Source: Syntrophomonadaceae bacterium (lineage in GTDB: Bacteria > Bacillota > Ch66 > Ch109). From it: a stretch of DNA of 50,811 nt. Below are positions 1 through 50,811 of the stretch, piece by piece; positions within the stretch are counted from its first letter, which is position 1, and each line of letters opens with the position of its first letter. Both the position numbers and the translations under genes were made by a program. The notes under the pieces were generated by a model. That model saw only the letters and a program-made list of their open reading frames with translations, had not been told where the DNA came from and made no database searches. The stretch is from contig JAAYQE010000116.1 in the NCBI GenBank assembly GCA_012519455.1, positions 1 to 50,811 on the forward strand, given 5' to 3'.

Positions 1-218
1 CGAGCCGCTGCCCCATTCAGGCAGATAGTACCGGAACCCCGAGGACCGGGGATTACGTAGGTTTCAAAGCGTGCGCCATTATTGTTGTTAACGATATGCA
101 CTTGTTCATTAGGCCAAAGATTAGCCGCATCCATCAAATCCTGATCAATCGTAATGCTTCCCACATAATTCAAATCAGCATCTGTAACCGTGACCCGATG
201 AATCTTTGACTTCAACAT
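1..218 (-). CDS. panD: Aspartate 1-decarboxylase PanD (N-terminal part only)
   Basis: PanD makes beta-alanine from aspartate for pantothenate synthesis. The frame opens with an ATG at 218 and leaves the window at base 1, so about 72 of roughly 120 residues are visible. It starts [20 protein letters not shown] and then continues with SITID. The Gly20-Ser21 pair matches the self-cleavage site (Gly24-Ser25 in E. coli) that creates the pyruvoyl cofactor, and the [11 protein letters not shown] and [12 protein letters not shown] stretches fit the family. It is the last visible gene of panG-panB-panC-panD and starts 17 bases after the panC stop, so cotranscription is expected. Identity is secure; the C-terminus cannot be judged. 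Confidence 0.93.
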
Positions 219-235
219 AGTCCGAAACACTGGGA

Positions 236-1084
236 CTACACCTCCACTATCCGGTTATCTATAAGTCTAGTTTGACCAAAAAACACAGCCAGGGCAATCA
301 GAGTCCGACCTTGCAGAACCTCTGACGGTTGGAGATCTTCGGCTCTAACCACTTCTATATAATCAATCCTGGCCAATGGCTCCTCTTTAATCTGCTTTTC
401 GATAGTCTCCTGCAATACCTTGGCGTTTCTCTCGCCAGCAGTTACTAATTGTTCAGCCTGATTCAAAGACCGATATAAGACCAGAGCTGCCTCACGCTCC
501 GCAGGATTCAAATATACGTTACGTGAACTTAAAGCTAACCCATCCGCTTCCCGAATAATAGGCGCTACTACTATTTGCAGAGGCAGGTTTAAATCACGAA
601 CCATGCGTTGAATAACGACTGCCTGCTGGGCGTCTTTTTGTCCAAAAACAGCTACGTCCGGTTGGACTATGTTGAAGAGTTTGGTTACTACCGTAGTAAC
701 CCCCCTGAAATGTCCCGGCCGCGACCTTCCACACAGGCCTTCAGTAGTTTTTTCTACGTCTACATAACTATAATATCCTCCCGAAGGATACATCTCCGAT
801 ACTGCCGGGGCAAATATCGCCGCTACTCCGGCCTGTTCTGCCAGTTCGGAATCCCGTGTTAAATCCCGGGGATAATCCTCAAAATCTTCACCTACGCCAA
901 ATTGCAGAGGATTGACAAAAATACTCATTACTACTACATCACAAGATTTTAAAGCTTCCCGTACTAGACTTAGATGCCCGGCATGTAAATACCCCATTGT
1001 CGGAACCAAGCCGATACGTTTGCCACTTAACTTTTGTTCCTGTACAAATTCACGCATTCGGCTAATTCCTCTTATTACTTCCAC
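236..1084 (-). CDS. panC: Pantothenate synthetase PanC
   Basis: PanC is the ATP-dependent ligase joining pantoate and beta-alanine, a cytoplasmic enzyme. The 282-residue length is normal. The family's ATP-binding signature is present near residues 29-38 ([10 protein letters not shown]), followed by the FVNPLQFG segment, the [10 protein letters not shown] segment and the LALSSRN substrate loop. The start codon is GTG at 1084; an ATG ten codons in would remove the first strand. It lies between panB and panD in a same-strand operon with short gaps. Nothing unusual was seen. Confidence 0.96.
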
Positions 1085-1136
1085 CCCTCTGCCTCCTCAA
1101 CTAGCTCAATTTAGGCCTCCAATAAGCCCCTCAAGT

Positions 1137-1967
1137 TTAATATAATTTTTCTAAAACGTCTTCTTTAATAGTATAACAATGTTCTTCCGCTGGGAAAGTG
1201 CCTTTTTCTACATCTTCTTTATAGGCTTTGAAAGCCTCTTTCATGATCTCGCCAATCTGGGCATACTGCCGTACAAATTTAGGCACATGACCACCAAAAA
1301 GTCCTACCATGTCGTGATTTACCAGTACCTGACCGTCACAATCAGGTCCTGCTCCAATACCAATCGTCGGAATGGATACTTCTTGGGTAACCTTTTTCGC
1401 CAACGGCGCCGGGACACATTCCAAGACTACCGCAAACGCTCCCGCCTCCTCTAGAGCTTTAGCGTCAGCAATTAGTTGCTGGGCCGTCTCCACGTCTTTT
1501 CCCTGCACCCTAAATCCACCTAGTTGATGGACCGCCTGAGGTGTAAGGCCAATATGTCCCATTACCGGTATACCGGCCTCCGTTAAAGCGCGAACTACAG
1601 CTACCCTCTCCTGACCGCCTTCCAATTTAACGGCCTGGGCTCCAGCCTCTTGCATAAACCGTCCCGCATTGCGAAGGCCTTCCTCAACCGAAAGATGATA
1701 AGAAAGAAACGGCATATCCCCGACTACCATGGTGTTCCTGGCTGCCCGCGTAACCGCCCGGGTATGGTGGATCATTTCGTCCATAGTTACAAAAAGGGTA
1801 GTTTCATAGCCTAGCACTACATTGCCTAGCGAATCCCCGACTAAAATGATATCAATTCCTACTTCATCCATCATTCTAGCGGTAGGAAAGTCGTAAGCTG
1901 TTAACATGGTAATCTTTTGACCATTGCGTTTCTTTTCCTTAAGCGATACGGTAGTTGCTCGTGCCAT
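1137..1967 (-). CDS. panB: 3-methyl-2-oxobutanoate hydroxymethyltransferase PanB
   Basis: PanB transfers a hydroxymethyl group from methylene-tetrahydrofolate to ketoisovalerate to give ketopantoate, the first committed step to pantothenate. The family segments are clear: MLTAYDFPTA, the metal-binding ILVGDSLGNVVLG loop, VVGDMPFLSY, AVKLEGG, PVMGHIGLTPQ and IGIGAGPDCDGQVLV. The frame could open at a GTG at 1976, but AGGAG ends eight bases before the ATG at 1967, so I start there (MARATTV). Second gene of the pan operon. Its folate substrate links it to the folate genes just upstream. Confidence 0.96.
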   Translation of the reverse strand: MARATTVSLKEKKRNGQKITMLTAYDFPTARMMDEVGIDIILVGDSLGNVVLGYETTLFVTMDEMIHHTRAVTRAARNTMVVGDMPFLSYHLSVEEGLRNAGRFMQEAGAQAVKLEGGQERVAVVRALTEAGIPVMGHIGLTPQAVHQLGGFRVQGKDVETAQQLIADAKALEEAGAFAVVLECVPAPLAKKVTQEVSIPTIGIGAGPDCDGQVLVNHDMVGLFGGHVPKFVRQYAQIGEIMKEAFKAYKEDVEKGTFPAEEHCYTIKEDVLEKLY

Positions 1968-2050
1968 TAATTTCACTCCTTACCTCACTTTTACCTTTTA
2001 ACCTCCTAACCCGTCTAAAGCAACCCGAAGCACGGTAATTTAAGTATTCC

Positions 2051-2917
2051 TTAGTGCAGAACCTGTTTTAATTGATTCGCTGTTTCTTGCGAAATACTGC
2101 CCTTTTGTTCCGCTACTTTTACCGTTTGGTACCCTAAATACCGGTACAGCGATACCAGGTTCGGTGCCACCTCCTCCATGGTTGATAAGTGCTGCTGAAT
2201 GGTTGCTAAATCCCCGCGGGCAATCGGCCCGGTTAAAGCCTGAGGGATACCTACTTTTCGAATATTATTTAAGGTCCCTTCAATTAGTGGAAACAGGGAA
2301 TCTATGGATAATTCTTTCGGTATATCCGCTGCCTCCAGCAAACGGCTGCCTAAATCGATTAAAGTAACCAGATAATTTGAAACAACACAAGCCCCGGCAT
2401 GGTACAGGGGCTTGGCCATTTTATCGATAAAAAAATAACGACCTCCCAAGTCTTCGACCAACATAATCGCCGTCTGATATCCGGCGGTATCACCCTCAAT
2501 GCTAAATACCGAGCCGGGTAAAATCTCAATGGCTCTTTCAGTAGTAGCAAAAGATTGTAATGGATGCACCGAGAGACAGACCGCGCCTTTTTCCGCAGCC
2601 GTACACAGTACTTCGCTAGTTAAAGCTCCACTCATGTGGATCACCATTTGCCCTGGTCGGAAACTTCCTTTAACCGCCAGCTCCTGGGCAACGACTTCAA
2701 TCATTCCGTCATTAGTGGTTAAAAAGACTACTTCTGAATGGGATACGACCTCGGACGGAGTCATCGCAGGGACCCCTAATTGCTCCCCTAGCCAACGGCT
2801 CCGTGCGGGATCTCGGTCGGACACCCCGGCTACCTGGTAACCTTGCCTTTGAAGGATGATCGCGATTGCCGAACCAACTACCCCGGTTCCAATAATACCT
2901 ACCGCCGGTTTAATCAC
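2051..2917 (-). CDS. panG: Rossmann-fold/DUF2520 protein, probable alternative ketopantoate reductase (PanG-like)
   Basis: First gene of the pan operon. The N-terminus is an NAD(P)-binding Rossmann fold (VGIIGTGVVGSAIA, residues 6-19), followed by a helical C-terminal half of the DUF2520 type (HPLQSF, GDTAG, AKPLYHAGACVVSNYL). Classical PanE is not visible in this operon. From memory, proteins of this class (PanG in Francisella and some Firmicutes) replace PanE in reducing ketopantoate to pantoate, which would complete panB-panC-panD here. That role is inferred from family and position. GTG start at 2917, with GGGGTGG six bases upstream. A broader dehydrogenase role is the alternative. Confidence 0.75.
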   Translation of the reverse strand: MIKPAVGIIGTGVVGSAIAIILQRQGYQVAGVSDRDPARSRWLGEQLGVPAMTPSEVVSHSEVVFLTTNDGMIEVVAQELAVKGSFRPGQMVIHMSGALTSEVLCTAAEKGAVCLSVHPLQSFATTERAIEILPGSVFSIEGDTAGYQTAIMLVEDLGGRYFFIDKMAKPLYHAGACVVSNYLVTLIDLGSRLLEAADIPKELSIDSLFPLIEGTLNNIRKVGIPQALTGPIARGDLATIQQHLSTMEEVAPNLVSLYRYLGYQTVKVAEQKGSISQETANQLKQVLH

Positions 2918-2991
2918 TTCATTCCACCCCCTGCGGGTTTTAACTTACACTAAAAAACAATTACCCTATTTTTACTATAATTCCTAAAACT

Positions 2992-3028
2992 AACAAATAA
3001 AACCTTCTGGACACAACGTACCAGAAGG
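2992..3028 (-). terminator. Intrinsic terminator in the pan operon leader
   Basis: An eight-base-pair stem (CCTTCTGG pairing with CCAGAAGG) with a ten-base loop is followed on the minus strand by TTTTATTTGTT. It sits after the candidate structured leader and about 75 bases before the panG start. It could therefore be an attenuator for the pan operon as well as the end of folate-operon transcripts. Confidence 0.7.
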
Positions 3029-3108
3029 CTCCATTAAAGGCAAACCTACCTTCCGTCTCGGTCCTCACGGCTACAAGCGGATCTTTGGTTTTGGTTTGTC
3101 ACGGGTCC
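3029..3108 (-). ncRNA. Candidate structured leader RNA of the pan operon
   Basis: Just downstream of a TATAAT box the minus-strand RNA would begin near GGACCCGUGACAAACC. CAAACC can pair with GGUUUG about 50 bases later, and CCGU with ACGG encloses the loop GAGGACCGAG. The intrinsic terminator at 2992-3028 follows at once. Promoter, compact fold, terminator and then panG is the usual layout of a riboswitch or attenuator. The published pan RNA motif occurs before panB/C/D operons and is one candidate, but I cannot confirm its consensus here. Confidence 0.4.
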
Positions 3109-3113
3109 TAACT

Positions 3114-3119
3114 ATTATA
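3114..3119 (-). promoter_or_regulatory. Probable -10 box for the pan operon
   Basis: TATAAT on the minus strand, placed so that transcription would start around 3107, right before the candidate leader RNA. No convincing TTGACA-like -35 was found at 16-18 bp. Instead, the recurrent AGGATT/CGTCGAA element ends 20 bases upstream of it. Confidence 0.45.
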
Positions 3120-3139
3120 ATTAAACGTTAAACCATTTA

Positions 3140-3163
3140 TTCGACGAAATCACTTAAAATCCT
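3140..3163 (-). repeat. Recurrent 24-bp element AGGATT-N11-CGTCGAA (copy C)
   Basis: One of seven intergenic copies in this window of AGGA(W/C)(W)-N11-NNNCGAA with identical 11-base spacing, oriented like the downstream gene. This copy overlaps the folK stop codon and lies just upstream of the pan operon -10 box. Confidence 0.6.
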
Positions 3164-4199
3164 GCGTGATCATCATTATATCATCATTGCGGTCCATTTT
3201 AGCATGGCTTGGCCATTTAGACAACAGGTTAGTTTTTAAATTTGCCAATTTAGCGATAACTTCCGGCAAAAAACTACCTTGGGGCAATCTTAAATTCGGT
3301 GCAATTTCCGCCAGGGGCACCAGGACAAAATCTCTAACCTCCAAGTAAGGGTGGGGTACGATTAAATCTGGTTCTTCAATAATTTGATCGCCAAAAAGCA
3401 ATAAATCAAGATCTACCGTTCTTGGTCCCCAGGAAATTTCTCGTTTTCGTCCCAATTGATTTTCAATGGCTTTTAGGGTTTGATACAGTTTTGGTGCCGA
3501 ATATATGGTATCTACCCGGGCAACGGCATTAATAAAAAGCCCCTGCGCTTGATATCCAACCGGTTTAGTCTCATAAAAAGAAGATACCTTTACGACCCGC
3601 AAACCGGGATGAGCGGCCAATAAACCTAGCGCCTGCCAAAGATACGCTTCCCGGTCCCCTAAATTCGATCCCAGGCCTATATAAGCCGGTGTCCATTCTG
3701 ATAACTCTTCTTTTTCCCTGGCATTAGAGGCTGCCATACTTATGCCTTTTTCCGCTTCCGGGTCAGAAAAATTCGTCGGTACCTCAACTGTTTCTCGCCG
3801 GCGGTATATTTCTACCCCCGCCCAGTTCAAAGGCCCGGGAAGGGAAACTTCTGGTTTCCGCACCCGGATGGTTACACCGGTTACCGAATATTTATTTAGC
3901 AAACTACTCGCTAGGCGTTCGGCTAAGGTTTCCAATAACCGGTACTGCTGTTCTTCGACGATTTCTCGAATATCTTGGTAGACCTGCCGGTAATCAATCG
4001 TCTCTTGGATATCGTCGGTCCGTATCGCTTTCTCTGGAGGGCAAAAATATAGTTCCACATCAACCTCAAAAGACTGCCCCTGAGATCTTTCCTCCGGCAG
4101 CAGGCCGTGGTAAGCAAAAAAACGCATTCCCTGCAAACAAATGCAATCTTCTAGTCTTAAACTTTTAGGAGTAAGTGGATCCTTAAAAACTTCTATAAT
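3150..4199 (-). CDS. folBK: Dihydroneopterin aldolase / HPPK fusion (FolB-FolK), probable ATT start
   Basis: A bifunctional folate enzyme. The FolB half (GMRFFAYHGLLPEE, ETIDYRQVY, LLETLAERLA) cleaves dihydroneopterin. The FolK half (IGLGSNLGDR, GPRTVDLDLLLFG, VPHPYLEVRDFVLVPLAEI) pyrophosphorylates the product. A low-complexity linker of about 35 residues joins them. The first usable standard start, TTG at 4136, would cut off the first beta strand (DCICLQGM) and has no ribosome site. The reading frame stays open upstream to an ATT at 4199, seven bases after GAGGTG, so ATT is my preferred start; it adds 21 residues to the frame that begins at TTG. folP ends 19 bases upstream, so translation is probably coupled. 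Confidence 0.9.
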   Translation of the reverse strand: MIEVFKDPLTPKSLRLEDCICLQGMRFFAYHGLLPEERSQGQSFEVDVELYFCPPEKAIRTDDIQETIDYRQVYQDIREIVEEQQYRLLETLAERLASSLLNKYSVTGVTIRVRKPEVSLPGPLNWAGVEIYRRRETVEVPTNFSDPEAEKGISMAASNAREKEELSEWTPAYIGLGSNLGDREAYLWQALGLLAAHPGLRVVKVSSFYETKPVGYQAQGLFINAVARVDTIYSAPKLYQTLKAIENQLGRKREISWGPRTVDLDLLLFGDQIIEEPDLIVPHPYLEVRDFVLVPLAEIAPNLRLPQGSFLPEVIAKLANLKTNLLSKWPSHAKMDRNDDIMMITQDFK

Positions 4200-4218
4200 T
4201 GCTCCCCACCTCGATTTA

Positions 4219-5451
4219 TCAATTTATTTGATCTTTGGCCTTTCGGCCCGGTCCAACCGATGAAAAACGGACCATCGCATCCGTCATCTGCACTGCAAGG
4301 GCCATTGATCGTACATCGTGTACTCGAACCAGATCAGCCCCTCCGTTTATACCCAGCACCACGGTAGCGATTGTTCCTTCTAAACGCTGCACCACCGGCA
4401 CCTTTAATACCTGGCCAATCATGGATTTGCGCGACGTTCCAATTAGTATAGGTTTGCCTAGACTCCTAATCTCCGCTAGACGCTGCATAACTTCTAAATT
4501 ATGTTCCAACGTCTTCCCGAATCCGATCCCGGGATCCAAAATAATATTTTGGGGATCGATTCCGGCTTGGTCAGCTAAAGCCAAACTATAACCCAAATCT
4601 TGTACAATTTCGGCCATTAAATCCTGGTAATGCGGCTGCTCCCGGTTATGCATCACAACTACCGGCACCCCATATTGAGCGATTACTTGGGCCATTTCTG
4701 GATCGGCCCTCAAACCCCAAATATCGTTAATCATCCCTACACCCAAATCTAATGCCTTTCGAGCAACTTCTACTTTGTAGGTATCCAAAGAAATCGGTAC
4801 CGATAATTCCCGAAGTAATAACGGTAAAACTGGCGCCAATCGCGCCCACTCTTCTTCGGCAGTAACTAATTGCGCTCCCGGCCGGGTAGACTCAGCTCCC
4901 ACATCAATAAGATCGGCACCATCCTCGACTAATTGCCGGGCCCGGGCTAACGCTACCTCAGGCTGGTTAAACTGGCCCCCATCCGAAAAAGAATCCGGGG
5001 TTAAGTTTAAAATACCCATTATTAAAGTGCGTTGCCCCAATGGCAACTGGTACGCTCCGCACTTTAAACCCGGCGAGGGCTCGAGTCCTTCTGCGGTCCC
5101 TAAGATTGCTTCCAATTCTACCGCTAATCCCTTTAACCCAAAAGGCTGCTGCCGCAGGCGATGCAGTACCTGCCGATACTGTTGCAGGGTACCCATTAAC
5201 AGTACATCCGTCATTTCCGTTCGAGCTACGATTACCGCCCGATTAATGGCGGCTTCTCCGCCCCGGGCCAACATTTCTTGTTTTAAGATTAAGGCCGCCG
5301 GTGTAGATACGTTTTTAACGTAGATTACCCGGTGGACCGCTTTGGGGGACATAATCTCCACCGCCGCCTGATCCGGACCTATCCGACGAATTAATTCCTG
5401 GGCCTCTACTTCATTGCGAATTGGAATAATTCGCATCCTACCAGTTATCAC
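4219..5451 (-). CDS. folP: Dihydropteroate synthase FolP with N-terminal extension
   Basis: DHPS condenses the FolK product with p-aminobenzoate. The TIM-barrel signatures start near residue 145: IMGILNLTPDSFSDGG, DLIDVGAESTRPG, SLDTYK, INDIWG, VVVMHN, DPGIGFGKTLEHN, IGTSRKSMIG and a C-terminal RVHDV. The protein has 410 residues against about 270-280 for typical DHPS. The additional roughly 140 N-terminal residues do not belong to the barrel; as I recall, such an extension is common in clostridial DHPS and its function is unclear. GTG start at 5451. Sulfonamide-target residues look ordinary. Confidence 0.95.
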   Translation of the reverse strand: MITGRMRIIPIRNEVEAQELIRRIGPDQAAVEIMSPKAVHRVIYVKNVSTPAALILKQEMLARGGEAAINRAVIVARTEMTDVLLMGTLQQYRQVLHRLRQQPFGLKGLAVELEAILGTAEGLEPSPGLKCGAYQLPLGQRTLIMGILNLTPDSFSDGGQFNQPEVALARARQLVEDGADLIDVGAESTRPGAQLVTAEEEWARLAPVLPLLLRELSVPISLDTYKVEVARKALDLGVGMINDIWGLRADPEMAQVIAQYGVPVVVMHNREQPHYQDLMAEIVQDLGYSLALADQAGIDPQNIILDPGIGFGKTLEHNLEVMQRLAEIRSLGKPILIGTSRKSMIGQVLKVPVVQRLEGTIATVVLGINGGADLVRVHDVRSMALAVQMTDAMVRFSSVGPGRKAKDQIN

Positions 5452-5484
5452 CTTTTACCCCCATCCTATCGTAAACAAAATTGC

Positions 5485-5519
5485 TAAAATCCGGCCCTTG
5501 CTAAAGCAGCCGGATTTTA
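5485..5519 (-). terminator. Intrinsic terminator after fhs
   Basis: An eleven-base-pair stem (TAAAATCCGGC with GCCGGATTTTA) in the gap between fhs and folP. On the minus strand it is followed by GCAATTTTGTTT. It separates the one-carbon gene from the folate operon. Confidence 0.75.
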
Positions 5520-5576
5520 ATGCTAATCTAGACCATTTACAGAAGCCAACGTAATCCATCCATAAAAAAACTATGT

Positions 5577-7244
5577 CTAAAACAAGCCGGTAATTCTTCC
5601 CTGCTCATCAAGGTCAATGTCCATAGCTGCGGGACGTTTAGGTAAACCAGGCATGGTCATTATGTTACCGGTTATCGGTATAATAAACCCGGCTCCGGTG
5701 GCCAGACGTACTTCCCTGACCGTAACCGAGAAATCAGTTGGTCTTCCTTTTATACTGGGGTCATCAGACAGGGAAGATTGGGTTTTAGCCATACATACTG
5801 GAAGCGCTCCGCAACCCATTTCCGTATACCGCATCAAAGCATTATCCGCTTCTCGGGTGTACTGCACCCCGGCGGCCCCATAAATCTCCCGACAAATAAT
5901 TTCGATTTTATCTTTTAGAGGCCATTCTAGAGGGTATAGATATTTAAACTGATTCGGTTTAGCACATGCCTCTATAACTTTTTCCGCTAACTCTATACCA
6001 CCGGCTCCCCCTTGACCCCAGACCTCCGAAACCGCTGTCTCTACCCCCAGAGCCCGTGTATAATCGGCTACCAGCTGCAGTTCAGCTTCGGTATCGGTTG
6101 GAAAACGGTTCACCGATACAACCGCTGGCACCCCAAAGCGGGCTATATTCTCCAGGTGCTTTTCCAGGTTAGCCAAACCTTTTTGTAAAGCCGGCAAATT
6201 AGGTTCCCCTAGCTGCGCCAGGGCAACTCCCCCATGCAGTTTCAACCCGCGAATGGAGGCTACAAGGACCACGGCATTCGGCTTTAAGCCCCCGATACGA
6301 CATTTTAAATTAAAAAACTTCTCCGCTCCTAAATCTGCACCGAAACCAGCTTCGGTAATCAAGTATTCGCCCAATTTCAACCCCATCCGGGTTGCGATTA
6401 GACTATTACAACCATGTGCGATATTAGCAAACGGCCCTCCGTGAACCAAAGCCGGGGTATTCTCTATAGTTTGAACCAGATTAGGTTTGATCGCCTCCTT
6501 CATTAGTAGCGCCATGGCCCCGGTTGCCCCTAAATCACCAGCAGTTACCGGTTGTCCCTTATCCGTATAGCCCACGATAATACTGGCCATTCGTGCTTTT
6601 AAATCCATTAAATCATTGGCCAGACATAAACAAGCCATTATTTCAGAGGCTACGGTAATATCAAACCCTGATTCACGTGGTATCCCATCCATCCGACCGC
6701 CCAGGCCCAAAACTACGTTGCGCAGGGCGCGGTCATTCATATCCACAACTCTTCGCCAAACTACCTGACGCGGATCTAGATACAGAGGATTTCCCTGGTG
6801 TAGACTATTATCCAGCATCGCCGCCAACAGATTATGGGCCGTACCAACGGCATGAATATCACCAGTAAAATGGAGATTAATATCTTCCATAGGCACTACC
6901 TGAGCGTAGCCCCCACCGGCGGCTCCTCCTTTGATGCCAAAACTAGGGCCCAAGGAAGGTTCCCGCAAGGCAACAACCGCCTTTTTCCCCAAACGGTATA
7001 ACGCTTGTCCCAAGCCTACCGTATTCGTTGTTTTTCCTTCGCCAGCTGGGGTCGGGGTCATGGCCGTAACTAAAACCAATTTGCCTTCTTGCTGCCCCAC
7101 TAGGCGTTTTAATACGGCCGGGGAAATTTTAGCCTTATAGCGGCCATAAAACTCTAAATCATCCTTTTCTAGACCTATTTCACTGGCGATTTCCCAGATG
7201 GGCTTTAGCTGAGCTGATTGCGCAATTTCAATATCGGTTTTCAT
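5577..7244 (-). CDS. fhs: Formate-tetrahydrofolate ligase Fhs
   Basis: Fhs activates formate with ATP and tetrahydrofolate to 10-formyl-THF. It is an entry step of the methyl branch of the Wood-Ljungdahl pathway and also supplies purine synthesis. The length of 555 residues is typical. Signatures seen are the P-loop [11 protein letters not shown] near residues 62-72, [22 protein letters not shown]-type glycine-rich segments near 95-115, DINLHFTGD, and [17 protein letters not shown] start at 7244. It is separated from folP by a terminator. The formate channel gene at 14432 could share its substrate. Presence alone does not prove acetogenesis, because many Clostridia carry fhs. Confidence 0.97.
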
Positions 7245-7274
7245 TGAACTATTTACTCACCCCAAAATCTATAT

Positions 7275-7670
7275 TTATCCTAATTTGCCCCGATTCTTCT
7301 GCATAAATTTATCCATTTGTACGATATATCTTTCATGGGTTCCTTCGCCCACCTTTTCCTGCTCGTCAAAACCCTCCACTTTCAAGACCAGTCGGCGCCC
7401 GTCTACTTCCTGTAATTCAGCCCGAGCAGTAACCGTCATCCCAATTGGCGTGGCAGCGGTATGGTTGATCGCAATCCTTACCCCGACCGTGCAAAATCCT
7501 TCAGGTAAAAACCGGTCTACGGCATTAATCGAGGCCCCTTCCATTAAACCGACTAAAGCCGGCGTAGCAAAAACCGGAACATCCCCGCTGCCGTATTTAA
7601 TCGCGGTATTATCTTCGGTGACCAGCTGTTCCTTTTCTCCACGTAATCCTGGTTGTAGATTAATCTCCAC
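7275..7670 (-). CDS. Hotdog-fold thioesterase, fluoroacetyl-CoA thioesterase (FlK)-like
   Basis: A small single-domain protein of about 131 residues. The stretches VFATPALVGLMEGASINAV, TVGVRIAINHTAATPIG and VTARAELQEVDGRRLVLKV match the FlK-like thioesterase family, with the conserved Thr-Glu and His positions visible. Such proteins hydrolyse acyl-CoA thioesters; the native substrate in Clostridia is unknown to me. The frame opens with TTG at 7694, but a GGGGGG run ends six bases before a GTG at 7670, so I prefer 7670. It lies 30 bases upstream of fhs on the same strand, so the two are probably cotranscribed. Confidence 0.72.
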   Translation of the reverse strand: MEINLQPGLRGEKEQLVTEDNTAIKYGSGDVPVFATPALVGLMEGASINAVDRFLPEGFCTVGVRIAINHTAATPIGMTVTARAELQEVDGRRLVLKVEGFDEQEKVGEGTHERYIVQMDKFMQKNRGKLG

Positions 7671-7740
7671 TTGAATCCCCCCTATTTGGATCAAAATTCA
7701 CCTAAAATTATAACCAACTATTGTCGAAAGAGGAACCCTT

Positions 7741-7772
7741 AAAATAATTAAGGGAGGTGTACCCTCCCTTAA
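7741..7772 (-). terminator. Intrinsic terminator after ndk
   Basis: A ten-base-pair stem (TTAAGGGAGG with CCTCCCTTAA) starts two bases past the ndk stop and is followed on the minus strand by TTATTTT. It would end the ftsH-ndk transcript before the thioesterase-fhs pair. Confidence 0.8.
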
Positions 7773-7773
7773 T

Positions 7774-8223
7774 TTATTCTACTAGCCAGATATCTGTAGG
7801 TCGAGTATAAGCCAAAATTTCTTCTGGTTTAAAGTAGAGCGCTATTTCGCGTTCCGCACTCACTGGGGAATCAGAACCATGAATCACATTGCGTGAAATC
7901 GCTACTGCGAACTGTCCCCGAATCGTACCCGGCAAAGCTTCCGCCGGGTTGGTAGCCCCCATAAGCTCTCTAACCCCTTTTATTACTCCGGGTCCTTCCC
8001 AAACCATGGCTACAACCGGACCGGAAGTGATAAAGTCAACTAATCCGGGAAAAAATGATTTGCCTACATGTTCAGCATAATGTTGTTCCGCCAGCGCTTG
8101 ATCTAGTATTAGCATCTTCAGCGCCACTAATTTAAAACCTTTTTGTTCTAGGTAACCGATAATTTTACCGGTCAGTTGCCGCATTACGCCGTCCGGTTTA
8201 ACCATTACAAAGGTCTTTTCCAC
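7774..8223 (-). CDS. ndk: Nucleoside diphosphate kinase
   Basis: Ndk exchanges gamma-phosphates between nucleoside di- and triphosphates in the cytoplasm. It has the normal 149-residue length. The phospho-histidine is His115 in the signature NVIHGSDS. Other conserved parts are FVMVKPDGV at the N-terminus, [10 protein letters not shown] and [18 protein letters not shown] start at 8223 with AAGGAG upstream. It directly follows ftsH with a 45-base gap and is closed by a strong terminator. Confidence 0.97.
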
Positions 8224-8268
8224 CCGGTAACCTTCTCCTTTCTTAATAAAACGTACTAAAGTTAGATT

Positions 8269-10224
8269 TTACTCCGGAGAGGAGGCCATTACTTCTCCTA
8301 TGACTCCACCCGGATTTCCTTCTCTATTTTCTTTCCCTCGATTTGAAACCGCGGGCTCCGCTTCATCGATAGCCTTATCCGCAGTATCCATCGACTTAGA
8401 ACCGGCTGCGTCGCTAGCGGGAAGGGATCCCTGGTGCAGCAAAGCTTCAAATTCTGACCCTTCTAAGGTTTCCTTTTCTATAAGGGTTTGGGCCGTCAAT
8501 TCTAATTTATCTCGATACTGCGTCAGGATTTCTTCCGCTTTACGGTAACAATCATCAATGATTTTACGGGCTTCCTGGTCTATCGAATAAGCCACAGCCT
8601 CACTGTAATTACGGTCTCGGGCAATATCTCTTCCTAAGAAAACCTGCTCCTGTTTGCGCCCAAAGGTGAGGGGCCCCAGTTCATCAGACATGCCATACTC
8701 CGTAATCATTTTTCTTACCAAATCGGTTGCTCTTTCTAAATCATTCTGAGCACCGGTACTTATCTCTTTTAAAAACATACTCTCCGCTACCCGACCTCCG
8801 AGAAGTACAGTAACTTCATCTAGTAAGCGCGAGCGCGTCATATAATAACGATCTTCGGTAGGTAATAATAACGTATATCCACCAGCCCGACCTCGTGGAA
8901 TAATCGAAATCTTATGCACCGGGTCAGTGTTAGGCAGCATGGCCCCGACCAAAGCGTGTCCAGCTTCATGATACGCTACCAACCGTTTTTCTTGATCACT
9001 GATAATGCGCGATTTTTTCTCGGGTCCGGCAATCACCCGCTCAATGGCGTCCTCTAATTCATCCATCCCGATTTGCTTCTTATCACGCCGTGCGCTGAGT
9101 AGGGCCGCCTCATTCATCATGTTCGCTAGATCGGCGCCGGTAAAGCCCGGAGTCCGGCGAGCCAGTACTCCTAGATCCACTTCTTTTTCTAATGGTTTAT
9201 CCCGGCCGTGTACCTTTAAGATGGCCTTACGTCCCACCACATCGGGTCGATCCACCAAAATATGTCGATCAAAACGACCGGGTCGTAGCAGAGCCGGATC
9301 TAAGATATCTGGACGGTTAGTAGAGGCAATCACGATAATTCCCTCGTTAGGACTAAATCCATCCATTTCTACGAGTAACTGGTTCAAGGTTTGCTCCCGC
9401 TCATCATGGCCTCCTCCCAAACCAGCCCCACGGTGGCGTCCCACAGCATCAATTTCATCAATAAAAACAATACAAGGCGAATTTTTCTTGGCTTGCTCAA
9501 ACAGATCCCGTACTCGAGATGCACCTACACCAACAAACATTTCCACAAAATCAGAGCCGCTAATCGTAAAGAAAGGAACACCAGACTCGCCGGCAACTGC
9601 CTTGGCTAGCAAGGTCTTGCCCGTACCAGGAGCCCCGAATAAAAGTACTCCTTTGGGGATCCGGGCACCGATTTCTGTAAACTTTTTCGGTTGTTTTAAG
9701 AATTCTACTACTTCTTGTAGTTCTTCTTTAGCTTCATCGGCACCTGCCACATCTTCAAAAGTTATCTTTTTCTTTTCGTCCGTATGCAACCGGGCCCGAC
9801 TTTTACCAAACTGCATTACCCGATTACCTCCACCTTGGGTCTGCTGCATCATGAAGAACACAAACCCAATCAGCAAAAGAATAGGTAAAAAGGTAGTTAG
9901 AAGCCCGGTCCACCAAGGTGGTTCCGTTGGCGGGCTGAAATTAGGCTCCACATTGTGTTCCCGTAACAAGGTTATTAAAGCCGGATCCACGGGTCCGGTC
10001 AATTTAAACTTTTCTTCATTTTTCATGGTTCCAGAAATTCGGTAAAAATTGTTTTCTAGAACTATGTTAACTGATTTGACCTTATCTTGCTGTACCGCCT
10101 GGTAAAAGGTATTATAATCAAGTGCCTTTTCCTGCTTTTCCGGTTCAGCAGACCAGCGAAAGGCCGATACCGCAATAAGGACAATCAATAGGTAGATAGC
10201 CAGATTCTTAAATATTCGGCTCAA
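8269..10224 (-). CDS. ftsH: ATP-dependent zinc metalloprotease FtsH
   Basis: A membrane-anchored AAA+ protease for quality control of membrane proteins, also important in sporulation. Two transmembrane segments (about residues 5-23 and 106-126) flank a short extracytoplasmic domain. Then come the Walker A box GAPGTGKT (197-204), Walker [11 protein letters not shown] (251-260), the second region of homology ending at RPGRFDR, and the zinc site HEAGH (419-423). The last 50 or so residues are a polar, acidic tail. The start is TTG at 10224 after a purine-rich site; an ATG just upstream is out of frame. A sigma-A promoter lies at 10357-10385. hprT, usually found between tilS and ftsH, is absent. 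Confidence 0.97.
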
Positions 10225-10356
10225 CCCCCATGTCCCCCTCTCTTAATGCAAAACAATAGATAATACATGATAACAAAAGCGCAGCGCTTTGTAAATCTCC
10301 CTTATCACAAGCTGCTCTAACCTAAATTGTTTCCCCTCCAGGTATTGAACTAGTCT

Positions 10357-10385
10357 ATTGTAGCATAACCCTATCCCTATATCAA
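10357..10385 (-). promoter_or_regulatory. Sigma-A promoter of ftsH
   Basis: On the minus strand TTGATA (10385-10380) is followed by a 17-bp spacer and TACAAT (10362-10357). This is a near-consensus housekeeping promoter in the 187-base gap between tilS and ftsH. The rest of the gap holds only a short AAAGCG/CGCTTT hairpin. Confidence 0.75.
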
Positions 10386-10411
10386 ACAACTTAATAAATT
10401 GATTAAAGTTA

Positions 10412-11470
10412 CTACCTTTCTTTTTTTCGTCGCACCAACCGAGGTTCTATAATTAACCATTTTTTCTCCCGGCGTCCTTGTAAATTCCCCGGAATATATA
10501 CTTTTCGCCCCCCGACCGGATTAACGGCTAATTCTAGTATACTTTCAATATGCTGATACGTAAACTCCCGTAAATTTCCCACCATTTCTTCTAAGACCTG
10601 TCGTACCAGCCGGCGCTGTAAAGCTTTAGGTTCAGCTAATAACGAGGAGATCAATAATACCACCGTTTCTTGCCCTGATTTTAAGCGAATACCTTCCCCC
10701 CCGTTCTGCTCCGGAAACAAGTCGAATATACGACAGCGCGTAACTGCCTCCTGCGTCAAACTATCTAAAAGGTCGTTTTCCTCGCGCATAATTTCCGCCA
10801 TCCGATTTAAACTCTGGATCAAGTTAGGGTTATACTTTTCCTCTAAATGCGGGAGTAACTCTAAACGAATCCGGTTACGTAGATAAACTGGTTTGAGGTT
10901 ACTGGGGTCCAGACAGAAAGGTATCCGGTTAGCTTCAAGGTAAGCTTCAATTTCGGTTCGGGTTATATTAAGCAACGGTCGAATAATCTTGCCCCGCCGG
11001 TAATACATAGCCCCGAGGCCATTGGGCCCACTGCCCCGTAATATATTTTCCAGAATCGTTTCGGCCTGGTCCTGGGCATGATGAGCTACCGCAATCCCCT
11101 GGCACCCGTGCTTAAGAGCGGCTTCGTCTAGTAATTGATACCTTACCCGACGCCCGGCCTCTTGTATCGAACATTTCCACGCTTGGGCCTGCTGGTAAAC
11201 ATTTACCCGGCAAATCTTAGCCGGTACTGACCATTGATGAGAAATTTCTTCTACAAAAGCGGCTTCACGCTCCGCCTCTTCTCCTCGCAAACCATGATTT
11301 ATGTGAACTACTTGTAAGCGCAAATCCCAATCCGGGCGAAGGACTACTAACAAATGCAGTAAGGCCATCGAATCAGGCCCCCCGGAAACAGCAATTACCA
11401 GCCCGTCTCCCGGCTGAATCAACTGATGATCATCTATCGCCTTTTGCACTTTCTTAAGTAATTCCGACAT
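10412..11470 (-). CDS. tilS: tRNA(Ile)-lysidine synthase TilS
   Basis: TilS adds lysine to C34 of the tRNA-Ile that reads AUA codons, an essential step. The PP-loop ATPase signature SGGPDS (residues 29-34) is present, with HINHGLRGEEAE and VAHHAQDQAETILENILRGSG. At 352 residues it is shorter than the B. subtilis enzyme (about 470) and lacks most of the far C-terminal region, as in other short bacterial versions. ATG start at 11470 with TAGGAGG upstream. The site lies just after a terminator and a copy of the recurrent AGGA-N11-TCGAA element. Confidence 0.94.
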   Translation of the reverse strand: MSELLKKVQKAIDDHQLIQPGDGLVIAVSGGPDSMALLHLLVVLRPDWDLRLQVVHINHGLRGEEAEREAAFVEEISHQWSVPAKICRVNVYQQAQAWKCSIQEAGRRVRYQLLDEAALKHGCQGIAVAHHAQDQAETILENILRGSGPNGLGAMYYRRGKIIRPLLNITRTEIEAYLEANRIPFCLDPSNLKPVYLRNRIRLELLPHLEEKYNPNLIQSLNRMAEIMREENDLLDSLTQEAVTRCRIFDLFPEQNGGEGIRLKSGQETVVLLISSLLAEPKALQRRLVRQVLEEMVGNLREFTYQHIESILELAVNPVGGRKVYIPGNLQGRREKKWLIIEPRLVRRKKER

Positions 11471-11486
11471 GCACTGGTCCTCCTAT

Positions 11487-11506
11487 AAAAAAAGCGCTTT
11501 CGCGCT
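11487..11506 (-). terminator. Intrinsic terminator between spoIIE and tilS
   Basis: AGCGC-GAAA-GCGCT with a stable tetraloop, followed on the minus strand by seven T. It stops spoIIE transcripts a few bases before the tilS ribosome site, so tilS expression would need read-through or a promoter in this short gap. Confidence 0.8.
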
Positions 11507-11512
11507 CTTGTT

Positions 11513-11536
11513 TTCGACACTCTGAATTATTTTCCT
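11513..11536 (-). repeat. Recurrent 24-bp element AGGAAA-N11-TGTCGAA (copy E)
   Basis: Same spacing and orientation as the other copies; it ends 43 bases before the tilS start codon. Confidence 0.55.
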
Positions 11537-11559
11537 GCTTATTCAGGTTTATACTTTAA

Positions 11560-14286
11560 TTATTCCTCTATTAAATTTCCGGTATTCCACCCGGCGCTCT
11601 TAAATTCCATAATTCGCGCTACTAATACGGCCATATCATCTTTGACCCGACTGCTATTAGCCAGAGCTCGGTCCAGTAGTTGGTCCGCTACCGGCTGGGG
11701 ATCTACGCTTTCGATTTGTTGCAGTGTTTGGCCCAACCAAGCTTCCCTTTCCGCCACATGAAAACGACTGTCCAGTACACCATCAGTGACCAAGACGATT
11801 AAATCCCCGATTTCCAATTTTTCTTTTTGACCTACGATTTCTACCTCATCCAGAATGCCTACAGGTGGGGAAGTTGATGAAATCTGCGTTACTTTTCCCT
11901 TCCTTTTTACAAAAGCTGTAGGGGCCCCCATTTTAAAAAACTCGCTTTCCCCGTTTTGTAAATTAATTATCACCAGATCTAAAGTGGCAAAGGTTTCCTC
12001 GCTCGAGCGTAAAAGTAATAAAGAATTAAGCGCCCGGACCGCTTGTTCCGTTGGTAAACCAGCGCGTAATATTTTTTCCATTAAGTTAAGGGCAAAACGA
12101 CTGTTTTCCGCCGCTATGGGCCCGATTCCCATCCCATCACTGAGAGCCAGCAACTGCCGGGCCCCCGGTAAATCCATGACCAAATGATTATCCCCTGAAC
12201 AAGCACAACCATCTTCTGCACGAATCGCGATCCCGATTTCTACCGCCAAACGACCAGCTCCGGTCAAACAAATCTCACAGCCAGCTTTATCCTGCCCCGC
12301 ACAACCGGCTGGATTTATTTTAAATTGCTGTCCCAATACCGCCGTCACCGCCGGCACTATACGGTTATGACAATCATACTTTACCGAGCAGTCTCTACGC
12401 TGATAATAGATTTCTAGTTCTCCCCCGGGGAGCCGATAAACACGTAAATGCTCCAGATTAACGCCTAACTTTTTCATTTCACGGATAATCCTTTTTTCCA
12501 GAGTTTTGATTCTTTGTACCTGAATGTGCGCTTCCGCAACCAGATCGTTCAACACTCCGGCTAACCCCTTAACCTGATGCGCTACCAAACCCCGTCCTTC
12601 TTCGATGCGCTCTTGCCAATATTGTTGCAATTTCATTTTTTCGTAAACCTGATTAATCTGTTGCACTAAATCCCGAGGATAAAGACATCGATTTTTGATC
12701 CGCAACATCAATTCTTCCGGTTCTGAGCTCGTCTTATCGGCAGCCCCGCCGGTAGAAAGTAAATCTAAAAATAAACGATAAGTAACATAAAAATCCTCTT
12801 CCCAGCATACCCGTTGGGCGGAACACTCCCGGCATAATTCCCCTTTTAGATCTTCAAAAAAACCGGATAAAGGATCTAACCCCTCAGTTACCGAAGGTGT
12901 TTTTCCTTTTTCCAGAGTAGCGGAGATCTCATTAAGCATCCGCGACAGATTTCTTAATCTTTCATTCACTAGCTTCCACCAAATCGGATCTGTGCCCTCT
13001 CCCCCGGCTAACCCTTTCGAGGTAACCCCTAGCCGTCCCCTGTCGCCGGTTTCAGCCACCGCCTCTGCCGCCTCTACCTCATCTTCTCCTAATCTTTCAG
13101 GATCGGAACGACTCGTAAATAAGGGAACAAATCCGGTAAACAGCCTCCCTCTAGAACCTTGAGTATAAATGGGTACGTGAGTTCCTAAACGCGAAAAAAA
13201 ACGACCGGGAAGTAATAAAAAAAGGATCGCTCCACTGCCTAAGGGATATAAAATTTCCCGGTTGATGCTGCCTTCGGATAAATATAAAGTAAGCAGTAAA
13301 TTACCTAAAAGAAAACCAATGCTCATCCCTAGGCGTCCCCAGGCCCGAAATAAGCCGGCCAGTAATCCGGATACGGCGTATACCCCCACGGCATAGGGCA
13401 TGACCAGATAGGTAACGCTGGGAAGCAGACCGATTAGCGCCCCGGCCGCCGAACCAGCCCCGGCTCCTCCCCAATAAGCAGCCACGAGTACCACCAAACT
13501 GGCGGCAATAGGCCCCAAGGTCCAATGCTGCCAATGTAAATCACTGATCCCTAAAATCAAACAGGCCCCCAGGATAATCGTGGCCATGATTTCCTCTGAA
13601 TGCATGACCGTTTCATGCCTAGTTTCCATCCACTGAACGGCCACCATAAAAATCAAACACAACACCCCAGCCATGACCGCTTCGAAAATAATTGATATTT
13701 CCTGATATAAATTCCACCCGTTCCAGACCAGAAAAGCGTTTTTAACCAACAAATGACCCGCTAAAACTAGTAAAGGTAATAAGATCCACCATTGTTCCGG
13801 TTTTCTTTTAGTAGAAGAAATTACACTAGCGAGTAAAATTAGCACCGCTACTTGGTTCCAAAAAACATTTGAAGGAAGGGACAAACTCCATAAACCTAAA
13901 GTAGTACTAAGTACCATCAGACCGGCTAGGCCCGGCCGAAAGACCAATAGGGCGGCCAGATAGGCCCCTCCAAACGGTAGAAGTTCGCCCAGTACTAGGC
14001 CCCGGGCTAAGATTACCCCCGTTAATAAGTGGAATAAATCGCTAGCCCGAAAGCCTTTTACGCCTAATTTGCTTACTGCTTGTCCGGTTTGGTTACCTAT
14101 AAAGCAAAGGCCGTTTTTTCCCCATCGGAAGATAACCAAAAACAGCCGGATTAACCGGGAAAATAATCCTTCCCGCCACTTTCGCGTACGCTGCTTCGGG
14201 GCTGAAGTCGCAGAAGTATCCACCCGATAATAAGTATATACATTAGTATCTTCCTCAAATATCCTCCCGTCTCCTCCGTTTGGCAA
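11560..14286 (-). CDS. spoIIE: Stage II sporulation protein E (SpoIIE)
   Basis: A membrane PP2C-type phosphatase that dephosphorylates SpoIIAA and so activates sigma-F in the forespore. After a basic N-terminus, about ten hydrophobic segments fill residues 75-370. A central region follows, and a C-terminal PP2C domain starts near 690 (LLALSDGMGIG, ETFATLDLVIINL, PTAFVKR, VLVTDGVLD). The 908-residue length is slightly above B. subtilis SpoIIE (about 830). TTG start at 14286, eight bases after GGGGGG. Upstream lie a TATAAT box at 14333-14328 and two Spo0A-box-like sites. It is closed by the terminator at 11487-11506. Confidence 0.97.
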   Translation of the reverse strand: MPNGGDGRIFEEDTNVYTYYRVDTSATSAPKQRTRKWREGLFSRLIRLFLVIFRWGKNGLCFIGNQTGQAVSKLGVKGFRASDLFHLLTGVILARGLVLGELLPFGGAYLAALLVFRPGLAGLMVLSTTLGLWSLSLPSNVFWNQVAVLILLASVISSTKRKPEQWWILLPLLVLAGHLLVKNAFLVWNGWNLYQEISIIFEAVMAGVLCLIFMVAVQWMETRHETVMHSEEIMATIILGACLILGISDLHWQHWTLGPIAASLVVLVAAYWGGAGAGSAAGALIGLLPSVTYLVMPYAVGVYAVSGLLAGLFRAWGRLGMSIGFLLGNLLLTLYLSEGSINREILYPLGSGAILFLLLPGRFFSRLGTHVPIYTQGSRGRLFTGFVPLFTSRSDPERLGEDEVEAAEAVAETGDRGRLGVTSKGLAGGEGTDPIWWKLVNERLRNLSRMLNEISATLEKGKTPSVTEGLDPLSGFFEDLKGELCRECSAQRVCWEEDFYVTYRLFLDLLSTGGAADKTSSEPEELMLRIKNRCLYPRDLVQQINQVYEKMKLQQYWQERIEEGRGLVAHQVKGLAGVLNDLVAEAHIQVQRIKTLEKRIIREMKKLGVNLEHLRVYRLPGGELEIYYQRRDCSVKYDCHNRIVPAVTAVLGQQFKINPAGCAGQDKAGCEICLTGAGRLAVEIGIAIRAEDGCACSGDNHLVMDLPGARQLLALSDGMGIGPIAAENSRFALNLMEKILRAGLPTEQAVRALNSLLLLRSSEETFATLDLVIINLQNGESEFFKMGAPTAFVKRKGKVTQISSTSPPVGILDEVEIVGQKEKLEIGDLIVLVTDGVLDSRFHVAEREAWLGQTLQQIESVDPQPVADQLLDRALANSSRVKDDMAVLVARIMEFKSAGWNTGNLIEE

Positions 14287-14385
14287 TTTTAATTCCCCCC
14301 GGTCCTTATATAAGCTCTGTAAAGCTAATTATAGATCGACCTTCTGGAAATAAATGTCATATAAGGAACCAAGTACGAAGAAGAT

Positions 14386-14422
14386 TTCGACAGTTATTTA
14401 GACCAGAACGTAAGATTCGATA
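14386..14422 (-). promoter_or_regulatory. Two Spo0A-box-like sites upstream of spoIIE
   Basis: TGTCGAA (14392-14386) equals the Spo0A-box core, and TATCGAA (14422-14416) differs by one base. Their starts are 30 bp apart, about three helical turns. A TATAAT box lies about 52 bases downstream of the nearer site. In B. subtilis spoIIE is directly activated by Spo0A with sigma-A, so the placement makes sense, although seven-base sites also occur by chance. Confidence 0.5.
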
Positions 14423-14431
14423 AGCCCTCGC

Positions 14432-15250
14432 TTACTTAACCCGCAAATAAGACCACCAGTAAAAACCAGCAACAAAGATACCCCCTCCGATAATATTTCC
14501 CAGAGTAACGGGAACCAGATTGTTGATCAAAAAGTTCCCCCAATTTACCACGGGGTCAGCCCCTCCGGTTAGAAAAATTCCCATGGGTACGAAAAACATA
14601 TTGGCCACGCTATGTTCAAAACCACTGGCTACGAAAGCCATAATGGGAAAGAAGCAAGCAAAAATTTTCCCAATCACGTCCTTGGCCGCCAGAGCCAGCC
14701 AAACGGCCAAACATACCAACCAATTACACAATATGGCCCGACAGAAGGCTGCAAACCAGGGCAAATTGCACTTAAGCGTAGCAATTCCGATCGCCTTTTT
14801 CATTACCGCTCCACCCAGTAAACCACTAGCCATTCCGCCGTCTGGGAGGGTAAAATAAAAACCGTGAAAGACTAAATAGACTAATAAATAAGCACCAGCA
14901 AAATTAGCAGCCCAAACTACCCCCCAATGATAAAAAACTTTTAACCAGGAAACCCTACCTTCTAAAGCACAAATAGTAAGAAACATATTATTACCGGTAA
15001 ACAGTTCGGCACCTCCGATTACAACCAGCATCAGGCCTACGGAGAAAACTGCCCCAAAGATAAATTGACCAACCCCGGCCCCTAACTGACCTACATCACT
15101 GCCCACTACGGTAGCTAGATTCGCGCCAAAGCCAATATAAGCTCCGGCTAAAATCCCTAATATAATAATACGGTCTAACGATAAACTCATTTTATTATGT
15201 CCGGCATTACAAGCGTTACCCGCTACTTCCAAGGGAGAAAAAAAGCCCAT
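14432..15250 (-). CDS. Formate/nitrite transporter family channel (FocA-type)
   Basis: A pentameric membrane channel of the FNT family that moves formate (or nitrite/hydrosulfide) across the membrane. Six hydrophobic segments fit the fold. Family markers are the opening SPLEVAGNACNAGHNK, the GAELFTGNNMF stretch of the broken helix, CNWLVCLAVW, and SGFEHSVANMF with the conserved pore His. Formate is the likely substrate given fhs and the hydrogen genes around it; that is inference. The first ATG (15259) overlaps the AGGA site, so the second ATG at 15250 is preferred. It lies at the edge of the hydrogen block and has a long structured leader. Confidence 0.88.
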   Translation of the reverse strand: MGFFSPLEVAGNACNAGHNKMSLSLDRIIILGILAGAYIGFGANLATVVGSDVGQLGAGVGQFIFGAVFSVGLMLVVIGGAELFTGNNMFLTICALEGRVSWLKVFYHWGVVWAANFAGAYLLVYLVFHGFYFTLPDGGMASGLLGGAVMKKAIGIATLKCNLPWFAAFCRAILCNWLVCLAVWLALAAKDVIGKIFACFFPIMAFVASGFEHSVANMFFVPMGIFLTGGADPVVNWGNFLINNLVPVTLGNIIGGGIFVAGFYWWSYLRVK

Positions 15251-15299
15251 GTTACCCATCCTGGTTTCTAAAACCTATCAAAATCTACAAAATAGGTTT

Positions 15300-15405
15300 T
15301 TCACCCGCTCGACTAACGGTGGCAGTATCACAGGATGCAACTGCTTAGCTACAACCTATCGATTGTATTTCGGGTATTGCCGGCAACCTGTATGATTAGC
15401 CGTAC
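15300..15405 (-). ncRNA. Candidate structured leader RNA upstream of the formate channel
   Basis: Read on the minus strand, distant parts pair. CGGCUAA (15402-15396) pairs with UUAGUCG (15316-15310). AUCAUACAGG (15396-15387) pairs with CCUGUGAU with a two-base bulge. Inside are UUGCC/GGCAA and UACAAUC-GAUA-GGUUGUA, seven base pairs closed by a tetraloop. A further hairpin (AAAACCTAT/ATAGGTTTT, 15268-15299) lies between this fold and the FNT start. I do not recognise a known riboswitch class. Confidence 0.4.
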
Positions 15406-15410
15406 TGAGA

Positions 15411-15584
15411 TTAACTTATGCCTAACAGTTGTTTCCCATAATGCTGCCAAAAAACCAGGTTATTCACCTCTTTCTTGGTATCTTTTTTGAGTGCAGCTAT
15501 AACGGCTTTGTTTATTACACTCCACTTCCGCCAGTTGCTTAATTTATGAAATCCAGCAATGGACTTGGGTTTGATAAACTTTTC
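15411..15584 (-). other. Short open frame without a clear start (possible gene remnant)
   Basis: A frame of 57 codons ending in TAA at 15411 reads like protein (GFHKLSNWRKWSVINKAVIA, then KKDTKKEVNNL and FWQHYGKQLLGIS). No ATG, GTG or TTG with a ribosome site opens it at a sensible place, and a stop lies immediately upstream. It could be the tail of a decayed gene at the edge of the hydrogen block, or chance within the FNT leader. I cannot name a family. Confidence 0.2.
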
Positions 15585-15670
15585 CTAGCAAAATTAATTT
15601 AACCCTGCACCTACGCTTTCCATCCGTATTAATGATTTCTATAGTATAACAAAAAAATTAATTTCTAAGA

Positions 15671-15694
15671 AGGATTTAAGCAAAATCTGTCGAA
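15671..15694 (+). repeat. Recurrent 24-bp element AGGATT-N11-TGTCGAA (copy A)
   Basis: Plus-strand copy, about 350 bases upstream of the Moco-type riboswitch that precedes the exported [FeFe] hydrogenase operon. The rest of 15640-16040 is AT-rich and shows no gene; a possible 12-residue leader reading frame at about 15985 is not convincing. Confidence 0.6.
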
Positions 15695-16041
15695 CATTAC
15701 CTGTAACACTAGCAGAAATTTCGTGCCACCGGGTAGATTGATTATTTTAATTGCTTTTCTTCAACCTCAAGTTGTTAATATTGGAGTTTTATCTTTCTGC
15801 TGGGTTTATCATGTAGAGTTATAAAGAGTAATTAGAGGTTTCAATAGATATCAATATTACCTTAACTAATAAACAAACCTGGCCTTTCCTACACCGTTTT
15901 CTTATATCGAGCCTCTGGTCGTATGGAAAGCGGTGTTTTTTCCGCACCGACCCGGGTTTTTAAAAATTTTTGCCATTTAAGGAGATGATGGTAAAAAAGT
16001 TAGTATGGAACCATCCCGGTTAGCATTAAAAAAGAATATTA

Positions 16042-16138
16042 CTCTCCGAGCCTTTTTCCCTAAAGGTTAATCCCATGGGGAACAGGCCGATAGGGTATCA
16101 TTGGAAACGGTGGTGCCTTCCCTGTTTGAAAAGGAGGG
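16042..16138 (+). promoter_or_regulatory. Moco-family riboswitch (copy 1) upstream of the exported [FeFe] hydrogenase operon
   Basis: It matches the molybdenum-cofactor riboswitch family in order: CUCCGAGCC (P1 CUCC pairs with GGAG at 16133-16136), GGUUAAUC, AGGCCG, a long P3 hairpin, then CUUCCCUGUUUGAAAAGGAG. The E. coli moaA leader, as I remember it, has the parallel parts UAGCC, GGUCAAC, GGCCGUGA, and CCUCCCGUAUCUGGAAAGGUG. P2 is CCCUA (16059-16063) with UAGGG (16091-16095). P3 is GGUAUCAUUG-GAAA-CGGUGGUGCC, ten pairs with a GNRA loop. Copy 2 at 41724-41856 shares CUCCGAGCC and GGCCGATAGGGTA exactly and keeps P3 with different bases. A terminator follows at 16196. The presence of P3 suggests Moco rather than the tungsten cofactor as ligand. 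Confidence 0.8.
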
Positions 16139-16195
16139 TCTCTTGAACAAGATATATCCTAATTATATTTTAACGCTATTTTTATGTCTTATAGG

Positions 16196-16221
16196 GGCAC
16201 TTCTTTTGAAGTGCCTTTTTT
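16196..16221 (+). terminator. Intrinsic terminator downstream of riboswitch copy 1
   Basis: GGCACTTC-TTTT-GAAGTGCC followed by six T, 60 bases after the aptamer and about 110 before hydA. GUGCCUU in the 3' strand of P3 could pair with AGGGGCAC of the terminator's 5' arm, giving a possible antiterminator. The terminator itself is clear; the switching mechanism is inference. Confidence 0.85.
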
Positions 16222-16333
16222 ATGTAAACAAAACTTAATACGTTACCCGGTTAAGGAGGTGAGGCTAAGCTTTTATTGCAATTCTTCTATAGTAATCTGC
16301 AAATGTTGAGAAGGGGAGGGAAAATAGACTGTT

Positions 16334-17458
16334 ATGCGCGCTGTAGAGATAATTGAAATTACGGATAACTGTAAATCTTGTGACCACTGCAGTTCCATCT
16401 GTCCCACGGGAGCCATTACCGGGAAACTAGGCCAAAAACATGACATCAACCATCAAAAATGCATTAATTGTGGTCAATGTTTAATTAACTGCCCCTTTAA
16501 CGCCATTCAGGATCTAAATCAAATCAATAAAGTCAAACAAGCTCTGGATGATTCCCAAAAATATGTGGTCGTTCAAACTGCGCCTGCAGTTCGGGTAGCT
16601 CTAGGCGAAGAATTTGGACTTGCTCCGGGAACTAGTGTTAAAGGTAAAATGTTCGCGGCCTTACGAAAACTGGGATTTGATCAGGTTTATGATACTGAGT
16701 TTACAGCTGACTTGACGATTATGGAAGAGGGAACGGAATTAATCGAAAGGATTTTACGCCAAAAAGGGCCTCTGCCCCAGTTCACCTCCTGCTGCCCGGC
16801 CTGGATCAAGTATGCTGAAGATCGGTATCCCAAAATTCTACCGTATATTTCTTCAGCTAAATCGCCTCAACAAATGTTTGGGGCAGTTGCTAAAACGTAT
16901 GCGGCTCAAAAACTTAACGTTAAACCAGCCGATATGTACTCGGTTTCGGTAATGCCCTGCACCGCCAAAAAATATGAATGTGACCGGCCGGAAATGATCG
17001 CCAGCGGCTATCAAGATGTAGATGTAGTAATCACTACCCGTGAATTAGCCCAAATGATCAAAACTGCGGGGATTGATTTCCTGAATTTAGCCGAGGAAGA
17101 AGCCGACCGTTTGATTGGCAGCTCAACCGGGGCCGCTACGATCTTTGGGGCCACCGGTGGGGTAATGGAAGCAGCCTTAAGAACGGCTTATGAACTACTA
17201 AGCGGTGAAACTCTAGGTAAAGTTGATTTTCATACCGTTCGGGGACTTAAACCGGTACGCGAAGCCACGGTGAATATCCCCATTAAGGAACTGGGGCAAA
17301 CGGTCCCCGTAAATGTAGGTATCGTCACCGGTTTAAAACACGTTGATTCTGTAATCGTAGACGTTTTAGCGGGGCGAAGTAAATACCATTTTATTGAAGT
17401 TATGAACTGTCCTGGTGGATGTGTTAACGGCGGCGGCCAGCCCATTCGCCACGACTAA
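16334..17458 (+). CDS. hydA: Exported [FeFe] hydrogenase, large (catalytic) subunit
   Basis: Catalytic subunit of a membrane-associated [FeFe] hydrogenase. Two [4Fe-4S] ferredoxin motifs lie at Cys13/16/19/23 and Cys43/46/49/53. The H-cluster motifs follow: TSCCPAW (151-157), MPCTAKKYECDRPE, and EVMNCPGGCVNGGGQP near the C-terminus. The common MACPGGC reads MNCPGGC here. At 374 residues it matches the short periplasmic type of Desulfovibrio, where the small subunit is separate. It has no signal peptide, so it should travel through the Tat system with the subunit encoded next. ATG at 16334 is the only usable start; the GGGGAGGG site lies somewhat far upstream. The operon is preceded by a Moco-type riboswitch and terminator. 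Confidence 0.95.
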   Translation: MRAVEIIEITDNCKSCDHCSSICPTGAITGKLGQKHDINHQKCINCGQCLINCPFNAIQDLNQINKVKQALDDSQKYVVVQTAPAVRVALGEEFGLAPGTSVKGKMFAALRKLGFDQVYDTEFTADLTIMEEGTELIERILRQKGPLPQFTSCCPAWIKYAEDRYPKILPYISSAKSPQQMFGAVAKTYAAQKLNVKPADMYSVSVMPCTAKKYECDRPEMIASGYQDVDVVITTRELAQMIKTAGIDFLNLAEEEADRLIGSSTGAATIFGATGGVMEAALRTAYELLSGETLGKVDFHTVRGLKPVREATVNIPIKELGQTVPVNVGIVTGLKHVDSVIVDVLAGRSKYHFIEVMNCPGGCVNGGGQPIRHD

Positions 17459-17480
17459 TAATACAAAAGGGGGGAAACTT

Positions 17481-17840
17481 ATGAATACTTTTCAGGAAAA
17501 AACTAATTTAACTCGAAGGCAGTTTCTCCGCGGATCAGGAGTATTGGCGGCTACAGCTATTCTGGGGGGAATATTGGCTAAATTCGGCTTTAACGTACAG
17601 GCCCGTAGCCAGGAGTATATTGCCCAAAGAGCAAATGGCTTGTATTCTCTGGATGAACGCATGACGTTAAGAAAATCACACGAAAATCCGGAAATTTTGC
17701 AAATTTACAAAGAATTCTTATCGCCCGGCGGGGTTACGCCCCTGAGCGAAAAGGCACATCACTTGCTCCATACTAAGTACGGCGATGAAATTCCTGAACT
17801 AATTGCCGAATTAAAGCAGCATTCCCATCAAGCGGCCTGA
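17481..17840 (+). CDS. hydB: Exported [FeFe] hydrogenase, small subunit with Tat signal
   Basis: A 119-residue protein. The N-terminus carries a twin-arginine signal (TRRQFLRGSG followed by a hydrophobic stretch to about residue 45). The rest matches the iron-hydrogenase small-subunit domain (LRKSHENPEILQIYKEFL, HHLLHTKY). That domain also appears fused at the C-terminus of the soluble HydA at 22824, with LRKSHENPEVKQLY and HQLLHTHY. It should guide folded HydA across the membrane. The open frame begins at 17415 inside hydA, but ATG at 17481 with GGGGG upstream is the natural start. It lies 22 bases after hydA. Confidence 0.93.
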   Translation: MNTFQEKTNLTRRQFLRGSGVLAATAILGGILAKFGFNVQARSQEYIAQRANGLYSLDERMTLRKSHENPEILQIYKEFLSPGGVTPLSEKAHHLLHTKYGDEIPELIAELKQHSHQAA

Positions 17841-17860
17841 TAAGTAAGGAGGGATAGATC

Positions 17861-18529
17861 ATGAGTCAGGTTAAAGGTAAAGTATTAAAACACGCCGGAC
17901 AAACTAGATTAATGCACTGGATTCACTTGATTTGTTTTGTTATTTTAGGTATAACTGGACTAGGATTCTATTTTAAAATAATCACTATCGACTATATTTT
18001 CGGAGGCATTGGCAATGCCTCGGTCGTACACCGCTGGCTAGGCGTAGTATTTACCGTAGGCCCATTGCTCTATATTTTAACTAATTTCGGTCGTTTTTCT
18101 CGCTTTATTGATACTATTTCAACCTTCACCAAAGACGATTTTAAATGGTTAAAAACTATGGGAGGCTATATTCCAGGCCTTAAAGGAGAGGTTCCGCCCC
18201 AGGACAAATACAATGCCGGACAAAAACTGTTAGGCTGGCTAGTAATTATTTGCTGCTTCCTATTTTTTGTTACCGGATTTCCTATGTGGTTATGGCGTCA
18301 TGCAATGCCTCCCCAATTACTTGGTTTATGTTATGATATTCATTTTTGGGATGCAGTTATTGCCATTCTAGCCGTAGCTGGTCATTTCTTCCTGGCCGCG
18401 ATCCATCCTAAGTCTCGGGTAGAATTTGCCAGCATGATGACCAATGGTTATGTGGAGGCAGCTGTTAGTGCCCACCATAATGAAAAATGGTTCGCCACTT
18501 TGCAAAACGATTCCGAACTTAAAGCCTAG
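17861..18529 (+). CDS. Cytochrome b subunit (FdnI/HyaC-like) of the exported [FeFe] hydrogenase
   Basis: A 222-residue membrane protein with four hydrophobic helices. Likely heme-binding histidines occur in RLMHWIHLICF, VVHRWLG and the last helices (DIHFWDAV, AGHFFLAAIHPKS). It resembles the di-heme gamma subunits of formate dehydrogenase-N and [NiFe] hydrogenases. It should pass electrons between the exported hydrogenase and menaquinone. ATG at 17861 with AAGGAGG upstream, 20 bases after the small subunit. A formate dehydrogenase gamma subunit is the main alternative name, but no formate dehydrogenase gene is in the window. Confidence 0.9.
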   Translation: MSQVKGKVLKHAGQTRLMHWIHLICFVILGITGLGFYFKIITIDYIFGGIGNASVVHRWLGVVFTVGPLLYILTNFGRFSRFIDTISTFTKDDFKWLKTMGGYIPGLKGEVPPQDKYNAGQKLLGWLVIICCFLFFVTGFPMWLWRHAMPPQLLGLCYDIHFWDAVIAILAVAGHFFLAAIHPKSRVEFASMMTNGYVEAAVSAHHNEKWFATLQNDSELKA

Positions 18530-18682
18530 ATGGTCGGAAACCCGCCCGAGTTTAGGTAGGTTTTTCATGCTACTGAGGGAAAGGAATTATCTGCTCCCGA
18601 AGGCACGATTAAATAGATCCTGAAAACAAGGACTTTCTGCGTTAAAGGGGGAATAGATTTATGCTATATCTTTTAGTAACTT

Positions 18683-18715
18683 AAGGCTTATCCAAGGTTA
18701 AGATGGATAGGCCTT
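18683..18715 (+). terminator. Hairpin between the hydrogenase and maturase genes (terminator or attenuator)
   Basis: AAGGCTTATCC pairs with GGATAGGCCTT, eleven pairs with one G-U, followed by CTTATTTCC. An eight-codon reading frame (ATG at 18661, MLYLLVT) with an AAAGGGGG site ends in the hairpin's 5' arm. The preceding stretch 18565-18650 has two more small hairpins. This may end the hydrogenase transcript or tune read-through into hydE-hydG-hydF. Confidence 0.5.
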
Positions 18716-18741
18716 CTTATTTCCTTTAAGGGGGTATTAGA

Positions 18742-18990
18742 GTGAAAGAAAACCGACTGGGAGTGGTAGGAATTGTGATTGAGAATCGCGAAACGGTCTC
18801 TTTAGTCAATCAAATTCTTAGCCATCACGCTTCGATCATAATCGGTCGCTTAGGCCTCCCTTACCGGGAGCGCGAAGTAGCGGTAATCGCCCTAATTGTA
18901 GATGGTTCCACTGATGATATCGGTTCCCTGACCGGACAACTAGGAAAAATAAACGGAGTACAGGTAAAAAGCGCCCTGACTTCCCGATGA
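18742..18990 (+). CDS. TM1266-type iron-only hydrogenase system regulator
   Basis: An 82-residue ACT/NikR-C-like domain protein with no DNA-binding domain. It matches the family found beside [FeFe] hydrogenase maturases (TM1266 in Thermotoga): RLGVVGIVIENRE, IIIGRLGLPYRERE and IALIVDGS. It is annotated as a putative regulator by association; a biochemical role is not established to my knowledge. GTG start at 18742 after AAGGGGG. Its stop overlaps the hydE start in ATGA, so the two are translationally coupled. Confidence 0.85.
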   Translation: MKENRLGVVGIVIENRETVSLVNQILSHHASIIIGRLGLPYREREVAVIALIVDGSTDDIGSLTGQLGKINGVQVKSALTSR

Positions 18991-20036
18991 TTAAAATGAC
19001 CCTAAGCGAAACGATTAAATCTAATTACCAAAAAAACCTGGGTTTTTCCCCAGATCAATTACGGGAACTGTTAAGCTCCCCGGACCTACCGGTGCTAGAA
19101 GTTTTGCAAAATATGGCTAATCAGGTCCGACAAATACAGATGGGTAAAGCAGTTCATTTGCGGGGAATTATTGAGTTTTCGAATTACTGCTCCCGCAATT
19201 GCGCTTACTGCGGCCTAAACCGCTATAATACGGCCTTGCACCGCTATCGCATGTCCCCGGAAAACATTATTATAGCCGCCCATCACGCTGCTAGCTTAGG
19301 TCTGCGTACGGTAGTACTGCAGTCAGGGGAAGATGCCTTTTATACGGGGGAAATACTGGCCATGATAATCAAAGAGATCAAAAAAACCGGCGTAGCCCTT
19401 ACTTTAAGTGTAGGCGAACGACCGTTTCAAGATCTGCAATTATGGCGAGAAGCCGGGGCGGACCGCTACCTACTCAAGTTCGAAACGTCAGACCCGGATC
19501 TCTACGCCCGGTTGCATCCGGGCCATCAGCTGGCTGACCGCTTAACGTGCCTCCAGCACCTAAAAGAATTAGGTTACCAGGTAGGGTCGGGGAATATCGT
19601 AGGTTTACCGGGACAAACCGTGGACATCCTGGTAAACGATCTGCTGCTTATGCAATCCTTACCCCTGGCTATGGCCGGGGTCGGACCTTTTATCCCGCAT
19701 AGCGATACGGCTTTAGGTCCTTTTCCACCTGGAAACGTTCCCCTAACCCTGAAACTTTTGGCCCTAACCCGTCTTTTGTTACCTCGGGTGCATTTACCAG
19801 CCACTACAGCCTTAAGCAGCCTGCAGGCTGAGGGTAAAATATTAGGTTTAAACGGGGGAGCCAATGTTCTAATGCTTAACCTCACGCCGGTTGCTTATCG
19901 GTCTTTATACGAAATCTATCCCCAAAAAAGCGAGGTTAGTGAAGCGCCAGAACAACTAGTTCTGGATACCCACCGTTTAATTAAAGAAATAGGTCGAGAA
20001 GTTGCCACCGATCCGGGACACGGACGGCTTTCGTAA
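18987..20036 (+). CDS. hydE: [FeFe] hydrogenase maturase HydE (radical SAM)
   Basis: HydE is a radical-SAM enzyme that helps build the dithiolate-bridged diiron part of the H-cluster. The SAM cluster motif CSRNCAYC holds Cys68, Cys72 and Cys75. The family's RGIIEFSNYC lead-in, VVLQSGED and VGPFIPHSDTALG follow. The 349-residue length is normal. It overlaps the TM1266-type gene by four bases and is followed by hydG 76 bases later. It serves both the exported and the soluble [FeFe] hydrogenases here, as no second set is visible. Confidence 0.95.
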   Translation: MIKMTLSETIKSNYQKNLGFSPDQLRELLSSPDLPVLEVLQNMANQVRQIQMGKAVHLRGIIEFSNYCSRNCAYCGLNRYNTALHRYRMSPENIIIAAHHAASLGLRTVVLQSGEDAFYTGEILAMIIKEIKKTGVALTLSVGERPFQDLQLWREAGADRYLLKFETSDPDLYARLHPGHQLADRLTCLQHLKELGYQVGSGNIVGLPGQTVDILVNDLLLMQSLPLAMAGVGPFIPHSDTALGPFPPGNVPLTLKLLALTRLLLPRVHLPATTALSSLQAEGKILGLNGGANVLMLNLTPVAYRSLYEIYPQKSEVSEAPEQLVLDTHRLIKEIGREVATDPGHGRLS

Positions 20037-20112
20037 AACCACAACGATAGATATTGCCCTTGGTAAGTAAAAAATACGTAATCTAAAATAAATATCCAAG
20101 GAGGTTCACCCC

Positions 20113-21513
20113 TTGAATCCAATAAATTTTATCGATGAGCCCAATATTTGGTCTCTACTGGAAAATAATCAGGCGCTTCCCGCCAAACAAATCGAAGAGA
20201 TCATTGCTAAAGCCCGCGAGGCCCGTGGTCTGGAACCTTGGGAAGTGGCGGCCTTAATTCAGACGCAAGATGAAAAACTCTTACAACAAATGTTTGCCGT
20301 TGCCCGCGAGATAAAAGAAAAAATCTACGGGAAACGAATGGTTTTCTTTGCCCCGCTTTATATCAGCAATTATTGTATTAACGACTGTGTCTATTGTGGT
20401 TATCATAGTTCCAATAAAAATATGCAGCGCCGTAAATTAACCATGGAGGAAATCACCGAAGAAGTCCGTGCCCTGGAAGAAATGGGTCATAAACGTATCG
20501 CCCTAGAGGCCGGGGAGGACCCGCGGCAGTGTCCGATTGATTATGTAGTTGAAGCTATGCAAACGATCTATCAAGTGCATGAAAAACAAGGTGATATCCG
20601 GCGTATTAACGTTAATATTGCGGCAACTACCGTTGAGGATTATCAAAAGCTCAAGGCCGCGGGTATTGGGACCTACATCCTTTTTCAAGAAACTTACCAT
20701 CGTGAGACCTATGAGAAAATGCATCCGCGAGGACCTAAATCCGATTACCTCTGGCACCTTACAGCTATGGACCGTGCCATACAAGGGGGGATTGATGACG
20801 TAGGTATTGGGGTTTTATTTGGCTTGTACGACTATCGTTTTGAAGTTCTAGCCTTAATTATGCACGCCCGATATTTAGAGGCAAATTTTGGGGTGGGCCC
20901 GCATACCATATCTTTCCCGCGTTTACGACCGGCTGAAAGCGTCAGCCTCGATAATTTCCCTTTCCTGGTTTCCGATGCGTCTTTCAAAAAAATTATTGCT
21001 GTATTACGCTTGGCCGTTCCTTATACCGGAATGATCCTTTCTACCCGAGAGCGCCCTGGTTACCGCGATGAATTATTTAATCTGGGCATCAGCCAGATCA
21101 GTGCCGGTTCTTGTACCGGGGTAGGCGGTTATCAAGCGGAGCTTCAAGAAAAGCAAGCGGCTCAAACCGCTCAATTTATCGTTGAGGACCAACGTTCCCC
21201 GGAAGAACTAATCCGCAACCTATGTGACAGCGGTTATATTCCTAGCTATTGTACGGCCTGCTACCGAAGTGGGCGTACCGGAGACCGTTTTATGACCTTG
21301 GCCCGTTCCGGACAAATCGGTAACGTCTGTCAACCGAATGCGATTCTAACTTTTAAGGAATACTTAATGGACTATGCCACCCCGGAACTCAAAGCCATAG
21401 GCGAAAAAACCATTAACGAACACCTGAAGCTAATCCAAAGCGAAACTATACGCCAAAAAACTATGGAGCGTCTGAAGCAAATTGAAGCCGGGGTTCGTGA
21501 TTTATATTTCTAG
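20113..21513 (+). CDS. hydG: [FeFe] hydrogenase maturase HydG (tyrosine lyase)
   Basis: HydG cleaves tyrosine and produces the Fe(CO)2(CN) precursor for the H-cluster. The radical-SAM motif CINDCVYC contains Cys88, Cys92 and Cys95. Near the C-terminus CTACYRSGRTGDRFM and GNVCQPNAILTF supply the CX2C...C ligands of the auxiliary cluster. At 466 residues it is full length. Start is TTG at 20113, after a strong AAGGAGG nine bases upstream. The order hydE-hydG-hydF is compact and on one strand. Confidence 0.96.
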   Translation: MNPINFIDEPNIWSLLENNQALPAKQIEEIIAKAREARGLEPWEVAALIQTQDEKLLQQMFAVAREIKEKIYGKRMVFFAPLYISNYCINDCVYCGYHSSNKNMQRRKLTMEEITEEVRALEEMGHKRIALEAGEDPRQCPIDYVVEAMQTIYQVHEKQGDIRRINVNIAATTVEDYQKLKAAGIGTYILFQETYHRETYEKMHPRGPKSDYLWHLTAMDRAIQGGIDDVGIGVLFGLYDYRFEVLALIMHARYLEANFGVGPHTISFPRLRPAESVSLDNFPFLVSDASFKKIIAVLRLAVPYTGMILSTRERPGYRDELFNLGISQISAGSCTGVGGYQAELQEKQAAQTAQFIVEDQRSPEELIRNLCDSGYIPSYCTACYRSGRTGDRFMTLARSGQIGNVCQPNAILTFKEYLMDYATPELKAIGEKTINEHLKLIQSETIRQKTMERLKQIEAGVRDLYF

Positions 21514-21533
21514 ATCATTACGAGGTGTAAAAA

Positions 21534-22754
21534 ATGCAAGCTACCCCTAAAGCTAACCGTCTTCACCTGGCAATCTTTGGCCGGCGTAACGTTGGTAAAT
21601 CCAGTTTAATTAACGCTCTAACCGGTCAAGAGGTGGCCTTAGTATCCGAAATTCCCGGCACGACTACGGATCCGGTGTTCAAAGCTATCGAAATACCCCC
21701 GCTCGGTCCCTGTATGCTTATTGATACCGCGGGTCTAGACGATACAAGTAAACTGGGAGCTTTGCGGATTAAAAAAACCCGAGAGGTGCTAGATCAAACC
21801 CATCTGGTACTTCTCGTTCTGGATAATGCTACGGAGAATCTGGAACTTGAACAGGAACTAAAAGCTGAAATTGCCGCCAGAAATATTCCCTTAATCGGAG
21901 TGCTAAACAAAATTGACCAAGGAACATCTACCCGCGAGGAAAAAGAAAAACAACTAGGATTACCCCTGATAGAGGTTAGTGCCCTCTATGGTCGCGGTAT
22001 CGATCAATTAAAAGAACAAATAATTCGTCAAGCACCGGCTGATTTTGAAGCGCCTACGATTGTCGGGGACTTAATTAAACCGGGCGATCTTTGCCTCTTA
22101 GTGGTACCTTTAGATCAGGCTGCCCCTCGGGGCCGCCTGATTCTCCCTCAAGTACAAACGATTCGGGATATTCTGGATCATCAAGCGGTGGCCATTATGG
22201 TCGGCGTAAACGAATTGCATCCCACCCTGGATCAGCTTAAAAACAATCCTCGCCTGGTGATCACTGATTCCCAGGTCTTTCCGGCCGTAGCCAAGGTTAC
22301 CCCCGATGTGGTTTGGCTAACTTCGTTCTCGATTTTATTTGCTCGCTTCAAAGGCGATCTAGTAGAACTGGTTAAAGGTGCCCGGGGCATTAAAAAACTA
22401 AAACCCGGAGACCGGGTACTGATTGCCGTAGCCTGCACGCATCATCGCCAGGAAGATGATATCGGTCGAGTAAAAATTCCGCGCTTTTTAGAACAATATA
22501 TTGGGGGTACCCTTAATTTTCAATGGAGTAGCGGTGCTGACTATCCCGCCAATTTAGAGGATTTCCAGTTAATCGTACATTGTGGGGCTTGCATGCTTAA
22601 CCGACGGCAAATGCAACAACGTCTCCAACAAGTGCGTGAAAAAGGAATCCCCATCGTTAATTATGGGGTATTGCTAGCCTACGTGCATGGAATATTAGAA
22701 CGTACCCTGCAGCCCTTTCCGCAGGCCCTTGCAGTTTTATTATCCGCAAACTAA
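21534..22754 (+). CDS. hydF: [FeFe] hydrogenase maturation GTPase HydF
   Basis: HydF is the scaffold that carries the diiron precursor to HydA. The N-terminal GTPase has the P-loop GRRNVGKSS, PGTTTDP, LIDTAGLDD and LNKID. The C-terminal domain has the Fe-S ligands in CTHHRQEDD and IVHCGACMLNRRQM. The length of 406 residues is typical. ATG at 21534 is preceded by GAGGTG. It is last in the plus-strand unit, which converges on hydA of the soluble enzyme across a bidirectional terminator. Confidence 0.96.
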   Translation: MQATPKANRLHLAIFGRRNVGKSSLINALTGQEVALVSEIPGTTTDPVFKAIEIPPLGPCMLIDTAGLDDTSKLGALRIKKTREVLDQTHLVLLVLDNATENLELEQELKAEIAARNIPLIGVLNKIDQGTSTREEKEKQLGLPLIEVSALYGRGIDQLKEQIIRQAPADFEAPTIVGDLIKPGDLCLLVVPLDQAAPRGRLILPQVQTIRDILDHQAVAIMVGVNELHPTLDQLKNNPRLVITDSQVFPAVAKVTPDVVWLTSFSILFARFKGDLVELVKGARGIKKLKPGDRVLIAVACTHHRQEDDIGRVKIPRFLEQYIGGTLNFQWSSGADYPANLEDFQLIVHCGACMLNRRQMQQRLQQVREKGIPIVNYGVLLAYVHGILERTLQPFPQALAVLLSAN

Positions 22755-22770
22755 CGGTGATTAATAAAAC

Positions 22771-22805
22771 AGCACCCGAGGAAGCTTTGGCCGCCCCGGG
22801 TGCTT
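22771..22805. terminator. Bidirectional intrinsic terminator between hydF and soluble hydA
   Basis: GCACCCG and CGGGTGC pair around a GC-rich loop, with TTAATTTT after it on the plus strand and TGTTTTATT on the minus strand. It serves both convergent units. Confidence 0.8.
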
Positions 22806-22823
22806 AATTTTCTCGTCTATGAT

Positions 22824-24548
22824 CTATTTAAGCTTTTTGCTCTTGGCCTGATAATGGGTATGCAACAACTGATGGGATTTATCCCCTAGCGGTTGACCTA
22901 AGAATTCTGTATACAGTTGCTTTACTTCCGGATTTTCGTGTGATTTACGTAAAGCCAGAGCAACGTCTTCCTGGTAAATAGCCTCTATACGGATGGCCCG
23001 CTGCGCATTATCGGTTTGCCGCGGCTGACCGCCGCCCCCAATACATCCCCCGGGACAAGCCATTATCTCGACAAAATGATAATCTGCTTCCCCAGCTCGA
23101 ATCCGCTCCATTAATTGACGGGCATTTCCCAGTCCATGAGCAATAGCTACTTTTACCTGCGTACCGGCTAAATCAACTTCGGCTTCCTTAATCCCGGTCA
23201 TCCCGCGACAGACGGTAAAATCTAAGTTCGCCAGTTCGTTTCCGGTGACTACTTCATAAACCGTACGCAAAGCAGCTTCCATTACGCCTCCGGTGGCCCC
23301 AAAGATAACCCCGGCCCCAGTATAGGCGCCCATCCAGGGATCAAACTCAGAAGGCGGTACCTGTTTTAAGTCGATCCCAGCCATACGGAACAACTTACCT
23401 ATCTCTCGCGTGGTTAAGACTAAATCGACATCTTGATAACCGCTATCCTGCATCTCCGGCCGTGCCGCTTCGTACTTTTTAGCGGTACAGGGCATAATCG
23501 AAACCGAGTAGATCTGGGCCGGATCTACTCCAGCCTTTTGCGCCCAGTAGGTTTTTACTAAAGCCCCAAACATCTGCTGTGGCGATTTACAGGTGGAAAG
23601 ATTATCTAATAAATCAGGATAAAAAGTTTCAATAAAGTTAATCCACCCAGGACTACACGAGGTTAACATGGGCAAGGTTCCCCCGTTATTTAACCGTTCT
23701 AGCAGCTCATGTCCTTCCTCCATAATCGTTAAATCTGCCGTGAAATTAGTATGGAATACCCGATGAAAACCAAGTCGCCTTAAACCACCGACTAGAGTAA
23801 GCATATCTAGCTCACCGGTAGGCAAGCCTACTTCCTCGGCCAAAGCCACTCGCACAGCCGGAGCCATCTGGGTTACCACGATTTTACTCGGATCCGCTAA
23901 GGCGTCTAAAAGCTTATCTATTTCCTCCCGTTCCGCTAGCGCGCCAGTTGGACAGACCTGAGTACATTGACCACACATAACACAGGTACTTTCGTTGAGC
24001 TGCTGATAAAAAGCAGGTCCCACCGAAGTTTGGTAACCTCTCGCGCGCAGTCCCAGGGCATTAACGGTTTGCACTTCCTGACAAACCGTTAAACAACGCC
24101 GGCACAAAATACACTTATCTGGATCTAGCACCAGAGACGGTGTAGATTTATCCTGCGGCATGCCTTTAATTTCTCTTGCATAAGGGATCTCACGAATACC
24201 CAATTCTTGAGCCAGATCTTGTAGCTCACAGCACCCGTTACGCACACAATTCAAGCAGTCCTGAGGGTGCCGGGCTAGAATCAGCTCGACTACTGCTTTT
24301 CTAGCTTTGAATACCAACGGGGTTGAAGTACGTACAACCATCCCCTCGACTACCGTCTGAGAACAAGCGGCCTGGAGGCCCCGTGCTCCCTCTACCTCTA
24401 CCAAACAGACCCGGCAATTAGCTTTTACCGTTTGATCCGGGTGATAACAGAGGGTAGGAATCTTTAGGCCAACCGCTTGGGCTGCTTGCAGGATCGTGGA
24501 TCCTGACGGAACGCTGACCGATATATTATCAATGGTCAAGTTTACCAT
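22824..24548 (-). CDS. hydA: NADH-linked [FeFe] hydrogenase, catalytic subunit HydA
   Basis: A 574-residue modular hydrogenase subunit. In order: [2Fe-2S] domain (Cys34, 45, 48, 62), His-ligated cluster (His94, Cys98, 101, 107), two [4Fe-4S] motifs (Cys146-156 and Cys189-199), then the H-cluster domain with MPCTAKKYE and EIMACPGGCIGGGGQP. A small-subunit domain is fused at the C-terminus (LRKSHENPEVKQLY). The first H-cluster motif is TSCSPGW (297-302 region), so the second Cys of TSCCPxW is Ser; I recall this variant from HndD-type enzymes. With the two genes upstream it forms a cytoplasmic HydABC complex coupling NADH and H2. Confidence 0.95.
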   Translation of the reverse strand: MVNLTIDNISVSVPSGSTILQAAQAVGLKIPTLCYHPDQTVKANCRVCLVEVEGARGLQAACSQTVVEGMVVRTSTPLVFKARKAVVELILARHPQDCLNCVRNGCCELQDLAQELGIREIPYAREIKGMPQDKSTPSLVLDPDKCILCRRCLTVCQEVQTVNALGLRARGYQTSVGPAFYQQLNESTCVMCGQCTQVCPTGALAEREEIDKLLDALADPSKIVVTQMAPAVRVALAEEVGLPTGELDMLTLVGGLRRLGFHRVFHTNFTADLTIMEEGHELLERLNNGGTLPMLTSCSPGWINFIETFYPDLLDNLSTCKSPQQMFGALVKTYWAQKAGVDPAQIYSVSIMPCTAKKYEAARPEMQDSGYQDVDLVLTTREIGKLFRMAGIDLKQVPPSEFDPWMGAYTGAGVIFGATGGVMEAALRTVYEVVTGNELANLDFTVCRGMTGIKEAEVDLAGTQVKVAIAHGLGNARQLMERIRAGEADYHFVEIMACPGGCIGGGGQPRQTDNAQRAIRIEAIYQEDVALALRKSHENPEVKQLYTEFLGQPLGDKSHQLLHTHYQAKSKKLK

Positions 24549-24601
24549 TGAAGTTTCCTCCTTATTTGTAGGATTAATTTTTACCTCTTAACTACGAACC
24601 G

Positions 24602-25861
24602 TTATCCCGCTTGGGAGTTAACCCGATTATTAAACGGATCTGGAAAATACTGTAACATAGTTAAAATCGGGGTAGGAGCAGTATGCCCTAGCCCACAAAA
24701 GGAAGCCTGGGTCATTATCCACATCAAACGTTCTAGCGTTTCTAAGTCCTGCCTACTGCCTTGGCCTCGACTTATTTTTTCTAGTAACCGATGCAGCTGA
24801 AAAGTCCCTTCCCGGCACGGTGTACACTTACCACAAGATTCATGTTTAAAAAAGCTAGCAATGGTTACAGCCAGATCGACCAGATCCCGGGTTTCATCCA
24901 CAACCAGTACGGCCCCGGAACCCAAGGTGCCTCCAACAGCGGCCATAGAATCTAGATCGGCCGGGGTATCTAGTAAACTTTCGGGTAAAAAGGCCCCTGA
25001 AGTACCGCCCACCTGAACAGCTTGCAGCTTTTTCCCTCCAGCTACGCCGCCACCAAAATCGTAGACTAGCTCTCGGAGCGTTACATCGGTTGGTACTTCA
25101 CAGAAACCTTTTCGGGCCACGTCCCCGGTTAAAGTGAAAATCTTAGTTCCTGGATAACGAGAAGCACCGATTTGCTGGTAAGCGGTAGCTCCGTGTTCGA
25201 TAATCCAGGGTACCGCGGCCAAGGTCTCTACGTTATTTACAACCGTGGGTTTTCCCCATAGACCAGCTACCCCGGGGAAAGGGGGCTTGGAGCGGGGTTC
25301 GCCTCGTTTACCTTCCAGTGATTCGATTAGGGCGGTTTCTTCGCCGCAGATATAGGCGCCGGCCCCCATGCGTACTTCAACATCAAAACTAAAGTTGCTC
25401 TCGAACCGGTTGGTCCCTAGTAATCCCTTTTCTCGGGCTTGTTCTATGGCCCGCTTTAAGCGTTTGACAATATAGGGGTATTCTCCCCGACAGTAGATGT
25501 AACCCTTACTTGCGCCTACGGCGTAGCCGGCTATGGCCATCCCCTCCAGGACTAAATGAGGGTCTCCCTCCATAATTAGCCGGTCTTTAAAGGTGCCGGG
25601 CTCGCCTTCGTCGGCATTGCAAATGATATACTTTTGCTCCGCCGGGGTTTGTAGGGTAAACCCCCATTTGATCCCGGCCTTAAATCCGGCTCCTCCTCGT
25701 CCCCGCAGGCCAGCATCTTTTACCGCTTGCACAATGGCGGCGGGTGGCTGACTCAGGGCTTTTTGGAGTGATTGATAGCCTCCATGTTCCAGGTAATCCT
25801 CTATTTGGTCCGGATCGATTAAGCCGTAGTGCTTAAGGCTGATCCGCTTTTCTTCCCGCAT
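24602..25861 (-). CDS. hydB: NADH-linked [FeFe] hydrogenase, flavin subunit HydB (NuoF-like, short form)
   Basis: NAD(H)- and FMN-binding subunit. Seen are the NuoF signatures GLRGRGGAGFKAGIKW, ICNADEGEPGTFKDR, GAGAYICGEETALIES and the cluster motif SCGKCTPCREGT with a distal Cys (FCGLG). At 419 residues it is only the 51-kDa-like core. The N-terminal thioredoxin-like domain and C-terminal double [4Fe-4S] domain known from bifurcating HydB (about 600 residues) are both missing. That points to a non-bifurcating NADH-dependent enzyme as described for Syntrophomonas. It starts at ATG 25861, 16 bases after hydC. Confidence 0.93.
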   Translation of the reverse strand: MREEKRISLKHYGLIDPDQIEDYLEHGGYQSLQKALSQPPAAIVQAVKDAGLRGRGGAGFKAGIKWGFTLQTPAEQKYIICNADEGEPGTFKDRLIMEGDPHLVLEGMAIAGYAVGASKGYIYCRGEYPYIVKRLKRAIEQAREKGLLGTNRFESNFSFDVEVRMGAGAYICGEETALIESLEGKRGEPRSKPPFPGVAGLWGKPTVVNNVETLAAVPWIIEHGATAYQQIGASRYPGTKIFTLTGDVARKGFCEVPTDVTLRELVYDFGGGVAGGKKLQAVQVGGTSGAFLPESLLDTPADLDSMAAVGGTLGSGAVLVVDETRDLVDLAVTIASFFKHESCGKCTPCREGTFQLHRLLEKISRGQGSRQDLETLERLMWIMTQASFCGLGHTAPTPILTMLQYFPDPFNNRVNSQAG

Positions 25862-25877
25862 TGCTTGGCCCCCCTCT

Positions 25878-26333
25878 TTATTGTGGCTGCCGGTATTGCG
25901 CCAAAATTTCTTTTACTTTAGCTGACGTCAGATCCCCATAAGGTTCCCCGTTGATGGTTATCACCGGGGTTTCAGCACAGACACCTACGCATTCCGTGAA
26001 TTCTAAGGTAAAAAGCTGGTCCGGGGTAGTTTCTCCCATCCGAATCGCTAATTCCTCTTCTAGCGTTTTAACCACTTCGGCGGCTCCCTTTACGTGACAA
26101 GGGGCACTCTTGCAAATCCGAATGATATACTGGCCCCGAGGTTTTAAGGACAGATAGCTATAAAAACTGGCTATTCCATAAGCCCTAGCCAAGGGTACCT
26201 CAAAAGCTTTGGCCAAACGCCGTAAGGCCTCCTCGGGAATATAGGCATACTCGTCCTGCACCGCATGAAAGGCCTCGATCAGCCCTCCCGGTACTTTTTG
26301 ATACTGATCAACAATCGCCTGAAGTTTATCCAA
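25878..26333 (-). CDS. hydC: NADH-linked [FeFe] hydrogenase, small subunit HydC (NuoE-like)
   Basis: A 151-residue thioredoxin-like [2Fe-2S] protein of the NuoE family. The ligands are in ICKSAPCHVKGA and FTECVGVCAETPVI. It passes electrons within HydABC. The start is TTG at 26333, well placed behind GGGAGGTGAGG. It is first in hydC-hydB-hydA, and a copy of the recurrent AGGA-N11-TGTCGAA element ends 42 bases before the start. No Rex-type operator was recognised. Confidence 0.94.
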   Translation of the reverse strand: MDKLQAIVDQYQKVPGGLIEAFHAVQDEYAYIPEEALRRLAKAFEVPLARAYGIASFYSYLSLKPRGQYIIRICKSAPCHVKGAAEVVKTLEEELAIRMGETTPDQLFTLEFTECVGVCAETPVITINGEPYGDLTSAKVKEILAQYRQPQ

Positions 26334-26374
26334 TTTACCTCACCTCCCGGATGAATCCATGAATCCCTTTGTAT

Positions 26375-26398
26375 TTCGACATAAAAATTAATTGTCCT
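26375..26398 (-). repeat. Recurrent 24-bp element AGGACA-N11-TGTCGAA (copy G)
   Basis: Copy in the 267-base gap between cbiO and hydC, oriented toward hydC. The remaining gap holds the cbiO terminator and AT-rich sequence only. Confidence 0.55.
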
Positions 26399-26481
26399 AC
26401 TATGTACCAAAATTAACTTGAAATAGCACCGTATATGAACTATGTTTTCCTTTACCGGACGTGGTTTTAGTTGGTTTTTAG

Positions 26482-26520
26482 CAAAAGAAAAACCAGCCTC
26501 ATCTAACGCAACGCTGGTTT
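26482..26520 (-). terminator. Hairpin AAACCAGC/GCTGGTTT between hydC and the cbi operon
   Basis: An eight-pair stem followed on the minus strand by TTCTTTTGC. It lies just past the cbiO end and should stop the nickel/cobalt transporter transcript. Confidence 0.7.
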
Positions 26521-26600
26521 CCTCCACGCCTCTCAACCCATTAAAATAACGCGGTTTATTTACGCCGGCCTAAAATCTTCGCCGGTTAACTGTCTACTCC

Positions 26601-27464
26601 TTATTCTCCGCCGGTTCGAATCAAATGCTCTAAGGTACTGATTCCTTCTTCCACCGATAAGGGTATCTTAAGAAGTTCCGGCCGTTTCTGTTTTTTCACC
26701 CCTAAGAAAACCTGGCTCACTAGTGGCAAGCGTAAGTTTACTTGATGCATCATTTTTTCCTCTAGCAATAACTCTGGACCCCCAGAAGCGTAAATCATTC
26801 CCTCTTGTAAAATAATCACCTGATCCGCCCAGGCGGCCGCAGTATCTACATCATGCGTTGCGATCACCAAGGTAGTTCCCTTTTGATTTAAGTAATTTAG
26901 AATAGCAAAGACTTCCCGCTGCCCGGCTGGATCTAGATAGGCCATCGGTTCATCGACCACAATTATTTGGGGATCCATAGCAAGAACCCCGGCAATAGCT
27001 ACCCTCTTTTTTTCTCCATAACTTAAACGATGCGGTGCTTTCTGACGGTATTTCCACATATCCACAATTTTTAAGGAATTTTCCACCCGACGGTTTATTT
27101 CGGCGGTAGATAACTTCAAATTACGGGGCCCAAAGGCTACGTCTTCCCATACCGAACTAGCAAAAATTTGATCATCAGGATCTTGAAAAACCAACCCTAC
27201 CTGAATTTTAGCCCAAAGTTCATTGTCCCGGTTTAAAACCTGACCGTCAATCATTACCTGGCCTCTTTGAGGCAAATAGGTGGCATTAAAATAAAGTAAT
27301 AACGTGGATTTGCCCGCTCCATTAGGGCCCAATACTGCGGTCCGGCTGCCCGCTGCAATCGACAAGTTTATATTCTGCAAAGCTAGGGTATTGTCCGGAT
27401 AAGTGTGATAGAGACCCATGATTTCAATAATATTAATCGGGATCGGATTTTCAGCCATTACCAT
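26601..27464 (-). CDS. cbiO: ECF nickel/cobalt transporter ATPase (CbiO/NikO)
   Basis: ATP-binding subunit of an energy-coupling-factor metal importer. Walker A GPNGAGKST, Q-loop VGLVFQDPDDQ, signature LSYGEKKR, Walker B IIVVDEPMAYLDP and the switch THD are intact. The length is 287 residues. The last gene of cbiM-cbiN-cbiQ-cbiO. With a [NiFe] hydrogenase operon next to it, nickel is the likelier cargo, but cobalt for corrinoids cannot be excluded from sequence. The second Met (codon 3) is an alternative start. Confidence 0.93.
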   Translation of the reverse strand: MVMAENPIPINIIEIMGLYHTYPDNTLALQNINLSIAAGSRTAVLGPNGAGKSTLLLYFNATYLPQRGQVMIDGQVLNRDNELWAKIQVGLVFQDPDDQIFASSVWEDVAFGPRNLKLSTAEINRRVENSLKIVDMWKYRQKAPHRLSYGEKKRVAIAGVLAMDPQIIVVDEPMAYLDPAGQREVFAILNYLNQKGTTLVIATHDVDTAAAWADQVIILQEGMIYASGGPELLLEEKMMHQVNLRLPLVSQVFLGVKKQKRPELLKIPLSVEEGISTLEHLIRTGGE

Positions 27465-27522
27465 TTATACCTCTCCTACTAAAAGTCAACTGACTCGTGT
27501 CTGCCAGCAATTCTCGTACGAA

Positions 27523-28311
27523 TTATAACAGTAAACCCCGATCAAATAAAATCATCACCAGACTAAAAAGGAGCAATAAGCCTGCCGAGCCAAATTGACC
27601 CACGGTCAGGGACTTTTCCTCTAATAGATAAATCTCACCTGTATAACCTCGCGCTAACATGGCCCGGTATACCCGTTCCGCCCGGTCATAAGAACGAATT
27701 ACGAGAACCCCTAATACTTGTCCTACAGCACGAACGGTTTCTCTATTCCATAGATTCTTACCCATGACAAAACCCCGGTTTCGCTGCGCCCTGCGTAAAT
27801 TTTCCATTTCCTCCACCAACAAGGTCCCATAACGCCCGGTAAATTGAATGATCTCTAATATAAGACCAGGTACCCCCAAACGTCGTAATGCCCACAGGGT
27901 TTTTTCCCAACTAGTGGTACTAATTACCGTAATCCCAATCGTTGCCGCTCCCCAAAAACGCAATCCAATTATAGCGCTCCGAATTAACCCCTCCTGAGTA
28001 AGCGTTAACCGTCCCACGGGAGTCGATATACCCCCGATTACGTTTCCCGGTACCCAGAACACCAACGGTAAAATTACGATCAAGGCAAAAGGCAAAATCC
28101 GGGCAAAGGCAGATAAGTATTGTTTAACTGTAAGCCGGCCTAAACTAAAGGCGATGCCGATCAAAAACAAATCCAGCGCTAAAATTATCATGATTTGCTG
28201 TAAGGCGGTCAGAACTAAAATCAAAATCAAAGCACCCACCAGTTTAAGTCGACTGTCCGTACGGGCTAAAAGAGAATCGCGGTTTATCTCTCCTGGTCCA
28301 TTTCTTAACAA
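27523..28311 (-). CDS. cbiQ: ECF nickel/cobalt transporter transmembrane protein (CbiQ/NikQ)
   Basis: Transmembrane T-component with about five helices and the two coupling motifs of the family, seen as RRAQRNRGF and YRAMLARGYTG, that contact the ATPase. The open frame starts at 28368, overlapping cbiN. However, GGGAGG ends nine bases before a TTG at 28311, so I prefer that start, giving 262 residues beginning LLRNGPGEINRDS. It lies between cbiN and cbiO. Confidence 0.9.
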   Translation of the reverse strand: MLRNGPGEINRDSLLARTDSRLKLVGALILILVLTALQQIMIILALDLFLIGIAFSLGRLTVKQYLSAFARILPFALIVILPLVFWVPGNVIGGISTPVGRLTLTQEGLIRSAIIGLRFWGAATIGITVISTTSWEKTLWALRRLGVPGLILEIIQFTGRYGTLLVEEMENLRRAQRNRGFVMGKNLWNRETVRAVGQVLGVLVIRSYDRAERVYRAMLARGYTGEIYLLEEKSLTVGQFGSAGLLLLFSLVMILFDRGLLL

Positions 28312-28333
28312 AATCCTATACCTCCCGATAGAT

Positions 28334-28630
28334 CTAACCAATAGTTTTCCGGCTAACCAAATTTCCAATTAAAATGGTAAAACCTAGGGTTATCAATACC
28401 CCTATTCCTCCCGCCAGGGCCGTAGCTACTGCCTCATTCTCAATTCCGGGCATAAGATAATCAGGGATAAGACCTGCAAATAAATTCTCCGCTCGGTCGA
28501 TAAAGGCCTGATCCTCGGCCACCCGTTCTAGACCGTCCGGGTTGGAAGAGGCCCAGGGGGATACCAAGATTCCCAGAATTAAAGCTAAAACTAACCAACC
28601 GATTATTTTCCGATTGCCGATGGTACTCAT
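28334..28630 (-). CDS. cbiN: CbiN/NikN-like subunit with PDGLE domain
   Basis: A small membrane protein of about 98 residues with an N-terminal and a C-terminal helix around an extracytoplasmic loop. The loop contains NPDGLERVAED, the PDGLE motif of the auxiliary subunit in cobalt/nickel ECF importers. The frame opens at a GTG at 28642. The ATG at 28630 lies eight bases after GAGGTG and is preferred. It is tightly packed behind cbiM. Confidence 0.85.
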   Translation of the reverse strand: MSTIGNRKIIGWLVLALILGILVSPWASSNPDGLERVAEDQAFIDRAENLFAGLIPDYLMPGIENEAVATALAGGIGVLITLGFTILIGNLVSRKTIG

Positions 28631-28643
28631 TGCCTCAATCACC

Positions 28644-29270
28644 TCAAACTTTCACGATCTCTTCGGCCCATTTTTCCCGGGTATTCCAAACATACATTAA
28701 AACGGCCGTCGTAATAACCCCTTCGCCGATGCCAATAATCAAATGCCAGTACACCATGGCCGGTAGGACGACTACAAAAGGTAATCCCGAAAGCGCTAGT
28801 TCCAGCGCACAAGCGATAGCCGCAAATAAAACTGAGGCCCAGGAAGCGACAAAAGCTGCAACCATCCGGGGAGACCGGATACGTAGAAAAAACTGATAAA
28901 CAGCATAACCTCCCCAAGGGGCGATCACAGCCATGTTTAAAAGGTTAGCGCCTAGCGCGCTGATCCCCCCATCCATAAAAACCAGGCCCTGGATAAGTAG
29001 AATAGAGGTCATAATTAAACTGGCGGTCCAAGGGCCCAATAAAACTGCTAGTAAAGCCGCTCCAATCAAATGACCGGAAGTCCCTCCGATGATCGGAAAG
29101 TTTAACATCTGAGCGGCAAAGACAAAGGCAGACATTACCCCCATTAGTGGTACCTGTTTACGATCTAACTTTTGACCCACCTTGGATACGGCTTGCTTCA
29201 AGGCTACGATCGAAACGGCCGCACTACCTAAACAAGTGGGTAAATTAAGGAATCCATCTGGAATATGCAT
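28644..29270 (-). CDS. cbiM: ECF nickel/cobalt transporter substrate-binding protein (CbiM/NikM)
   Basis: S-component that captures the metal. Family structures show Ni/Co bound by the N-terminal Met amine, His2 and a later His. The mature start must therefore be MHIPDGFL, which fixes the start at the third codon of the open frame (29270). The second site is visible in NFPIIGGTSGHLIG. Six to seven hydrophobic segments follow. First gene of cbiMNQO. The gene faces the hypE terminator across a 330-base gap. Confidence 0.93.
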   Translation of the reverse strand: MHIPDGFLNLPTCLGSAAVSIVALKQAVSKVGQKLDRKQVPLMGVMSAFVFAAQMLNFPIIGGTSGHLIGAALLAVLLGPWTASLIMTSILLIQGLVFMDGGISALGANLLNMAVIAPWGGYAVYQFFLRIRSPRMVAAFVASWASVLFAAIACALELALSGLPFVVVLPAMVYWHLIIGIGEGVITTAVLMYVWNTREKWAEEIVKV

Positions 29271-29436
29271 AACCATCTCTCCATTTCCTGAATTGGGGTT
29301 TAGGTTAAATTAAGCATCGTTTAGGTCACTATTCTTCCATGTTTAAGATTTACCTTAATGCGTGCTACTAATTAGCCATAGCTCACCCCTTTGGTAACAT
29401 TTTTATTCTTTTTCGTACTACTAGATTACATACAAA

Positions 29437-29460
29437 TTCGTGCTGTTTAAAAAAAATCCT
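29437..29460 (-). repeat. Recurrent 24-bp element AGGATT-N11-GCACGAA (copy D)
   Basis: Copy upstream of cbiM, with two mismatches in the right half. The 325-base gap 29277-29601 otherwise holds a palindromic terminator and no gene; no cobalamin riboswitch or NikR palindrome was seen. Confidence 0.45.
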
Positions 29461-29500
29461 GCTACTACTGAATAATTTATCTAAAAATTTTTATAGGCAA

Positions 29501-29532
29501 ATTAAAACCCGGGTAATTACCCGGGTTTTAAT
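29501..29532. terminator. Perfect 32-bp palindrome acting as terminator of the hyp operon
   Basis: ATTAAAACCCGGGTAA followed by its exact reverse complement, no loop bases beyond the centre. Ends of the palindrome provide the T-tract on either strand. It closes the hypE end and sits upstream of cbiM. Confidence 0.75.
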
Positions 29533-29601
29533 CTGCCCTCTCTCTAAATCTGGTTTATTTTTGGCGAGAAAAACCAATTCCTCTCTATCTTTCCTCCTCC
29601 C

Positions 29602-30612
29602 TTAACAAATACGGGGGAGCAATTCTCCTTCTAACATACCCAAAACGCGTTCTGCACCTAACGCAGTGCGAAGCAGTACTATTCCCCTAGGCGCCTCCTG
29701 TACCTCCCCGATCCGACATGCATTCTGCCCTTCCGGTATTTGCTGTAAAACAGACAACATTTCATCGGCTCGGTCAGGACTAACAATCGCCACTAATTTA
29801 CCTTCATTAGCCAGATACAAAGGATCCATTCCCAACATCGCGCATCCCCCTTGTACCGCCGGCAGTACGGGAATGCGGTCTTCTTCTACCTTTAAACATA
29901 CCGCTCCCTGTTGCGCCAATTCGTTCAAAGTAGTAGCTAATCCCCCTCGGGTCGGATCCCGCATACACCGTACTGCGGTTGGATCTACCTTTAATAAGGC
30001 TTGAGCCAAACGTAAGACCGAACCGCAATCACTTTTTACCGGGGTCGAAAAAGCTAAACCTTCCCTTTGCGCTAAAATAGCCAAGCCATGATCCCCCAAG
30101 GTTCCACTGATAATTATTTGGTCCCCCGATTGAACTTGACCTGGGGATAAATTGATCCCGGCCGGGACCAAACCAATTCCGGCGGTATTGATAAATAGCT
30201 TATCTACCTGGCCCCGACCTACGACTTTCGTATCCCCGGTCACCACTTCGACCCCAATTTGGGAAGCAGCCTGACGCATGGAAGTAACAATGGTCTTAAG
30301 TTCCGACAGAGAAAATCCTTCTTCAATAATAAACCCGGCACTAAGGTAGCGGGGAATGGCACCGCTAACGGCTAAATCGTTGACCGTTCCGTACACCGCC
30401 AAACAACCAATATCTCCCCCCGGAAAAAAAATGGGATCAATAACAAAAGAATCAGTGCTAAAAGCCAAGCGCCCTTCCGAAGGTAAATCCAAGATCGCGG
30501 CATCCAACAACTGATCTAAACGAGGATTACTCAATTGAGCCCGGAATACTTCGTTAATTAGTTCGTGGTGTAGCCTTCCCCCACTACCGTGAGCCAGGAC
30601 GATATTATCCAT
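29602..30612 (-). CDS. hypE: Hydrogenase maturation protein HypE
   Basis: HypE dehydrates its carbamoylated C-terminal Cys to a thiocyanate and delivers cyanide for the Fe(CN)2CO centre. The protein has the normal 336 residues and ends in PRIC, so the essential C-terminal Cys is present. Conserved parts are AHGSGGRLHHELI, STDSFVIDPIFFPGGDIG, GTVNDLAVSGA, VTGDTKVVGRG and RDPTRGGLATTLNE. It is the last gene of the hyp operon, separated from hypD by a signalling gene. Confidence 0.96.
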   Translation of the reverse strand: MDNIVLAHGSGGRLHHELINEVFRAQLSNPRLDQLLDAAILDLPSEGRLAFSTDSFVIDPIFFPGGDIGCLAVYGTVNDLAVSGAIPRYLSAGFIIEEGFSLSELKTIVTSMRQAASQIGVEVVTGDTKVVGRGQVDKLFINTAGIGLVPAGINLSPGQVQSGDQIIISGTLGDHGLAILAQREGLAFSTPVKSDCGSVLRLAQALLKVDPTAVRCMRDPTRGGLATTLNELAQQGAVCLKVEEDRIPVLPAVQGGCAMLGMDPLYLANEGKLVAIVSPDRADEMLSVLQQIPEGQNACRIGEVQEAPRGIVLLRTALGAERVLGMLEGELLPRIC

Positions 30613-30720
30613 TAAGCTCCTCCTTTCTATACTGTTTCCGTAAAAAATTAAGATTCCGCTAAAGTAAAATGGGTGGTGTAAGGGATGAGGTCTTTTACCG
30701 CTAATGGGCGCTGATTATGA

Positions 30721-32586
30721 TCAACGGGACCATGTATCAATAAATTTTTCCACTAATCCCGGATCAAACTGAGTACCGGCGCCGCGCCGTAATTCAGCAA
30801 AAGCCTCCTCTCGGGAAAGAGCCGGGCGATAAGGCCGGCCACTAAGCATCACTTCAAAAGCTTCGGCAATAGCGCAAATCCGGCAAAGCAACGGAATCTC
30901 TTCTCCTTTTAACCCCGAAGGATAGCCTTCCCCATTCCACCACTCATGGTGTTTAAGAATATATTCAGCAATTGAAACTAATTCCAAGTTGCCTAGGGCT
31001 AAACGGTAACCAATCTCCGCGTGTTTCTGCATTTCCAACCGTTCTTCTGAAGTTAAGCGGTGCGGTTTCATTAAGATACGTTCAGGTACCCCTACCTTAC
31101 CCAAATCATGATAATTGGCTAAAAGCCGCAGTTCATGGACCCGATGTTCGGGCAGGCGCAATACCGCAGCCAGGCGTAGCGCCATTTGCTGAATTCGCTC
31201 TCCATGACCCTCGGCCAGATAATCTAGCGTATCTAAGGCCCGGGTAAATTTCTGTACCATCGCTTGTCGTACACTATCCAGCCGGCTAGTTTTTTCTTGA
31301 TACATATGGTTTTCTGCTTCCTGAAAAAGATCCGTCATACTTTTCGCGGCGGCGCCCCGAAAAGCAAAACCTACCGCAGCGCTAAATAACAATTTTCCCT
31401 CTTGATCGTTATAGCGATCAACGGTTTCCAATATTCGCCGGCGAAACCGCTCCAGTACTGGGCGACTGGTGTTGGCCAGTAAAATGGCCATTTCATTTCC
31501 CCCTACCCGAGCCAGAATATCGGTTTCTCCAGAACACTTGGTGATCGCTTCCGCCGTTTTAACCAGCAAAATATCTCCGGTTTCATAACCTAGGGTTTCA
31601 TTAATAAAGCGTAAGCCGTCCACCGCAACCATAATTATACCTGCCGGACTAAATCTAATATTTTGTAAACGTTGTAATTCCTCTAAAAAGTAAGCGCGAT
31701 TATAAAAACCAGTTAGCGAATCCCGCAAACTAAGTTGCGGTAAATGTCCATCTAATCGTCTTTCTTTAGAAATATCCCGGATCGATTCAATCGCCCCGGC
31801 CAAATTATTCTCTCGGTCATAAAAGCGGGTTGCCTTTACCCAAAGAAAGACCGATTTACCTTTAAGCCGCGGCACCGTAGTTTCAGCTACCACGCTGTTA
31901 TTCTCCATTTGTAAGAAATAGTATTCCTTTTCTAAATTCTCATCCGCTTGCAATAATAGATCGGCGAGCATGGGGCGCCGATTACCGTAAAAAGGAATAG
32001 CATATTCATATTTTCCTTTTCCCAGGATCTTTTCCGCCCGGACCCCGGTCATTTCCTCCATCAACCGATTCCAAGCTATCACTTTCCCCTCGCAATCAAT
32101 TACCATCGTCGCGTCCGGGAGATAATAGATAATATCGGCCCATTGTGGTTCCGGCTGTCTTTGGTCTGCTTCTTTTAAATGCTTCGTCTTTTTTTCTTGC
32201 TCCCGCCACCATAGAATCCGGTGCTTTAATAAGGCCGAATTAAAAGGTTTTGAAAAAAAATCGACCACACCGGCAGCAAAAGCCATTTCTATAGATTGAT
32301 CGTCGTCCAGCCAGGTTACCATGATTACCGGGAGGGATTTCTCCTTTACCGTATTTTGTAAACGACGACAAAGTTGGAAACCGTCTTCTCCCTTCAAGAT
32401 CACTTCTAATAAGATCAAGTCGGGCTTCCAGGATGAACAAAGAGCCAAGGCCTCCTCTCCACTGGCTGCCTCCCTTACTTCCGCCTCTTCCCGCTCTAAA
32501 ACATAACGTAATTTAAGTCGACTAGTGGCCTCCGCATCAATTACCAGGATTCTGTATTTCTCCAGATCGGTGATTTTTCCTTCCAT
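30721..32586 (-). CDS. Response-regulator-like REC-PAS-GGDEF(degenerate)-HD-GYP protein
   Basis: A 621-residue cytoplasmic signalling protein. The receiver domain (1-125) has Glu61 in PDLILLEV where the phosphorylated Asp is expected; the Lys of SKPF and the Thr of MVTW are kept. A PAS domain follows (about 145-265), then a GGDEF domain reading GGNEM, probably inactive as a cyclase. Last comes an HD-GYP domain (HDLGKVG, QKHAEIG, KHHEWWNGEGYP) with Glu instead of Asp in AIAEAFEV. It should be a c-di-GMP phosphodiesterase or sensor. It lies inside the hyp operon, 56 bases after hypD and 108 before hypE. Confidence 0.88.
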   Translation of the reverse strand: MEGKITDLEKYRILVIDAEATSRLKLRYVLEREEAEVREAASGEEALALCSSWKPDLILLEVILKGEDGFQLCRRLQNTVKEKSLPVIMVTWLDDDQSIEMAFAAGVVDFFSKPFNSALLKHRILWWREQEKKTKHLKEADQRQPEPQWADIIYYLPDATMVIDCEGKVIAWNRLMEEMTGVRAEKILGKGKYEYAIPFYGNRRPMLADLLLQADENLEKEYYFLQMENNSVVAETTVPRLKGKSVFLWVKATRFYDRENNLAGAIESIRDISKERRLDGHLPQLSLRDSLTGFYNRAYFLEELQRLQNIRFSPAGIIMVAVDGLRFINETLGYETGDILLVKTAEAITKCSGETDILARVGGNEMAILLANTSRPVLERFRRRILETVDRYNDQEGKLLFSAAVGFAFRGAAAKSMTDLFQEAENHMYQEKTSRLDSVRQAMVQKFTRALDTLDYLAEGHGERIQQMALRLAAVLRLPEHRVHELRLLANYHDLGKVGVPERILMKPHRLTSEERLEMQKHAEIGYRLALGNLELVSIAEYILKHHEWWNGEGYPSGLKGEEIPLLCRICAIAEAFEVMLSGRPYRPALSREEAFAELRRGAGTQFDPGLVEKFIDTWSR

Positions 32587-32642
32587 GCATCGATCACCTC
32601 TTTCCCGGTTCTAAATCTACATTCAGTTTGCCTTATAAGGAT

Positions 32643-33757
32643 TTATTTTCTAGCCCCGAATCGATAATACGCCGCACAGGAGCCTTCCGTAGAGACCATA
32701 CACGGACCTACGGGTCGTAAAGGGGTACAAGCGTGGCCAAAAGAAGGACAATCACCCGGCAGTTTTAACCCCTTTAAAATAGCCCCACAGATACAGCGTT
32801 CATCTGATTTCGCTGGGGGATTATTTTCCCAACCAGAAATAACCGGCAGCCCTAAATGCAATTTCTGCTCCGCGTCCCAGGCGGCAAAGGCCGGCCGTAA
32901 AGCTAGACCACTATCCGGGATAACCCCTAAACCTCGCCAGGAACGGAGACCGACTGAAAATAACGGGCTAGATATTCTTGCGCTACCGGATTGCCCTGGG
33001 GCTGTACTGCTCGTCGATATTGAATCTCCACTTGCCACTGCTGCCGACGGTACTGCTGAAGAATCATCCAAATCCCTTCCAGAATGTCGGTCGGCTCAAA
33101 ACCAGTAATCACACAAGGCCGGTGGAATTCCTGGGCCACAAAATTAAACGGTTCCGATCCAAGAATAGTACACACATGCCCGGGGTTAATAAAGGCATCA
33201 ATTTTTACCTCGGGGTCGGTGAGCAACGCACGCAAGGCCGGAGGTACTACCTTATGCATCGATAAAACCGAAAAATTGGTTAATCTCCGTTTGCGTGCCT
33301 GTTCTACCGCCACGGCCGTAGTGGGAGCCGTGGTTTCAAAACCAATTCCGAGCATCACTACTTCCTGTTCTGGATATTTTGCGGCTAACTCAAGGGCGTC
33401 TAAGGCTGAATAAACGACCTGAACGCGGGCCCCCTGTCCCCTTTTTTCTTGTAAACTACTCCGACTGCCCGGAACACGTACTAAATCTCCATAAGTAGCG
33501 ATGATCACCCCCGGTCTCTCCGCCAGACTAATTACCTTATCCAGATCGCGGGCATCGGTTACACATACCGGACAACCTGGACCGGAAAGAAGCCGAATTT
33601 GCGCGGGCAGTAAATCTCTAATCCCGCTCTGGGCAATTGCTACCGTATGCGTACCACAAACCTCCATAATTGCTAGCGGTTGTTCTAAGGCCTGGGCCGC
33701 TGTGGCGATTTCGGTCAGGAGCTTACGGACTTTTTCTTTCTCTACCCGATCCCACAT
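32643..33757 (-). CDS. hypD: Hydrogenase maturation protein HypD, interrupted by an apparent frameshift
   Basis: HypD is the Fe-S scaffold on which the Fe(CN)2CO unit is assembled with HypC. The N-terminal part (MEVCGTHT with Cys34, GPGCPVCVT, GIGFETTAP, CVITGFEPTDILEG) reads in one frame to RYFQSVS and stops at 32927. The family C-terminus (WRGLGVIPDSGLALRP, CICGAILKG, CPSFGHACTP, GPCMVSTEGSCAAYYRFG) continues in another frame to 32643. One missing base around 32939-32951 (GTTCC, perhaps GTTTCC or GTTCCC before) explains it exactly. ATG at 33757 overlaps the hypC stop in TAATG. A sequencing error, a recent mutation or recoding are the options. Confidence 0.88.
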
Positions 33758-33999
33758 TAACCCAACCCCTCCTCCAGTTGCCGTTCTTTTTCCGCCCACT
33801 CCTCAAAAAGGGCCAGGGTTTCCTGGGCTTCTTTTTCATCAATCATCTGAATGGCGAAACCGGCATGGATCAGCACATAATCGCCTAATTGGGCCTCTGG
33901 GGTTAAGATAAGGCTTACCTGGCGCTTATTCCCGGCGATATCTACCGTTGCCATGGTTTCGTGTACTTCTACTATTTTACCTGGAACGGCCAGACACAC
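33757..33999 (-). CDS. hypC: Hydrogenase maturation chaperone HypC
   Basis: A small chaperone of about 80 residues that binds the iron centre through Cys2. The essential start MCLAVPGKI is obtained only if translation begins at the GTG at 33999, which lies eight bases after AAGGAG. The open frame extends three codons further upstream, which would bury Cys2. A beta barrel and a helical tail (EAQETLALFEEWAEKERQ) follow. Its stop overlaps hypD. Operon order hypF-hypC-hypD is conserved in many bacteria. Confidence 0.93.
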   Translation of the reverse strand: MCLAVPGKIVEVHETMATVDIAGNKRQVSLILTPEAQLGDYVLIHAGFAIQMIDEKEAQETLALFEEWAEKERQLEEGLG

Positions 34000-34088
34000 A
34001 AACAACACTCCTTCGCCTTGCGTTTTTAAAATCCGTTATCCTTAAACTAACCGATTTGTTTAATTCTGGCTAGCTTCATTGTACAAGA

Positions 34089-36548
34089 TTATTTTCTTTT
34101 AGGCAGTAGTGATTTCAATACCGCCCGGGCAACTACAGCTTGCCCCAGCGATAACCCTCCATCATTAGGTGGTACCTGCTGAGGAAGCAGCACTTCTAGC
34201 CCCTCGGTAGTTAACCGGTTTTTTAAACCCGATAATAAAATACGGTTATGAAATACCCCACCACTTAAGGCTACGCACGATACGCCGGTTTCAGCCCTTA
34301 ATCTTTGACAGGCATTGACGATTCCTTGGACCACCGAACCATGAAAACGATAGGCAATGATTTCCCGGTCTACCCCTTGTTGGAGCTCCCTTAAAATAGC
34401 GGCCCACAACTCCGACGTATCTAGCCAATAACGGACTGGACTTGGGCTTTCGGGGTTACGTAAAAAATTAGGCTTTAACTGACCGTTTTTCGGCGTTTCC
34501 GGCCAGGTTATCCAAGGTTTTTCCCACGGTACGCTTGCCCCAAAGCCGGGGGCTTTTACCAGAGGAAAAGGGTAAAACCCTCGGTCTCCCGATACACCGG
34601 ATGCCAGGGTTTCTAATTCTACCGCCGCTTGTCCCTCATAACTAATTTCCGTACAGACCCCTAATAAAGCTGAAACCGCGTCAAAAAGCCTTCCCCCACT
34701 CGTCGTTATCCAGGTATTTAGCCCCTTCTCTAATTGCTGTAATAAAACGGTTACTTCTTCTTCTGCTAAACCCAGAGAAAGTGCCGCCGCCCATTTACGT
34801 GCCTGCGTAGAACCGGCATATTGCCAAAGGTAAGTTAGTGCCATGCGGCCCGGACGCCGGATGGTAGCCTCTCCTCCGGGTAACGCAATAGGACGCAGGC
34901 TGGCTAATCGAGAAAAACCAAGATGATCCCCTAGTAACAATTCAAACCCCCAAATCGTACCATCAGTACCGTAACCCGTTCCATCGCAAATTACCCCTAA
35001 CACCGGTCTGGTTTCGCCGCTTTCCGCTAAACAAGCCGCTAGATGAGCATGATGATGCTGCACTCCTACCTGAATCAAATCCCTGCGGCCGCGCGCATAG
35101 CGGGTTGCCGCATAATCCGGGTGTAAATCATAGGCCACGGCATCTGGAGTCACCTCCAGCATCTTCTCTAGTAGAGGTATGGCGGTTAAAAACTGTTGAT
35201 AATTACCCCAATGGTTTAGATCGCCTAAATGCTGACTCAGATAGGCCTCCCGTTTACGGGTTAAACAAAAAGTGTTTTTTAATTCGCCCCCAACGGCTAG
35301 AACGACCGGACCATCCTGGCCTAATGGTACCGGTAAAGGTACATAACCACGCGCCCGACGGTAAAATTGTTGGTTCCCAGCGACGACCCGGACTAAAGAA
35401 TCATCACAACGACTATGAATATCCCGATCATGGAGTAAATAGTAGTCCGCGATCCCCTCTAAACGCGCCAGTGCCTCTTGATTTTCAGTTACTAGTGGAT
35501 CATCACTTAAATTGGCGCTAGTCATAACCAGCAGCTCTAGTGCTTCCCCAAACAACAGATAATGTAAAGGAGTATAAGGCAACATAAAAGCTAGGGTACT
35601 TAAACCGGGCGCTAAAAATTCCAGGGGCAGTTCTTGGGCCGCTACCGTTAAATCGAGAATAACGATCGGTGCAGCCGGGTCAAGGAGTAACTTTCGCTCC
35701 GTCTCGGAGGTCGTTGCATACTTTTCGATTATCGACAAATCACGGGCCATCAAAGCAAAAGGTTTATCTTCGCGCCGTTTGCTCTGCCGTAACCGCTGCA
35801 CCGCTGCCGGATTCAGAGCGTCACACGCTAAATGAAACCCGCCTAATCCTTTAACCGCGACAATACTGCCGGCCTGTAGGATACGGCGAACTTCTCGCAG
35901 CCGGGTAGCTGCGTCAACCGGCGTTGTCTTTTCCGGTTCTATAACCTCACGTCCCTGCCCGCCGAGTAACTGTAAAGTGGGTCCGCAAACCGGACAAGCA
36001 TTCGGCTGGGCATGAAAACGCCGGTGGCCGGGATCTTCATATTCAGCTTGACATCGCGCACACATCGGGAACCGGTGCATGGTCGTATTTTTTCGATCGT
36101 AAGGTACATCTTGAATAATCGTATAACGGGGACCACAATGCGTACAATTAGTAAAAGGATATTGATACCGTCGATCTTCCGGATCTAAGACTTCGCGTAA
36201 ACAGTCTTCACAAATAGCTACATCAGGAGAAATTAAAACCTCTTTTCGCTCCGAAGCCCAACTATGGCGAATCTCAAAGTTCGGATAACCCCGAACTTTT
36301 TCTTCCCGAATCGCGTGATGTACGATATGGGCTAAACGGGGAGGGGTATTTAAAATTTCCTGGCAAAAAGCTTCTACCGCGGTCGGATACCCTTCCACCC
36401 AAACTTCCAGGCCTTCCGATGAATTTAAAACCCAACCCGTTAAACGATACTTTCCCGCTAAACGATAAACGAGAGGACGAAAACCCACGCCCTGTACTAC
36501 TCCATCCAAATGAAGTTTACGTGCGATTAATCCGGCCGCGGGCCCCAT
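34089..36548 (-). CDS. hypF: Hydrogenase maturation carbamoyltransferase HypF
   Basis: HypF carbamoylates HypE from carbamoyl phosphate. Domains in order: acylphosphatase (GVVQGVGFRPLVYRLA), two zinc fingers (CEDCLREV with CTHCGPRYT; CARCQAEYEDPGHRRFHAQP with CPVCGP), a YrdC-like domain (VAVKGLGGFHLACDA, KRREDKPFALM), and a Kae1-like domain with QHHHAHLAACLAE and CDGTGYGTDG. The frame can start at GTG 36569 overlapping the protease gene. The ATG at 36548 with AGGA nine bases upstream seems better. Around 819 residues, as usual for HypF. Confidence 0.95.
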   Translation of the reverse strand: MGPAAGLIARKLHLDGVVQGVGFRPLVYRLAGKYRLTGWVLNSSEGLEVWVEGYPTAVEAFCQEILNTPPRLAHIVHHAIREEKVRGYPNFEIRHSWASERKEVLISPDVAICEDCLREVLDPEDRRYQYPFTNCTHCGPRYTIIQDVPYDRKNTTMHRFPMCARCQAEYEDPGHRRFHAQPNACPVCGPTLQLLGGQGREVIEPEKTTPVDAATRLREVRRILQAGSIVAVKGLGGFHLACDALNPAAVQRLRQSKRREDKPFALMARDLSIIEKYATTSETERKLLLDPAAPIVILDLTVAAQELPLEFLAPGLSTLAFMLPYTPLHYLLFGEALELLVMTSANLSDDPLVTENQEALARLEGIADYYLLHDRDIHSRCDDSLVRVVAGNQQFYRRARGYVPLPVPLGQDGPVVLAVGGELKNTFCLTRKREAYLSQHLGDLNHWGNYQQFLTAIPLLEKMLEVTPDAVAYDLHPDYAATRYARGRRDLIQVGVQHHHAHLAACLAESGETRPVLGVICDGTGYGTDGTIWGFELLLGDHLGFSRLASLRPIALPGGEATIRRPGRMALTYLWQYAGSTQARKWAAALSLGLAEEEVTVLLQQLEKGLNTWITTSGGRLFDAVSALLGVCTEISYEGQAAVELETLASGVSGDRGFYPFPLVKAPGFGASVPWEKPWITWPETPKNGQLKPNFLRNPESPSPVRYWLDTSELWAAILRELQQGVDREIIAYRFHGSVVQGIVNACQRLRAETGVSCVALSGGVFHNRILLSGLKNRLTTEGLEVLLPQQVPPNDGGLSLGQAVVARAVLKSLLPKRK

Positions 36549-36553
36549 TTTTT

Positions 36554-37030
36554 CTATTCCTGAAGCCACCTTTCCACCTCTTCTAGTACCAGTTCTACCA
36601 GACGTGGTAACACGGCCTGAACTGGTGGGGTCAGTTCAATACCCCAGTCGATTACTTGTGGTTCTACCCCAAAGATGATCGTTCTTTCTGGTCGCTTCCC
36701 CAGTCGTTCGGCCATTTGCAAAACTTCCAAGAAACCCACCTGATGCAAAGAAAGAGCTTGTTCTTTAAATTGCCCCAACACCTCCGGAGTTAAACGATAG
36801 ATCGCCCCCGGCTCCGTTCCCCCTTTAACCGCATCAATAACGATAATTTGTTTCGCTTCACTAACGTAAGGCAATAGGTCCACGCCAGCAGTCCCTCCAT
36901 CAATCAATTCGACCCCTTCTGGCAGGGAGCACTTTTGTAAGGCCTGAATAGCATGAACGCCTACCCCTTCATCCTGGAGTAAAAGATTGCCCACCCCTAA
37001 AATGGTAATCCGGGATTCCAACAGGATCAA
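36554..37030 (-). CDS. [NiFe] hydrogenase maturation endopeptidase (HyaD/HycI family)
   Basis: A 158-residue protease that removes the C-terminal tail of the large subunit once nickel is inserted. Metal ligands are expected in GVGNLLLQDEGVGVH, VIDAVKGG and the His of SLHQVGF. The large subunit in the same operon ends with a removable tail after DPCLGCAIH. The TTG at 37030 opens the frame; a second TTG at 37021, nine bases after AAAGGG, is equally possible. Its stop lies next to the hypF start. Confidence 0.92.
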   Translation of the reverse strand: MILLESRITILGVGNLLLQDEGVGVHAIQALQKCSLPEGVELIDGGTAGVDLLPYVSEAKQIIVIDAVKGGTEPGAIYRLTPEVLGQFKEQALSLHQVGFLEVLQMAERLGKRPERTIIFGVEPQVIDWGIELTPPVQAVLPRLVELVLEEVERWLQE

Positions 37031-37098
37031 CCCTTTCTTTACGCAATTAGATGCCAGATTTATACCGGCTACTGATAAAATTAGGCAAAAACTAGGCC

Positions 37099-37125
37099 GG
37101 CCGGGTTAACCGTTCACTCCCGGCC
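37099..37125 (-). terminator. GC-rich hairpin between structural and maturation genes
   Basis: GGCCGGG and CCCGGCC pair around a 13-base loop. On the minus strand GGCCTAGTTTTTG follows. The T-tract is short, so partial termination or transcript stabilisation between the hydrogenase structural genes and the protease/hypF genes is likely. Confidence 0.45.
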
Positions 37126-37173
37126 CCGACCAGCCAATTCTTCATTTACGATAATATGCTTCTAGATAAACGG

Positions 37174-37824
37174 CTAAGCTTCCACGGCTTCCTTTTTCTT
37201 TTCTGAACGCGGAATTTTAACCTCCGCATGGAAGTCCTCTGGAATTTTTCCTGAAAACATGGACTTTAATACGGGAATCCCTTCAGCCACATCCAGATAA
37301 ACGTGTACCAGAATACACAGGACGAATAACCAGGTTACACAATAATGAATCATCCGTATAACTAGTGGGCCCCCCAGGGCATATGCCCAGCCTGCCAGCG
37401 GTCCCGGCATGTACAGAATAAATCCGGTAATCACCTGAATGATAATCATAAAAAGAACGCCGGTATACATCAGTTTTTGCCCGGGATTATACTTACCATA
37501 ATCCGGGTGTTTGTTACTAATGAATAGGTAATACTTAGTCAAGCTACCAAAATCTTTAAAATCCCGTAAACGGAACCACACGTTACGGTAATCTTTCGTA
37601 TAGATTGCATACCAAACCCGACCGGCGGTACTAAACATTAGTACGTACATAAAGATAAAATGAATCGTTCGTGCCGTATCCATACTGCTAAACAGGGTAA
37701 ATTTCAAAGGACTATGAATATAAAACCCGGTAAGAATCAACAGTGTGATCGAAATCATATTTGCCCAGTGAAAAACCCGAATAGCGGCTGAATGCCTTAA
37801 AATCATTTTAACCTGCTTTGACAT
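37174..37824 (-). CDS. hyaC: [NiFe] hydrogenase cytochrome b subunit (HyaC-like)
   Basis: A 216-residue membrane protein with four helices that anchors the hydrogenase and reduces or oxidises quinone. Likely heme ligands are the His residues in IRVFHWANM, TARTIHFIF and RMIHYCVTWL with ILVHVYLD. The match to the Ni/Fe-hydrogenase b-type cytochrome family is clear. ATG at 37824, 15 bases after the large-subunit gene. The tail is charged and cytoplasmic (EKKKEAVEA). Confidence 0.94.
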   Translation of the reverse strand: MSKQVKMILRHSAAIRVFHWANMISITLLILTGFYIHSPLKFTLFSSMDTARTIHFIFMYVLMFSTAGRVWYAIYTKDYRNVWFRLRDFKDFGSLTKYYLFISNKHPDYGKYNPGQKLMYTGVLFMIIIQVITGFILYMPGPLAGWAYALGGPLVIRMIHYCVTWLFVLCILVHVYLDVAEGIPVLKSMFSGKIPEDFHAEVKIPRSEKKKEAVEA

Positions 37825-37839
37825 GCTCCTCCCCCCCTA

Positions 37840-39300
37840 CTAATTGATCCGGTACTCTGAAAGCACCTTCTTATCCGGGGTCATCAAGTGAATAGCACAT
37901 CCCAAGCAGGGGTCAAAGGCTCGTACAATTCGTACCAGCTCGATCGGGTTCTTGGGATCTTTCACCGTAGTACCCACTAGAGCCTCTTCAATCGGCCCCC
38001 GTTGTCCTTTGTCATCTTTTGGCGCAGCATTCCAGGTAGTCGGCACCACCGCGTTGTACTTAGAGGTTAAACCCTTTTCGATCTTGATCCAGTGTCCCAG
38101 GGCCCCCCGCGGTCCTTCCGTTAATCCTATTCCGTCAGCTTCCTTCGGAATTATATGGGGAACACAAACCGGTTTACCCGGTTGTAATTGCAATAGCCAT
38201 TGTTCCATAATTTTAGTAAGTTCCAAACACTCCACCGCGCGAGCAAAATGCCGGCCCATTACGGAGAAGGCTTTATCGCCCAGACTGCGTACTGCTTGGT
38301 TTTTCCCTACCCACATCCGAGCTAAAGGTCCTACTTCCATGGGATGGCCGTCATAACGCGGCGCTTTCAGCCAGGAATAAGCGCCCGGCTTCTGCGGATT
38401 TGGCGTAATTACACTCTCGTCGGGATGTTTGCTCCCTCCGGTATCATCATTGTACCAGGAATACTTAACTTCTTCGGTAATAAGATTAGGGGACATAACT
38501 ACGTCTTTACCCTGAATGTAGGCACCCCGTTTAAAGAAACCATCTGCACCCTGGGGATCTGCTGCGCTTTGCGGGAAACCACCATACGCCAACATGTTTT
38601 TACAACCGACCCCAACCTCAAGGTAATCGGAATATAGTTCAGCCACTTTCTGAACCGTAGGTACATAAACATTCTCTACAAAGGAACGCAGCTCTTTTAA
38701 ACGATAGGCATATTCAATAACCTTTTGGGCATCCACTATTTCCGTAACTCCACCCGGCACAATTGCCTGTGGATGTGGCGCCCGCCCTCCCCAGATAGCT
38801 AACATTTCATGGGCTTTTTTCCGCATATCCAGGGCTTGTACATACTGCTCCGCTGCCGCCTTATTCAAGGCATCCGGCAAACGATACTCGCCTGCAACTT
38901 CGTACCGGGGCATAAAAGGCGGAACCGCCAAACCGGCACGAACTACGTCCACGTAATCCAAAGCTGCTAAAGCATAAAAATGGAGAAGGTGCGAATGAAT
39001 AAAGTTAGCCCCATAAATCAGATTGCGGATAATCCGACCATTATCCGGTACTTCTAAACCAAAGGCACTATCCAGAGCCATGGCCGAAGCAGTCGCGTGA
39101 CTAATCGGGCAGACCCCGCATATCCGCATCACAAAATGCTGCGCATCTCGTGGATCCCGACCTTGGAGAATTAACTCGATCCCACGGAAAAGCGAACCCG
39201 AACTGCGGGCCTCAATCACTTTGCCGCCATCTACTTCGGCTTCAATTTTTAGATGGCCTTCAATCCGCGTTACTGGATCAATAATAATCTTCTGCGCCAT
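37840..39300 (-). CDS. hyaB: [NiFe] hydrogenase large subunit, group 1 uptake type
   Basis: Nickel-iron active-site subunit. The ligand motifs are RICGVCPISHATA (Cys61, Cys64) and DPCLGCAIH (Cys465, Cys468). The 15 residues after His471 form the tail that the HyaD-type protease should remove. Conserved DPVTRIEGHLKIE at the N-terminus, LSEYRIN at the end. At 486 residues it is slightly short for group 1 (about 550). No signal of its own; export is by the Tat signal of the small subunit. Its ATG overlaps the small-subunit stop in TAATG. Confidence 0.96.
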   Translation of the reverse strand: MAQKIIIDPVTRIEGHLKIEAEVDGGKVIEARSSGSLFRGIELILQGRDPRDAQHFVMRICGVCPISHATASAMALDSAFGLEVPDNGRIIRNLIYGANFIHSHLLHFYALAALDYVDVVRAGLAVPPFMPRYEVAGEYRLPDALNKAAAEQYVQALDMRKKAHEMLAIWGGRAPHPQAIVPGGVTEIVDAQKVIEYAYRLKELRSFVENVYVPTVQKVAELYSDYLEVGVGCKNMLAYGGFPQSAADPQGADGFFKRGAYIQGKDVVMSPNLITEEVKYSWYNDDTGGSKHPDESVITPNPQKPGAYSWLKAPRYDGHPMEVGPLARMWVGKNQAVRSLGDKAFSVMGRHFARAVECLELTKIMEQWLLQLQPGKPVCVPHIIPKEADGIGLTEGPRGALGHWIKIEKGLTSKYNAVVPTTWNAAPKDDKGQRGPIEEALVGTTVKDPKNPIELVRIVRAFDPCLGCAIHLMTPDKKVLSEYRIN

Positions 39301-40352
39301 TAATTGTCACCCTCTTTCTCTTCGTGCTTGCCCGGTATACGGCCGCTCGCCACATTACCGATCAAGTGCCCGCCAATCCCCGCTACGGTTAAAGCTCCTA
39401 GTGCAATCCCTACGGTATCGGCACTGACTTTAGTTTGCGGCCCAAAAGAAAATTCGGGTAACCGTTCGTAAACCGGCCCATCTGGGAACCCGGGTTCCGT
39501 ACAACCGATGCAAGGTCCACCGCACCGGATACAGGAATTCATCCCATGATTCCACTGCCGGTAAGTAGCATCGCAGTGAGCATAAGGTCCCCGGCAACCA
39601 ATCTCTAGCAAACAACCGGGGTCGCTAAAATTCTGCGCAAAGATCCCATTGTCGAAATACTGCCTCCGCGGGCAGTTATCATGAACAATACCGCCATAAA
39701 ACATCGTCGGCCGGCCAAACTTATCTAATTCCGGCAGGCTCTTATACAACAGAACATGAGCAATTGTACCTACAATCCAATCAGGATGCGCCGGACAACC
39801 CGGAATATTGATGATCGGTTTCCCCTGAAGGACCTCTGACACCGGTACACAGCCCGTCGGATTAGGAGCAGCGGCAGGGACCCCGCCATAGGCCGAGCAA
39901 GTTCCCACGTTAAGTACCGCATAGGCCTTCTGGCCAATCTCCTGAACTAGGTTGGCAAAGGTAATCGGTTGACCATCATGAGTTTCCCCGACCGTACAGT
40001 AAATTCCTCCGTCTTTAAGAGGAACCGCACCTTCCACGACGAGAAAGAAATCACCGTTATTTTCTTCCGCTGTTTTCTTCATCGCTTCCATCGCCAGATC
40101 GCCCGCTCCTCCCATTACGGTCGAATGGTAGCGTAAGCTAATCACATTTAGTAAGACTTCTTTAATGTCCGGGTGTACCGTATTTAAGAGAGATACCGAA
40201 CAACCGGTACAGGCTGCTCCAGCTAGCCAAATTACCGGGGGGTTACCTGCGGCTGCGGCTTCCTTTAAAAACGGAGCTAGGAAACCGGACATACTGATGG
40301 ATGCTGCCCCTCCAGCACATAATTTTAAAAAGTCCCGGCGACTTAATGCCAT
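39300..40352 (-). CDS. hyaA: [NiFe] hydrogenase small subunit with Tat signal
   Basis: Electron-transfer subunit. A Tat signal (SRRDFLK, residues 4-10, then a hydrophobic stretch ending in KEAAAAG) exports the dimer to the outer face of the membrane. Cluster ligands are in GAACTGCSVSLLN, VGTCSAYGG, CPAHPDWIVG, and the medial/distal motifs CLLEIGCRGPYAHCD, SCIRCGGPCIGCTEP. A C-terminal hydrophobic helix (GIALGALTVAGIGGHLIG) may anchor it. It starts at ATG 40352. A 197-base AT-rich gap to hypB holds no gene. Confidence 0.95.
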   Translation of the reverse strand: MALSRRDFLKLCAGGAASISMSGFLAPFLKEAAAAGNPPVIWLAGAACTGCSVSLLNTVHPDIKEVLLNVISLRYHSTVMGGAGDLAMEAMKKTAEENNGDFFLVVEGAVPLKDGGIYCTVGETHDGQPITFANLVQEIGQKAYAVLNVGTCSAYGGVPAAAPNPTGCVPVSEVLQGKPIINIPGCPAHPDWIVGTIAHVLLYKSLPELDKFGRPTMFYGGIVHDNCPRRQYFDNGIFAQNFSDPGCLLEIGCRGPYAHCDATYRQWNHGMNSCIRCGGPCIGCTEPGFPDGPVYERLPEFSFGPQTKVSADTVGIALGALTVAGIGGHLIGNVASGRIPGKHEEKEGDN

Positions 40353-40549
40353 ATTTTTCCCTCCCTACACCTAACTAATATGCCTCTGATCTTTAAACCG
40401 TCTTTTTCTCTCTGTAATGACAGTCCAGGGTTCGCTTTACCTCCTCCTTTCCCTGAAAGAGTTTAGTCCACTTAGGTGGATAAATAAAATTAATAAATTG
40501 AATGGCTATTTATAATTAAAATAATAATCTTTTTAGGTTTAAGATAAGT

Positions 40550-41209
40550 TTATTTACTTTTTATGGAGCTAGCCAATTCTACCAGCCACTGACTCCATGC
40601 GACAACTCCCTCTCCGGTTCGGGCTGAAATGGGGAATACCTGCGCCTGAGGATTTAAAGTCTCTAGATCCTGTTTTAGTACTTCCAGACTAAAATCCGTA
40701 TACGGGAGCAAATCTAGCTTATTTACTAGAATAGCCTGGGATTCCTTGAACATCAGGGGATATTTAGTTGGTTTATCATTTCCTTCGGTAACACTGATTA
40801 CCATCGCTTTATAATGTTCCCCTAAATCAAATTCCGCCGGACAGACTAAGTTCCCTACGTTTTCTATCACTAGGAGATCCAAGTCCTCTAGCGAGAGATT
40901 TTGCAGAGAACGTAAAATCATATTCGCATCCAGATGACAGGCCCCATCCGTATTAATCTGTACCGCGGGTATCCCCAGGGCTGCGATACGCTCGGCATCA
41001 CGGGTCGTACAGATATCCCCTTCAATTACCCCAATCCGTATTTGATCTTTAAGAGCCTCAATCGTTTTTTCCAAAATCGTAGTCTTGCCCGCGCCCGGAG
41101 CACTCATTAAATTCAGGACAAAAACTCCTTTAGCGGCGAAAAACTGCCGATTCTGTTCCGCAATTGCTGTATTCGCATCTAAGACATTAGTTACCAATTC
41201 CACTTTCAA
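40550..41209 (-). CDS. hypB: Hydrogenase nickel-insertion GTPase HypB
   Basis: HypB, with HypA, inserts nickel into the large subunit. GTPase motifs are intact: SAPGAGKTT, EGDICTTRD, VIENVGNLVCP and VNKLDLLPY. There is no His-rich N-terminal stretch, so it lacks the nickel-storage function of some HypB proteins; 219 residues. The start is TTG at 41209, with GTG two codons later possible. Second gene of the hyp operon. Confidence 0.95.
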   Translation of the reverse strand: MKVELVTNVLDANTAIAEQNRQFFAAKGVFVLNLMSAPGAGKTTILEKTIEALKDQIRIGVIEGDICTTRDAERIAALGIPAVQINTDGACHLDANMILRSLQNLSLEDLDLLVIENVGNLVCPAEFDLGEHYKAMVISVTEGNDKPTKYPLMFKESQAILVNKLDLLPYTDFSLEVLKQDLETLNPQAQVFPISARTGEGVVAWSQWLVELASSIKSK

Positions 41210-41240
41210 TACTAATCCCTCACTTTAAACAGATTGACCT

Positions 41241-41588
41241 TTACTTGTCGCCTTCGTAATAATCAATAAATAGCTCTCGACCACTTTCAAGTTCATGGTT
41301 TAGGCTTCCGCATTCCGAACAAATAAACCGGTATTCAACTACAGTAAAAAGCTCTCCACAATCCAAACAACGCGCCTTAATCTCCCTTTCCTCTATCTCT
41401 AATACCGCGCCCTTTAACCAATTTTCCATCGATGCAAATACTTCAAAAGCGAACTGCAAAGCATCGGGCTGGGCCGCGGTCATTTGTCCCACGACCAGCT
41501 TCACATAATTAACCCGTTCAAGGCCTTCTTTCTGTACACTTGCCTGTAAGATTTGCACTACCTGTTGCATCAAACCTAATTCGTGCAA
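41241..41588 (-). CDS. hypA: Hydrogenase nickel chaperone HypA
   Basis: HypA binds nickel through its N-terminal Met and His2 (MHELGLMQQ) and zinc through two CXXC motifs (CLDCGE and CSECGS). It has the usual 115 residues. The start is TTG at 41588, which yields the required Met-His pair. First gene of the operon hypA-hypB-hyaABC-protease-hypFCD-(signalling gene)-hypE. The operon is preceded by riboswitch copy 2 and a terminator. Confidence 0.95.
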   Translation of the reverse strand: MHELGLMQQVVQILQASVQKEGLERVNYVKLVVGQMTAAQPDALQFAFEVFASMENWLKGAVLEIEEREIKARCLDCGELFTVVEYRFICSECGSLNHELESGRELFIDYYEGDK

Positions 41589-41664
41589 ACGTTCACCACC
41601 ACGTCTTCCTTAGATTTAATTTTTTCATCAATAGATTACATTACAGGAAAGATATAACCCTTAG

Positions 41665-41720
41665 AAACAAAAGCGGCTTTCCCGTAAAAAAGCCGATCCA
41701 TAGCCAAATAAGCTGGCTAT
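41665..41720 (-). terminator. Terminator pair between riboswitch copy 2 and hypA
   Basis: Two hairpins in a row on the minus strand: ATAGCCA/TGGCTAT (41720-41700), then CGGCTTT/AAAGCCG (41695-41674) followed by CTTTTGTTTC. They sit directly after the aptamer and about 75 bases before hypA. This is the layout of termination control. Confidence 0.75.
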
Positions 41721-41723
41721 TTT

Positions 41724-41856
41724 TACTCCTTTCCAAACGGGAGGCACACCCGTTTCCGTCTGGCTAAAGCCTTCAGCCATTGGTGTACCCTATCGGCCAA
41801 ACCACCATGAGACGAGGGCTTACCCCCTACCTTTTAGGTTAGTTTGGCTCGGAGAT
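41724..41856 (-). promoter_or_regulatory. Moco-family riboswitch (copy 2) upstream of the [NiFe] hydrogenase/hyp operon
   Basis: Minus-strand RNA with the Moco family parts in order: CUCCGAGCC, GGGGGUAAGCC, GGUGGUUUGGCCGAUAGGG, P3, then GUGCCUCCCGUUUGGAAAGGAG. The remembered E. coli moaA leader has GGUGCUUUGGCCGUGA and GCCUCCCGUAUCUGGAAAGGUG in the same places. P1 is CUCC/GGAG. P3 is GGUACACC/GGUGUGCC, eight pairs, with an inner UGGCU/AGCCA hairpin. Compared with copy 1, P3 keeps pairing while bases change (GGUAUCAU with GUGGUGCC there), which is covariation support. GGCCGATAGGGTA is identical in both. It lies between a 24-bp AGGATT element upstream and terminators downstream. Confidence 0.82.
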
Positions 41857-41935
41857 CTATTAAATTTTCAATTCAACCTATCAATTTGTGAATTTATCCT
41901 CAAACTAATGCTAAAGTTAATGCTATTGCTTTTTA

Positions 41936-41959
41936 TTCGACATTAAAACCTATAATCCT
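41936..41959 (-). repeat. Recurrent 24-bp element AGGATT-N11-TGTCGAA (copy B)
   Basis: Upstream of riboswitch copy 2, about 80 bases from its first stem, as copy A lies upstream of riboswitch copy 1. The 448-base gap 41589-42036 thus holds this element, the riboswitch and its terminators; no gene. Confidence 0.6.
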
Positions 41960-42036
41960 TCTTTTTTTAAGCCTACTTTGTAGGTATTACTAAATACATA
42001 GTTAGTGCTACCAAGGTGCTCCGCAAGACCACTTTT

Positions 42037-42930
42037 TTAAATATTTCCCTCACCATCAAATCTCGCCCGAGTCCAGATAATTCCCTGGAGTAAGTCACTT
42101 TCACTCACTCGGATTTCCTTTTGTCCCGTAAGCTCCATAATTTTACGTAATAAATAAATACCGGCTAGGATAATATCTGCCCGTTCCGGTTGTAAACCAG
42201 GAACCCGACGTCGTTCCTCCAGACTTAAAGAAGATAGCTGACGCTCAATCTGTTTAACCATGGCCAAATTTAAGACAAAGCCATGAATTAATTCTGGCTG
42301 GTATACGTTCAGACCTTGTTCTATGGCCGCTACCGTAGTTATCGTTCCACCTACACCAATTAATGACGCTTGCGGTTGTAGCCTTACTTGCTCCAGCACC
42401 TCGGACCAGCTTTCCGCCACTGCTTGAAGCACTTGAGGGCTTTCCGTCAACCGTACGGCACCCACCGGTATACTATGGATCTGTAGTTTATCCAGCTCGG
42501 ACCAGATAAATTCAATACTCCCTCCTCCAATGTCCACCACGACCGGTGCGTTCACCCCGGGAAAACCGTGAGTAGCGCCTATATAACTGTACCAGGCCTC
42601 TCTTTGCCCCGATATAACTTCTACTTTTAAGCCTAACGCTTGAGCGCGATTAACCAAGTCCTGGCCATTAATAGCTTCGCGTACTGCACTGGTCGCTACT
42701 ATCTGATAATTTTTTACCCCCATCCGTTTTAATTTATCCTGGTATTCCAACAAGACCTTTAGCGTTCGTTCAATTGCTTCGGAAAGCAAAAAGCGGGAGG
42801 TGCCGATACCCTCCCCAATCCGTGTAGTTTGTAAACGAAAGAGATGGGTTAATATCCGATCAGACTGTACCTCGCCAACTAGTAACCGAGTGGAATTAGT
42901 ACCTACATCAATAGCTGCGTATCGTTTGAT
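42037..42930 (-). CDS. Ppx/GppA-family exopolyphosphatase, apparent ATC start
   Basis: A phosphatase of the actin-like ASKHA fold acting on polyphosphate or pppGpp. The N-terminal phosphate loop AIDVGTNSTRLLVGE and the second loop VVVDIGGGSIEF are present, as is GVGGTITTVAAIEQG. The first standard start, TTG at 42789, would delete the phosphate loop. The frame stays open upstream to KRYAAIDVGTNS, where homologs begin with MKRYAAID; the codon at the Met position is ATC at 42928-42930. GGGGAGGTGAGG ends a few bases before it and an in-frame TGA precedes, so ATC is the only possible start. 297 residues. Confidence 0.9.
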   Translation of the reverse strand: MKRYAAIDVGTNSTRLLVGEVQSDRILTHLFRLQTTRIGEGIGTSRFLLSEAIERTLKVLLEYQDKLKRMGVKNYQIVATSAVREAINGQDLVNRAQALGLKVEVISGQREAWYSYIGATHGFPGVNAPVVVDIGGGSIEFIWSELDKLQIHSIPVGAVRLTESPQVLQAVAESWSEVLEQVRLQPQASLIGVGGTITTVAAIEQGLNVYQPELIHGFVLNLAMVKQIERQLSSLSLEERRRVPGLQPERADIILAGIYLLRKIMELTGQKEIRVSESDLLQGIIWTRARFDGEGNI

Positions 42931-42968
42931 TTTCCCTCACCTCCCCTAGTTCACCCAGTACCGAAACA

Positions 42969-42996
42969 CAAAAAGGAGCATCCCTTCGAATGCTCC
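42969..42996 (-). terminator. Intrinsic terminator after yabR
   Basis: GGAGCAT and ATGCTCC pair and are followed on the minus strand by TTTTTGTG. It separates the spoVT-yabR gene cluster from ppx and the hydrogen block. Confidence 0.8.
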
Positions 42997-43023
42997 CGTT
43001 TTATTTTTGAAACACCATCCAAA

Positions 43024-43416
43024 TTAATAGTTCCGTGCCCCACGACCACCTCGCTTAGAATCTGTGTTCCGCTTTAGAGATTGTAATCGTTCATCACTTT
43101 CTTTTAAAAATTTAGATAGTTTGTCTTCAAACGATAGCCGATTATCACGGGTAGTCCTTCCCCGTACCTGAGGTCCCGGACGCTCTACCGCTTGTTTGAT
43201 CGATAAACCGACTTTTCCTTTGGGATCCACGTTAATAACCTTAACCTTGACTCGGTCATTTTGCTTAAGGTAATCATTAACATCCCGTACATAGGTATCG
43301 GCTACTTCCGATATGTGTACCAGTCCTACCTGGCCATCTGGTAAAGTCACAAAAGCACCAAAATTGGTTATGCCCGTGACTACCCCTTCAATAATACTGC
43401 CCACCGCGACGGTCAT
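43024..43416 (-). CDS. yabR: S1 RNA-binding domain protein YabR
   Basis: A 130-residue protein with a single S1 domain (residues 1-75: GSIIEGVVTGITNFGAFV, VGLVHISEVADTYV, VKVKVINVDPKGKVGLSIK). A charged tail rich in Arg follows. It resembles YabR and the general stress protein 13 family. RNA binding is expected; no specific role is certain. It follows divIC as in B. subtilis. ATG start at 43416. Confidence 0.88.
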   Translation of the reverse strand: MTVAVGSIIEGVVTGITNFGAFVTLPDGQVGLVHISEVADTYVRDVNDYLKQNDRVKVKVINVDPKGKVGLSIKQAVERPGPQVRGRTTRDNRLSFEDKLSKFLKESDERLQSLKRNTDSKRGGRGARNY

Positions 43417-43517
43417 AAATTAGAGAAGCCCTCCTAAAAATAAGCAGTTGCATTTTCATTCTAACCAATTTAAAAATTTTGTCAAGGTGATGACTAGCTT
43501 TACCTGCTTGATTATTT

Positions 43518-43904
43518 TTATTTTGCTTGGTTAACTTTCATTAACACTTGTTCCCCCGGTTTAATTAAGCCCAATTCCTCCCGAGCCATCCGCTCAACGG
43601 CGGCTTCGGTTCCCAGCCAATTTATTTTTTCCTGTAACACCTGATTATTAGCCTGTAACTCGGCTTTTCGATTTTGTAGTTCCGCCCCTCGCTGTTTTAA
43701 GGCATCAATTTTTTGATATTGTGGCCACCAACAATTAAATAACAAAAAACCCACACCCATAACTACTATCCCCCACTTAGTTTTGCGGGATAGACTTCCT
43801 GATCGCCCCCTACCCTCCCGTAACCGCCGGCGTCGAGCTCGATTACGCCGCTTTGAACCGGACCCCAGATAATCTATTTCGGCGCTAAATCTATCCCTAC
43901 TCAA
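43518..43904 (-). CDS. divIC: Septum formation initiator family protein (DivIC/FtsB-like)
   Basis: A small bitopic division protein. A very basic cytoplasmic N-terminus (RRNRARRRRLREGRGR) is followed by one membrane helix (WGIVVMGVGFLLFNCWW) and an extracellular coiled coil (KIDALKQRGAELQNRKAELQ and onward). It belongs to the DivIC/FtsL interaction network. The frame opens at TTG 43928, but GGAGG lies nine bases before the TTG at 43904, which also overlaps the stop of the preceding HTH gene in TTGAGTAG. That coupling favours 43904. Confidence 0.88.
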   Translation of the reverse strand: MSRDRFSAEIDYLGSGSKRRNRARRRRLREGRGRSGSLSRKTKWGIVVMGVGFLLFNCWWPQYQKIDALKQRGAELQNRKAELQANNQVLQEKINWLGTEAAVERMAREELGLIKPGEQVLMKVNQAK

Positions 43905-44130
43905 TTTCTCCTTCCTCCCGTTCCCCAAAAATACCTAAACTCACGCCTGGAAGTACGATAACTACTTCATAGCCTTTACTTCGAGCCCGGTTAAATAAGG
44001 TCGCAACGGTACTAGGGCTTATTCCCAAAATCCGGGCTACTTCTTCATTAGAACGGCCCATCTCTTTCATCGCTACTACTTGTCTCTCCCGAAAACTGAG
44101 CCTTTCTACTCCCCGAATCTCTATTTTCAC
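43897..44130 (-). CDS. Small helix-turn-helix protein (sigma-70 region 4-like)
   Basis: A 77-residue protein whose first 55 residues form a LuxR/sigma region-4-type HTH (LSFRERQVVAMKEMGRSNEE, then ARILGISPSTVATLFNRARS). The acidic tail overlaps divIC. No other domain is present, so it is a stand-alone DNA-binding protein of unknown target. It begins with GTG at 44130. Its upstream region contains three DnaA boxes, suggesting control tied to replication. I recall similar short ORFs between yabQ and divIC in some Clostridia. Confidence 0.75.
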   Translation of the reverse strand: MKIEIRGVERLSFRERQVVAMKEMGRSNEEVARILGISPSTVATLFNRARSKGYEVVIVLPGVSLGIFGEREEGEIE

Positions 44131-44169
44131 TCCGTCTACCGTCCTTTAATTTAGGAAGATCACTCCGGT

Positions 44170-44201
44170 TTATCCACATCTTATCCACAAAATGTGGATA
44201 A
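44170..44201. promoter_or_regulatory. Cluster of three perfect DnaA boxes
   Basis: TTATCCACA at 44170-44178 and 44181-44189 on the plus strand, and TGTGGATAA at 44193-44201, the same box inverted. Starts are 11 and 12 bp apart. A degenerate copy (TTATGTACA) follows. They lie in the 168-base gap between yabQ and the small HTH gene, just downstream of a possible promoter (TAGACA, 16 bp, TACATA on the minus strand, 44237-44210). Confidence 0.8.
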
Positions 44202-44298
44202 TTTATGTACACCATTTCTACAATCTGTCTACATGACTAAATCTATTCTACAATTAATCATAAATTCCTGCCAGCTCTCCCTTTCTCTTTTTCCGGAC

Positions 44299-44676
44299 CT
44301 ATTTAACCCGGCGAAAAAAACGGTTTCCCCAAGTAAACGGTCGGGCCAAGGTTTTAACCAGATGACCCAGAAACCGAAAAAATCGATTAGCCAGACGCAA
44401 TAAGGTCTGGCTAAAACAACGCACATGAATAATTAGGCCAAAAATTAAACCCAAAATAATATAGGCTCGAACTTCTCCCCAGTTTCCCAGTAACAAGCTA
44501 TAAAAAACTACAGCGGTCATTAATAACCAGAAGAGCAGATCACTAATACGGGTTACCATTATAGGGGGGCGTAATAGACGATTGCTGATCCGATAAAAAT
44601 CAAAAAGAATACCGATTAAAATGCCCAGGGCAATGGCCAGTCCGAACCCCATAAACTGTTGACTGAGCGGAATCAT
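44299..44676 (-). CDS. yabQ: Spore cortex protein YabQ
   Basis: A 125-residue membrane protein with three to four hydrophobic segments (FGLAIALGILIGILFDFYR, LLFWLLMTAVVFYSLLLGNW, RAYIILGLIFGLIIH) and a basic C-terminus. It matches YabQ, needed for cortex formation in B. subtilis. ATG at 44676, eight bases after yabP. The remaining context (yabP, divIC, spoVT) supports the name. Confidence 0.9.
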   Translation of the reverse strand: MIPLSQQFMGFGLAIALGILIGILFDFYRISNRLLRPPIMVTRISDLLFWLLMTAVVFYSLLLGNWGEVRAYIILGLIFGLIIHVRCFSQTLLRLANRFFRFLGHLVKTLARPFTWGNRFFRRVK

Positions 44677-44684
44677 ATCTCCAC

Positions 44685-44960
44685 CTACTTCAATAGTCGG
44701 TCCACTATATTACGCCGACTACGGCCACTCCGGTGGCCCCGGTCTTCCCGGTAATCCATAGTATTAATAGTCCCATCAACCGTCATTTTTCCGGCAGTAA
44801 GGTCCAGGTGCGTGATATGTAAATCCCGACCTTTTAAGATTAACGCCCCTAGCTTGGTATCGATCCAAATCTCTTTTTCATCAAAGCTGTCTACACTTAA
44901 TACCCCGGTTAAATTCATTTGCTGCCGGTTTAATAAAGAGAGTTCATGACCCTCGGTCAT
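44685..44960 (-). CDS. yabP: Sporulation protein YabP
   Basis: A 91-residue soluble protein of the YabP/YqfC family: HELSLLNRQQMNLTGVLSVD, DTKLGALILKGRDLHI, LTAGKMTVDGTINTMDY. YabP is expressed in the mother cell and affects spore formation. It starts at ATG 44960. A sequence similar to a sigma-E promoter lies 37 bases upstream. Forms an operon with yabQ. Confidence 0.92.
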   Translation of the reverse strand: MTEGHELSLLNRQQMNLTGVLSVDSFDEKEIWIDTKLGALILKGRDLHITHLDLTAGKMTVDGTINTMDYREDRGHRSGRSRRNIVDRLLK

Positions 44961-44996
44961 CGTATTCGCCCCCTGCTTCTGGTTAGCTTTATTTCC

Positions 44997-45026
44997 ATGT
45001 TTATGCCCACCAAGAGCAACCTATGA
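44997..45026 (-). promoter_or_regulatory. Possible sigma-E promoter of yabPQ
   Basis: TCATAGG, a 14-bp spacer, then CATAAACAT on the minus strand. The known sigma-E pattern is roughly KMATATT, 13-15 bp, CATACAMT. Match is partial, but position and the known sigma-E control of yabP in B. subtilis agree. Confidence 0.35.
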
Positions 45027-45035
45027 CCTAGGCTC

Positions 45036-45284
45036 TTAACGTACCCGATATAATTCTTGGGCTCGATCCGCCCGCACGTTTTCCGCTAGGGCTATCACTT
45101 CGACCTGAAGCTGCTTAGCCCCAAACCCCAGAGTTATCAGATCCCCGGGCTTAACTTCAGCTCCGGCCTTGGCGGGACGTCCGTTGACTAACACGCGACC
45201 GGCATCACATACTTCTTTAGCCACCGTTCTTCTTTTGATCAACCGGGAAACCTTAAGAAACTTATCTAGTCTCATTTTCTCCAC
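45036..45284 (-). CDS. rqcP: S4-domain RNA-binding protein RqcP (YabO/HslR family)
   Basis: An 82-residue S4-domain protein (MRLDKFLKVSRLIKRRTVAK, then GRVLVNGRPAKAGAEVKPGD). RqcP takes part in ribosome-associated quality control, helping RqcH add alanine tails to stalled peptides. The start may be the GTG at 45284 or, better by homology, the ATG three codons in. Position between hup and yabP is conserved with B. subtilis yabO. Confidence 0.9.
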   Translation of the reverse strand: MEKMRLDKFLKVSRLIKRRTVAKEVCDAGRVLVNGRPAKAGAEVKPGDLITLGFGAKQLQVEVIALAENVRADRAQELYRVR

Positions 45285-45379
45285 TTACGCAATTCACCCC
45301 CTTTGTTTAGTTATGCTTATATTATAGCCTTATCCATTACATCGTTACGATCCTTAATATCACTCTTGACATCCCTAAG

Positions 45380-45418
45380 AAAAAAATAAATCAGGTCCTA
45401 TTTTCAAGAACCTGATTT
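45380..45418 (-). terminator. Intrinsic terminator after hup
   Basis: AAATCAGGT and ACCTGATTT, nine pairs, followed on the minus strand by TATTTTTTTC. It ends the mazG-hup transcript before rqcP. Confidence 0.8.
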
Positions 45419-45462
45419 TATTTGTTTTTTCATTGCTTTTTCTAAGGTCTTTCTAGATTTAA

Positions 45463-45747
45463 TTAGCTTAAATTTCCATTCACCGCATCTTTGAGGGCTT
45501 TTCCCGCTTTAAAAGCCGGTACTCTGGTCGCCGGAATTTCAATTTCTTCACCCGTCTGAGGATTGCGACCTTTACGGGCTTCCCGATCACGGACTTCAAA
45601 AGTGCCAAAGCCAACTAATTGAACCTTTTCTCCCCGGGCCAGTGCTTCCTCAATAGAAGCAAACAATGCGTTTATTACCCTTTCCGCTTCTTTTTTGGTT
45701 AAATCAGCTTTTTCAGCTACTGCACTAACCAGTTCCGTTTTATTCAC
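45463..45747 (-). CDS. hup: HU-family DNA-binding protein
   Basis: A histone-like protein of 94 residues that bends and compacts [43 protein letters not shown], and the beta-arm ending [19 protein letters not shown]. The open frame starts at 45771 (MFCRRGTE), but the family start is the GTG at 45747, which lies nine bases behind AGGAGG. B. subtilis has its hbs elsewhere; an HU gene here is common in Clostridia. Confidence 0.95.
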
Positions 45748-45793
45748 TTCCGTACCCCTCCTGCAAAACAAAGTTTAGGTTTCTGAAACCATA

Positions 45794-45817
45794 TTCGCTA
45801 AACACCTGGGATTTCCT
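45794..45817 (-). repeat. Recurrent 24-bp element AGGAAA-N11-TAGCGAA (copy F)
   Basis: Copy between mazG and hup, with the same spacing but TAGCGAA in place of TGTCGAA. It ends 46 bases before the hup start, similar to copies E and G. Confidence 0.45.
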
Positions 45818-45839
45818 GCTTTTCCGGAAAATTTTTTCA

Positions 45840-47342
45840 TCATAATTCCAGTTGTTTCGCCTCTTCCCACCATCGATCCATTTCCTGTAGACTCATTTGC
45901 AGTAAATCTTTTCCTTCTTCGGCTCCTCTTTTTTCGATATAATTAAACCGGCGGATAAATTTATCTATGGTTCGACTCAGGGCGGTCTCGGCATCGATAT
46001 TTATAAACCGACCCAAATTTACAACGGCAAATAATAAATCACCTAGTTCTTCCTGCATTTTTTCCGGGTCTGAATGGGCCAGAGCTTCTACTAGTTCTTT
46101 TAACTCCTCTTTCACTTTAGCCCAAACCCCCTCGATAGAAGGCCAATCAAAACCTACCCGCGTTGCTTTAGCTTGCACTTTCTGCGCTCTTAGTAAGGCC
46201 GGCAAAGCTCGGGGTATACCTGCTAAATAAGGACCTGTTTCTGCACTCTCCTGCCGCTTTATTTGTTCCCAGTTCACCAACACCTCACCGGACGTTTGTA
46301 CTTTATCTTCCCCAAAAACATGCGGGTGGCGTCGAATCATTTTTTGGGTTATCTTCAGTATTACATCATTAATGTCAAAATATTCACCCTGACGGGCCAA
46401 AGCCGCATGAAATACGATCTGGAGCAATAAATCACCTAATTCTTCCGCAAACCAGGGCATATCCCCGACCTCGAGGGCTTCAAGGACTTCGTAAGTCTCT
46501 TCAATCAGATAGGGACGTAAGGAATGGTGAGTCTGGGCTCGATCCCAGGGACATCCATCCGGGGCCAATAAAGCATCCATTACTTCCACTAAAGGATCCA
46601 GAGGATAACGGCTTAACGAAAATTGGTTCCCTTCCCGCTCTTTCTCGGCGTTTTCTTGCACCGGCAGCAGGTAGACACTGGTCAGATGATCTATCCAGGG
46701 TAGATGGTCCAATTTATACAAAGGGAGAGAAATTACCTTTTCCTCTCCGGGAATTCCGGCCCCCCGGATGACTTGGATCCGGTAATCATCGGCATAATAC
46801 TCCATCAAATTTAGCTTTACCTCCGAAGCGATCCGGGGATTATAGACCTGCAATACTAAATTAGCCAGGTCGGTTCGCGGAGGAGTATCCGATAAAGCTA
46901 GTCCATCCAGGATACAAAGACCCTGCCCCGGATCAACTTTTAATACTGTATATACGGCTTCGATCCCACTCATTGCGGGTAGCAACTCTACCACTAGGGC
47001 CTCGTCCGATGCTCGTTTTAGAAGCAGTTCTACCGCGCGTTCTGCAACCAAAGGATGGCCAGGAACGGCAAAAACGATAAAGGTTTCCTCGGAATTTGCT
47101 AAACGGGCCTCTTGAAGTAAGATATCTACCATCGACGTATAGATTTCCTCAAAATTAGCTTTATGCTCATATAAAAAATCGAAAGATTGATAAGCTACCC
47201 CCTGTTTTTTCAGTATCTCTACGATCGGATGCTGTTCCGTACGAAAAAAAACCCGACGAGCCTGAAGCAATGCTTCCCATACCCGCACGGTTAATCCTTC
47301 CCAGGATCCAGGTCCCAAACCAGCTACAATTATGCGTTGCAC
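45840..47342 (-). CDS. mazG: MazG-family nucleotide pyrophosphohydrolase with N-terminal SAM methylase-like domain (YabN)
   Basis: A two-domain protein of 500 residues. The N-terminus (1-225) is a tetrapyrrole methylase-like fold (IIVAGLGPGSWEGLT, FAVPGHPLVAERAVELL). The C-terminus carries two MazG repeats with the EEXXE and EXXD metal sites (DGCPWDRAQTHHSLRPYL, EETYEVLEAL, EELGDLLLQIVFHA, then EELKELVEAL and EELGDLLFAVVN). It hydrolyses non-canonical NTPs. Two bases separate it from spoVB. Confidence 0.94.
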   Translation of the reverse strand: MQRIIVAGLGPGSWEGLTVRVWEALLQARRVFFRTEQHPIVEILKKQGVAYQSFDFLYEHKANFEEIYTSMVDILLQEARLANSEETFIVFAVPGHPLVAERAVELLLKRASDEALVVELLPAMSGIEAVYTVLKVDPGQGLCILDGLALSDTPPRTDLANLVLQVYNPRIASEVKLNLMEYYADDYRIQVIRGAGIPGEEKVISLPLYKLDHLPWIDHLTSVYLLPVQENAEKEREGNQFSLSRYPLDPLVEVMDALLAPDGCPWDRAQTHHSLRPYLIEETYEVLEALEVGDMPWFAEELGDLLLQIVFHAALARQGEYFDINDVILKITQKMIRRHPHVFGEDKVQTSGEVLVNWEQIKRQESAETGPYLAGIPRALPALLRAQKVQAKATRVGFDWPSIEGVWAKVKEELKELVEALAHSDPEKMQEELGDLLFAVVNLGRFINIDAETALSRTIDKFIRRFNYIEKRGAEEGKDLLQMSLQEMDRWWEEAKQLEL

Positions 47343-47344
47343 GA

Positions 47345-48943
47345 TTAATCCCTCACTAGATTAAAATAACGTAACCATTTGACTAACTTCAGTCCCATAC
47401 CCGGTACTAGTTCTAGTTCATGCGATCGTAGTTCACCTAAAACCAGAATAGCGATTCCATAGACTAACCCACCCGCCAGAATAGTGATTAAAGTTAAAAA
47501 CTCCGACCTTACCGGTACCGATGGGATCTGTCCCTGCAGATAATATACGGTTAACGCCATTATTGTAACCGCTATAACCGGTTTAAGCAAGATTAACCGC
47601 CAGGGTAACTGATATCCGATTAACCGTTGTAAGCTTACCAGGTTTAGGGCAGCAGCTAGGGCAAAGGCTGCCCCGGTAGCAATCCCGGCTCCCTGAATGC
47701 CTAGCGCGGGTTCGGCTACCAAGAAATAATTTAAGCAAACTTTAAGTCCCCCCGCCAGTATAAGATGAAAAACCGGTCGTCCCGTGCGGCCTAATCCCTG
47801 TAAAGTAGCTGAAGTAACCTGATACAATCCGAGAAAAAGCACTGCCGGGGCTAAAGCTTTTAATGGCCATCCGGCTTCTGATAGTCCATATAATAAATGG
47901 CTAATGGGTAAGCCCAGTACGTAAAAACCTACCGCGGCCGGCAGGGAAAATAAAAGCATTAACCGAATCGCCGCGTTAAGACGCCCGTTTATTACTTCAT
48001 ACTGTTGCCGGGCGGCAGCGGCGGAAACTGCCGGCACCAGGCTCGTTGCCAAGGCTATGGTAATCACGCCTGGCAGGTTAACGAGCGTACCCGCCATTCC
48101 TGATAGCTGACCAAATAACTCGGTAGCTTCCTGCATAGTACAACCGGCGACCTGCAAACGAAGTGGTACCAGCAAGGCATCCAGGGTTTGAATTATTGGC
48201 ATAACCAGTGCCCCTAGAGCAATAGGAAAAGACAGCGTAAACAATCGTTTTAAAATAACCGTTATTTTATCTTCCGGTTGTTTAACCGGAATAAACAATG
48301 GCGATCGAGGAAAAGAAAATCCGGCGTAGATCACCCCTAAAACTAATAAACCGATAGCCCCACCGGTAACCGCGCCAAAGGTAGCCCCTGCGGCGGCATA
48401 TTCGGGCCCCAAAGGTAAAAGCCACCAAGCAGCCAACAAAACCGTCAGAACTCGAATAATTTGTTCGCTGACCTGCGATAGAGCCGTAGGTAACATCCAG
48501 CCCTGTCCTTGAAAAAAACCGCGAAAAGCAGACATGATCCCGGCAAAAAAAATCGCCGGGGCAATAAATCTAAGCGCATAAACGGCCCGATGATCATGTA
48601 ACACACGTTGCGAAAGAAAATCCGCTGCAGCAAATAAAACGCAAGACATAATTAGGCCCAGTACGGCTAACATAAATAAAGATAAGCGAAAAACTTTTCG
48701 CATACCCCATAGGTCCCCTTGAACCCTTTTCTCGGAAACCAGAACCGAAATAGCAACAGGAAAACCGGCGGTTGCTACCGCCAGCACCATTGTATAAATT
48801 GGATAAGCCATCTGATATAATCCCATTCCTTCAGCGCCTACCAAACGAGCAAAGGGGATACGATACAAAATCCCAAGCAACTTACTAACCAGACCAGCGG
48901 CGGCTAGTACTAGGGCTCCCTGCAGAAATGATTGTCGGCTCAA
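47345..48943 (-). CDS. spoVB: SpoVB/MurJ-like flippase of the MOP superfamily
   Basis: A polytopic membrane protein of about 532 residues with 14 predicted helices (VLAAAGLVSKLLGILYRIPF, GMGLYQMAYPIYTM, AIFFAGIMSAFRGFFQGQGW). It belongs to the polysaccharide transporter family to which SpoVB, a cortex precursor flippase, belongs. The frame opens at 49006, but AAGGAGG lies eight bases before the TTG at 48943, giving LSRQSFLQGAL as the natural start. Gene order spoVT-spoVB-mazG supports SpoVB (YabM is the alternative name used in B. subtilis for this position). Confidence 0.9.
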   Translation of the reverse strand: MSRQSFLQGALVLAAAGLVSKLLGILYRIPFARLVGAEGMGLYQMAYPIYTMVLAVATAGFPVAISVLVSEKRVQGDLWGMRKVFRLSLFMLAVLGLIMSCVLFAAADFLSQRVLHDHRAVYALRFIAPAIFFAGIMSAFRGFFQGQGWMLPTALSQVSEQIIRVLTVLLAAWWLLPLGPEYAAAGATFGAVTGGAIGLLVLGVIYAGFSFPRSPLFIPVKQPEDKITVILKRLFTLSFPIALGALVMPIIQTLDALLVPLRLQVAGCTMQEATELFGQLSGMAGTLVNLPGVITIALATSLVPAVSAAAARQQYEVINGRLNAAIRLMLLFSLPAAVGFYVLGLPISHLLYGLSEAGWPLKALAPAVLFLGLYQVTSATLQGLGRTGRPVFHLILAGGLKVCLNYFLVAEPALGIQGAGIATGAAFALAAALNLVSLQRLIGYQLPWRLILLKPVIAVTIMALTVYYLQGQIPSVPVRSEFLTLITILAGGLVYGIAILVLGELRSHELELVPGMGLKLVKWLRYFNLVRD

Positions 48944-49031
48944 GAGGGATCCCTCCTTCCATGCAACTAAACCCTTCCTTAAGAATGTATATTTATGGGG
49001 TACCACCCAATATGTTCCCCGGGTGGAAAAA

Positions 49032-49095
49032 TATAAAAAAATTGGCCCTTAAAATTTAAAGGCAGCATAAACTTGCCACCTTATATTTGGGCCAA
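49032..49095 (-). terminator. Intrinsic terminator after spoVT
   Basis: TTGGCCC and GGGCCAA form the outer stem around an inner GGTGGCA/TGCTGCC hairpin. The minus strand then reads TTTTTTTATATTTTT. It separates spoVT from spoVB. Confidence 0.7.
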
Positions 49096-49141
49096 AATTT
49101 TTTCTTATAAATAAAAGTATTCAATTAAGTTAATTATTAAG

Positions 49142-49714
49142 CTACTGTTCCATTTGCTTGGCCAAAAAACCGGCTGCCGTTTCGGCTAACTTCAACTCCA
49201 TTTCTCCCATTTTAACCCCTGGTTCCTTGGACATAATTATTACTGCTCCAATTGGATCTCCCTCGGAAATAATAGGAGCAATTACTTTCGCACTAAGTTT
49301 ACAAACTTCGTCATCTTCTAATACGAAACACCCTTTACAATAAGGATGTTCCCCCACATCATTAATCAAAACTGGCTTACGTTCTTCCATGACCTTTTCT
49401 ACCGCCGGATCCAAGCTTTTATTTAGAAATTCTTTCTTGGACGCTCCGGCTACCGCGATAATATGATCTCGATCCGCAATACAGGAAATATGCCCGATCG
49501 CTTCATAAAGCGAATCTGCGTATTCCTTCGCAAACTCACCTAGTTCACCAATGGGTGAATATTTTTTGAGAATCACTTCACCTTCACGATCCACAAAGAT
49601 TTCTAGGGGGTCTCCTTCCCTGATTCTCAAAGTTCGACGTATTTCTTTAGGAATTACTACTCGACCCAGATCATCTATTCGTCTCACAATACCCGTGGCT
49701 TTCATGAGTCGCAT
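49142..49714 (-). CDS. spoVT: Stage V sporulation protein T (SpoVT)
   Basis: A forespore transcription regulator. The N-terminal AbrB-type swapped hairpin (MKATGIVRRIDDLGRVVIPK, then EIRRTLRIREGDPLEIFVD) is followed by a GAF-like C-terminal domain. The open frame begins at 49735. GGAGGG precedes the ATG at 49714; the next ATG (49705) gives the usual MKATGIV start, so either is possible. An EKVMEERK, HPYCKGCFVLEDDEVCK segment adds Cys residues in the GAF part, which B. subtilis lacks as far as I recall. A sigma-G-like promoter lies upstream. Confidence 0.95.
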   Translation of the reverse strand: MRLMKATGIVRRIDDLGRVVIPKEIRRTLRIREGDPLEIFVDREGEVILKKYSPIGELGEFAKEYADSLYEAIGHISCIADRDHIIAVAGASKKEFLNKSLDPAVEKVMEERKPVLINDVGEHPYCKGCFVLEDDEVCKLSAKVIAPIISEGDPIGAVIIMSKEPGVKMGEMELKLAETAAGFLAKQMEQ

Positions 49715-49757
49715 TATCCCTCCTTTTTCGTGCATACCCAGGAGAACTTTTCAATGA

Positions 49758-49787
49758 TAGTATATAACCAATCTTAAGGATTTATTC
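49758..49787 (-). promoter_or_regulatory. Possible sigma-G promoter of spoVT
   Basis: GAATA (49787-49783), an 18-bp spacer, then TATACTA (49764-49758) on the minus strand. The sigma-G pattern is GMATR, 17-18 bp, CATWMTA. spoVT is a sigma-G gene in B. subtilis. Confidence 0.5.
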
Positions 49788-49818
49788 ATTTTTTTCCATG
49801 GTATGCCTTATAGAGGAG

Positions 49819-49848
49819 GAAAAAATAAAGAGCAGTTTATACCTGCCC
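49819..49848 (-). terminator. Intrinsic terminator after the MBL-fold gene
   Basis: GGGCAG and CTGCTC form a six-pair stem (one G-T) around a seven-base loop, followed on the minus strand by TTTATTTTTT. It ends the transcript of the gene at 49880-50770. Confidence 0.55.
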
Positions 49849-49879
49849 TTCGACATCTTTCCTGTATATACAAAATATG

Positions 49880-50770
49880 TTATATGCATTCCTTAACCCG
49901 TCGTACTAATAACTCCACGCAAAGCATAATGTTTTCTGGAGTGTAAATACGTAAATCCTCCCGGTAATAACGTTCAAATAATTCCTGAATCAAAAAAGCT
50001 TCCTCGATTCCCTGATCCAGCTTCCTTTGTATTTCGTTAAAAAGTGTGATAGCCGTATCTAAAGCTCGATCATAAAAAAAGTCTATTTCCTCTCCCTGAA
50101 TAATCCGACCGTGAGCGACGGCAATTACCCGCGTAGAAAAACTCCTTAGACGCTTAATTGTTTCTAGATACTGTTCATAACTTTGAAAAAAAATGGGAAA
50201 AATATCCACTTGATTAATCTGAAAACCAGTGGCATCAGATATAAACATTACTTGGTCCTGGGGTAAATAAGCGGCGATACTACAAGGACTATGCCCTGGG
50301 GCTTCCAGTATATTAAGCTGTACTCCTTTAGCTAAATCAAGCCTATCTTCGGCCCCAACTACTTGATCTACACTAATCATCTCCACCGAAGGAGATTTAA
50401 CTAATTGGGGAATTATTTCTTTTTCATGCAAAACCTCGGTCATTTTAACATCCTGGTAAAAGAAATCAGCCACTATTTTCGGCTTAGTTAATACCTTTTG
50501 GGCTTCTTTACTAGCCAATACTCCCGCCTTAGGAAAGATTTCTTTTAAACTAGGGAGACCACAAACATGATCAAAATGGCCATGCATGGCCATCAGGTAC
50601 TTGACTTCGGGTCTTTTAACTAAATGATCCAGACCCGGCCATTGCTCCCTTAAACTGACCACCCCACCGGTAACGCCGCCTTCAATTAAGGCTGCTATCG
50701 GTTCGCCTACCAAATAATAATTAAAATACCGGTTACCCAGCCTTATAACCTGGTCGGTAATTCTTTGCAT
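49880..50770 (-). CDS. Metallo-beta-lactamase-fold hydrolase
   Basis: A 296-residue MBL-fold protein. The metal-binding signature reads AMHGHFDHVCG, followed by EAPGHSPCSIAAYL (His), FISDATGF (Asp) and IAVAHGRII (His). Homologs hydrolyse thioesters, nucleic acids or other substrates. No rubredoxin or flavodoxin domain is fused, so a flavo-diiron protein is unlikely. The frame opens at 50788; the ATG at 50770 lies nine bases after GGAGG and is preferred. It is upstream of spoVT but separated by a terminator. Function beyond the fold is not clear. Confidence 0.8.
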   Translation of the reverse strand: MQRITDQVIRLGNRYFNYYLVGEPIAALIEGGVTGGVVSLREQWPGLDHLVKRPEVKYLMAMHGHFDHVCGLPSLKEIFPKAGVLASKEAQKVLTKPKIVADFFYQDVKMTEVLHEKEIIPQLVKSPSVEMISVDQVVGAEDRLDLAKGVQLNILEAPGHSPCSIAAYLPQDQVMFISDATGFQINQVDIFPIFFQSYEQYLETIKRLRSFSTRVIAVAHGRIIQGEEIDFFYDRALDTAITLFNEIQRKLDQGIEEAFLIQELFERYYREDLRIYTPENIMLCVELLVRRVKECI

Positions 50771-50811
50771 AGCCTCCCACCTCCCCAAACCAAGTAACCT
50801 AAAAATCCGTC

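Follow-up and report, generated by a model that had tools for sequence, protein, structure and literature searches.

A conserved cluster of putative DnaA boxes in the predicted leader of an HTH–divIC gene pair of anaerobic spore-forming Bacillota

Between the spore cortex gene yabQ and a pair of genes encoding a 77-residue helix-turn-helix (HTH) protein and the septum-formation protein DivIC, the genome of a Syntrophomonadaceae bacterium carries three perfect DnaA boxes, which very probably constitute a real DnaA site conserved among related Bacillota. A sigma-H-like promoter stands upstream of the boxes, and it is fairly probable that DnaA represses sigma-H-driven transcription of HTH–divIC from within the leader. 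Binding of DnaA at the boxes is well supported by the sequence; its repressive effect, the co-transcription of the two genes and the part played by a neighbouring array of TGTA units are what we infer from it. Positions given below are those of the window, the whole stretch of 50,811 nucleotides that was analysed.

The box cluster and its surroundings

An earlier note had described two direct and one inverted perfect box at 44170–44201, phased at about one helical turn and lying in the gap between yabQ and the HTH–divIC genes, and both the motif scan and the gene coordinates bear this out (Table 1). Read along the coding (minus) strand, box 1 (44201–44193) is followed after 3 bp by box 2 (44189–44181), and this after 2 bp by box 3 (44178–44170), with start-to-start distances of 12 and 11 bp, or about one turn of the helix. 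A regulatory DnaA-box cluster is marked by several near-perfect TTATNCACA boxes occurring together above chance, and by the spacing of 2 or 3 bp that DnaA favours; both are seen here, the gaps being 3 and 2 bp. The exact sequence TTATCCACA is present four times in the window, where 0.27 occurrences are expected, and none of 100 shuffles reached four. Across the home assembly (G000, 2.37 Mb in 277 contigs) there are 30 exact boxes and seven matches to the reversed motif, and the yabQ–HTH gap is the only site with a tandem pair of boxes separated by 2 bp, with up to two mismatches allowed. The fourth perfect box of the window stands alone at 24715–24723.

Table 1. Features of the yabQ–HTH–divIC region, in the order in which they are read on the minus strand
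Feature	Position	Strand	Basis
yabQ, spore cortex protein, upstream neighbour	44299–44676	-	PF09578, E 1.1e-20; TIGR02893 over cut-off
Sigma-H-like promoter: GCAGGAATT (44271–44263) and TAGAATA (44250–44244)	44244–44271	-	consensus match, conserved gap
Three TGTA units in 11-bp steps, TGT at 44233, 44222 and 44211	44202–44233	-	register with boxes
DnaA box 1, TTATCCACA on coding strand	44193–44201	-	motif scan
DnaA box 2, TGTGGATAA on coding strand	44181–44189	+	3 bp after box 1
DnaA box 3, TGTGGATAA on coding strand	44170–44178	+	2 bp after box 2
Putative ribosome binding site AAAGGACGG	44139–44147	-	read from sequence
Gene of 77-aa HTH protein, GTG start	43897–44130	-	PF08281 and PF00196 over cut-off
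divIC, septum formation	43518–43928	-	PF04977, E 4e-14; overlaps HTH gene

The order of genes on the minus strand is yabP, yabQ, the HTH gene, divIC and a gene for an S1-domain protein, and the HTH gene and divIC are probably co-transcribed. A terminator-like hairpin with a T run (44387–44414, minus strand) is located within the yabQ frame, towards its 3' end, and might separate yabQ from the HTH operon.

Conservation in related genomes

Conservation of the cluster was assessed over 98 loci, which remained of 108 after the removal of eight near-identical loci and two that were short or rich in N; L029, a partial match, was removed before the count. Boxes were scored in the 150 bp ahead of the HTH gene, with at most one mismatch to TTRTCCACA. 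One or more boxes were present in 82 of the 98 loci, two or more in 72, and three or more in 56, compared with 226, 13 and 0 of 2734 control windows taken from the same loci, and with 13, 1 and 0 of the 98 loci for the reversed motif. The reversed motif and the control windows were the controls relied on; a set of permuted motifs included permutations that restore the motif, its maximum equalling the observed count. Comparison of the same gap in related genomes, which had been put forward as a check, comes out in favour of the cluster, and such a conserved place next to a promoter is a further mark of a DnaA-box cluster. A similar module is present in the corresponding leader of Moorella thermoacetica. 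Adjacent boxes mostly adopt one of two geometries, inverted at 12 bp (+-, 53 cases) or direct at 11 bp (--, 40 cases), and the three-box module is carried by 50 of the 118 genomes that have the HTH gene.

The surroundings of the HTH gene are also maintained: of the 92 loci that could be assessed, 88 have DivIC or the S1 gene next in line. On the upstream side YabQ was recognised in 61 of 95 loci, probably a lower bound because YabQ is short and diverged.

Fewer than two boxes were found within 150 bp in 26 of the 98 loci, 19 of which keep only TGTA units, so that DnaA control would not be universal. Some of these box-poor loci have an insertion between the array and the start codon, and in L064 an intact array is found further upstream; L064 and L065 (Desulfofundulus and Desulfotruncus) both carry an insertion-like stretch between the promoter and array and the HTH start codon. 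A different form of leader is seen before the HTH gene of Bacillota SKS3.bin89 (L103, 2860–2962), where an 11-bp tandem array of 9.4 copies leads from two perfect DnaA boxes into CTTGGGGTAAC and CTTGGGATAAG units, as an expanded and decaying DnaA-box-like array.

The module at other sites and DnaA as its ligand

Among 299 genomes of the phylum, the three-box module (at most one mismatch) has 64 matches in 63 genomes, and the reversed control has none. These divide into 53 at the yabQ–(HTH)–divIC junction, seven at dnaA/dnaN, and four elsewhere. Matches less than 250 bp upstream of an HTH gene number 51, in 50 genomes; 33 of them run in the same direction as the gene and 18 in the opposite one, so that either orientation occurs. 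The other 13 comprise six at dnaA (G296, G225, G008, G184, G270 and, by its rnpA neighbour, G168), one before dnaN (G055), one before divIC (G037), one at the yabQ junction of a contig that breaks off there (G140), and four elsewhere (G311, G279, G316 and G019). In G316 and G019 (L248 and L249), which belong to one family, the module lies away from both dnaA and the HTH gene, and in one of the two it stands beside a HAD-phosphatase-like frame; DnaA may thus have another site in these genomes.

The strict inverted pair TTRTCCACA-N3-TGTGGAYAA was found at 28 sites in 26 of the 299 genomes, with none for the reversed control. Eleven of the sites are before the HTH gene and 12 at dnaA, ten of the latter having DnaA encoded alongside (tblastn) and two more lying at dnaA or its rnpA side. 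The remainder are distributed upstream of a ywlC-type TsaC gene (two), upstream of rlmH, which we take to be yydA in B. subtilis (one), downstream of tsaD, presumably the B. subtilis gcp (one), and near a pdaB-type gene (one). DnaA clusters of B. subtilis, as listed by Smith and Grossman (2015, PMC4447404), lie at dnaA, dnaA/dnaN, ywcI/vpr, gcp/ydiF, trmE/jag, ywlC, yqeG/sda and yydA, and the strongest DnaA regions include those upstream of dnaA, ywlC and yydA and downstream of gcp. The module, or the inverted pair that is its core, is thus present at known DnaA sites, at dnaA, ywlC, rlmH and tsaD, and together with the conservation ahead of the HTH gene this common module supports DnaA as the ligand. 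A chance origin of the cluster is rejected by the counts in the window and assembly, by the conservation over 98 loci, and by the module scan of 299 genomes.

A genome scan for other DnaA clusters, another of the checks suggested beforehand, returned box pairs upstream of dnaA, where the home genome has TTATCCACA-N3-TGTGTATAA, and downstream of tsaD. Just downstream of tsaD (gcp), a DnaA-cluster place in B. subtilis, two adjacent perfect boxes occupy positions 3179–3196 of contig C15 of the home assembly (L212). The dnaA gene of this assembly is split across two contig ends (C185, 15245–15931; C12, 10263–10976).

Promoter, leader and TGTA array

The sigma-H consensus is given as RNAGGAWWW and RNNGAATWW (PMC8510167, accessible part), and a match to the two elements with their spacer is found at 44271–44244, upstream of the boxes. 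The boxes had been described as lying at the promoter, and this requires amendment: they are not at the core promoter, the sigma-H-like site, which is the best promoter candidate, placing them in the leader, at roughly +37 to +69 should transcription start near 44238. Of the 98 loci, 58 contain AGGA-N17-GAA and 19 contain AGGA-N18-GAA, with one to ten for other gaps; at N17 and N18 respectively, reversed sequences gave five and three, and the other strand zero and one. The distance from GAA to box 1 is 11–74 bp (57 loci with both elements identified), and box 1 begins 32–104 bp ahead of the start codon (73 loci). Their place in a leader that would be transcribed argues for repression by a block over classical activation.

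Upstream of box 1 the TGT step of the boxes continues in repeats that are mostly TGTA, with TGT at -11 in 46 of 73 loci, at -22 in 23 and at -33 in seven, and in zero to three at other offsets. TGTA followed by TGT after 11 bp occurs in 38 of the 72 loci with at least two boxes, in 19 of the 26 with fewer, and in 12 of 2734 control windows. At the dnaA modules TGT at -11 is absent (0/11, from 11 of the 12 dnaA inverted-pair sites), compared with nine of 11 HTH modules, which ties the array to the HTH promoter instead of making it a mere part of the DnaA module. It is probably the HTH protein that binds these units. The earlier note mentions neither the sigma-H-like promoter, the leader position and the TGTA array nor the likely link of the site to sporulation. 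A strict double TGTANTWA pattern has four occurrences in three of the 299 genomes, three of them (two genomes) at the HTH promoter and the fourth in a genome that lacks the HTH gene. The home genome has no second copy of the exact array, and a wider TGTA regulon was rejected there, a single other match with one mismatch being found against five for the reversed control.

One genome separates the components. In G037 the HTH gene has no match at E<=1e-12 in the phylum scan (another search gave a weak match at 7.6e-4), and the sigma-H-like promoter and the boxes stand directly before divIC, without TGTA units; G107 and G142, from the same family, have the HTH gene, the TGTA units and the boxes. 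A search for yabQ in 32 genomes without the HTH gene gave no match in seven, and 24 of the 25 yabQ loci so obtained had no such box cluster.

Proposed mechanism and alternatives

In the mechanism that we favour, the three boxes would together be bound by DnaA within the leader of an HTH–divIC operon driven by sigma-H, and DnaA assembling on boxes 3 and 2 bp apart would block promoter escape or elongation. HTH–divIC would then be expressed under active sigma-H while little free DnaA (probably ATP-DnaA) is available, as might be the case once initiation is past or once replication has ceased at the onset of sporulation. The promoter-proximal TGTA units would be bound by the HTH protein in autoregulation, on the same helix face as the DnaA boxes. 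The earlier note had offered a DnaA-titration site or a switch linking replication initiation to division gene expression; DnaA as ligand is supported, and a switch fits better than mere titration because the module keeps its place behind the sigma-H-like promoter and G037 keeps both before divIC. A more specific form of such control, a composite operator in a single register, where a sigma-H-made GerE-like HTH protein on the TGTA units and DnaA on the boxes give a joint response to sporulation and replication, is put forward tentatively.

The sign of the regulation may be the reverse, with DnaA, or Spo0A at the TGTA units, activating the operon. TGTAGAA resembles what we take to be the Spo0A box, but most of the TGTA units (TGTACTAAA, TGTAGTTAA) do not appear to fit its consensus, and the predicted promoter precedes the boxes. 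Such activation is considered unlikely. Several genes of B. subtilis, including ywlC, appear to be repressed by DnaA, whereas sda is activated by it (PMC4447404, accessible part), so the sign at HTH–divIC could differ.

It is improbable that the HTH protein has the entire array, the boxes as well as the TGTA units, for its operator and that the likeness to DnaA boxes is incidental. Boxes and TGTA units do share one 11-bp TGT register, and the TGTA array accompanies the HTH gene and persists in those 19 box-poor loci; against this, the same module or inverted pair is found at dnaA, ywlC, rlmH and tsaD, the module is also present in genomes without the HTH gene (G168, G296 and G184), and G037 has kept its boxes without that gene. 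Pure HTH autoregulation of the boxes is disfavoured by G037 and by the four other sites.

A slim probability is likewise accorded to an origin-proximal sink for titration of DnaA, with only a minor effect on the HTH gene. In its favour, the boxes are clustered, and several single-contig records place the locus about 53–280 kb from their start, which would be near the origin if, as we assume, the records begin there. There are, however, three boxes only, their fixed place between the sigma-H-like promoter and the start codon is needless for a sink, and about 0.77 Mb separate the HTH gene from dnaA in Candidatus Formimonas. An RNA hairpin formed by the inverted boxes as a terminator or attenuator is most improbable, since the weak stem listed by the terminator scan (44181–44201) is on the plus strand, pairing is not kept across relatives (only 11 of 73 loci retain the full nine pairs), and the columns vary independently and track the DnaA consensus.

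Relation to known DnaA-controlled sites

The kind of control proposed is a known one, but both the locus and its composite arrangement are new. It resembles the DnaA clusters of B. subtilis in its intergenic TTATCCACA-type boxes, several of theirs being at promoters that DnaA appears to repress, and the inverted pair recurs in relatives at the counterparts of those clusters (dnaA, ywlC, rlmH/yydA and tsaD/gcp). Unlike them, it lies at another locus, in a predicted leader behind a sigma-H-like promoter, and is fused in register with a TGTA array. In the accessible part of a study in E. coli (Stringer 2024, PMC11317965), DnaA is found to prefer tandem box pairs 2 or 3 bp apart; the spacing is the same, but that double box is modelled as tandem, whereas boxes 1 and 2 of the present site form an inverted pair (3 bp) and boxes 2 and 3 a direct one (2 bp). 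The DnaA–Sda connection of B. subtilis, as treated in the available part of a review (PMC8203912), similarly has DnaA boxes at a small gene linked to sporulation; DnaA activates Sda, however, and Sda is an inhibitor of the phosphorelay, whereas the present site precedes the gene of an HTH protein, behind a sigma-H-like promoter and with divIC in the presumed operon.

Neither divIC nor yabQ is mentioned in the accessible main text of the B. subtilis binding study (PMC4447404), nor divIC in the accessible part of the review of the transcriptional role of DnaA (PMC8203912). B. subtilis divIC–yabR has been reported under sigma-X (PMC1925097, accessible part), and a preprint describes a conserved divIC neighbourhood downstream of shfA, which on our own reading is yabQ, in sporulating Bacillota, with no mention of DnaA in its available text (PMC13232292). 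No literature on DnaA boxes at divIC or at yabQ–HTH–divIC was found, which is weak evidence as most subscription journals were outside coverage.

Were the composite operator true, it would be a second DnaA route, beside sda, coupling replication to sporulation and septation, and one unreported in the literature searched. The crosstalk of replication initiation with septation and sporulation is little known outside Bacillus, and the locus would extend the short list of DnaA-controlled promoters by one that is tied to sigma-H and divIC. Its conservation in many anaerobic spore-formers suggests that replication helps to time the reading of HTH–divIC. The element is compact and conserved in Moorella, Thermincola, Syntrophomonas and others, and offers in G037 a natural experiment, and in the HTH protein a conserved regulator family.

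The HTH protein and its family

The HTH protein exceeds the cut-offs of both Sigma70_r4_2 (PF08281) and GerE (PF00196), and so belongs to the sigma region 4/GerE fold class. Its predicted structure (pLDDT 87) consists of a strand, three helices and a second strand, for which the best Foldseek matches are the HTH domains of RhlR, NarL and GerE (probability 1.00, E about 0.1), with none at E<=0.001, so that model and fold comparison yield the fold class and nothing further. In sequence, with PF00196 over its cut-off, and in fold, it has an HTH domain of the NarL/LuxR/GerE type; none of the 25 NCBIfam families listed for it reached its cut-off. A role in defence was rejected, the weak CARF matches falling on the HTH part only.

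Relatives with E below 1e-20 are present in 28 of 61 genomes, that of the window included, and at E<=1e-12 they are found in 118 of the 299 phylum genomes. A scan of named genomes yielded 386 relatives, 80 of which were kept, including those of Syntrophomonas, Thermosyntropha, Moorella, Thermincola, Pelotomaculum and Desulfofundulus. The protein is like other GerE/NarL-type proteins in its HTH core, and like GerE in length, but differs from them in its flanking strands and acidic tail.
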